DNA of 34,699 nucleotides from positions 1 to 34,699 of the forward strand of contig JANXBS010000028.1 in NCBI GenBank assembly GCA_025060615.1, in the 5' to 3' direction. The DNA comes from Anaerolineae bacterium. GTDB lineage: Bacteria > Chloroflexota > Anaerolineae > DUEN01. Under the pieces are notes generated by a model. The model had not been told where the DNA came from. It did no database searches and saw only the letters and a list, made by a program, of their open reading frames with translations. The position numbers and the translations under genes are program-made. This document shows positions 1 to 34,699 of the stretch, in pieces. Every line of letters begins with the position of its first letter. The first letter of the stretch is position 1.

Positions 1-1
1 G

Positions 2-592
2 GAGCGGCGGAGCCGGCTGATCTCAGAGGAGGAGAAGCGCATCATCGCCTACCACGAAGCCGGCCACGCCCTGGTGATGAAGATGCTGCCCAATGCCGAC
101 AAGGTGCACAAGATCTCCATCATCGCCCGCGGCATGGCTCTGGGATATACTATGCCCCTACCCGAGGAGGATCATGTCCTGCGCAGTCGTAGCAAGTATC
201 GGGATGAGCTGGCGGGGCTGCTGGGTGGCCGCGTTGCGGAGGAGCTCGTCTTTGGAGATGTAACCACCGGCGCCGCCAATGATTTGGAACGGGTGACCAA
301 GTTGGCGCGCAAGATGGTCACCGAATTTGGCATGAGCGAGAAACTAGGGCCGCTTCAGTTCGGGCAGAAGGACGAGCTGGTGTTCCTGGGGCGCGAGATC
401 GGGGAGCAACGCAACTACTCGGAAGAGGTTGCCCAGGAAATCGATGCCGAGGTCCGACGCCTTGTGCAAGAGGCCTACGAGCGAGCACGGGCCATTTTGA
501 TCAACTATCGGCATAAGTTGGACGAGATCGCTCAGCGCTTGATTGCCCAAGAGACCATTGACGAGGCGGAATTCCACGCGATGTTTGCGTGA
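2..592 (+). CDS. ftsH: ATP-dependent zinc metalloprotease FtsH, C-terminal part (5' end outside window)
   Basis: FtsH is a membrane-anchored AAA+ protease that degrades misfolded membrane proteins and short-lived regulators. Only the peptidase half is present: the frame is open from base 2, so the membrane segments and AAA module lie upstream. The zinc motif HEAGH is encoded at 53-67. The third-ligand region (GAANDLERVT) and the FGMSEKLGP segment that follows are typical of the M41 peptidase domain. The first internal ATG (74) falls inside the zinc helix, so it is not a start. The 196 visible residues end normally at a TGA, and a terminator follows within 20 bases. Nothing suggests damage; identity is certain from the motifs. 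Confidence 0.97.
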   Translation, partial: ERRSRLISEEEKRIIAYHEAGHALVMKMLPNADKVHKISIIARGMALGYTMPLPEEDHVLRSRSKYRDELAGLLGGRVAEELVFGDVTTGAANDLERVTKLARKMVTEFGMSEKLGPLQFGQKDELVFLGREIGEQRNYSEEVAQEIDAEVRRLVQEAYERARAILINYRHKLDEIAQRLIAQETIDEAEFHAMFA

Positions 593-609
593 TCCCCGTG
601 ACCTCATCC

Positions 610-652
610 TCGAGTCCGCCTGATCTTTAGGTCGGGCGGACTCGATCTTTTT
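610..652 (+). terminator. Rho-independent terminator after ftsH
   Basis: A perfect 11-bp inverted repeat (610-620 with 635-645, arm tcgagtccgcc) with a 14-base loop is followed by TCTTTTT. It begins 18 bases after the ftsH stop and isolates ftsH from the regulator locus. Confidence 0.9.
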
Positions 653-713
653 GAGCTTCTGTTCAGTGATCAGCGATCCTTCGCGTGAGTTTTGCGAGAA
701 ATGGCATAATCCA

Positions 714-742
714 TTGTCAAGCTACGGAAATATCGCTATAAT
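714..742 (+). promoter_or_regulatory. Strong sigma-70-type promoter for the MalT/BTAD regulator
   Basis: A TTGTCA box (714-719) and a perfect TATAAT box (737-742) are separated by exactly 17 bases. Transcription would start near 749, giving a leader of about 87 bases before the ATG at 836. A short dyad, TGTAG-N5-CTACA (747-761), sits on the predicted start site and could be an operator. Confidence 0.82.
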
Positions 743-787
743 GAACTGTAGCAGGTCTACACCGGTTGGCTTACGACTGTTCCTCAT

Positions 788-819
788 CCCGCAGGATTTG
801 AGCGCTCAACCCCTGCGGG
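788..819 (+). promoter_or_regulatory. Leader hairpin overlapping the regulator's ribosome binding site
   Basis: Two nested inverted repeats share one centre (803.5): an outer arm cccgcagg (788-795 with 812-819) and an inner perfect palindrome ttgagcgctcaa (798-809), separated by a 2x2 internal loop. The right arm contains the first three bases of the only Shine-Dalgarno-like stretch (GGGAGG, 817-822) before the ATG at 836. No T-run follows, so this is unlikely to be a terminator. It may mask the ribosome site or be a DNA operator; both are inference. Confidence 0.55.
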
Positions 820-835
820 AGGTTAGCTCAATCAG

Positions 836-3800
836 ATGACTGCGGATCCCGCTAAGAAGGAGTCCACGATCGTGGTATCAACGCCTCTCATCCTGACCAA
901 GGTGCTCTTACCCAGGCTACGATCCGACTTGCTGCGTCGCCCCCGCTTGGTGAACTTCATTCACGCTCATATCGAACGTAAGCTCATCTTGATCTCTGCC
1001 TCCGCCGGTTATGGAAAGACGGCTTTGCTAGTGGATTACGCCCACGATACAGACCTTCCTGTCTGCTGGTATAGCCTTGATTCATCGGATAATGATCCCC
1101 GTCTTTTCCTGGAGTATCTAATCGCCAGCATCCGTCAGCGATTTCATGATTTCGGACAGCGTACCTTGACTATGTTGCGCGAGAGCGCCGGTGCCAATTT
1201 GGAGCTGGCGGTCAATACGTTAATCAACGAAATTCAGGAGCAGATCCGAGATTACTTCGTAATCATTCTAGATGACTATCAGGAGGTGGAAGACAATCCC
1301 CAGGTAAATGCGATCGTAGATCGGATGTTGCAGTACTTGCCCGAGCACTGCCACATCATCCTATCTACGCGTACTTTGCCTCTTCGCCTTTCGCTAACTA
1401 CGTTGACTGCTAAGCAGCAGGCCGCTGGGCTCGGCGTGAACGATCTGCGCTTTACCCCTGCTGAGATCCAGGCGTTGGCACGGCAGAATTACCAAATCAC
1501 ACTAACCGATGAAGAGGCTGCTGAGCTAGCCGCCCATAGCGAAGGCTGGATCACAGGGATCCTGCTCACCACTCACACTATGTGGCAGGGGCTGGTGCAG
1601 TCTTGGGTCCGCGTGCAGGGGACCGGCAGCCAGGTGTTCGAGTATCTGGCCGACGAGGTGTTCCACCATCAGCCTCAAGACATCCAAGACTTTCTGCTCG
1701 CTACGGCTATCCTCCGCGAGCTGACGCCGCCGTTGTGCGATGCCCTGCTAGGGACTACCAACAGTTGGGGCATGCTCAACATGCTGGAATCGCGTAACCT
1801 GTTCATCAGTCGCTTGGAAGGGCCAGGCACCTGGTTCCGCTATCATCCGCTTTTTCGCGAGTTCCTCGTCCAGAAGCTGCGTGCCGAATCACCGGAACGA
1901 TACAGGGCACTCCATCAACGAGCAGGATATCTGGCTCGAGCCGACGGTCGCTGGGATGCTGCTATCTATCACTTGAACGAAGCAGGGGAGCCCGAGCAGG
2001 TGGCAGAGACCATCGAGCAGGTGGCCGCCAGTGTCTACAATCGAGGGCAGTGGCGCACATTGACGCGTTGGATGGATCTGCTGCCTTCATCCGTTCAAGA
2101 TCGGCATCCGATGCTCAAACTCTGGCGTGCCAAGATCTACCTTGAAATGGAGGACCTGGACCAAGCCCTGCGCCTGCTGGACGAGGCGTGTCAGCAATTC
2201 GCGGCGGCCGGCGATTCCGGCCACCTGGCCACGGCACTGGTGGAGCGCGGGAATGTGCGCAGCTTGATGGGGGATCACCTAGGCGCAATTGCGGACTGTG
2301 AGACCGTCCTAAAGATGAGCGAAAAGGTCGACGCGGCTACTGTGGCCGTTGCGCACCGGGTGATCGGCATAAGCTACATGCGGCGTGGTGAGTTTAAAGC
2401 CGCGGCTCAGGAGCTAGAGGAGTCGCTGCGCTTATCGCGTGAGATGCGCTATCGCGAGAATGAAGGATGCCTGTATCACAACCTGGGTACCACTTATGAG
2501 CTGATCGGCGATATCGAGCGGTCCACCAGCTATTTCCAACAGGCGCTTCAATACTATGAGGCCGTAGATCGACCGTGGGCTTTGGCCAATACATTGAATA
2601 GCATTGGGGTCAGTTACTATTACCGGGGGGAGTATGAAGAAGCTCAAAAGGCCTTGGAAAAGGCCCTGGCCAAGGCGCGCGAGGCCGGCTATACCCGCAT
2701 CGAGGCGTATGCGCTGGCTAGCCTGGGCGATTTGTACCGAGACTTGGGACGTCTCGATGAGGCAACGCAGGCTTACAAAGATGGGCTGGAGATCGCCCAA
2801 CAAGTCAACGAATCTTTCATCAAGGTATACATCTTGACGGCTCTGGGCGATGTGTATCGTATGCAGGGGAAACGACAACGGGCTCAGGATCTACTGCGAC
2901 AAGCGCTGTTTCTAGCCACTCATCACGATTCCGGATATGAGATCGGGCTCTGCAAGCTCAGCTTGGGTACTCTGCATACGGATTTGGGCGACATCTCCAA
3001 AGCCCACCAGTATCTAGAGGAGGCACGCGAGCTGTTCAATCAGGCCGGCGCACAACGGGAATGGGCTCGGGCAGAACTGCAGATCGCTTACCTACACTTC
3101 ATCTGCCAGGAGATGCAGTTGGCGATGTCGTCTCTGGCACGCGTCTTAGAGACGGCTAATCGCATCCACTGCGATCAATTCATGCTCACCGATGGTGTCC
3201 GGTTGCTGCCGTTGTACCGATACGCCATCCGGCGACGGATCGGACTCACCCGCCTGTGCAAGATCCGTGATCGTATCCAGTCGCTGCAGCAAGGGCGATC
3301 TGTAGGGGCTCCCCACGTTCTGGAAGCACCCGAACCCCGTGAGTTGCACTTACAAGTTTTCGCCCTGGGTCCATCACGAGTCTTTAAAGATGGACGGCTA
3401 TTGGAGCGTTCCGATTGGGGCTCTGCAGTGACTAAGGAGCTCTTCTTTTTCCTGCTCGAACAGCGTCAACCACTGCGCAAAGAGCAGATCATAGACGTTT
3501 TCTGGCCTGAGGTAAGCGAGGAGCGCGCCAACAGCAATTTTCACTCGACTACTTATCGTCTTCGTCGGGCACTTGCCCAGGACGCGCTCCTGTACGAAGA
3601 TGGGGTATACCGGCTGAATCCCGATCTCGAGATCTGGTATGACGTTGAGATCTTCCAAGAGCTGATTGCTCAGGCTCATCAAGAGGAGGCATCAGAACGG
3701 CGGGAACACTTTTTGGAAGAAGCCATTCGGCTTTACCACGGGGACTTCATGGGCGAGTGTTACTCCGATTGGTGTATCCCGCGCCGGGAGTCGCTAAGAG

Positions 3801-4075
3801 AGTCGTACATCGAAGCCTTATTAGAGTTGGGTCGCTTGCGCATTCTAAAAGGCGATCCTGATGGAACGCATGAGCTGTGCGAGGCGGCCTTAAGGTTAGA
3901 TAACTTTCGAGAAGATGCTTACGTCCTCCTGATGCAAGCTTGCGCTTTGAGGGGGGACCGTGGGGGGATTGTCCGTTGGTACCGGCGTTGCCAAGAAGCG
4001 CTTGCCAGCGAACTCAACGCGTGCCCCCTGCCGGAGACCACCCAGCTTTATCAGAGGTTGATCAAACAACTCTGA
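836..4075 (+). CDS. MalT-like ATP-dependent transcriptional activator with C-terminal winged-helix/BTAD domain
   Basis: This is a large STAND-type regulator. It has a Walker A motif (SASAGYGKT, about residues 54-62), a Walker B motif (FVIILDDYQ, about 141-149) and a MalT-like nucleotide-binding region. A long series of TPR-like helical repeats (about 400-770) follows, with recurring pairs such as ALANTLNSIGVSYYYRGEYE. The C-terminus (about 836-1079) carries an OmpR-type winged helix and a bacterial transcriptional activator domain (BTAD) in place of the LuxR helix-turn-helix of classical MalT. Family knowledge: such proteins sense a ligand through the repeats and activate promoters when ATP-bound. 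The start has a GGGAGG 13 bases upstream, partly inside a leader hairpin. Likely targets are the small genes immediately downstream (inference). Confidence 0.92.
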   Translation: MTADPAKKESTIVVSTPLILTKVLLPRLRSDLLRRPRLVNFIHAHIERKLILISASAGYGKTALLVDYAHDTDLPVCWYSLDSSDNDPRLFLEYLIASIRQRFHDFGQRTLTMLRESAGANLELAVNTLINEIQEQIRDYFVIILDDYQEVEDNPQVNAIVDRMLQYLPEHCHIILSTRTLPLRLSLTTLTAKQQAAGLGVNDLRFTPAEIQALARQNYQITLTDEEAAELAAHSEGWITGILLTTHTMWQGLVQSWVRVQGTGSQVFEYLADEVFHHQPQDIQDFLLATAILRELTPPLCDALLGTTNSWGMLNMLESRNLFISRLEGPGTWFRYHPLFREFLVQKLRAESPERYRALHQRAGYLARADGRWDAAIYHLNEAGEPEQVAETIEQVAASVYNRGQWRTLTRWMDLLPSSVQDRHPMLKLWRAKIYLEMEDLDQALRLLDEACQQFAAAGDSGHLATALVERGNVRSLMGDHLGAIADCETVLKMSEKVDAATVAVAHRVIGISYMRRGEFKAAAQELEESLRLSREMRYRENEGCLYHNLGTTYELIGDIERSTSYFQQALQYYEAVDRPWALANTLNSIGVSYYYRGEYEEAQKALEKALAKAREAGYTRIEAYALASLGDLYRDLGRLDEATQAYKDGLEIAQQVNESFIKVYILTALGDVYRMQGKRQRAQDLLRQALFLATHHDSGYEIGLCKLSLGTLHTDLGDISKAHQYLEEARELFNQAGAQREWARAELQIAYLHFICQEMQLAMSSLARVLETANRIHCDQFMLTDGVRLLPLYRYAIRRRIGLTRLCKIRDRIQSLQQGRSVGAPHVLEAPEPRELHLQVFALGPSRVFKDGRLLERSDWGSAVTKELFFFLLEQRQPLRKEQIIDVFWPEVSEERANSNFHSTTYRLRRALAQDALLYEDGVYRLNPDLEIWYDVEIFQELIAQAHQEEASERREHFLEEAIRLYHGDFMGECYSDWCIPRRESLRESYIEALLELGRLRILKGDPDGTHELCEAALRLDNFREDAYVLLMQACALRGDRGGIVRWYRRCQEALASELNACPLPETTQLYQRLIKQL

Positions 4076-4111
4076 ATTGTAGAAAAGTTGGCAACCTCCT
4101 AAAAACCCGTC

Positions 4112-4140
4112 AGTGTTTTGTGAGTATGGCCGTGTATAAT
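4112..4140 (+). promoter_or_regulatory. Candidate activator-dependent promoter for the small-peptide gene
   Basis: A perfect TATAAT (4135-4140) lies 42 bases before the Shine-Dalgarno of the 32-codon ORF. At 16-18 bases spacing there is no recognisable -35 box (best hexamers agtgtt/gtgttt). A good -10 without a -35 is typical of promoters that need an activator. A small dyad GTTG-G-CAAC (4087-4095) lies upstream. Confidence 0.45.
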
Positions 4141-4194
4141 GGGAATAACCTTTCAGAATTCATACCCTTGGAATCCTGGGTAGGAGGTGGCCTG

Positions 4195-4293
4195 ATGAAA
4201 AGCGTGTATTGGAAAGTGGCGTGGGTGCTCATTATCCTTCTTTCCCTGGCTGTGGCCAGTGGGGCGCCGTCGTCCGTTTGCGCAAGCTGTTAA
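4195..4293 (+). CDS. Short secreted-peptide candidate (32 aa, Cys-pair C-terminus)
   Basis: I do not recognise this gene. The ATG at 4195 sits 5 bases after a perfect AGGAGGTG (4182-4189), the best ribosome site in this part of the window, and a TATAAT box lies upstream. The product has a classic signal-peptide layout: lysines at 2 and 7, a hydrophobic core (about residues 8-22, VAWVLIILLSLAVA) and a small-residue stretch (ASGA) suited to signal-peptidase cleavage. Only a short tail ending VCASC remains. Cleavage would leave roughly eight residues with a Cys-x-x-Cys. A hairpin follows 52 bases after the stop. It lies directly behind a MalT/BTAD activator, so a secreted signal or a small membrane peptide is plausible, but that is inference. 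Confidence 0.6.
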   Translation: MKSVYWKVAWVLIILLSLAVASGAPSSVCASC

Positions 4294-4345
4294 CTATAGA
4301 CCTGCGGTCCGAACTCATTCCATACCCCTGTAGAGGTGTAGGTAA

Positions 4346-4368
4346 GGGGCTGGCCATAGGCCAGCCCC
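4346..4368 (+). terminator. Perfect 10-bp hairpin between the peptide and DUF5317 genes
   Basis: The arm ggggctggcc (4346-4355) and its exact complement (4359-4368) enclose a 3-base loop (ata). The following bases (atcgctttagag) are only weakly T-rich, so this may be an attenuating terminator or an mRNA-stabilising stem that uncouples peptide expression from the downstream genes. Confidence 0.5.
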
Positions 4369-4411
4369 ATCGCTTTAGAGATAGCATCTTTCCGGCTCGT
4401 TCGAGGTAGGG

Positions 4412-5059
4412 ATGATCTTGCTGATTGCAGTGATTGCGGCTTTTTTCATCAGCATTTTGGTCGGCGGCCATCCAAGCCGGCTGGCACATGTGCGTATACG
4501 ATGGGCTTGGTTGGCGCCGTTCGCTTTCGCAATCCAATTCCCCTCGATCTTTTGGCCAGAGTCAAACGCTGAGGGGCTTTTCAGCGCTCGAGCGCTCGCC
4601 ATGGTCCTCTCATATGGGTTGCTCATCTTGTTCCTGTGGCTCAATCGCCGCTTGTTTGGCGCCCGGCTGATCGCAATGGGGCTCATCCTGAATTGGCTAG
4701 TGATGATTGCCAACGGTGGTTACATGCCCATTACCTACCAGGCATTACAAAAAAGTGGGCAGGCTCACCTGGCTCTCGGAAGCGAGCTCGGTTCACGGGT
4801 GCGCAACAGCAAGAATGTGTTGTTGCCTTTGTCGGAAACTAGGCTGTGGTGGCTTTCTGACATTTTCGTGATCCCCCGTCCAGCGCCAATGAGGGCCGTG
4901 TTCAGCTTCGGGGACATGATGATCGCCATCGGAGCCTTTCGGTTTCTTTACAAACATATGCGGCAATCACCAGCTTCTCTATCAAAGCTACATTCTTGCA
5001 GGAGGGAAGAATATGTCGTGGGAAACTTTTCAGGCCATAGTAGGCACCGCGTTGATTGA
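4412..5059 (+). CDS. DUF5317 family membrane protein
   Basis: A 215-aa multi-pass membrane protein of unknown function that resembles the DUF5317 family common in Chloroflexota and Actinomycetota. Hydrophobic segments lie at about residues 1-20, 32-50, 63-80 and 88-100, followed by a conserved-looking GGYMPI motif, a soluble middle (about 110-150) and a final segment near 168-185. A GAGG lies just upstream of the ATG. The last 47 bases overlap the next gene, whose Shine-Dalgarno is inside this ORF, so translation is probably coupled. The final 30 or so residues are polar and may simply be read-through into the overlap. The family's function is not known. Confidence 0.82.
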   Translation: MILLIAVIAAFFISILVGGHPSRLAHVRIRWAWLAPFAFAIQFPSIFWPESNAEGLFSARALAMVLSYGLLILFLWLNRRLFGARLIAMGLILNWLVMIANGGYMPITYQALQKSGQAHLALGSELGSRVRNSKNVLLPLSETRLWWLSDIFVIPRPAPMRAVFSFGDMMIAIGAFRFLYKHMRQSPASLSKLHSCRREEYVVGNFSGHSRHRVD

Positions 5060-5288
5060 CCGTGAGTTCGCCCAATTGCTATTGCATCAGACACCTCAAG
5101 CTTTGCGCCGCTTTAACCTCTCTGACGATGAATATCGGACTGTCTCGGCCATCCGTGCCACTTCATTGGAGCAATTCGCTGGACAATTGGATCAGTTGGC
5201 CTCGGCCCAGGAGCATGAAGCAGAGCTTCGGCTGCATTTAGGAACGCCGAAATGGGAGTGCGGCTGCCGTGTAGTGGTCGATAGCTGA
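5013..5288 (+). CDS. Small NHLP-clan-like protein (Os1348-type) with C-terminal Cys-Gly-Cys
   Basis: A 91-aa protein preceded by AGGAGGG (5000-5006) six bases from the ATG. Its helical body (FQAIVGTALIDREFAQLLL ... LRRFNLSDDEYRTVSAI) matches the pattern of nitrile-hydratase-leader-like (NHLP) clan proteins, as in the Os1348-type group of Chloroflexota. This is recognition by pattern, not by search. NHLP-clan leaders often precede modified peptide cores. Here the C-terminal tail (GTPKWECGCRVVVDS, cysteines 83 and 85) is short and there is no Gly-Gly site. No RiPP-modifying enzyme is in the window, so a precursor role is unproven. It overlaps the DUF5317 gene and ends before a strong terminator. 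Confidence 0.75.
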   Translation: MSWETFQAIVGTALIDREFAQLLLHQTPQALRRFNLSDDEYRTVSAIRATSLEQFAGQLDQLASAQEHEAELRLHLGTPKWECGCRVVVDS

Positions 5289-5340
5289 CAGAAGGGAGTC
5301 AGGTGCTGAACCAGCCTGGATGAGCTGCCCATTCCAATAC

Positions 5341-5379
5341 GACACCAGCGGTAGGATCAGCCTACCGCTGGTGTCTTTT
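5341..5379 (+). terminator. Strong rho-independent terminator closing the regulator-peptide locus
   Basis: A perfect 15-bp stem (gacaccagcggtagg, 5341-5355, with 5361-5375) with a 5-base loop is followed by TTTTA. It lies 53 bases after the NHLP-like gene and separates it from the convergent glycosyltransferase. Confidence 0.92.
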
Positions 5380-5438
5380 ATTAACAAGACTGATGCAATC
5401 GCCATCGAATGATCCCTATATCTTTGGCTCTTCTCCCT

Positions 5439-8411
5439 TCATCGTACAAGAAGCTTGCCTAGGCGCACTGCATCACCGCCAGCGTCCGTATGCAGACGCG
5501 GTAGGCCGGGCCGATTGGCCTCATACAAGCCCACTTCCAGCCTGTATTCACCGATCGGCAAATCCGTCGGCAGCGTCAGTTCAAAGCGGTCCACGACGAT
5601 CTCGCCCGCCCACCAGCTCGTAGTTGGGCGGGCACCTCGCCCTGGCACGTGGTCCTCCTGCGCGACCACTCGTCCATCAGGTCCCAACAGGTGTACAAAG
5701 GCCGTATAAGAGCGATTCATCTCCGAGACCGCCTGCCAGACCACGGTCACCGCTATCGTTGCGCCAGGCTGGGCTGTGGTTGAAGCCGCATCCACGCCCA
5801 CCAGACGTATGTGTCCCTCAAAGGTCACGCCTGATGGCCATTTTACCAGCGGCGGCTGAGAGATGCGTTCGACAGGCGCCACCCGTACCGTGCCCAAGGC
5901 CAGGGCTTCGCCTGTGGGCTGGCCTTCGCCGTCCATAACCTGACCATAGAGGGTTAGCTCCTTTCCTGTCGGCGCTTGCAACGGCACCCGCACGGTGTGC
6001 TGCCCCCGCACAAGCGCGCCGGCCGGCCATGTCTGGGATGGCGCGTTCACATCACCGGTGAGTGGGCCGGCTGACGATTCGAACCGTTGGCCGTTTTGTC
6101 TCCACCACAGACGCAAGCTCAGATCGGGCGCCAGAAGTGATTCTGCTCGCCACCATATCTTCAGCGTGAACCCATCGCCGGGGATACGCGCCTCTGGTAG
6201 CGGCTCGATACCTAGCAAAGTCAACCCAGGCGCCAGCGACACATCCAGGCGTTGAGCCTCAGCCGGCAGCTCCAATTCCTTGTCTTCTGTCCACTGAGAG
6301 ACGCGCACAGGTGAAAGAAAGGCACTTTGGCCTTGCGGCGCACCCGAGGCGTCCAAAACCTCCAGGGGCAGGCTGCCTTCGGGATATACGCTCAGGCGCA
6401 GCATATAATCGCCTGGAGGCGTGCCAGGATCTGATGGCAAGGCGTAACGTCCCAGAACCACCTGGCCTGGCTGCCAGCGGAACGTAGGGTACTCATACGC
6501 GGCCAATCGGCGATCGGGCAGCCGTCCCCATACATGGCCAGCTGCGTCCACTAATTCGCCCGTTACCTTCAGGTCCTCGCTTAGCGGTCTCTGCGCCTGC
6601 CAGTAAATGCGCAGCTCGCCATTATCCCGCTGGCTGTGTCCTAGCAGCCACAGCTGCCCGCCGAAGTTGATACGCGCCGGGTAAGCAATAGGCGGCTGTC
6701 CCGTGAAGCGAGCGCCTGCCGACCAGCGGAAATGGCGCACGCCCACATGCCAGAACGATCGGTCCACCGGCACCTCTTCGCCCGCTTGTTCCAGGATATC
6801 GGCAACGATGCCATTGGGGTCTACCACTTCATCTTGCCAGAGGACAAGCCAGGCTCCCTGCTTTCCCGCCAACGCGCGGGCCAGCCGCTCGCCCACATCG
6901 TAGCTAAGGACTGCATTCACGTCCAGTACGTCTATATCTGGCAGACGCAAGCGAGGCAAGTCGCCTGCGTAGTAATCCCATACGGGCGACATATGCCCGG
7001 AGACCAGCAACACCATCTCGTCTGCGGTGATCTGGGTGCGTATAAAGGCGGCGGCGCGCCGGAAATCCGGCTTAGTGAAGCGGGGATCGGTAAACCAGGA
7101 GCGATCAGCCCAGGCGAAGGCGGCGAGGACAAATGCCAAGGCCAGGAGCGATATGACCCTGAGGATGGCGGAGATGGGCGAATCAAGGCTTCGAGGACGG
7201 GCAAGGGCGTGTAGACCACCGGCGATCAATAGCCAAAGGGCTGGCGAGGCCAACATCAGATAGCGTGGATTGAACTTGGGCGTGCGCGAGGAGAGGATCA
7301 GGATGAGGGCCACGGGTACCAACAGATAGCTGAACAGGAAAGCCGTTGTCCAGGCTACGTCTCGACCTCGCCAGAGCAGTCCCATGAATGCCAGCGCTGT
7401 GACGACGGCGAAGCCCCATCCCAAGCGAATAGCATCGGCCTCCAGCATCACTTGAGGCGCGCTCAGGGTGAAGCTGATCCAGATGTGGCGCAGCGCCTCG
7501 TCCAACTTTAACTGCCCCTGCCAATATGAGGCATCCACCCGATAACGGTGGAGGACGAACGGCAGCCACGGGAGATAGCCAAGGCCGATGAGGATGAAAG
7601 CCAGGATAGGCTTGATGAGAGGGCGCAGATAGAGGATGACGGATGATCGAGGAGGGACAGTGGGCGACAGACGAAAAGCGGTGGCGACGAGGAGAGCGAT
7701 GAGGAGGAAGAAGGCGAAGTAATGGGTGTAGACGGCAGCCAATCCGGCCAGAGTGAAGGCGCCCCACCAGCAGCGGCAGGTGCTTGCGTTCGTGGATTGC
7801 GCTGCCCGCACCAGGGCATACGTGACCACCAGCCCTAGCGCCGTAAGCTGAGTATACATGCGGGCTTCTTGGCTATAGTACACATACAGGGAAGCCCCAC
7901 TCGCTAGAAGAGCCGCCACTAGCCCAATCCTGGCGGGGCTTTGCCCGGACGTTCTATCGGGGCATCGGTACAGCCGACGTCCCAAGACGTACATCAGGGG
8001 CGCGATCAGCACCCCCCATGCCGCCGATGGAAAGCGTAGCCCCCACTCGGAAGCGCCGGCCAGCCGAATCCACCCCGCCACGACGTAGTAATATAGTGGT
8101 GGCTGGATATCGTCTGCTGTCCAGCGAGTGAGTTCAACTAACCCCTGGCGAGCGACTTGAGCCGTTACTCCTTCGTCGTACCAGAGGCTCTGCGCGTCCA
8201 GACGATATAGCCGAACTGCCCAAGCGATGAGGATTAGCCCTAGGAGTATCCACCGGGTCCGGCGCTCAATGGGAGGGCGGGGTCGAATCCGCAGGATTCG
8301 GCCGGCCTTTTGGCCTGCACCTTCTCTCTGAGTCTCCTCTCTAAACCTAGAGGCGAGGTGAGGGCTCACTATCTGCCCTTTTGACGCCCAGCGAGCATGT
8401 CGCCCGATCAC
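5439..8411 (-). CDS. GT39-like membrane glycosyltransferase with long extracytoplasmic beta-rich tail
   Basis: A 990-aa protein whose first half is a multi-pass membrane glycosyltransferase of the PMT/ArnT (GT-C, GT39-like) type. The first membrane segment (about 53-70) is followed by the extracytoplasmic motif SLWYDEG with its acidic pair, then QPPLYYYV and several further membrane segments to about residue 440. Such enzymes transfer sugars from polyprenyl-phosphate donors outside the membrane. The remaining 500 or more residues look extracytoplasmic, with three diverged beta-sandwich-like units (about 570-690, 700-840, 865-990). The listed start is GTG and overlaps the upstream stop by 4 bases; a second GTG at about residue 16 is possible. 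It shares an operon with the DegT-type aminotransferase. Acceptor and sugar are unknown. Confidence 0.85.
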   Translation of the reverse strand: MIGRHARWASKGQIVSPHLASRFREETQREGAGQKAGRILRIRPRPPIERRTRWILLGLILIAWAVRLYRLDAQSLWYDEGVTAQVARQGLVELTRWTADDIQPPLYYYVVAGWIRLAGASEWGLRFPSAAWGVLIAPLMYVLGRRLYRCPDRTSGQSPARIGLVAALLASGASLYVYYSQEARMYTQLTALGLVVTYALVRAAQSTNASTCRCWWGAFTLAGLAAVYTHYFAFFLLIALLVATAFRLSPTVPPRSSVILYLRPLIKPILAFILIGLGYLPWLPFVLHRYRVDASYWQGQLKLDEALRHIWISFTLSAPQVMLEADAIRLGWGFAVVTALAFMGLLWRGRDVAWTTAFLFSYLLVPVALILILSSRTPKFNPRYLMLASPALWLLIAGGLHALARPRSLDSPISAILRVISLLALAFVLAAFAWADRSWFTDPRFTKPDFRRAAAFIRTQITADEMVLLVSGHMSPVWDYYAGDLPRLRLPDIDVLDVNAVLSYDVGERLARALAGKQGAWLVLWQDEVVDPNGIVADILEQAGEEVPVDRSFWHVGVRHFRWSAGARFTGQPPIAYPARINFGGQLWLLGHSQRDNGELRIYWQAQRPLSEDLKVTGELVDAAGHVWGRLPDRRLAAYEYPTFRWQPGQVVLGRYALPSDPGTPPGDYMLRLSVYPEGSLPLEVLDASGAPQGQSAFLSPVRVSQWTEDKELELPAEAQRLDVSLAPGLTLLGIEPLPEARIPGDGFTLKIWWRAESLLAPDLSLRLWWRQNGQRFESSAGPLTGDVNAPSQTWPAGALVRGQHTVRVPLQAPTGKELTLYGQVMDGEGQPTGEALALGTVRVAPVERISQPPLVKWPSGVTFEGHIRLVGVDAASTTAQPGATIAVTVVWQAVSEMNRSYTAFVHLLGPDGRVVAQEDHVPGRGARPTTSWWAGEIVVDRFELTLPTDLPIGEYRLEVGLYEANRPGLPRLHTDAGGDAVRLGKLLVR

Positions 8412-9523
8412 GACTCCTCCCCTTCAAGGGCGGCCTGAACAGCCTCGGCCACCTCGGCGACTTGTTCTTCCGTCAGCATGGGCGACATGGGCAGTGAGAG
8501 GATCTCGCCGGCCAGCCGCTCGGTGCAGGATAGGCTTCCAGCAGGCGGGGCGATATCCCGGTAGGCCGGCTGCAGATGAATGGGGACTGGATAGTGGATG
8601 CCGGTGCCGATGCCCCTCTTCTGGAGCCGAACGCGCACGCGATCTCGGCCCGGCACGCGCACGACGTACAAGTGGTAGACATGACGGCAGCCCGAACGCT
8701 CGACAGGTTTCACGACGGAGGAGGGCAACCATGCCTGATAGCGAGCGGCGAGCGTCCGTCGCGCTTCGTTCCATGAATCGAGGTAACGCAGCTTGACACG
8801 CAGGATGGCTGCTTGGAGCTCGTCCAGACGGCTGTTCAGCCCCTTCACCTGCGATACAAACCGCGTCTGAGCCGTCCAGCCGTATTCCCGCAATAGTCGA
8901 ATCCGCTCGATCAGCTTCGGATCACGGCCTACCACGGCGCCACCATCACCTAGTGCGCCCAAGTTCTTGGTTGGATAAAACGAAAAACATCCTAGGTCGC
9001 CCCAGGTGCCTACCGATCGGCCTCGATAGGTGGCTCCGTGCGCCTGCGCGCAGTCTTCGATCACCCAGGCACCGGCGCGACGGGCAATCTCCAGAATGGG
9101 ATCCAGGTCGGCTGGGTGGCCATACAGATGCACCGGAATGATGGCTCGGGTGTGTGGTGTGATTGCAGCCTCTAACGCGGTGGGGTCCATCGTATACGTC
9201 TCTGCGTCCACATCCACCAGCACCGGCCGCGCGCCGGTGAGAGTGATTGCGGCCACCGTCGCCACGGCTGTATGGGAGACGGTGATCACCTCATCACCAG
9301 GGCCGACGCCACAGGCCAGCAGTGCTAAGTGTAGAGCCTCAGTCCCTGAACCGACGCCAACGCAGTCGACTGCGCCGCAATACGTGGCGAACTCGCGCTC
9401 GAAAGCGGTCACTTCCTCTCCCAGGATATACCAGCCGCTGTCCAGCACCCGCGCCACCGCAGCATCCACCTCGGCCTTAATGGACAGATATTGCGCCCGC
9501 AGATCGGTCAGGGAAATGCTCAT
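8408..9523 (-). CDS. DegT/DnrJ/EryC1/StrS-type sugar aminotransferase (PLP)
   Basis: A PLP-dependent aminotransferase of the DegT/StrS family, which aminates keto-sugar nucleotides for surface glycans or secondary metabolites. Visible features are the N-terminal SLTDLRAQY, the PLP-phosphate region GSGTEALHLAL, the EDCAQAHGA aspartate segment and the Schiff-base lysine in FYPTKNLGALGDGG (K186 from the chosen start). The C-terminal region GIHYPVPIHLQPAY is also typical. I use the ATG at 9523, giving MSISLTDLRAQY as is usual for the family. An in-frame TTG at 9535 overlaps the upstream stop and is the alternative. It overlaps the GT39-like gene by 4 bases, so the two are probably translated together. 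The specific sugar cannot be read. Confidence 0.92.
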   Translation of the reverse strand: MSISLTDLRAQYLSIKAEVDAAVARVLDSGWYILGEEVTAFEREFATYCGAVDCVGVGSGTEALHLALLACGVGPGDEVITVSHTAVATVAAITLTGARPVLVDVDAETYTMDPTALEAAITPHTRAIIPVHLYGHPADLDPILEIARRAGAWVIEDCAQAHGATYRGRSVGTWGDLGCFSFYPTKNLGALGDGGAVVGRDPKLIERIRLLREYGWTAQTRFVSQVKGLNSRLDELQAAILRVKLRYLDSWNEARRTLAARYQAWLPSSVVKPVERSGCRHVYHLYVVRVPGRDRVRVRLQKRGIGTGIHYPVPIHLQPAYRDIAPPAGSLSCTERLAGEILSLPMSPMLTEEQVAEVAEAVQAALEGEES

Positions 9524-9531
9524 ATGATGCT

Positions 9532-10206
9532 TCAACGCTCGATGATCGCAAACGCTCGCACTGGGAACGAGCCTAGGCCTTTCACCTTCACCGGGACGGC
9601 GAAGAATCGGAACCCCTGATCGGGAAGAAGCTGGAGATTGCAGAGGTGCTCCACGATGGGGATGCCAGCGCGGAGCAAAATGGTATGAACGGGCCGATGG
9701 CCATCTGCTGTATCGTCTATGTTCAGCGAATCAATGCCGACGAGCGCAGCTCCCGCAGCGACCAGATGTTGGGCTGCTTCGGCCGTCAAAAATGGATGGT
9801 TCTGGGAATACTGGTCGGTTCTCCAGTGAATATCCCATCCGGTGTGCACCAGTACAGCCTTGCCGCAGAGGTCCAGATCAGCAAAGGCAGCGCGGCCAAT
9901 GGCGCGCTCGGGACGTCCCGTGGCCCGTACGACGAGGCCTTCTAGGTCGGCTATCGAGGAGAGAGGCAGCTCGGATAGGTCCTGGCCATCAGCGAAGCGA
10001 TGAAATGGGCTGTCCAGATAGGTGCCAGTATTAGCGACCATCTCGATCTTGCCGACATGGAACTCCGTTCCCTCCGCATAGAAACGGCGGGAGTATTCGC
10101 GGCTCCAGTGGTCGCGGATGATAGGCGCCGGCAGGCCAGGATAAGTGACCATCCCATCTTCCACGATATGGCTGATATCAACAAAAATGCGCTCTGGAGC
10201 TCCCAT
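9532..10206 (-). CDS. Cyclase-family (kynurenine-formamidase-like) hydrolase with altered metal motif
   Basis: A 224-aa member of the cyclase/kynurenine formamidase superfamily (VDISHIVEDGMVTYPG, LVHTGWDIHW, VGIDSLNID). Canonical members bind a divalent metal through HxGTHxDxPxH. Here the stretch reads ANTGTYLDSPFH (residues 58-69), so the first histidine is Asn59 and the second is Tyr63, while Asp65 and His69 remain. Similar GTYLDSPFH variants exist as a subgroup in my recollection, so this is probably a subfamily trait rather than decay. The substrate is unknown. The gene is separated by 95 bases from the histidine kinase upstream, with a possible promoter in the gap, and sits 8 bases from the aminotransferase start. 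Confidence 0.85.
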   Translation of the reverse strand: MGAPERIFVDISHIVEDGMVTYPGLPAPIIRDHWSREYSRRFYAEGTEFHVGKIEMVANTGTYLDSPFHRFADGQDLSELPLSSIADLEGLVVRATGRPERAIGRAAFADLDLCGKAVLVHTGWDIHWRTDQYSQNHPFLTAEAAQHLVAAGAALVGIDSLNIDDTADGHRPVHTILLRAGIPIVEHLCNLQLLPDQGFRFFAVPVKVKGLGSFPVRAFAIIER

Positions 10207-10239
10207 ACCTCGTATTCTCTTCGTCGGCCATATGCTCTT

Positions 10240-10268
10240 ATTCTACTTGGACATCGCTCAACACACAA
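10240..10268 (-). promoter_or_regulatory. Possible promoter for the cyclase-aminotransferase-GT39 unit
   Basis: On the - strand, TTGTGT (10268-10263) and TAGAAT (10245-10240) are separated by 17 bases, about 34 bases before the cyclase ATG. The -35 is weak; the -10 matches five of six. Confidence 0.4.
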
Positions 10269-10301
10269 GCCTCATTCCGGGTGGCCTCGGCGATGTTCCT
10301 T

Positions 10302-12473
10302 TTAGCCAGGCGACAGGAGCAGACTTGAAAGCGCTAGCGAACAACGCAGGATCTTCTCCGGCGATAACCCTTCATCAATAGTGGCCAACAGCATGTTGCT
10401 GACCAAAGGCCGTTGGCTTGGATCTAACGCAGATACCACGATGGTGGGGACTTCGTTAGCATCCCCCTGGCCCCCTCGCTGAGCCATAAGCTGCCAGCCA
10501 TTCAAGCCCGGCATCATGATGTCCAATAGCATCAAATCGGGGGTGCGGGTCTGCAACTCGTTTAAGGCCTCCTCAGCGCTGGTGGCGATGACGATCTCTA
10601 GCGCGCTATCACAGGAGAGGAGCATTCGCGCCTCGAGTTGGCAGAAATCAGGGTCATCGTCCACGATCAACACCCGTTTGATCGGCTTGTTTAGTGCTTG
10701 CAACGCCTCTCGTAGATCGGCGCGCGTCACAGGCTTGATCAGGTAATCCACAGCCCCTGCTTCCAGGACGCGTTCGATCTGAAGGGGCAGTAGACAGCCT
10801 ACGATCAGCGTGTCAGCGACTTGCTGTTTGATCTGCTCCGTTGCCTGCAGGAGGTCGTCCAGCGACTTAGTGTTGACCATGACCACATGAGCGGGGCATT
10901 CCTGGCTCTTCTGAATGGCCTGGGATAGCTCCCGAGTGTACGTCAGCTCTACCTCGTTTTCCCAGTGCGCAAGCAGCGGTTGAAATTCCCCTGTTTCGTC
11001 GTAGATCACGACGCGGCGCTTGTGGGGCAGCTTAGGGAGCTTGGAACGCTCCTGGCGTTCCATCCATAGCCACTCCTCCCGGATCCATCGTCTCGGCCCG
11101 GTGGCTGGCGGAGAGGGGGGAGAAATGGGGAGCTCAAAGGCGAACGTGCTCCCCTCGCCGAGCCGGCTTTTGACCCATAGACGGCCCTCATGCAGTTCTA
11201 CGATCTGTTTGCTGATGCTCAAGCCTAGGCCGCTTCCCTCCCGGGCGTATGCGTTGGAGCCTTGATAGAAGGGCTCAAAGATCCGCTCAAGATCCTCGGC
11301 GGGGATGCCAGGGCCTGTATCGGCGACGCTGATAACCATGTGGCGGCCTCGCTGTGAGGCCTCAATTACGATCCCTCCTCGCTCGGTGTAGCGGGCGGCG
11401 TTGCTCACTAGATTGAGGATCACCTGCCGGATACGGGTGCGATCGCAATAGACTCGGGGCAAGTGATCTGGGAGAATGATCCGCAGGCTCAGTTGCTTTT
11501 TCTCCAGAAGCGGGTGAACTCCTGCTACCACCGCCTCGATCTCATCTGTCAGGTTGACCCACTCTTTGTGCAGCGTCAGCCGCCCGACCTCGGCCTGGCT
11601 GAGATCGAGCACGTCGTTGATCAGCTTGGACAGGTACTCGCAGTTGCGGTGGACGATCTTCAGATCCTCCAGTAGCGCCGGCGGCAGCGCCTCGCCATAC
11701 ACTTCAGGCGTCTCCAACAGCAGATCCGTCAGGCCGATGATCATGTTCAGGGGGGTGCGGAACTCATGGCTTACCTTGGCAACGAAGGCAGCCTTCGCTC
11801 GCTGTGCTTCCTCAGCCAGCAGACGCATACTCGTCAGCCGCTCGTTCAGTAGGTCAAGCTGTCGATTGGCGTGCATCAGCTCCTCTAGGACCTGCTCCAG
11901 TTCGGCGTTGCGGTTGCGTGCCTCGGTCAGCAGCCTTTGCGCTTGATCGTAGTGGTCCCAGGACCACTGGATGACTTGGCGGAGGGGTCGATAGATCACC
12001 AAGAGGAACATCAGGGTGAGCCAGGCCACAGCCAATGCCATCGGCACGCCGCCGAAGGTAAGATTCGTCTCTAATATAGCAGGGGAGAGCAGCAGCATTA
12101 ACGTCTCGCCCGCCGTAAGGGCGATGGCCCCAAATGGGCCCAGGAGTGCCATACCTGCCATCACCGGAACGTTGGCAAAGGCCAGGAGCTCTGGCATTTG
12201 TAGCCATCGGGGCACGAAGTGGACCATCCCTAGCAGCGCCAGCGCAGTGAACCAGCGTCCGAGCCAAGTGTTCCAGCTCTCCAACAGCCAGGCGATGACC
12301 GCAACCCCCCAAAGCAAAGCTGCCAGGGGCAGCAAGTTGGGGATGGTTCGTTGAACGTCGTGAATGAGCACGAGCACAAATCCACAACTCATGAATGCCA
12401 CGATGACCCATTTGGGAGAAGCGTATAGTTCGATCTGAAAGCCTCGCGTGAAGCGACGGATGAGAGGGATCAT
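10302..12473 (-). CDS. Membrane hybrid histidine kinase with two degenerate receiver domains
   Basis: A 723-aa hybrid sensor kinase. About six membrane segments occupy residues 20-165, then a coiled coil (about 175-228). The HisKA phosphoacceptor His236 lies in KVSHEFRTPLN, and the ATPase domain has N-box VSNAARYT, DTGPGI and GSGLGLSI (350-445). Two C-terminal receivers follow. The first (about 486-592) has Asn where the phosphorylated Asp should be (VVMVNTKS) but keeps the DYLIKPV lysine. The second (about 600-710) keeps DDDPDF and the acceptor Asp651 (LLLDIMMPG) but lacks the lysine region. The start has an AGGAGG five bases upstream. The gap to the PLD gene is 9 bases, so they are co-transcribed. 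The signal is unknown and no partner output regulator is adjacent. Confidence 0.93.
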   Translation of the reverse strand: MIPLIRRFTRGFQIELYASPKWVIVAFMSCGFVLVLIHDVQRTIPNLLPLAALLWGVAVIAWLLESWNTWLGRWFTALALLGMVHFVPRWLQMPELLAFANVPVMAGMALLGPFGAIALTAGETLMLLLSPAILETNLTFGGVPMALAVAWLTLMFLLVIYRPLRQVIQWSWDHYDQAQRLLTEARNRNAELEQVLEELMHANRQLDLLNERLTSMRLLAEEAQRAKAAFVAKVSHEFRTPLNMIIGLTDLLLETPEVYGEALPPALLEDLKIVHRNCEYLSKLINDVLDLSQAEVGRLTLHKEWVNLTDEIEAVVAGVHPLLEKKQLSLRIILPDHLPRVYCDRTRIRQVILNLVSNAARYTERGGIVIEASQRGRHMVISVADTGPGIPAEDLERIFEPFYQGSNAYAREGSGLGLSISKQIVELHEGRLWVKSRLGEGSTFAFELPISPPSPPATGPRRWIREEWLWMERQERSKLPKLPHKRRVVIYDETGEFQPLLAHWENEVELTYTRELSQAIQKSQECPAHVVMVNTKSLDDLLQATEQIKQQVADTLIVGCLLPLQIERVLEAGAVDYLIKPVTRADLREALQALNKPIKRVLIVDDDPDFCQLEARMLLSCDSALEIVIATSAEEALNELQTRTPDLMLLDIMMPGLNGWQLMAQRGGQGDANEVPTIVVSALDPSQRPLVSNMLLATIDEGLSPEKILRCSLALSSLLLSPG

Positions 12474-12482
12474 CGCTTCCTC

Positions 12483-14474
12483 CTATGGCCTGCTTTTCTC
12501 CCAATCTCGCCAGAACATCTCGGCCAAGTAACGGTATACCTCGTCTGATTGCACCTGTAAGGCCAGCTCGCGGTTGACTTTGGCTGAGACCTCTGAGCCG
12601 TTCAGACTGCCTACATGAGCCCAGCCGCGCCCGTCTGCTTCTACTAACACCATTTTGTTATGTAGGCCGAGATACGTCGGGTTGCCTCGCCGCGCTTCCA
12701 GGTCCAGGCCTTCTTGGCGGGCGATCTCGTTCAGGTAGGCGATGGTGGCCTCGTTGCTGCGGCGGCTCCTTGGATCATCGAGATACCGGTCAAGCAGCAC
12801 ACGCACGCGAGCGCCTCGCCGGGCAGCCGCTAGATACGCCTCCAGCCGAGGGTTGGGATCATCCGCAGGCGTGCTGTTTATCGGCCCCCAATGGGGATGC
12901 TCGTAGAGCTGTTCCACTAGTACTGTGTCGCCTGCGCCGGCGCGGGTGATCAAGGGCAATAGCCCCGCGTCGATCCGCAGGCTGGTCTCCGGCGATTGCA
13001 CCACCTCGAATGCGAAAGTGCCGTAAAGTGTTAGCGGTGTGGCGAATTGAACCTGATAGTGGATGCCATCCTGTAAAGCTGGGGGGATGTAGCCATCCGG
13101 CGGTGGCCCATAAACGGGATCCGTTGCATCCCAGGCGAAGATGTCCGCATGATTCGATGGATCTAGATCGGCTGCTATCAATGCCCGCGCGCGGGCAACC
13201 ACGCCAGGCGCATCGGTGAGCAGGCCGACACCGCGCCGCCCCTGCGTGCCGTTGCGCTTGTCATCGCTGGGCATGGATTCCTCCGAGAAGTTCTCAGAGC
13301 CGATGTAGGCGATGCGGCTGTCGAGGATCATCAGCTTGGCGTGCTGGAAGCGATACCGATCGCGTGCTTGGTTACGATCGTTCACCATGTAGTACACCTG
13401 GCCGCCCGCAGCCACGATGTGCTGAGTGATCCAGCGTTGTACATCGCGAATGCCGCCGCTAGGTGCACCTTCCAGCAGGATGCGCACTGTTACGCCGGCC
13501 TGTGCCCGCTCCGCCAATGCCAAGCCGAGGGGCACGCTCTCCAAGACATATCCCTCGAGCGCAATGCTCTCGCGTGCGGCTTGGATATGAGCTAGAATCG
13601 TCTCAAACATGTTATCTGGGGCGATCGTCACCGTCAGACGCGCTGTCTCCGTCACCACATACGCTGGCCAGAATGCCTCTAGATCCCAGCCAGGGTATCG
13701 CACCCGCCGGCCGGCGATCGGATCAGCCGGATCCGTGGCCCAATCTGCAGCGCGGTCAGTGTCCGGCAGCGGCTGTGCCCGTGCGTCCAGCTTGCGATAG
13801 AGGATCTGGCCTTCCATGCCCAAGCCGCCAGCCGTGTATGGCCTCACCGGCGGCCCATCCCAGCCGGGGCCGGCTGACGCGTTAGCATAGGAGATGACGT
13901 CCATCAGGCCGCCTTCCGGGGTATAAAGCGTGATACGAGCACCCTGGTTGGACAAACGTAGGCTACCTCCCTGCGCGTTGGGCACGGTGGGATCGGTATT
14001 GTCTCCCCACTCGCAATCAGGCGCATGGCCAAACGCGAAGCGAAAGGCGACCGCCTCGCGCGCGCACCAGGCGAACGCGCCCGGTGGCAGGGCGATTGCA
14101 GGCAATTGGGTAGTACGGCTGCCGTCTCCCAGCTTCCAGCCAGCTAACGAGATGGTTTGAACGCCTACATTCCAGAGTTGGATCGCCTCATCAGCATCGC
14201 CGGTGGCGTACCCATCGTAGTACACTGCGCTGATGCGCACCTGTGGGCCGGGTATCTGGATCAGCGGCAGGAATTGTTGGGGCGTTAATCCCTCGTCCCA
14301 TGAGCTTCCAGCTAACAGGTTGGCCTCACGAACCAGAAGCCATACCATGCAGGCGACGGTGATCCCGATGACTAAACCGGCTCGCTGACGGCGCGCGGGC
14401 CTTCGCTCTTGATGGAAGCTGAGGGCCATCCAGCCGGCCAAGCCTGGAGTGTGAGGCTTTTCCGACCTTGACAT
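12483..14474 (-). CDS. Membrane-anchored phospholipase-D-like protein with lamin-tail domain
   Basis: A 663-aa protein with an N-terminal membrane anchor (about 32-50) and an extracytoplasmic lamin-tail-like beta domain (about 75-205, AIQLWNVGVQTISLAGWKL). Two PLD catalytic motifs follow: HAKLMILD (His378) with downstream GSENF, and HNKMVLVEAD (His605) with GSLNGSE. Two HKD motifs in one chain form the active site of PLD-superfamily phosphodiesterases. The substrate could be lipid or extracellular DNA; lamin-tail fusions are frequent in secreted nucleases. Second in importance is its context: it is the first gene of a unit with the hybrid kinase. The ATG at 14474 is 99 bases from the divergent uracil-DNA glycosylase gene. 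Confidence 0.88.
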   Translation of the reverse strand: MSRSEKPHTPGLAGWMALSFHQERRPARRQRAGLVIGITVACMVWLLVREANLLAGSSWDEGLTPQQFLPLIQIPGPQVRISAVYYDGYATGDADEAIQLWNVGVQTISLAGWKLGDGSRTTQLPAIALPPGAFAWCAREAVAFRFAFGHAPDCEWGDNTDPTVPNAQGGSLRLSNQGARITLYTPEGGLMDVISYANASAGPGWDGPPVRPYTAGGLGMEGQILYRKLDARAQPLPDTDRAADWATDPADPIAGRRVRYPGWDLEAFWPAYVVTETARLTVTIAPDNMFETILAHIQAARESIALEGYVLESVPLGLALAERAQAGVTVRILLEGAPSGGIRDVQRWITQHIVAAGGQVYYMVNDRNQARDRYRFQHAKLMILDSRIAYIGSENFSEESMPSDDKRNGTQGRRGVGLLTDAPGVVARARALIAADLDPSNHADIFAWDATDPVYGPPPDGYIPPALQDGIHYQVQFATPLTLYGTFAFEVVQSPETSLRIDAGLLPLITRAGAGDTVLVEQLYEHPHWGPINSTPADDPNPRLEAYLAAARRGARVRVLLDRYLDDPRSRRSNEATIAYLNEIARQEGLDLEARRGNPTYLGLHNKMVLVEADGRGWAHVGSLNGSEVSAKVNRELALQVQSDEVYRYLAEMFWRDWEKSRP

Positions 14475-14573
14475 GACAACGCACCTCGTCTATGCTTGCA
14501 TCTCACAACGAACAACGATGTGATGATCCCCTCTGGGGGTGCCTGCCTATCCCTGAACCAGGAGCGGTAAGGG

Positions 14574-15281
14574 ATGAGCGTGAATGAATGCTCCATCCAG
14601 GAAGCATGGGACAACCTAAACGAGGCAGTGATCTCGTGTCGGGCCTGTCCTCGCCTGGTCGCCTGGCGCGAAAAGGTCGCGCAGATGAAGCGGCGGGCGT
14701 ACCAGGATTGGGATTATTGGGGCCGGCCGGTGCCGGGCTTTGGCGATCTGGCTGCTCGCTTGCTGGTGGTAGGCCTGGCGCCTGGGGCCCATGGTGCCAA
14801 CCGCACCGGTCGCATGTTCACCGGCGATGGCTCGGGCGTCTGGCTCGTACGGGCTCTGCATCGCGCAGGCTTCGCCAATCAACCGGTCGCGCTGCATCGA
14901 GACGATGGCCTGCAACTGGACGACGCTTATATCACGGCTGTGGTGCGCTGTGCGCCGCCCCAAAACCGGCCTACCGCCCAAGAGATCGCTAACTGTCGGC
15001 CCTTCCTGCAACAGGAGATCGGGCTGCTAGGCCAGGTGCGAGTGGTGATCGCGTTAGGACATATCGCCTTCGATGGCTACCTGGCTGCGCTGCGCGAGAT
15101 GGGGTACGAGCTGCCTAGGCTGCAATTTCGCCACGGTGCGCATTATCCTCTGCCAGATGGGTTGCCACATCTGATCGCCTCGTATCACCCTAGCCGGCAA
15201 AACACTCAAACGGGGCGTCTAACCGAGACGATGCTGGATGCCGTATTACAACGAGCGCGCTGGTTGCTAGATGGCGCCTGA
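14574..15281 (+). CDS. Type-5 uracil-DNA glycosylase (UDGb), 4Fe-4S
   Basis: A family-5 uracil-DNA glycosylase, which removes uracil and other deaminated bases at the start of base-excision repair; the family is typical of thermophiles. The active-site loop is GLAPGAHGANRTGR (67-80) and the second conserved motif is HPSRQNTQTGRLT (from His205). Four cysteines suited to a 4Fe-4S cluster are present: C22, C25, C126 and C141. The 235-aa length is normal. Its start has GGAG/AAGGG upstream. The last 15 bases overlap tail-to-tail with the XdhC-domain gene on the other strand. Confidence 0.93.
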   Translation: MSVNECSIQEAWDNLNEAVISCRACPRLVAWREKVAQMKRRAYQDWDYWGRPVPGFGDLAARLLVVGLAPGAHGANRTGRMFTGDGSGVWLVRALHRAGFANQPVALHRDDGLQLDDAYITAVVRCAPPQNRPTAQEIANCRPFLQQEIGLLGQVRVVIALGHIAFDGYLAALREMGYELPRLQFRHGAHYPLPDGLPHLIASYHPSRQNTQTGRLTETMLDAVLQRARWLLDGA

Positions 15282-16109
15282 AGCGCTGACCCCGCGCGGC
15301 GATCGGTGAGGGCGCCGCTGATCAGACAGGGAAGCGCCGGAGCCGCTGCCTCGGAACACCCGGATGATCTCGGCCATAATGGAGACAGCGATCTCGGCTG
15401 GAGTGCGAGCGCCGATATCCAGCCCGATAGGCGCGTGTACGCGATCGAACTTCTCAGTAGGGATGCCCCGTTCCTCGCTCAGTAGTTGGAAGACCGCGCG
15501 TACTCGGCGTTGGCTGCCGATCATTCCAATGTAGGCGACTGGCTGATCCAGGATCTCCAGCAGACAATCTACGTCGTGCTGATGGCCCCGCGTGACGAGG
15601 ACGATGTAGGTGTCCTGATCCAGGCGGCCTTCCTGTGCCCATCGGCGCATGGTCTCCTGCAGCGGCGCGGCCAACACTTGATCGGCGGTGGGAAAGCGAT
15701 CTAGCCGGGCGAACTGGGGCCGGTCGTCCAAAACGGTGACATAGAAGTCGCATAGGCCCCCGATCCGAGCTAGCGGCTGTGCCACGTGTCCAGCCCCGAC
15801 GATGATCAAGTGCGGCCGGCGATGCTGCACTTCAACGAAGAGCTCCAGGACGCCATTGGGCGTCAGATAGCGCAGGACATGGTGTTGGCGGCCGGCCAGT
15901 ACTTTCTGGGCGTCGGTCAGCGCTTGGTGTTCCCAGTCACCTAGGCCCAACTCGCCCAGCGGGGGGCGGTCCAGCCATATCACCGCATGTCGACCCCGAG
16001 CCTTGGTCAGATTGGGTGGGGACTGCAGCACGGTGACCAGCGCGACCGGCTCACGGGCGGCGATCGAGCGCAAGATCGCAGCGATTAGCTCTCGGGAAGC
16101 TTCAGACAT
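15267..16109 (-). CDS. XdhC Rossmann-domain protein (molybdoenzyme maturation)
   Basis: An XdhC-family protein carrying the C-terminal Rossmann domain (HLIIVGAGHVAQPLARIG, then VTVLDDRP and YIGMIGSQRR, GLDIGARTPAEIAVSI). XdhC proteins bind molybdenum cofactor, help sulfurate it and insert it into xanthine dehydrogenase/CO dehydrogenase-type enzymes. Upstream codons are open, but I choose the ATG at 16109 because GGAGGG lies eight bases before it. It then overlaps the stop of the partner gene by 8 bases. The N-terminal region (about 1-100) is divergent. No molybdenum hydroxylase subunits are in the window. Confidence 0.87.
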   Translation of the reverse strand: MSEASRELIAAILRSIAAREPVALVTVLQSPPNLTKARGRHAVIWLDRPPLGELGLGDWEHQALTDAQKVLAGRQHHVLRYLTPNGVLELFVEVQHRRPHLIIVGAGHVAQPLARIGGLCDFYVTVLDDRPQFARLDRFPTADQVLAAPLQETMRRWAQEGRLDQDTYIVLVTRGHQHDVDCLLEILDQPVAYIGMIGSQRRVRAVFQLLSEERGIPTEKFDRVHAPIGLDIGARTPAEIAVSIMAEIIRVFRGSGSGASLSDQRRPHRSPRGVSASGAI

Positions 16110-16437
16110 CCACATCTCCCTCCGCCGGCGGCCAGCGCTCCACGAAGACGCGCAGGATGCCGCCACAGATGCCCGTGCTTTGCAGGGAGATCTCCTCGGT
16201 GAGATCTACGGTTACGATCGTGGGCTGGCCGGTGCAGATCACATCCAGCGCGGCGCGGATCACCTCGGCCTCTCCGCATCCGCCACCTACTGTGCCCACA
16301 TGCTGGCCCAACGGATGGATAATCATCTTGGCCCCTACCTCACGCGGGACCGAGCCTTTGGCCTCCACGATGGTGGCTAGGGCTACCGTTTCCCCCCGAT
16401 CTAAGAGTTCAGCCAGCTTGTGATAGATGGTTTCCAT
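16102..16437 (-). CDS. XdhC/CoxI N-terminal-domain protein
   Basis: A 111-aa stand-alone copy of the N-terminal XdhC/CoxI domain, with ALATIVEAKGSVPREVGAKM and the signature GTVGGGCGEAEV containing the conserved cysteine. In many bacteria this domain and the Rossmann domain form one protein. Here they are two overlapping genes, the small one first, which implies a two-subunit maturation factor. An AAGGG lies upstream of the ATG. The enzyme served cannot be identified from this window. Confidence 0.87.
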   Translation of the reverse strand: METIYHKLAELLDRGETVALATIVEAKGSVPREVGAKMIIHPLGQHVGTVGGGCGEAEVIRAALDVICTGQPTIVTVDLTEEISLQSTGICGGILRVFVERWPPAEGDVDV

Positions 16438-16545
16438 ACTTTAGCCCTTAAGCTATCACCTTTGGCCGATCAACGGAACGGGCAATTTGAACGCATGCAC
16501 AACATGTTGATGAGTTTTCAGAGCGTCTTTCGCTAATGTTAATAC

Positions 16546-16568
16546 GCCTGGCGCCATCAGCGCCAGGC
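16546..16568. repeat. Perfect 9-bp hairpin in the tatA-xdhC gap
   Basis: gcctggcgc (16546-16554) pairs with 16560-16568 across a 5-base loop. It lies 135 bases downstream of the second tatA and 108 bases upstream of the XdhC pair. Neither side carries a clean T-run, so termination of the tatA transcript is possible but unproven. I see nothing else gene-like in 16438-16702. Confidence 0.4.
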
Positions 16569-16702
16569 TGTTAGCTTTTAGCTGAGGAACGAGCGGGACT
16601 CAAGGTAGCGGAGCGCTATAGTGTCGCTATCTTTTTGGCCTGGGCCTATTGATATAGTACAGAGAGGTGCCCACTTTGGTGGCTAGTCGAAACTACCCTT
16701 GT

Positions 16703-16894
16703 TCAGCGTTCTGCTGCGTCTCGATCGCTTTGATCTGCCGTTCTGGCTTTGGTTCCTTCCTCACTGACAGCTTTGCGGAACTCCCGAATACCCTTGCCGA
16801 TCGCGCCGCCGAGTTCCGGTAAACGGCCAACCCCAAAAATGATGATCACGATCACCAAGATGATGATCAGCTCGAATGGACCCAGCTGAGGCAT
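16703..16894 (-). CDS. tatA: Twin-arginine translocase subunit TatA/TatE (second copy)
   Basis: A 63-aa TatA-family protein with a short N-terminal membrane helix ([23 protein letters not shown]), the glycine-rich hinge, an amphipathic helix ([14 protein letters not shown]) and a charged tail. TatA oligomers form the pore that exports folded proteins. The gene follows a near-identical paralogue by 40 bases. Helix and hinge are nearly the same; the tails diverge. No tatC is in the window. Confidence 0.94.
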
Positions 16895-16934
16895 GACTTA
16901 TCCTTTTGGCGGAAAACCTCAAAAAGACGAGGCT

Positions 16935-17132
16935 TTATGTCGTTTTATCCGTCTCGGCGCCCTTTCCTTCGAGCTCCTTCTTGGCCTCTTCAGCCTCACT
17001 AGTGGCCTTGCGGAACTCGCGAATGCCCCTGCCGATGGCGCCGCCAACCTCTGGAAGTCGGCCGACGCCGAAAATGATGATGATGATCACCAAGATGATG
17101 ATCAGCTCAAATGGACCCAAATGGGGAAGCAT
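16935..17132 (-). CDS. tatA: Twin-arginine translocase subunit TatA/TatE (first copy)
   Basis: A 65-aa TatA-family protein ([20 protein letters not shown], then [20 protein letters not shown] and a lysine/glutamate-rich tail). AGGAGGTG lies six bases before the ATG, and a TATAAT-type promoter lies about 40 bases upstream. It is the leading gene of the tandem pair. Neither copy has the longer tail usual for TatB. Export substrates would include folded cofactor-containing proteins. Confidence 0.94.
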
Positions 17133-17174
17133 ATATTCTCACCTCCTGGAGGCGCTTAGGCGCCGACTGACGAG

Positions 17175-17203
17175 ATTATAGCACGATTCAGAGGGAACTA
17201 CAA
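17175..17203 (-). promoter_or_regulatory. Promoter of the tandem tatA genes
   Basis: On the - strand a perfect TATAAT (17180-17175) follows TTGTAG (17203-17198) at 17 bases. The predicted start lies near 17168, about 36 bases before the first tatA ATG. Confidence 0.6.
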
Positions 17204-17206
17204 GTC

Positions 17207-17248
17207 AAAGAGGGTCGGAATCGCAAGCGGGCAACCGGACCTCTTTTT
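17207..17248 (-). terminator. Terminator between the GH31/kinase operon and the tatA promoter
   Basis: A 12-bp stem with one mismatch and one G-T pair (17207-17218 with 17235-17246) encloses a 16-base loop just after the kinase stop. A-runs and T-runs on both sides suggest a bidirectional-type terminator, though the - strand T-run is short. Confidence 0.5.
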
Positions 17249-17253
17249 GCTGA

Positions 17254-18075
17254 TCACCTTTTGCCACCTCGCACTTCCTGTAGTGCCATGCCATCGTGAG
17301 AGCGGATCAGCCAGAGCTCGGCGTAGCGGGCGCTCTCGGCAATGAGGGCGGCATTGCGCTCATCCACAGCGATTTGTCGCTCCGTCTCCGCCAGCGTTTT
17401 GCCGCCGCGTAAATGCCGTTCTCGCAAATTGTGGATGCGGGCAGGAGTTGGCGTTTCCACAAAAAGGCGCATGTCGAACAGGGCACGCAGGGCCGGCCAT
17501 GGCGGCAAGTCCAAGAATAAGTAATTTCCCTCAAATACGACCAGCCGATGCGCAGCGGTCACCATGATGGCGTCCGGAATCGGATCATGCAGGGCGCGGC
17601 TGTACACTGGGAAAGGCACGCTCTCCTCGCCCGCACGGACACGTGCGAGTCGCTGTGCTGCCGCTTCGGCGTCAAATGTGGACGGCGCACCCTTGATCTG
17701 CCGCAGGACGACGAGGCGGCCATCATGATCTGGGCCGGTGTGCGTCTCCAGCCAGGCGTTAGGGCGATGAAAGCCATCCAGGCTGAGGTGGATCGCCCGA
17801 TCGCCGCGCGCCCGGCCCAAGAGGTCCAACACCCGTGCCAGCGTCGCGGCAGTGACGCTCTTGCCGCTGCCAGGCAAGCCGCTGACACCCACCAGCAGCC
17901 GTCGGCCTAGGGCGCGCTGCTGCATCCAAAGCTGCTGGGCCAGCGGCAAGTAGATCCGCTCCAGCTCTTCGAAAGTCACGCGCAGTGGCTGTTGGAGGTC
18001 GTCAATGAAGATGGGTTCTGCCAGCAAAGCCTCCCACACTGAGGCAACGTCCACCGTCTGATGTCCGTTGCTCAC
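17254..18075 (-). CDS. P-loop small-molecule kinase (uridine kinase/phosphoribulokinase-like, YggC/FrcK type)
   Basis: A 273-aa P-loop kinase with Walker A GLPGSGKSV (66-74), an acceptor-site region LSLDGFHRPNAWL, and a VFEGNYLFLD strand typical of the uridine kinase/phosphoribulokinase/PanK fold. Proteins of this sort are annotated as nucleoside/nucleotide or fructose-transport kinases. The substrate cannot be read, but the position three bases after a glycosidase suggests phosphorylation of a released sugar or nucleoside. The final gene of the operon, it is followed by a terminator-like hairpin. Confidence 0.83.
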   Translation of the reverse strand: MSNGHQTVDVASVWEALLAEPIFIDDLQQPLRVTFEELERIYLPLAQQLWMQQRALGRRLLVGVSGLPGSGKSVTAATLARVLDLLGRARGDRAIHLSLDGFHRPNAWLETHTGPDHDGRLVVLRQIKGAPSTFDAEAAAQRLARVRAGEESVPFPVYSRALHDPIPDAIMVTAAHRLVVFEGNYLFLDLPPWPALRALFDMRLFVETPTPARIHNLRERHLRGGKTLAETERQIAVDERNAALIAESARYAELWLIRSHDGMALQEVRGGKR

Positions 18076-18078
18076 CGT

Positions 18079-19944
18079 TTATCCCTCACGATGGAAGAGC
18101 GGCAGGCGATCGAGCGGCGCCGAGTGGTTGCGTAAGGCTGTCGGACCATCCAAGCACTCGCTCGTCCAGTGATCTCGCCACTTGCCTGGCGGCAAGAGCA
18201 CGTCCCGGGAACGAGCGCCGGGCACGACCACCGGCGCCACACAGCACTCGTCGCCCAGCAGAAACTGGTCAGCGCACCGATGAGCTGCCTCATCATCCCA
18301 AAGCCAGCTCAGCGGGCGGATTACCGGCGCGCCGATGACGACGGCTTGGCGTGTCGCCCGGTCCAGTGCAGGAATCAGCTCCTGATGCAGATGCGTATAT
18401 CGTCGGCAGATTTCCTCCGTCTCCAGATCAAAGTCCCACGGCGCAAGGGAAAACCGCATAGCTGGCAGGGCTGCGCTCAACTCCGTCCAACGGATAAATA
18501 GCTCCTTCTCCGTGCGCTGATCCCCGCCCTGTTCGCCACCGATCACGCCTGCAGTGACGAAAGGATAACCGGCCAACCCTACATGGAGTACCTGCGGGAT
18601 GATCGCCTGCAGGCCGTTCTCTGCGCCCCAATGGCTTCCCTTGTCCGCTAACCGGAAGAGCAGTGGCGCCCCCTGGGAACGCCAGCCGAAGCGCACTTCA
18701 CACCACCGGAAGTGCCTGGCCACCCAGGCGACATAGGCATCGCTGTAACTGTTGGGGTTGAAGCCACTCGCAGTCAGGCCATCAGCAGGGGCCCAGTTCC
18801 CATCGCCGCTGTCGAATTCAAACCCGTCCACTCCGTACCGATCTCGTAGGGCCTGTAACTTGTCCAGCCACCAGGCCGCAGCCTCCGGGTTGTCGAAATC
18901 CACCAGAGATCCCTCGCCTCCTCGCCCGCGCATGAGATAGGGTTGGCCGTCCTTGAGACGGCGGATGAAATAGCCTCGCTGGCGGCCCTCCCTGAAATGG
19001 CGGGAGGCCGGGCTGACCAGTGGCGTCACTTGCAAGGTGACCAGAAAGCCCAGGTCTTGCAATTCAGCGATCAGTTCGTGAGGCTTAGGGAATCGCTCGC
19101 GGTCGAAATCCACATCGCCCTCGTGGGCTTGCCAGCGGCCGTCGATGCCGAAGAGGCCGGCCGAGAAGCCATGCTCCAAGATTTCACGCGCGAAATGCAA
19201 CAGCGTATCCTGATCTATCCCTATCGGGAAACGGGCTCCTGTGGTCCACTGCGGCGTGCGCATCAGCTCGAAGATGGGCCGATCAGAGGGACATCCCATC
19301 CGGCGGGCATGACGCCTGTGCACATCGGCAAGGTTACGGCCGATGGTGATGCGATAAGTCAGATGCGTCTGGCGCCGAGCGGTCACTGACCACAACCCGT
19401 TGCTCAACCTGATCGCCAGATCACGCTCGTTTTCCAGGATCACGCCGACACCTTTGCTGGTGATCCAAACAGGGCTCTGGATACCCAGCAACCCGTGCGG
19501 ATGAGCGCTGGCAGTGATAAAAGGATCGGCGTAGAGCGGCTCGTCCTCTAACGGATATACGCCCCGGGCGAGCCCTCCTTGGCCATACCAGTGGCCAGCG
19601 GAGGCCAGATATGCTTCCTCGCGCCACTCGTCTAGGATATGGTCAGCCTGCCAGTGTACCGACACGCCGTCCTCGTCCACGGCCAAGACCAGCAATAGCG
19701 ACCGGCTGAGGTCAGCCGTAAGAGCGGTCAGCCGTAGCCCTTCACCTGTCAAGCGCACTTCCTCCAGCATGTGCGGGATCAGCCAGGCTTCGCGATCGCG
19801 AGCGTGCCCGAACGCCGGGCCGCTCTGCCACACCGTCTCACCATTGCGTTGGATGCTCAGCCGTGGCGGTCGGCGATCTAGGGTCACGGTGAAAATGGCG
19901 GTCTCGATGGCGATGCGTTCATCGGCGATGTGAAAAGTTGGCAT
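18079..19944 (-). CDS. Glycoside hydrolase family 31 (MYORG/alpha-glycosidase-like)
   Basis: A 621-aa GH31-type retaining glycosidase: an N-terminal beta-sandwich (about 1-215), a TIM barrel (about 230-500) and C-terminal beta region. The likely nucleophile is Asp378 in VDGFEFDSGD. The segment GLQAIIPQVLHVGLAGYPFV matches the barrel region before the C-terminal strands. The place where many GH31 enzymes carry the acid/base Asp (WxGDN) reads HWGAEN, with Glu442; Asp434 in LADKGSHW is another candidate. No signal peptide is seen, so it is probably cytoplasmic. It follows the GNAT gene by 6 bases and precedes the kinase by 3. The substrate is unknown. Confidence 0.85.
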   Translation of the reverse strand: MPTFHIADERIAIETAIFTVTLDRRPPRLSIQRNGETVWQSGPAFGHARDREAWLIPHMLEEVRLTGEGLRLTALTADLSRSLLLVLAVDEDGVSVHWQADHILDEWREEAYLASAGHWYGQGGLARGVYPLEDEPLYADPFITASAHPHGLLGIQSPVWITSKGVGVILENERDLAIRLSNGLWSVTARRQTHLTYRITIGRNLADVHRRHARRMGCPSDRPIFELMRTPQWTTGARFPIGIDQDTLLHFAREILEHGFSAGLFGIDGRWQAHEGDVDFDRERFPKPHELIAELQDLGFLVTLQVTPLVSPASRHFREGRQRGYFIRRLKDGQPYLMRGRGGEGSLVDFDNPEAAAWWLDKLQALRDRYGVDGFEFDSGDGNWAPADGLTASGFNPNSYSDAYVAWVARHFRWCEVRFGWRSQGAPLLFRLADKGSHWGAENGLQAIIPQVLHVGLAGYPFVTAGVIGGEQGGDQRTEKELFIRWTELSAALPAMRFSLAPWDFDLETEEICRRYTHLHQELIPALDRATRQAVVIGAPVIRPLSWLWDDEAAHRCADQFLLGDECCVAPVVVPGARSRDVLLPPGKWRDHWTSECLDGPTALRNHSAPLDRLPLFHREG

Positions 19945-19950
19945 GGGCGC

Positions 19951-20856
19951 CTATAGCTCTTTCTCCATCCACCAGAATACGCGATGGATCCAGGCGTCGG
20001 CCACCCGGGCATAGTAAGCGATGGGGCCTACCCAGCAGATCTCGGCGGTCTGATGGCCTAGCGCCTTGAGGTCCCGTAGACAACGATAGAAAAGCACACG
20101 GCCCAGCCCGTGGCCGCGCCACTCAAACTCGGTGCCAGTAGGGCCAAACCCGTTCTCGAACATGGTCACATTGTAGGATGCGAAGGCGCAGATGCGATCT
20201 CCACGAAGGGCTACGAACGTGGAGATCGGATCGTTTTCGTAAGACGAGAGGGCCTCGAAATGCCACACCGGGCTCCATAGCTCCTGAAGCCAGGCGTCGA
20301 AAGCCTCGCGGTCCGCCGGCATCAGCCGGCGGATGGTGAAGCCCTCGTCGGCTAGGCGCTCCTCCTCAGCTGTAGTATCCCAATCGCACCGAGAGAGATC
20401 CACCGTCATATCCACGGCCTCACCATATCGGTAGAAGCCATGGTGCTGGAAGAAGCAAAAGGCGGCAGTGTAACGCACATCTAGTCCGGGCCAGAAGTAG
20501 TTGGGCGCGCTGTTGCCAACGCGAAGCCGATGGAGCCCATTGGCGCGCAGCCAGCTTTGTAGCTCCTCTAGCAATTGCGAGGCGACCTGACGACGGCGGT
20601 GAGCGGGATCTACCGCTACCAAGCGAACCCACGCAGCCGGCCCATCTTCGGCCTCCCGGATGCCGCCTAGGATGGCCCCGATCAGCCGATCGTCATCCCA
20701 GGCGGTCAACTGATACGCTGGATTGCGGTTCGGCTCGTGCAGGACGCGGCGGCGTAGCAGCGGCAGCGTGAACCGATCAAGCGGCAGCGCGCGCTGACAC
20801 AGCTCTAACAGGGCAGGCAGCTCGTGTTCCATCAACGGACGGATTTGCAGGCTCAT
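19951..20856 (-). CDS. Tandem-domain GNAT acetyltransferase
   Basis: A 301-aa protein with two GNAT folds. The C-terminal domain has a canonical acetyl-CoA loop (RGHGLGRVL). In the N-terminal domain the equivalent reads RRRQVASQLL, with Gln in place of the usual Gly, so that half may be structural or ligand-sensing. Its ATG overlaps the MaoC stop by 4 bases and its stop lies 6 bases from the glycosidase start, so it is cotranscribed. The acceptor substrate is unknown. Confidence 0.85.
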   Translation of the reverse strand: MSLQIRPLMEHELPALLELCQRALPLDRFTLPLLRRRVLHEPNRNPAYQLTAWDDDRLIGAILGGIREAEDGPAAWVRLVAVDPAHRRRQVASQLLEELQSWLRANGLHRLRVGNSAPNYFWPGLDVRYTAAFCFFQHHGFYRYGEAVDMTVDLSRCDWDTTAEEERLADEGFTIRRLMPADREAFDAWLQELWSPVWHFEALSSYENDPISTFVALRGDRICAFASYNVTMFENGFGPTGTEFEWRGHGLGRVLFYRCLRDLKALGHQTAEICWVGPIAYYARVADAWIHRVFWWMEKEL

Positions 20857-21341
20857 ACAGGGTCCGACTGTGGTTTGAACTTAACCAGGATCGTCCAAGT
20901 GCCACGCTGGACAGTTTCATCGCGCTGGTTGAGGATTGCTACCTTAAAGGTGACATAGCCGCCGCCCAACCGGCGCATAGGGCGTGTTTCCTGGACGGTA
21001 GCTCGCAGACGAATCGTATCGCCAATGCGGATAGGGGCGCGAAACTGCCATTCGCCGATCTCCATGAAGGCGATGACAGTATCCTCCATAAATCCCAGAC
21101 GGACAGCCAGTCCTGATGCCACTGAGAGGCCTAGGAGGCCATGGGCGATGCGCTCGCCAAACTGGGTGGTGCGCGCGTACTCGGCGTCAGTGTGGATGCG
21201 GTTCCAGTCGCCGGTCAGCGCGGCGAAGGCCACGATGTCAGCCTCGGTGATGGTGCGGCCGGCGCTGGTGACCTCGTCGCCGACGGAGAACTCTTCAAAG
21301 TACAGCCCTCGGCGGGGGGCTAAGCGGGGCGTGTCTTCCAT
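20853..21341 (-). CDS. MaoC-like (R)-specific hydratase
   Basis: A 162-aa hot-dog-fold protein with the hydratase signature TGDWNRIHTDAEYA, giving the catalytic pair Asp45 and His50, and IAHGLLGLSVASGLAVRL downstream. MaoC hydratases hydrate enoyl-CoA or remove water from 3-hydroxyacyl-CoA. AGGAGGG lies eight bases before the ATG. It is the first gene of a four-gene operon with GNAT, GH31 and kinase genes, a combination whose shared pathway I cannot name. The 200-base gap upstream shows no convincing promoter boxes. Confidence 0.9.
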   Translation of the reverse strand: MEDTPRLAPRRGLYFEEFSVGDEVTSAGRTITEADIVAFAALTGDWNRIHTDAEYARTTQFGERIAHGLLGLSVASGLAVRLGFMEDTVIAFMEIGEWQFRAPIRIGDTIRLRATVQETRPMRRLGGGYVTFKVAILNQRDETVQRGTWTILVKFKPQSDPV

Positions 21342-21541
21342 GCGAAATCCCTCCTAAGTGGCGAAGTGAACAGAACGGGAATCCACCTAATCTTCACCTA
21401 AGTAAGGGTTCCTGGCAAGTTTGGCTCACCGTCTGATCAATGCCTCGCCACAACGGCTAGGACGATGTTCTGCATGGAATCTAAAAAACCTACAAAAGCT
21501 CTTCCACGGGGACAGCCTTTTTCTGCTGTGGCTCGAAGGCC

Positions 21542-22462
21542 TCATAGGCGGATGACAGAGTCTGCACAGGCAGCCAGTAGGCTCACAGTGAGGTATAGGT
21601 TCGAGGCGTGGAATAGACGCCAGGCATGGCGCGCCGATGGCTGGATTATCAAGCGTATACCTTGTCCTAACAAATATAAAGTGATGATCAAGACGGGCAT
21701 CAGATATACGATGCCCAACTCCGGATGGAAAGCTAGGGCGAGCCCAGTCAAGCCGGCGCCTGCACCGTGCACTAGCCCCCAGAAAGCCGCCCAGCGCGGC
21801 GTGGTCACCACCGGCAACATCGGCACACCCGCCCGCGCATAGTCATCTCGATAAACCAGGGCCAGGCTCCAGAAATGGATCGGCGTCCACAGGAACACCA
21901 ACAGGGCCAACGCCAACACCCTTGGATCCGACCAGGCTCCCACGGCCGCGCCGCCGCTAAGGACGGCACAGCTGCCGGCCGCCCCGCCGATCACGATATT
22001 CAAAGCCGTACGCGGCTTGAGCCACAACGTATACACCCCTACATAAATCACTGCGCCCAACACCAGGAAGAAGGCCAGCGCCGGATGGCTGGGCGATACT
22101 GCCAGGGACGGCCCCACGATCATCGCCACAGCTAACGCCGGCACCCAAGCCGTCTCCGGGATCACACCTGTGATCAGGGGGCGATGCCGCGTGCGCCTCA
22201 TTCGCCGATCCACTTCGCGTTCTAGATACTCGTTAAGAGCGGAGGCACCGGAGGCCGCCAGCCCTCCCGTGACCAGAATCAAGATCAGCGGGCCTCTGCC
22301 AGGCCACCCATCCGCCCCTAGAAAGGCTCCTCCTATTGCGGCGAAAAGCAGTAGCGCAACAATTCGCAGCTTGAATAGCACAAATAGAGCCCGGACCACA
22401 GAGAGGACGCTTTGTCGGTGGATTGGCGCAAATCCGCTGAGGTTCGTCGAAAAGTAGCTCAT
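21542..22462 (-). CDS. ctaB: Protohaem IX farnesyltransferase (haem O synthase)
   Basis: A UbiA-family prenyltransferase that converts haem B to haem O, the first step to the haem A of the oxidase encoded upstream. The ORF extends further back, but the ATG at 22462 (MSYFSTNLSGF) has GGAG upstream and overlaps the ctaA stop by 4 bases, so I take it as the start (306 aa). The Mg-prenyl motif reads NEYLEREVDRRMRRT (from N77), with Glu where NxxxDxxxD normally has its first Asp. About nine membrane segments follow, with RAGVPMLPVV and WTPIHFWSLAL typical of CtaB. Last gene of the cox operon. Confidence 0.93.
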   Translation of the reverse strand: MSYFSTNLSGFAPIHRQSVLSVVRALFVLFKLRIVALLLFAAIGGAFLGADGWPGRGPLILILVTGGLAASGASALNEYLEREVDRRMRRTRHRPLITGVIPETAWVPALAVAMIVGPSLAVSPSHPALAFFLVLGAVIYVGVYTLWLKPRTALNIVIGGAAGSCAVLSGGAAVGAWSDPRVLALALLVFLWTPIHFWSLALVYRDDYARAGVPMLPVVTTPRWAAFWGLVHGAGAGLTGLALAFHPELGIVYLMPVLIITLYLLGQGIRLIIQPSARHAWRLFHASNLYLTVSLLAACADSVIRL

Positions 22463-23394
22463 ATCTGCTCCTGCTTGCGAATCCAGCAAATGGTCCATAA
22501 AATCACGACGTTGGCCCAGAAAAGGGTAGCTACCGTTAAGTGCAGCACACGTGACCACATGGGAAGGCGTAGCAACACATTGGCGATGCCCAGCCCGAAT
22601 TGTACAAGCAGCAAGAATCCCATCCCATAAGCTATCCATGTCAAACCGGGGCTCTTTTGCCTCGTCAAGAGCCATATGACCGTCACCAGCGTTAAAAAGG
22701 CAACGCTAAAAGCTGCATAGCGATGCAGCATCTGAATCTCGATGAGATGGCGAATGGCTGGCGTATCAGAACCACACCAGGGGAAGGCCGGGCAGGCCAG
22801 TGAGGCACCGCTGCGGGTTACATAAGAGCCTGTAAGCAGCAACACATATGTGGCGCCGACCATCCCCGAAAGCCAAGCTCTGAAGCGCCCGTTCCGGAAG
22901 GGCTCTATGGCAGCCCCGAGGGATCGAAGAGATGGCAAGGTGCCAGCGACCTGTACGGCGATCAATCCCACGATTAGCATCGCCAGACCAGTGTGAATCC
23001 AACCGGTTATCGGAGGGATCTCCAAGAGAACGTGTACTCCTCCAAGCCCTGTCTGCACGATCAGGAGCCCGAGGGTCCCTAAAGCGGCTCGCTGCATCCA
23101 TGGCTGGTTTCGATAATAGAGTCGGGATAACACGCCTATCAGGACGATTTGCAAGCCTGTTGCGGCGCCAAGCACCCGGTGGGTGAATTCCACCCAAGCT
23201 CCGATCAGGGCCGGTGGGATCACTTGGCCATAGCAGAGCGGCCAATCGGGACAGCCTAGGCCATAGCCAGTCACCCGTACGATGCCGCCAACGGTGATTA
23301 GCAGGATCGCGCTGATCCACGTTGAAAGGATCAAGCTTGGCATTAACCGGTGCACTGACAAATGAGAAGTTCGATCAGCCGTCGAGATATTCAC
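22459..23394 (-). CDS. ctaA: Haem A synthase (COX15/CtaA)
   Basis: An eight-segment membrane mono-oxygenase that turns haem O into haem A. Conserved histidines lie in EFTHRVLG (H72), GWIHTGLA, MLHRYAA and VLHLTVAT, and the extracytoplasmic cysteine pairs are GCPDWPLC (C48, C54) and ACPAFPWC. The start is GTG, chosen because AGGAGG lies seven bases before it. The gene overlaps ctaB by 4 bases, so haem O and haem A synthesis are translationally coupled. Confidence 0.94.
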   Translation of the reverse strand: MNISTADRTSHLSVHRLMPSLILSTWISAILLITVGGIVRVTGYGLGCPDWPLCYGQVIPPALIGAWVEFTHRVLGAATGLQIVLIGVLSRLYYRNQPWMQRAALGTLGLLIVQTGLGGVHVLLEIPPITGWIHTGLAMLIVGLIAVQVAGTLPSLRSLGAAIEPFRNGRFRAWLSGMVGATYVLLLTGSYVTRSGASLACPAFPWCGSDTPAIRHLIEIQMLHRYAAFSVAFLTLVTVIWLLTRQKSPGLTWIAYGMGFLLLVQFGLGIANVLLRLPMWSRVLHLTVATLFWANVVILWTICWIRKQEQI

Positions 23395-23422
23395 TGCTCA
23401 TCCTCCTTGAACAGACAGCCCA

Positions 23423-23839
23423 TCAGAGGTGATAGAGCATCACATAGACCAGGACGCCCGTCACCGAAACATACAACCAGACTGGGAATGTCCAGCGAGC
23501 GATCCTGCGGTGCCGCGCGAAGCGTCCTCGGAAAGCCTGTGCCAAAGTCACCAGTGCTAGTGGTACGACCGTCGCCGCCAAAACCACGTGCGAGATGAGG
23601 ATCGCATAGTACACCGGGCGTATCCACCCCTGTCCCTGAAATGGCACCGAGCCTACATGGGCATGATAGATCAGGTATGAGATCAGGAATAGGGTAGAGA
23701 CGACGAAAGCCGCCAACATGAAGGCCCGATGGGCTTCCCACCGATGTCGTCGGATGAAGCAATACCCAATTACGAGCAAAATCGCGCTTATCCCGTTAAG
23801 GAGGGCGTTTACCGTGGACAGGTTGGAGACAGTCCACAT
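23423..23839 (-). CDS. DUF420 membrane protein (CtaM-like oxidase assembly factor)
   Basis: A four-segment membrane protein of the DUF420 family, with LSTVNALLNGISAILLVIGY at the start, RRHRWEAHRAFM after the first helix and ISHVVLAATVVPLALVTL in the third. Members next to ctaA/ctaB (CtaM in Gram-positives) are needed for maturation of haem-A oxidases. I prefer the ATG at 23839, which has a GGAG eight bases upstream; the in-frame ATG at 23854 would add five residues. It lies between the cupredoxin-like gene and ctaA. Confidence 0.88.
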   Translation of the reverse strand: MWTVSNLSTVNALLNGISAILLVIGYCFIRRHRWEAHRAFMLAAFVVSTLFLISYLIYHAHVGSVPFQGQGWIRPVYYAILISHVVLAATVVPLALVTLAQAFRGRFARHRRIARWTFPVWLYVSVTGVLVYVMLYHL

Positions 23840-23864
23840 CCTAATCGCTCCCATGCCATGCCGT

Positions 23865-24410
23865 CTAGCGATCTCCCGAGCGGTTTGCCTGTTCAGGCCC
23901 CGGAAAATAGGCCAGCGCCAATAGGCCCATCACAGCTGCCAAAGGCAGGCCAAATGCCAACACCGCTGCCAGCTTCGTCAACGGATCGGCTCGTGGCTTT
24001 ACCTCTATACCGATATATCGGCTCGGATGGATCGTGCACGCGAAGCTCACCGTGCTTGGGCTATCGAACGGGATGCGAGCCGTCGTACCTGCCGGCACCC
24101 AGAATGGACCTAACTGGTGCGCCGTCTCGTCCTCGTTGCGCAGGAGCAGGACATCTCCCACCATGAAGGACCAATGTGCTGGGATCGAGGGAATCGGCTC
24201 GCCGGCCGCCACTCGGCGAGCCGTTCCGTGTGGGATTACCAGCTCCATTTGCTGCGGAGGACGGTCGCCAAGGATGGTCCGCCAAAAGTACTCGTTGACG
24301 GCCCAGGACAGCGCCATACTGCCGATCAAAGTCAGGCCAAACAACCACAAGTAGCGATGAGCCCGATAGCTTGCACCCAGGTGATCAAGGCTGACGGACT
24401 TCCACGTCAA
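23865..24410 (-). CDS. Membrane-anchored cupredoxin-like protein of the cox operon
   Basis: I do not recognise a named family. The product has an N-terminal membrane segment (YLWLFGLTLIGSMALSWAV), an extracytoplasmic cupredoxin-like domain and a C-terminal membrane segment. Potential copper ligands are the His in ETAHQLGPF and the Cys and His in FACTIHPSRY (98, 125 and 128 from this start); the Met usual after the last His is missing. Start uncertain: no ATG fits, so I chose TTG at 24410 with GGAG upstream; GTG at 24425 or 24509 are alternatives. It overlaps the PCuAC gene by 26 bases. Placement among copper chaperones suggests a role in copper delivery (inference). Confidence 0.68.
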   Translation of the reverse strand: MTWKSVSLDHLGASYRAHRYLWLFGLTLIGSMALSWAVNEYFWRTILGDRPPQQMELVIPHGTARRVAAGEPIPSIPAHWSFMVGDVLLLRNEDETAHQLGPFWVPAGTTARIPFDSPSTVSFACTIHPSRYIGIEVKPRADPLTKLAAVLAFGLPLAAVMGLLALAYFPGPEQANRSGDR

Positions 24411-25338
24411 TGGTGATCTCTCCACCTTGCTCGAACCGAAGGCTGATAGGGAACCGCTCACCCGGTCGCAGTTCGCGCCGTAGGCCAATGAGCATAATGT
24501 GATAACCACCTGGCGTCAGCTCCACCCATCCTCTGGCTGGCACTTCGACGCGCTCCACCGGCTGCATCTGCATCACGTCACCCATCATGCGAGTTTGATG
24601 CAATTCTACCGCCTGTGCCACCTCGCTCTGGGCGGCTATTAAAGCATCGGTCGCCTCACCAGCGTTGGAGACAGTCAGGTAGACGGCGCTCGTGCCGTCC
24701 ACGCTGCCTGGGCGAGCCCAGGCGGCCTTAATACGCAAAGCCCCCAAGGTCACTGTCTTATCGGAGTCTTCAGCCTCGTGACTGGACTCGCCATGAAGAT
24801 GTGCTTCTGTAGCAGGCGCCGGAGCCTCGTGATCATGGACATGTCCCTCGTGTGAGATAGCCTCCTGTGGTCCCAACGTTGGCAGCCACGGCGTTGCCGC
24901 ATAGCCAATGCCCCAAGAAGCCAGCCCTAGAACTAGGGCCAAAGTTAGAGCTTCACTAGCTGTCCTCCAGGCTGGCCGTTTTACCCCCTCGGTCAAGCGC
25001 CCTTGCAAAGCAAGCATGATCAATGCCGACAGGCCAATCAGCTCGCTGAGTTTGCAAACTACGCCCAAGGCTTCGATCGGTTCCGGTCCATGCCCGAAGG
25101 GAGCCGGCAGTGCCCGGGTGATGCCCCACAACACCACCAGGCCGCCGGCTACCGCTAATCCAATGTAGTACGATCTCAACGAAGGCCGTCGCCAGAAGGC
25201 CAGCGCCCAAAGAATCTCTGCAATCCCTGCCACCGCGAAGAAAATCCCATGGGCCGGGGCGTGATCATAATGGAATGGTGTAATCACCAAGTGAATTACT
25301 CCAGCCAAGGCGATCGCTACAACCGAGATAGATCGCAT
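24385..25338 (-). CDS. Membrane protein fused to a PCu(A)C copper chaperone domain
   Basis: Residues 1-145 contain about five membrane segments. Residues 155-190 form a His-rich linker (SHEGHVHDHEAPAPATEAHL). The C-terminal domain (about 195-317) is PCu(A)C and carries the exact copper signature H-X10-M-X21-H-X-M (H247, M258, H280, M282). PCu(A)C proteins are periplasmic Cu(I) carriers that load the CuA site of oxidases together with SCO. Most are short secreted or lipid-anchored proteins; the multi-pass anchor here is unusual. AGGAGGTAA, overlapping the sco stop, sits directly before the ATG. Confidence 0.88.
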   Translation of the reverse strand: MRSISVVAIALAGVIHLVITPFHYDHAPAHGIFFAVAGIAEILWALAFWRRPSLRSYYIGLAVAGGLVVLWGITRALPAPFGHGPEPIEALGVVCKLSELIGLSALIMLALQGRLTEGVKRPAWRTASEALTLALVLGLASWGIGYAATPWLPTLGPQEAISHEGHVHDHEAPAPATEAHLHGESSHEAEDSDKTVTLGALRIKAAWARPGSVDGTSAVYLTVSNAGEATDALIAAQSEVAQAVELHQTRMMGDVMQMQPVERVEVPARGWVELTPGGYHIMLIGLRRELRPGERFPISLRFEQGGEITIDVEVRQP

Positions 25339-25340
25339 CG

Positions 25341-25979
25341 TTACCTCCTAAGGAGCTGCTTTAGGTCGGCTACGATATCCTGTGGCTCCGTTTCATAAAT
25401 GAAGGTCAGCACCAACCGCCCTTCACGATCAATCACGTATGTGCGGGCCGAATGAGTGATCAGATAACCCGCTGCCGAGCCCACCTCCTCCTTCTCGACA
25501 TACACGCCGTAGGCTTGAGTCACCGCTTCGATCTCCTCCGGCCGGCCGGTGAGCCCTACAAACGTGGGATCAAAGTGGCTTAGATATCGTTTCACCACCT
25601 CGGGCGTATCACGCTCAGGGTCTACGCTGATGAAAATCACCTGTACTTCCCGCGCCACTTCGCCCAGTTCCTGGAGGGCGTAACGGAGCTTGGCTAAGGT
25701 GGTGGGACAGACATCCGGACAATGGGTGTAGCCGAAGAACAGCAAAACTAGCCGGCCGCGATAGTCGCTAAGCCGCACTGATCGCCCCTCTTGGTCGATG
25801 AGGGTGAAATCGGGAGCTAGCGGAGGTGGATCAAACCGCGAGCCGTGAAAAGTGTACGGCCGATCAAAGAGCGGGCTAGCGTATCGGGCAGCTATCACAA
25901 CCAGGGCCACTAGCACGGCTATGACAAGTATCCACCGTCCAACAGGATTGAACTTGAGGGCATTACGCATGCCTGTCAT
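25341..25979 (-). CDS. SCO1/SenC/PrrC-type copper chaperone
   Basis: A 212-aa thioredoxin-fold copper protein with an N-terminal membrane anchor (about 16-33), the CPDVC motif (C87, C91) in GYTHCPDVCPTT and the distal His176 (ITHSART). SCO proteins reduce and metallate the CuA site of cytochrome c oxidase subunit II. AGGAG lies about eight bases before the ATG. Its stop codon is part of the next gene's ribosome site. Confidence 0.95.
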   Translation of the reverse strand: MTGMRNALKFNPVGRWILVIAVLVALVVIAARYASPLFDRPYTFHGSRFDPPPLAPDFTLIDQEGRSVRLSDYRGRLVLLFFGYTHCPDVCPTTLAKLRYALQELGEVAREVQVIFISVDPERDTPEVVKRYLSHFDPTFVGLTGRPEEIEAVTQAYGVYVEKEEVGSAAGYLITHSARTYVIDREGRLVLTFIYETEPQDIVADLKQLLRR

Positions 25980-26051
25980 TGGGTTTCTCCTACATGGAGG
26001 GCGAGGAGCACACCTTCGTCACAGTGTCTTCCTCACTGATCCTCGTCCTAT

Positions 26052-26083
26052 CCCTTCCTTCTCCTCTAGAGAGTAAGGAAGGG
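26052..26083. repeat. Inverted repeat between ctaE and the sco gene
   Basis: cccttcctt (26052-26060) is matched by aaggaaggg (26075-26083), with a shorter ctctagag palindrome inside the loop. No T-run follows on either strand. It could be an attenuator or a processing/stability stem dividing structural subunits from assembly genes. Confidence 0.4.
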
Positions 26084-26100
26084 AAGCAAGATGAAACCTG

Positions 26101-26670
26101 TCAACCGACTAAGTACAGCGCTGGATAGAAGAAAACCCACACCACGTCTACGAAGTGCCAATACTTGACCGCAGCCTCCACGCCCCAATGCTTCTCGGGC
26201 GAATAGGCGCCTCGCCACCCGTTCAGATACACCACTAAGAGCAGCAGTACGCCGGTCAGTACATGAAACGCGTGCATGCCGGTCATGGAGAAGAAGGCGA
26301 TACCAAACCCTCTTTGCGGCGTGATCCCCTCATGCATCGCCATCGGCCATTCAACCCCAACTACGCCGATCAAGAACAGCGTCCCTAGGATGATGGTGTA
26401 CAGGGTGTTCCAGAGGAAAGTCGTCCGGTCACCGTGGGCGATTGCCGCCTCGGCCCGATAGGCGGTAAAGCTGCTCAGGAGCAGGATCGAAGTGACTGCC
26501 AGCCCCAGGGCCTGGTTCAGCCCCTCCGGCCGCTCAAGGCCAAAGAGGTAAAAACGGGTGAACAGCAGGATCAGGAAGATCATGCTCTCTGAGAGCATGA
26601 ATAGCCACAGTCCCAGACGGTTGAGACTTAAACGATCATGTTGTGGGTGGGCGACGGCTACGGTGCTCAT
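26101..26670 (-). CDS. ctaE: Cytochrome c oxidase subunit III
   Basis: A 189-aa, five-segment haem-copper oxidase subunit III (GLWLFMLSESMIFLILLFTRF, then FSMTGMHAFHVLTGVLLLL and YWHFVDVVWVFFYPALYL). The conserved ESMIF glutamate and MHAFHV histidines are present. Length fits the short subunit III type without the first two helices. It overlaps the subunit IV gene by 4 bases. Confidence 0.95.
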   Translation of the reverse strand: MSTVAVAHPQHDRLSLNRLGLWLFMLSESMIFLILLFTRFYLFGLERPEGLNQALGLAVTSILLLSSFTAYRAEAAIAHGDRTTFLWNTLYTIILGTLFLIGVVGVEWPMAMHEGITPQRGFGIAFFSMTGMHAFHVLTGVLLLLVVYLNGWRGAYSPEKHWGVEAAVKYWHFVDVVWVFFYPALYLVG

Positions 26671-27026
26671 GCATGTCCTCCCTCTTCACGCCACAACTGC
26701 GCAATGTGCATGAAATAGTACACGATCATCCCCGCTTTGATCAGGGCGATCACTACCAGGTACGGCAAGTTGCCACTGTGGATGGAGACGGACACCACGT
26801 ACTCCAACACTGTCAACAGCGCCAGGCCTGCGATGACCACAGCGCCCAGCCGGAAGGCCGCGCGCCGCTTTCGCGCTGTGGTCGGATCCAGAGACCTTAC
26901 TTCAGCCTCCTGGGCCTGCCCGGCGCCGACCAGCCGGCCAAAGATCAGAAAAAAGCCGAACAGAGCGATCCCCACAATGGCCGACAGCACAGCCAATGCA
27001 ATGCTGATTTGTGTCACGTCGTACAT
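26667..27026 (-). CDS. Cytochrome c oxidase subunit IV (prokaryotic type)
   Basis: A 119-aa, three-segment protein ending in SGNLPYLVVIALIKAGMIVY and FMHIAQLW, the signature of bacterial oxidase subunit IV. I take the ATG at 27026 because GAGGTG lies six bases before it; a GTG at 27035 would add three residues but has no ribosome site. It sits 43 bases downstream of ctaD and overlaps ctaE by 4 bases. Confidence 0.9.
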   Translation of the reverse strand: MYDVTQISIALAVLSAIVGIALFGFFLIFGRLVGAGQAQEAEVRSLDPTTARKRRAAFRLGAVVIAGLALLTVLEYVVSVSIHSGNLPYLVVIALIKAGMIVYYFMHIAQLWREEGGHA

Positions 27027-27069
27027 CGGGCTCACCTCTCGTCAACGTCTCATGTCTGAAGCACTGGCC

Positions 27070-29046
27070 TTATTTGCCCGCTGGGGCCGGGCCCAGCGCC
27101 ACGTACACAGAGCCGGGAACTCCGTAGTCGTACGGGCGGCCCACCACGACAGGCGGCTGTGAATAGTTCTCCTCCGGCGGCGGCGATGGGATTTGCCATT
27201 CCAGCGAGCGCGAGCGCCATGGGTTGGCCGGCGCTAGCGCTCCCACGCGGACGCTACGCACCACGTTGACTAGGAAAATCAGCATCGCCAGCCCCACTAG
27301 GAACCCACCCACTGTCGCCATCAGATGCCAGGGGCCGAATCCCAGCGTCGGATCGTAATCGCCGATGCGCCGGCGCATCCCCAGCAACCCGAGGCGGAAC
27401 ATGGAACTAGTGATCATCAAAAAGCCCACGGTCATCAGCCAGAAGTGCCACTTGCCCAGCTTCTCGTCGTACCAGCGCCCCGTTGCCTTGGGGAACCAGT
27501 AGTAGATCGCTGCCAGGAACGGGTACACGAATCCGCCGAACATGGTATGGTGGAAATGAGCCACCACGAAGTATGTATCATGCAGGTGCAAGTCTAAAGG
27601 CACAGCCCCAAGGAAGGGGCCAGTCACCCCTCCAATCAGGAAGATGACGAACGCTCCTAGGACGAAGAGCATCGGTGTCTCAAAGCTTAGCTTGCCTTCC
27701 CATAAGGTAGCTAGCCAGTTGAAGAACTTCACCCCCGTCGGCACCGCCACCAGCATCGTGCTGAACATAAAGGCCACGCTGGCTGCGTTACTTAGCCCTA
27801 CAGTGAACATGTGATGTGCCCACACCAGGAACCCGATGATGGCGATGCCCATGCTGGAGAGGGCTACTGCCCGATAACCGAAAAGGGGTTTGCGGGTGAA
27901 AACAGGAAGCAACTCGCTGATGACGCCCAGGCCGGGCAACACGAAGATGTATACCGCCGGGTGCGAGTAGAACCAAAAGATATGTTGGAACAAGATCACA
28001 TTGCCCCCCCTAGTAGGGTCAAAGAACCCTATGCCCAGCAGGCGCTCTAGCACCACCATCAGGAAGGCCATGCCGATGAACTGAGTTGCAATCAACTGGA
28101 TCAGGGAGGTGGCCAGGATTCCCCACACGAAGATGGGCATGCGGAACAGGCTCATGCCTGGCGCCCGCATCTTGAGGATCGTGGTAAGCAAGTTCACCGA
28201 GCCCAGGATGGATGAAAGGCCCACGAGGAACACGCCTAGATAGAAAAACTGCGCGCCCAGCGGATCCCTAGCGCCTAGCGGTGGGTAGCCAGTCCAGCCG
28301 GTGCTAAACCCGCCCATCGCCAGGCTTAGCAGTACCAGGATCGCGCCTGGTGGCGTCAGCCAATAAGAAAGGGCATTCAGGCGTGGGAAGGCCATGTCTT
28401 GTGCCCCGATCATTAGGGGAACCAGATAGTTGGCCATGCCGCCCACCCCTAACAAGATGCCGGCGATCATGACGATGCCGTGTACGCCCATAATGTGATT
28501 GTACGAGTCGGCGGTGATCCACTGCATTCCAGGCTCAGCTAACTCCAGCCGCATGAGCAGCGCCAGAACACCAGCCGAGAGGATGAGGAACAAGCTGGTC
28601 ACCGTGTACTGGATGCCGATCACCTTGTGGTTGGGGTCGAAGCTGAAGTAACGGCGCCAATGAGCCAAGCCGTTATGGGCGTGCGGCGGATCGCCTGCCT
28701 CTGCCCCCATTCCCCATTGCCACCAGTCACGGAACGCCCCTACACCGGCCAAGAATGCGAGCGTACCCACGATCGCACCGATGGCCGTCACCGGCGCTGC
28801 CTCCCAAGCGGGCCGGCCTTGCCAGGCTCGCACTCCCATCGCTAGCAGCATGCCGCCGCCAGCGCCCATAGTCCCGATGATCAGGCCCCGGATCGCCCCA
28901 ATCGACAGAAAATCCATCACCATAGCCTTGCCGGTGGCCCAGTTCAGGCCGGCACGCCGTGCTAACACCCAGAGGGCGTCCAGCACCAGGATGCCCGCCA
29001 GGGCCCCCACGATTGTTATGAGCAAGCTGGTCTGTGCCCCATCCAT
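27070..29046 (-). CDS. ctaD: Cytochrome c oxidase subunit I, A2-type, with N-terminal membrane extension
   Basis: The catalytic haem-copper subunit that reduces O2 and pumps protons. Ligands are visible: His189 (VHGIVM, haem a), CuB His362 with cross-link Tyr366 in YSHPAVY, His411-412 (WAHHMF), and haem a3/a histidines in VVAHFHH (497, 499). The K-channel lysine region is TGVKFFNW and the D-channel entry is GAQDMAFPRLN (Asp217). YSHP without the helix-VI glutamate marks an A2-type enzyme. Before the usual first helix (HKVIGIQYTV, from 140) there are about 135 extra residues with three hydrophobic segments, which is not typical of subunit I. The C-terminal tail is proline-rich. Confidence 0.96.
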   Translation of the reverse strand: MDGAQTSLLITIVGALAGILVLDALWVLARRAGLNWATGKAMVMDFLSIGAIRGLIIGTMGAGGGMLLAMGVRAWQGRPAWEAAPVTAIGAIVGTLAFLAGVGAFRDWWQWGMGAEAGDPPHAHNGLAHWRRYFSFDPNHKVIGIQYTVTSLFLILSAGVLALLMRLELAEPGMQWITADSYNHIMGVHGIVMIAGILLGVGGMANYLVPLMIGAQDMAFPRLNALSYWLTPPGAILVLLSLAMGGFSTGWTGYPPLGARDPLGAQFFYLGVFLVGLSSILGSVNLLTTILKMRAPGMSLFRMPIFVWGILATSLIQLIATQFIGMAFLMVVLERLLGIGFFDPTRGGNVILFQHIFWFYSHPAVYIFVLPGLGVISELLPVFTRKPLFGYRAVALSSMGIAIIGFLVWAHHMFTVGLSNAASVAFMFSTMLVAVPTGVKFFNWLATLWEGKLSFETPMLFVLGAFVIFLIGGVTGPFLGAVPLDLHLHDTYFVVAHFHHTMFGGFVYPFLAAIYYWFPKATGRWYDEKLGKWHFWLMTVGFLMITSSMFRLGLLGMRRRIGDYDPTLGFGPWHLMATVGGFLVGLAMLIFLVNVVRSVRVGALAPANPWRSRSLEWQIPSPPPEENYSQPPVVVGRPYDYGVPGSVYVALGPAPAGK

Positions 29047-29065
29047 GCGAATCCCTCCTCTTGCG

Positions 29066-30115
29066 TTAGCGCAGGCTCTTGATGTACTCGATGATCGCCT
29101 GGATCTGCTCCTGCGTCAGTTGATCCTTATACGTGGTGGGCATTACATTCGGATAGCCGCGCACAAGCTGAGCGGCAGGATCCACAATCGAGTTTCGCAG
29201 ATAGGTTTCGTCAGCCGTCACGGTCGTGCCATCCTCCAAGATCACCTGATGGCCGAACAGCCCTTTCCAGGTGGGCCCCACCATCCTGGTGCCGTCCACC
29301 GAATGGCACGCCAAGCAGCCGAATTGCTGCGCGTATTGCCGGCCTGCCTCTACGGCGGTCAACGTGGGGACGGCAGCTTCGCCCGCTTCGGCCATCGCCG
29401 GTACCTGAGCGAGGGCCGCCTGCTTTGTCACCCACTCCTGAAAGGCAGCCTCATCCACGACCCTAACCGGTGCCTCCATGTACGCGTGTCCGGTCCCGCA
29501 CATCTCGGCGCAGCGCACCTTATACGTTCCTTTTTCTGTCGGTCGGATCCGGATCAGATTCTCAATGCCAGGAATGGCATCCATCTTCAAGCGAAACTCC
29601 GGCACATAGAATGAGTGAATGACATCTGTGGCATGCAGGCGGAAGAGCACCGATCGGTTCACCGGCAACACCAGCTCCGGCGAGGTGATCCCGTACTCCG
29701 GATACTCGAACGTCCACGCCCACTGGAAGCCTGTGACCTTCACTTCGAGTTCCTTTTCGGGGTTGGGAGGAGCGGTGATGTCGAAGAGGATGCGAGCGCT
29801 GTAGATGCTGAGGCCGACGACGATGAACAGCGGGATGACCGTCCATGCGATTTCCAGCGAGGTGGAGCCCTCCATTGGAGGTCCTTCCTCAGGCTCACCT
29901 GGCCGGCGTCGGAAGGAGAGCAGGCTGTACAGGAAAAAAGAGATCACTAGGGAAAAAACCACGGAGGCGAGGATCAGAACTACCCGGAGTAAGACGTCAA
30001 TCGCCTCGCCCTGACTGCTGGCCAGTACAGGGGTCAGGCGCACTTGCTCGAAGAACTGGATCAATGCCACCGAGAAGATAAGGGTGAGCAAGATCGGAAC
30101 CGCCAGTTTTTTCAT
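29066..30115 (-). CDS. ctaC: Cytochrome c oxidase subunit II with C-terminal cytochrome c (caa3 type)
   Basis: Accepts electrons at the CuA centre. After a leader helix (about 5-22) and two membrane helices (about 40-65, 88-110), the cupredoxin domain carries all CuA ligands: His167 (DVIHSF), Cys202 and Cys206 (CAEMC), His210 and Met213. A fused cytochrome c domain has CLACH (267-271) and axial Met325 (NVMPTTY). Fusion means it can accept electrons from soluble or membrane donors without a separate cytochrome c. GGAGGA lies before the ATG; this is the first gene of the ten-gene operon. Confidence 0.97.
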   Translation of the reverse strand: MKKLAVPILLTLIFSVALIQFFEQVRLTPVLASSQGEAIDVLLRVVLILASVVFSLVISFFLYSLLSFRRRPGEPEEGPPMEGSTSLEIAWTVIPLFIVVGLSIYSARILFDITAPPNPEKELEVKVTGFQWAWTFEYPEYGITSPELVLPVNRSVLFRLHATDVIHSFYVPEFRLKMDAIPGIENLIRIRPTEKGTYKVRCAEMCGTGHAYMEAPVRVVDEAAFQEWVTKQAALAQVPAMAEAGEAAVPTLTAVEAGRQYAQQFGCLACHSVDGTRMVGPTWKGLFGHQVILEDGTTVTADETYLRNSIVDPAAQLVRGYPNVMPTTYKDQLTQEQIQAIIEYIKSLR

Positions 30116-30158
30116 GGGCTTCCTCCGTCAGGGAGCGTCGGCAACTTCATTAAGTGAT

Positions 30159-30187
30159 ATTTTACACAAAAATCCGTAAAATGCAAA
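30159..30187 (-). promoter_or_regulatory. Promoter of the cox operon
   Basis: On the - strand, TTTGCA (30187-30182) and TAAAAT (30164-30159) are separated by 17 bases, within an AT-rich patch 44 bases from the ctaC ATG. A leader of about 37 bases would result. Confidence 0.6.
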
Positions 30188-30419
30188 GCTCAACCCCTGG
30201 TGATCACAGCATTGCTATGTACATTATCGTACCAACCAGCCCGGGTAATAGATCCACCAAATCCCGATGGAGGAAAGGGAGGAGGGGGCTTCGAACCTGG
30301 AACCGCGCTCACTTACCCCGCAGGCGTTTCGTGCTATCCCTGAGCTTAGATCGGCGTGAGCAGGCAGTAGAGTCGTCTGTCTGCGTCTCTTTCATTATCA
30401 TCCTGTGGTGAGGTGGCTG
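30188..30419. other. Divergent intergenic region, no gene seen
   Basis: Together with 30116-30158 this forms the 304-base divergent gap between ctaC and the sulfite-oxidase-like gene. It should hold the + strand promoter, but I find only weak candidates (for example around acattat, 30221-30227). A purine-rich stretch (about 30267-30290) follows. No ORF, RNA gene or clear operator is supported. Confidence 0.5.
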
Positions 30420-31061
30420 ATGAGACTGGAAAACCCCTTCCGACGCGTCGAGCGGCTGAAGCGCGTCCCCGAACGCCCCGAATGGGGCCAAGGCGAGCGC
30501 GTGCCGCCCGGCCAATTCGTGACCGAGCAGTTCCCGGTCCTTCACTATGGCCCCGTGCCCGAAATCGATCTCGCCACCTGGGACTTCCGCGTCTTCGGGT
30601 TGGTGGAAAAACCGATTCGGCTGACATGGGAGGAGTTCCGCAGCCTGCCGGAGACCACCATTACCGGCGTGGACATCCATTGTGTGACGCGCTGGAGCAA
30701 GCTAAATACCACCTGGAGCGGCGTCTTGTGGCGGGATTTTGTCCGGGAGACCGGCCTTCGCTGGAAGCCGGAGGCGAAATACGTGATGGAGCACGCTGAG
30801 AATGGCTTTACCACCAACGTGGCGCTGCAGGTGATCGAGGAAGACCCCTATGCTATGTTCGCCTGGGGCTACGATGGCAAGCCCCTCGAGCCTAAGCATG
30901 GAGGGCCGCTGCGGTTTCTCTTGCCGTCTAGATATTTTTGGAAGAGCGCTAAGTGGATTCGCGGGATCGAATTCATGGCTCACAATCGTCCAGGCTTCTG
31001 GGAGCAAGCCGGCTACCACATGGATGGAGATCCTTGGCGTGAGGAGCGGTTTTCGGAGTAA
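30420..31061 (+). CDS. Sulfite-oxidase-like molybdopterin oxidoreductase
   Basis: A 213-aa protein of the sulfite oxidase/YedY-type molybdopterin fold. The Mo-binding cysteine is Cys88 in [12 protein letters not shown], and [25 protein letters not shown] and WIRGIEFM are typical of the small stand-alone subgroup. There is no Tat signal or membrane anchor, so it is probably cytoplasmic and lacks the dimerisation domain of true sulfite oxidases. The ATG at 30420 has GAGG six bases upstream; a GTG at 30405 would add five residues. It is transcribed away from the cox operon. Substrate unknown; sulfite or sulfoxide chemistry is only family-based. Confidence 0.9.
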
Positions 31062-31068
31062 TACTCAC

Positions 31069-31144
31069 GCTGCACCGCGCTCGCCGAACTCGCTTGGGCC
31101 CTCTTCGATTGTAATACCGGATTCGATCGGCGCGGCGGTGCAGC
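31069..31144 (+). terminator. Large imperfect hairpin downstream of the sulfite-oxidase-like gene
   Basis: gctgcaccgc (31069-31078) pairs with 31135-31144 and cgccga (31082-31087) with 31127-31132, with a small internal loop and a 39-base apical loop. TTTAGCTTA follows. It starts 7 bases after the stop and lies between convergent genes, so it probably ends or protects the + strand transcript. I see no other feature in 31145-31272. Confidence 0.45.
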
Positions 31145-31272
31145 TTTAGCTTACACATGATTTTCGCAGTGGCAATCTGCCGTCTTCGCGCTCAGCATCA
31201 GCCGCCGCGCGATATTGCCCTCCCGCTCGTCTAGAACAGCCTTCGTCCTCCCCGATGCTTCACATTAGCTTT

Positions 31273-33138
31273 TCAGGACGATGGCTGATGGCATGCCTGG
31301 CAGATCTGATTGGTCCGTCCCTCGTGGTCTGCCGGTGTTGGTCTGACCGCGCTATCCACCGCGTGACAGAGTAGGCAGTTGGAACGTCCTTCCAGCGGGT
31401 GAGGGATGGAGGGCGGGACACCGGCTATAGGCGAGGCCATGGGCGTAGCTGAGATCTCAGTAGCTCGGGCAGGGACAACAGCGGGCGTGGGCATAGCCGT
31501 AGCCGATGCAACGCTTGGCGTCGGTGAGGGGCTCGACATGGTCGCCGGCGTGGGGGTTGGTTCGCCCTGCGCGGGCAGCATGAGTTCGGTGGCGATGGAT
31601 GGATGACAATTGGTGCAAGTGATCAGATCGAACGCAGCGTGATTTTCTGGATAAGGCCGGACTTTGTCAAATCCATGGCACAATCGGCAGTCAGTGCGCG
31701 GGCCGATAGGATGTGGGACCTGTGGCGGAATGCCGGCCGTTTCCCTAGCCGCCCGCTCCGGCTCCGAGAGCTTGCGAATGGCTGGCGCGTTCAGTCCGAC
31801 ATACTTCCATTCGGTGGCATGACACGCGCTGTTAGCGCAGAAGCTGGAATTATCGAAGCCTCCGGCGTTTGCGATGTCGTGGCACGCAGCACAGGTTTGA
31901 TCGAATTCAAAGCGGTGACGGGCCAGCCAGTTGCTATCCAGGTGGGATTCGGGCTCCTCCGGCTTCTCCAAAGCAAGGGCCGGCGCTGGTTGCCCCTCCT
32001 GTACCACCGCAGGGATGGAGTGGCAAATATTGCATTCAAGCCGGATGGTCGTCTGCTGCGGGCTGATGTGCTTGCCGTCATGGCAACGGAAACAGCCCGG
32101 GAACTCAGTGTGTCCGACGTTGTCCGGATGGGTTTGCCAGCCGACCCCCATGTCGGGGAAAACCGTCTGCTCGTAGATGCGCTGCAACTGAGCGATCGCC
32201 GCCTTCAGTTTGGACTGGTTGCGCAAGTCCTGATACCAATCCGCGTAGTTGGCCTGATACCACTGCTCCAATTGCCGGATGACCGCGACGGCTTCCTCGT
32301 GGCTGACATAGCTTGCTTCCAGGACCTCAACCCCCTTGCGTTTAATAAAAGGGATGTCGCGGTCAATGAGGCGTCGGGCGATCGCCTCGTCTATCGCCCG
32401 ATCAGGCGAGCGAAAAAGATGAGAGATGCGGGTATGGCAGTCAATGCAGTCCATCCGATGTAACTTGTCACTGTTTTTGGCCACGAAATCAGGCGGGAGT
32501 TCGGCCGATACGTCGAAGTACTCCGTGACCTGGCCATTCTCGTCCACTTGGCGGACGTAGGGGATCTCTTGTTTTAGGGGGTCGGTAGCGATGTACCACA
32601 CCTCGTTTTCGATGTGCCAGTGGATTCCCTTACCTAATCCCTCGCGTTTGCTGCCCCCGCCGATCTTCATGACGAGATAGATGCGGGTCTCCGTGTTCTT
32701 CTCATCCTGAGCGTAGCGGCGAATTTCCTTAAGGCTGTCGGCGGAAAACTTCTCTGGATAGTGACATCTCTCGCAGGTGAATTGTGCTGGTCGCAAGGTC
32801 TTTACGTAGATAGGGGTCTCATACCTTTGAGTCACCGCAAAGATGATGTGTCGGATCTCTCTGGCTTTGCGCGGCACGGCCATGAGAAAGCTTTCCTGGC
32901 CCAGATGGCAATCCACACAGGCGACGCGTGCGTGGGGCGAGATCTGATAGGCCGTGTATTCAGGGACGTTCTGATGACAGACAGTGCCACAAAATTCGGG
33001 GCTATTGGTGTACTCCCAGGCGGTCACCCCGCCGGCGAAGAGGAGGCTTCCAACGGCGAAGACGAGCGCGCCGCCGAACAGATAGAGGCGCCGGGAATCC
33101 GCTCGTAGCCACACCAGGAATCTCCTCACCTTTTTCAC
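31273..33138 (-). CDS. NapC/NirT-type membrane multihaem cytochrome c (12 haem sites)
   Basis: A 621-aa cytochrome with one N-terminal membrane helix (about 18-42) and the NapC/NirT start (EFCGTVCHQNVPEY ... CVDCHLG). I count 11 CxxCH motifs: CGTVCH, CVDCH, CERCH, CIDCH, CFRCH, CNICH, CAACH, CRLCH, CTNCH, CLLCH and CQACH, plus one atypical CX4CH (CANSACH). NapC-type proteins take electrons from menaquinol and pass them to periplasmic or outer partners. A Ser/Pro/Thr-rich linker (about residues 525-575) separates the last dihaem unit. It lies 12 bases after the cytochrome b/c gene. Length and haem number exceed ordinary NapC; an ImcH-like quinol-oxidising role is only an analogy. Confidence 0.88.
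   Translation of the reverse strand: MKKVRRFLVWLRADSRRLYLFGGALVFAVGSLLFAGGVTAWEYTNSPEFCGTVCHQNVPEYTAYQISPHARVACVDCHLGQESFLMAVPRKAREIRHIIFAVTQRYETPIYVKTLRPAQFTCERCHYPEKFSADSLKEIRRYAQDEKNTETRIYLVMKIGGGSKREGLGKGIHWHIENEVWYIATDPLKQEIPYVRQVDENGQVTEYFDVSAELPPDFVAKNSDKLHRMDCIDCHTRISHLFRSPDRAIDEAIARRLIDRDIPFIKRKGVEVLEASYVSHEEAVAVIRQLEQWYQANYADWYQDLRNQSKLKAAIAQLQRIYEQTVFPDMGVGWQTHPDNVGHTEFPGCFRCHDGKHISPQQTTIRLECNICHSIPAVVQEGQPAPALALEKPEEPESHLDSNWLARHRFEFDQTCAACHDIANAGGFDNSSFCANSACHATEWKYVGLNAPAIRKLSEPERAARETAGIPPQVPHPIGPRTDCRLCHGFDKVRPYPENHAAFDLITCTNCHPSIATELMLPAQGEPTPTPATMSSPSPTPSVASATAMPTPAVVPARATEISATPMASPIAGVPPSIPHPLEGRSNCLLCHAVDSAVRPTPADHEGRTNQICQACHQPSS
31285..31411 (-). repeat. Dihaem module, copy in the extreme C-terminus of the multihaem cytochrome
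   Basis: Protein-level repeat: IPHPLEGRSNCLLCH, then a spacer with PADH, then CQACH. It closely matches a copy in the neighbouring cytochrome b/c gene. Confidence 0.7.
31600..31722 (-). repeat. Dihaem module, internal copy in the multihaem cytochrome
   Basis: More diverged copy: VPHPIGPRTDCRLCH, then PENH, then CTNCH. Same spacing as the other two copies. Confidence 0.6.
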
Positions 33139-33150
33139 CTCGCCATCGGG

Positions 33151-34515
33151 TTAATTGTCAGGCGCTCCCGCTCGAATCCAAGCAATCACCATCGCTAACT
33201 CGTCATCTGTGAACTTGCCAGGATGCTGCTCTCGTTGTTTTCTCACCAACAGGCTTTGCTCCGGCTGGCCAGCCACGACCGCAGGGCCACTATCCCCGCC
33301 TTTCATGACCGCTTCATAAGAGGTCAAATCCAGCCCGCCCAGCGTCCCGTGACACGCCTGGCATTTCGCCTTAAAGATGGGGAGGAGGTCTTGCTGAAAG
33401 CTTACGCTGGCGGAGGCAGTTGCCATCGGCGTGGCGGTGGCTTGCTCTTGATGGCAATTCAGACAACTCGCATTCGGCCAGCCCGCGTGGTCGGCCGGCA
33501 TAGGACGTATTGTGTTACCGATGTCATGGCAGAGCAAGCAGTTCTCACGTCCCTCTAGCGGATGCGGGATCGCCGAGGCGAGGCCAGTGCGGGCGGCTGC
33601 CGGGGTAGGCGTCGCTGGCGGTGTAGGGGAGGGTGTCGGCGTAGAGGTGCTGGTAGGGGTAGGGGTGGGCGTCGCCGGGACGAAGGCGACCACCGTCGCA
33701 CGCCGGGGCAGCGTGGTGATGGCCGTCTCCTCGTAGGTGACAAACTCATAAAGGCCGAATAGAAGTAGCGCGGCGAGCGCAGTCGCCACAGGAAGGTACA
33801 CGCGCTCACGACGGGCTCGCGTCTCCGCATCCGGCAGCGGCGGCATCTGCCCCGACTCGATGCGTGCTAGCTCCAGCGGATGCTCGTGACGCATCTCCTC
33901 TTCCGTGATTTTGCCGGTGAAGATGCTCTTGTTGAAACGTTTGATGTGGACGTGGTACACATGCCAGGTGAGGATTGAGAGCACGGCCAAAATCGCCTCG
34001 CCACCGTGAGCCGCCTTAGCCGCTGGGATCACATCGCCAGGCAAGAAGCGGGTAGTTGTGATCGGGTTCCACAACATGAAGCCAGTGACGACCATGATAA
34101 GGGTTCCCCAGACTACTGCCCAGTATTCGATTTTCTCTACGTAGGTGTAGCGATCCATCTGAGGGCGCTGCTTGGACAGGCCCAGGTTGTACCGGATGTC
34201 GCCCAGCCAATCCTTCACGTCTTTGAATTGCGGCAGGATGCTCGCCGGCCGTCGAAGCACGAAGAAGCGGTAGCCGGCTGCAACGATATGAAAGATGACC
34301 TCCAACATAAGCACGACGGCGGCGATGCGGTGCATTTGGCGGACCATCTCGATCCCGCCCAGGATGGCGATTAGCCCCTCAGCCCAACGGTTTCCCACAT
34401 ACTTTTGCGGTAGGCCGGTCAGCGCTAAGACGATGAACGATATCATTAGCACGAGGTGCTCAATGCGCTCTGTGAGGGTGAAACGCTGATAGGTACGGGG
34501 GTGCTGGGCTGCCAT
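33151..34515 (-). CDS. Membrane cytochrome b (FdnI/HydC-like) fused to trihaem cytochrome c region
   Basis: A 454-aa fusion. Residues 1-200 hold four membrane helices of a formate-dehydrogenase-gamma/Ni-hydrogenase type cytochrome b, with candidate haem b histidines in IEHLVL, MHRIAA, IFHIVA, AAHGGE and WHVYHVHI. A fifth helix (about 243-265) leads to a Thr/Pro-rich linker. The dihaem module follows (CLLCH, CLNCH), then a second short linker, then a planctomycete-type cytochrome c domain (CQACHGTLGGLDL) that lacks an evident MPP ligand. It probably moves electrons between the quinone pool and extracytoplasmic haems. It starts 3 bases after an upstream multihaem-type gene fragment, so all belong to one operon. 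Confidence 0.88.
   Translation of the reverse strand: MAAQHPRTYQRFTLTERIEHLVLMISFIVLALTGLPQKYVGNRWAEGLIAILGGIEMVRQMHRIAAVVLMLEVIFHIVAAGYRFFVLRRPASILPQFKDVKDWLGDIRYNLGLSKQRPQMDRYTYVEKIEYWAVVWGTLIMVVTGFMLWNPITTTRFLPGDVIPAAKAAHGGEAILAVLSILTWHVYHVHIKRFNKSIFTGKITEEEMRHEHPLELARIESGQMPPLPDAETRARRERVYLPVATALAALLLFGLYEFVTYEETAITTLPRRATVVAFVPATPTPTPTSTSTPTPSPTPPATPTPAAARTGLASAIPHPLEGRENCLLCHDIGNTIRPMPADHAGWPNASCLNCHQEQATATPMATASASVSFQQDLLPIFKAKCQACHGTLGGLDLTSYEAVMKGGDSGPAVVAGQPEQSLLVRKQREQHPGKFTDDELAMVIAWIRAGAPDN
33450..33578 (-). repeat. Dihaem module, copy in the cytochrome b/c fusion
   Basis: IPHPLEGRENCLLCH, then PADH, then CLNCH. Nearly the same as the C-terminal copy in the next gene at protein level; at DNA level the two are clearly related but diverged. 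Confidence 0.7.
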
Positions 34516-34518
34516 GTT

Positions 34519-34699
34519 TTACATCCCCTTTCGTCCTAATCGGGTTGTAAGCTGACGTCTGACATCCAGCAGGATCATCACTGTGAAGAAGCTAATTACT
34601 GCTGGGATGAAGATTTTATAAAAGAGCTGTACGTAGTACACGAGCGGATGTCGGGTGGGACTGGCTCGGTAATGGCCGACCCATGCCGTCGGGAAATTG
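34519..34699 (-). CDS. C-terminal fragment of a membrane-anchored protein (5' end outside window)
   Basis: The - strand frame is open from the window edge to a TAA at 34519-34521, giving about 59 residues. It reads HYRASPTRHPLVYYVQLFYK, then a membrane helix (FIPAVISFFTVMILLDV) and a basic tail. A C-terminal anchor with preceding histidines resembles the tail of membrane-bound multihaem cytochromes, but no CxxCH lies inside the visible part. It ends 3 bases before the cytochrome b/c start, so it is the upstream gene of the operon. Confidence 0.65.
   Translation of the reverse strand, partial: NFPTAWVGHYRASPTRHPLVYYVQLFYKIFIPAVISFFTVMILLDVRRQLTTRLGRKGM

Follow-up and report, generated by a model that had tools for sequence, protein, structure and literature searches.

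Organisation of the locus

The window, i.e. the whole stretch of 34,699 nucleotides that was analysed, carries near its beginning a group of forward-strand genes that is bordered on both sides by strong intrinsic terminators. The upstream terminator (610-645; a 16-pair stem, a loop of 4 and a T tract) closes an FtsH-like gene, and the downstream one (5341-5375; a 15-pair stem and a T tract) closes the group itself. The first gene (836-4075) encodes a regulator of 1079 amino acids, here termed REG, and is preceded by a predicted sigma-70-type promoter (TTGTCA-17-TATAAT, 714-742) that is called by consensus match only, at 11 out of 12 positions. It is followed by a gene for a 32-residue peptide (4195-4293, product MKSVYWKVAWVLIILLSLAVASGAPSSVCASC) with the Shine-Dalgarno sequence AGGAGG at 4182-4187, a gene for a DUF5317 membrane protein (4412-5059; PF17248, E 7e-38, 130.4 bits, gathering cut-off 25) and a gene for a 91-residue helical protein of the NHLP clan (5013-5288). 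The latter is Os1348-like, i.e. it matches the NF038399 domain with 40.2 bits at a curated cut-off of 40. The DUF5317 reading frame runs about 25 residues beyond the usual end seen in alignments and overlaps the Os1348-like gene by 47 bp. All of these parts, including the separate promoter of the regulator and the two flanking terminators, had been named in a first-pass annotation and were found at the places given there; the element at 4109-4140 described below was absent from it.

REG consists of an N-terminal MalT-like STAND NTPase, a TPR array (PF17874, E 6.7e-24) and a C-terminal winged helix-turn-helix of the OmpR type with a BTAD domain (PF03704, E 5e-17 in a profile search). The N-terminal part resembles the MalT structure 8bob (E 5.4e-39). 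The match to PRK04841 is strong (2.1e-86), yet it remains below the cut-off of this MalT equivalog. Residues 836-1077 (3341-4066) align with the AfsR structures 8jke, 8k60 and 8hvr and form a SARP-type DNA-binding and activation region, in which the recognition helix reads NSNFHSTTYRLRRAL. In other words, REG shares the STAND NTPase and the TPR region with the MalT/LAL activators, but a C-terminal LuxR-type helix-turn-helix is missing among the 25 families listed for it and the BTAD/SARP effector stands in its place.

The arrangement was compared in 80 loci that contain a DUF5317 gene. REG lies directly upstream in 56 of them; the peptide gene is present in 55 of these 56 and the Os1348-like gene in 52 out of 55 assessable cases. 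Among 15 loci without REG, the Os1348-like gene occurs once and an HD-GYP gene 12 times. The gene order and the small ORF are kept across the class, in many families, so that the neighbourhood comparison on which the first-pass annotation had staked its proposal came out in its favour. Some genomes have REG, the peptide and the Os1348-like protein without any DUF5317, so the circuit can do without this protein. In one genome (G003) an orthologue of REG (59%) is retained, but both the peptide and DUF5317 are missing. The neighbourhood comparison showed no transporter, peptidase or modification enzyme conserved near the loci.

A predicted SARP-type operator upstream of the peptide gene

SARP regulators bind direct repeats that are 11 (or 22) bp apart, the 3' repeat lying 8 bp before the -10 box (PMC10936776). 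The candidate operator/promoter at 4109-4140 (GTCAGTG-4-GTGAGTA-8-TATAAT) fits this rule exactly. No other match of the pattern occurs in the window, 100 shuffles gave none, and in the window's own genome this site is the sole perfect match. A site with one mismatch in that genome (G000:C31) was considered as a further target and rejected, as it has no convincing gene or conservation; a second convincing REG target was not found there.

Direct repeats with a period of 11 or 12 bp also occur upstream of most peptide genes in the relatives. Compared to dinucleotide shuffles, period 12 gives z=16.4 and period 11 z=7.9, while most neighbouring lags are near background; the 12-bp period of other lineages departs from the SARP rule. 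It is conspicuous that the sequence of the repeat changes in step with the recognition helix of REG: FKN is paired with two copies of GAAGCC (23 out of 25 loci), FHST with two copies of GTGAG (10 out of 10) and FHV with two copies of GTAAGC (4 out of 6), without a single crossover between the three classes. The helix classes are also clades, so this covariation cannot be separated entirely from shared ancestry, and about 12 loci have no recognisable repeat. A scan of 150 genomes with the repeat pattern gave about 70 sites, and the reversed control gave none. The repeat still precedes the peptide gene in a relative in which REG is on a separate contig. It is likewise retained (GTCAGTGTTTTGTCAGTA, read by eye) at L094, the sole REG locus without a peptide gene, where the peptide appears to have been lost or fused. 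The exact site, the repeats and this covariation together make it very probable that REG activates the peptide operon. In four genomes of Anaerolineaceae, related sites precede genes for giant secreted SpvB/RHS-repeat proteins.

Among the closest known arrangements is that of Streptomyces, in which afsS adjoins afsR and encodes a small protein. AfsR and REG have a STAND NTPase, TPRs and a SARP effector in common, and the sites of AfsR are likewise direct repeats of 11 bp that overlap the -35 region of the target gene, the 3' copy lying 8 bp upstream of the -10 box (PMC10936776). Nevertheless, the domain order of REG is reversed, with the SARP part C-terminal, the predicted target is a transmembrane peptide with DUF5317 and the Os1348-like protein instead of AfsS, several lineages use the 12-bp period, and an antibiotic cluster was not seen in the present system.

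The peptide family and DUF5317

In this family a single transmembrane helix leads through a "GAP" exit motif into a short tail that is mostly rich in Gly; the end of the helix is conserved across the family and the tail is variable. A profile of the peptide, run against 12,666 small ORFs, retrieved 74 relatives at E<1e-3, the next match being at E=1.3, and the family comprises 105 distinct sequences. pN was below pS in 117 out of 117 pairs, with Ka/Ks mostly 0.02-0.3, and at some loci the gene is present in tandem in-frame duplicates. Codon selection and the family profile rule out a chance ORF and mark it as a coding gene. On these comparisons the family is real, under purifying selection and undescribed. 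The closely spaced cysteines that had been noted at the ends of both small products are present in the window, but they are not a general feature: only the peptide family of the window itself conserves CxxC (CASC, CNPC, CGSC), cysteine is found in the tail of only 8 out of 105 sequences, and not even the two nearest relatives of the Os1348-like protein share its terminal ECGC.

DUF5317 occurs in other bacteria as the N-terminal domain of PAS-GAF-GGDEF fusion proteins, and elsewhere it adjoins HD-GYP genes, one partner being a MASE9-HD-GYP protein. In the HD-GYP/DUF5317 loci without REG, the peptide appears in a version with a KW tail. Taken together, DUF5317 seems to act as an input domain in the membrane, with the peptide as its partner. 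These fusions and neighbours also make the role in export or maturation originally suggested for it less likely than one as a sensor. In DUF5317-GGDEF loci a clear peptide is nearby in only 1 out of 3 cases, 2 of these 3 loci being short contigs. The AF2 model of DUF5317 has a pLDDT of 92.4; Foldseek gave no match at E<=0.001 to a VanZ-like or other known fold, and a second comparison gave Z values of at most 4.5. Two conserved aspartates (D150 and S-x-G-D168) recall the GxGD aspartyl intramembrane proteases; the sensor role is favoured because of the fusion to GGDEF. A literature search found no paper on DUF5317.

A proposed circuit and its alternatives

The conserved arrangement and the predicted REG-matching site ahead of the peptide coding sequence support the idea of a self-contained circuit, and the peptide-sensing or peptide-producing circuit proposed in the first pass is plausible. 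The explanation that we prefer, and hold to be probable as a whole, is a membrane-peptide/DUF5317 regulatory module under the control of REG. Comparative sequence evidence strongly supports three of its elements, namely the existence of the gene module, a peptide gene that is truly coding, and control of the peptide operon by REG. There would be two transcription units. REG, made from its own promoter, would combine a STAND NTPase switch, a TPR sensor and a SARP effector, and in its active form would bind the two repeats and turn on the peptide, DUF5317 and the Os1348-like protein. We infer that the peptide spans the membrane as one helix, N-in/C-out, with the tail after the GAP motif exposed, and that it works with the multi-helix DUF5317 as a signal. 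The Os1348-like protein may be a small adaptor in the cytoplasm. Together, peptide and DUF5317 would report the state of the membrane or the population to a cytoplasmic output, which would be REG (by feedback) in this locus and HD-GYP or GGDEF enzymes in other settings. A regulator of this type may, in Anaerolineaceae, also control the SpvB/RHS proteins.

A narrow form of this explanation, which we rate a little below an even chance, is that the intact peptide stays within the membrane and adjusts DUF5317, acting as its subunit or as a brake, instead of diffusing as a signal. MgrB and SafA are examples of single helices with a short outer tail that are coupled to a membrane sensor. The predicted topology here is the same, although there is no sequence relation and DUF5317 would take the place of the histidine kinase as the sensor. 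Peptide and DUF5317 co-occur in both the REG and the HD-GYP contexts, DUF5317 seems to be an input domain, and the GAP motif tracks its presence: genomes that have the system but lack DUF5317 (G012, G024, G059, G393, G411) contain peptides without GAP, whereas peptides keep GAP or SAP where DUF5317 is encoded elsewhere in the genome (G004, G009, G030, G042). On the other hand, the peptide is kept, with its motif altered, in genomes without DUF5317.

An autoinducing pheromone of the RRNPP/SHP type is less likely, though possible. The tail of the peptide would be cut off, set free, taken up again and recognised by the TPRs of REG, with positive feedback on the peptide gene. As in Rgg/SHP of the Bacillota, a regulator with repeat domains adjoins a short hydrophobic peptide gene that is its predicted target, and the variable tail with a conserved helix end, the tandem gene copies and the matches of the TPR region to NprR and Rap structures (a generic TPR similarity) agree with this. 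However, RRNPP proteins have an N-terminal helix-turn-helix followed by TPRs, while REG has the STAND NTPase at the N terminus and the DNA-binding domain at the C terminus. The peptide family also pairs with DUF5317 and HD-GYP where there is no regulator, the tail, being rich in Gly, carries little information, and no protease, exporter or importer is conserved nearby. In addition, a proline directly follows the small residues of the peptide, and this normally blocks signal peptidase I.

That the Os1348-like protein, as an NHLP leader, or the peptide is the precursor of a bacteriocin or RiPP is improbable. The domain match at the cut-off, the cysteines at the ends in the window's family and the link of Os1348 of Pseudomonas sp. 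Os17 to antibiotic activity (PMC7726476) speak for it. Os1348 has the same NCBIfam domain, and its structure (6lk7) is the top, but weak and non-significant, Foldseek match of the AF2 model of the Os1348-like protein. However, in the alignment the relatives stop directly after the helical domain with no conserved tail or core peptide, which speaks against a RiPP, as do the missing conservation of ECGC and the lack of conserved modification or export genes nearby. The operon also differs from that of Os17 and has no acetyltransferase/modification cluster or efflux genes. The Os1348-like protein is thus probably not a RiPP precursor. Finally, the reading of the short ORF, which does lie in leader position, as an untranslated leader of the DUF5317 mRNA is refuted by the codon-level purifying selection and is further contradicted by the AGGAGG, the tandem in-frame duplicates and the family-wide motif.

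Full-text literature searches found no peptide signalling system in Chloroflexota. The locus would add a new peptide family and a signalling-like circuit that has so far been unstudied, and it leads to a specific proposal for DUF5317, namely that it is an input domain in the membrane with a link to a peptide. As the code linking the REG helix to its operator is readable, regulons may be listed from sequence, and the cultured carrier Bellilinea caldifistulae GOMI-1 (L097) makes the system testable. A wider view, short of even but quite possible, is that of a widespread undescribed signalling system in which one-helix peptides act on DUF5317 as a novel type of membrane receptor. In the course of evolution the output of this receptor would have been switched between enzymes of c-di-GMP (Bacillota, Bipolaricaulota) and STAND-TPR-SARP factors (Chloroflexota), and in Anaerolineaceae the system would turn on the giant secreted SpvB/RHS proteins. 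The RHS link, if true, would tie the circuit to the large secreted proteins of this family.

The peptide gene and its neighbourhood

The window is one entire contig (C28 of its genome, G000; 3.86 Mb) from the Anaerolineae side of the Chloroflexota. Two strong terminators flank four plus-strand genes, i.e. those of a MalT-like STAND NTPase regulator with TPRs (836-4075), a 32-aa peptide (4195-4293), a DUF5317 protein (4412-5059) and an Os1348-like protein (5013-5288), Os1348 being known from one study (PMC7726476). We note that the DUF5317 frame extends beyond its usual end (4984-5059) and shares 47 bp with the start of the Os1348-like gene; since the frames of relatives terminate ahead of this start, a stop codon may have been lost here or the sequence may contain an error.

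The first-pass annotation had proposed that the small ORF and its neighbours form one circuit, and both the ORF and the gene order are kept in relatives. Among 80 DUF5317 loci from named genomes the regulator is directly upstream in 56; the peptide gene is present in 55 of these 56 and the Os1348-like gene in 52 of the 55 that could be assessed. The loci that lack the regulator and have enough sequence (n=15) carry Os1348 once and an HD-GYP gene 12 times. The Bacillota and Bipolaricaulota have the order peptide, MASE9-HD-GYP, DUF5317, and the C-terminus of their peptide is xxKW followed by a single residue. In many Anaerolineaceae operons a PAS-GAF-HD-GYP gene is found downstream of Os1348. 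An operon variant without DUF5317 (loci L241, L243 and L244) combines the peptide, ending in ASPETGGGTGR or similar, with an Os1348-like protein and a ~500-aa protein that has a PAS-like start.

Almost every distant relative read has a small ORF of the same kind, with a strong Shine-Dalgarno sequence, in the gap between the regulator and DUF5317 (or Os1348). A profile built from these gap ORFs was run iteratively over the 12,666 small ORFs of the 80 loci plus two; it collected 74 members at E<1e-3, the next match being at E=1.3, and a search seeded with the peptide instead of DUF5317 recovered the same neighbourhoods. The collected set contains 105 distinct sequences of 26-57 aa. The N-terminus is basic in 100 of them and is followed by a hydrophobic stretch, then by GAP (86/105) or close variants and a tail with a median of 9 residues, one third of them glycine. 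Nonsynonymous divergence was below synonymous divergence in all 117 pairs of related peptide genes compared, and some loci have tandem copies. At the sequence level the 32-aa ORF is thus a member of a genuine gene family, which appears to be undescribed. The closely spaced terminal cysteines noted in the first-pass annotation are found in the window's three family members, which end in CxxC, but most of the other peptides have no cysteine. One-helix peptides of 26-44 aa also adjoin HD-GYP/DUF5317 genes at nine loci (L134, L132, L139, L130, L127, L131, L143, L141 and L150; Bacillota, Bipolaricaulota and others); in most of them a KW close to the C-terminus is conserved.

The predicted operator of the peptide operon

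The SARP domain of AfsR aligns with the C-terminal 240 residues of the regulator, and a predicted operator, GTCAGTG-4-GTGAGTA-8-TATAAT, is located at 4109-4140 in the exact layout described for AfsR (PMC10936776). It is the single match in the window (0 in 100 shuffles) and the sole perfect match in the genome. Direct repeats also precede the peptide genes of relatives and end at a near-constant spacing upstream of a -10 box; with dinucleotide shuffles as the background, z is 16.4 for period 12 and 7.9 for period 11. Two GAAGCC copies plus a -10 box gave ~70 matches in 150 genomes of one family, and the reversed control gave none. In a relative whose regulator orthologue is on another contig the repeat still precedes the peptide gene; read by eye, peptide genes without a regulator (Bacillota type) have no such repeat.

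Counted by eye from the locus list, GAAGCC-type repeats accompany FKN recognition helices at 23 of 25 loci, GTGAG-type repeats accompany FHST helices at 10 of 10 and GTAAGC-type repeats accompany FHV helices at 4 of 6, without crossovers among the loci classed. By these pairings the repeat sequence tracks the recognition helix of the regulator. It is strongly supported, as a prediction from sequence, that the regulator activates the peptide operon and that the peptide is made. Both the type of the regulator and its operator are variants on AfsR-afsS, with the domain order reversed and another operon product.

The majority of regulator-type sites precede the peptide operon. Others lie shortly before giant secreted SpvB + RHS-repeat proteins of Anaerolineaceae (L206, L208, L256 and L260; a fifth candidate, L250, is slightly below the cut-offs) and before HU-like proteins, a LuxR-type HTH protein and a response regulator. 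These non-peptide genes are a lead to putative further targets; the window's own genome yielded none. Regulator-type sites are also followed by a small-protein family (MAKVKNN.../MAKVRNN...; L205, L265), by orthologous 191-aa membrane proteins in three genomes (one mismatch; L254, L270, L272) and, judged by eye, by an RpoN-like (sigma-54) gene 149 bp from a perfect GTGAG-type site (L327, G008:C57:6784).

DUF5317 and the membrane

Five genomes with regulator and peptide have DUF5317 nowhere (G012, G024, G059, G393 and G411), and their peptides end in GMP, ADP, ASP or other forms; four genomes with DUF5317 elsewhere (G004, G009, G030 and G042) retain GAP/SAP. A link between GAP and the presence of DUF5317 is suggestive, because the comparison amounts to about three independent lineages.

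The peptide could be a released, diffusible pheromone. This reading is less favoured because the peptide also occurs with DUF5317 in loci without the regulator, because proline comes directly after its small residues, and because no conserved transport or protease gene was found in the neighbourhood comparison. We favour a membrane partner: the peptide would sit in the membrane N-in/C-out and act jointly with DUF5317, Os1348 may be a small helical adaptor, and the TPRs of the regulator would receive feedback on the state of this pair or of the peptide itself.

The predicted DUF5317 model is confident (pLDDT 92.4); no clear structural match was found in the PDB, and no paper on DUF5317 in the literature searched. 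A PAS-GAF-GGDEF protein carries DUF5317 as its N-terminal domain at three other loci, in one case near a KW-type peptide; the fusions, of PAS-GAF-GAF-GGDEF form, are at L104:1557-4322, L109:1277-4057 and L146:370-3183. In these fusions DUF5317 would be a new membrane input domain, placed N-terminally in diguanylate cyclases. In view of these fusions and of the HD-GYP company, the most fitting reading of DUF5317 is a membrane input domain, and it is repeatedly accompanied by the peptide and by c-di-GMP enzymes.
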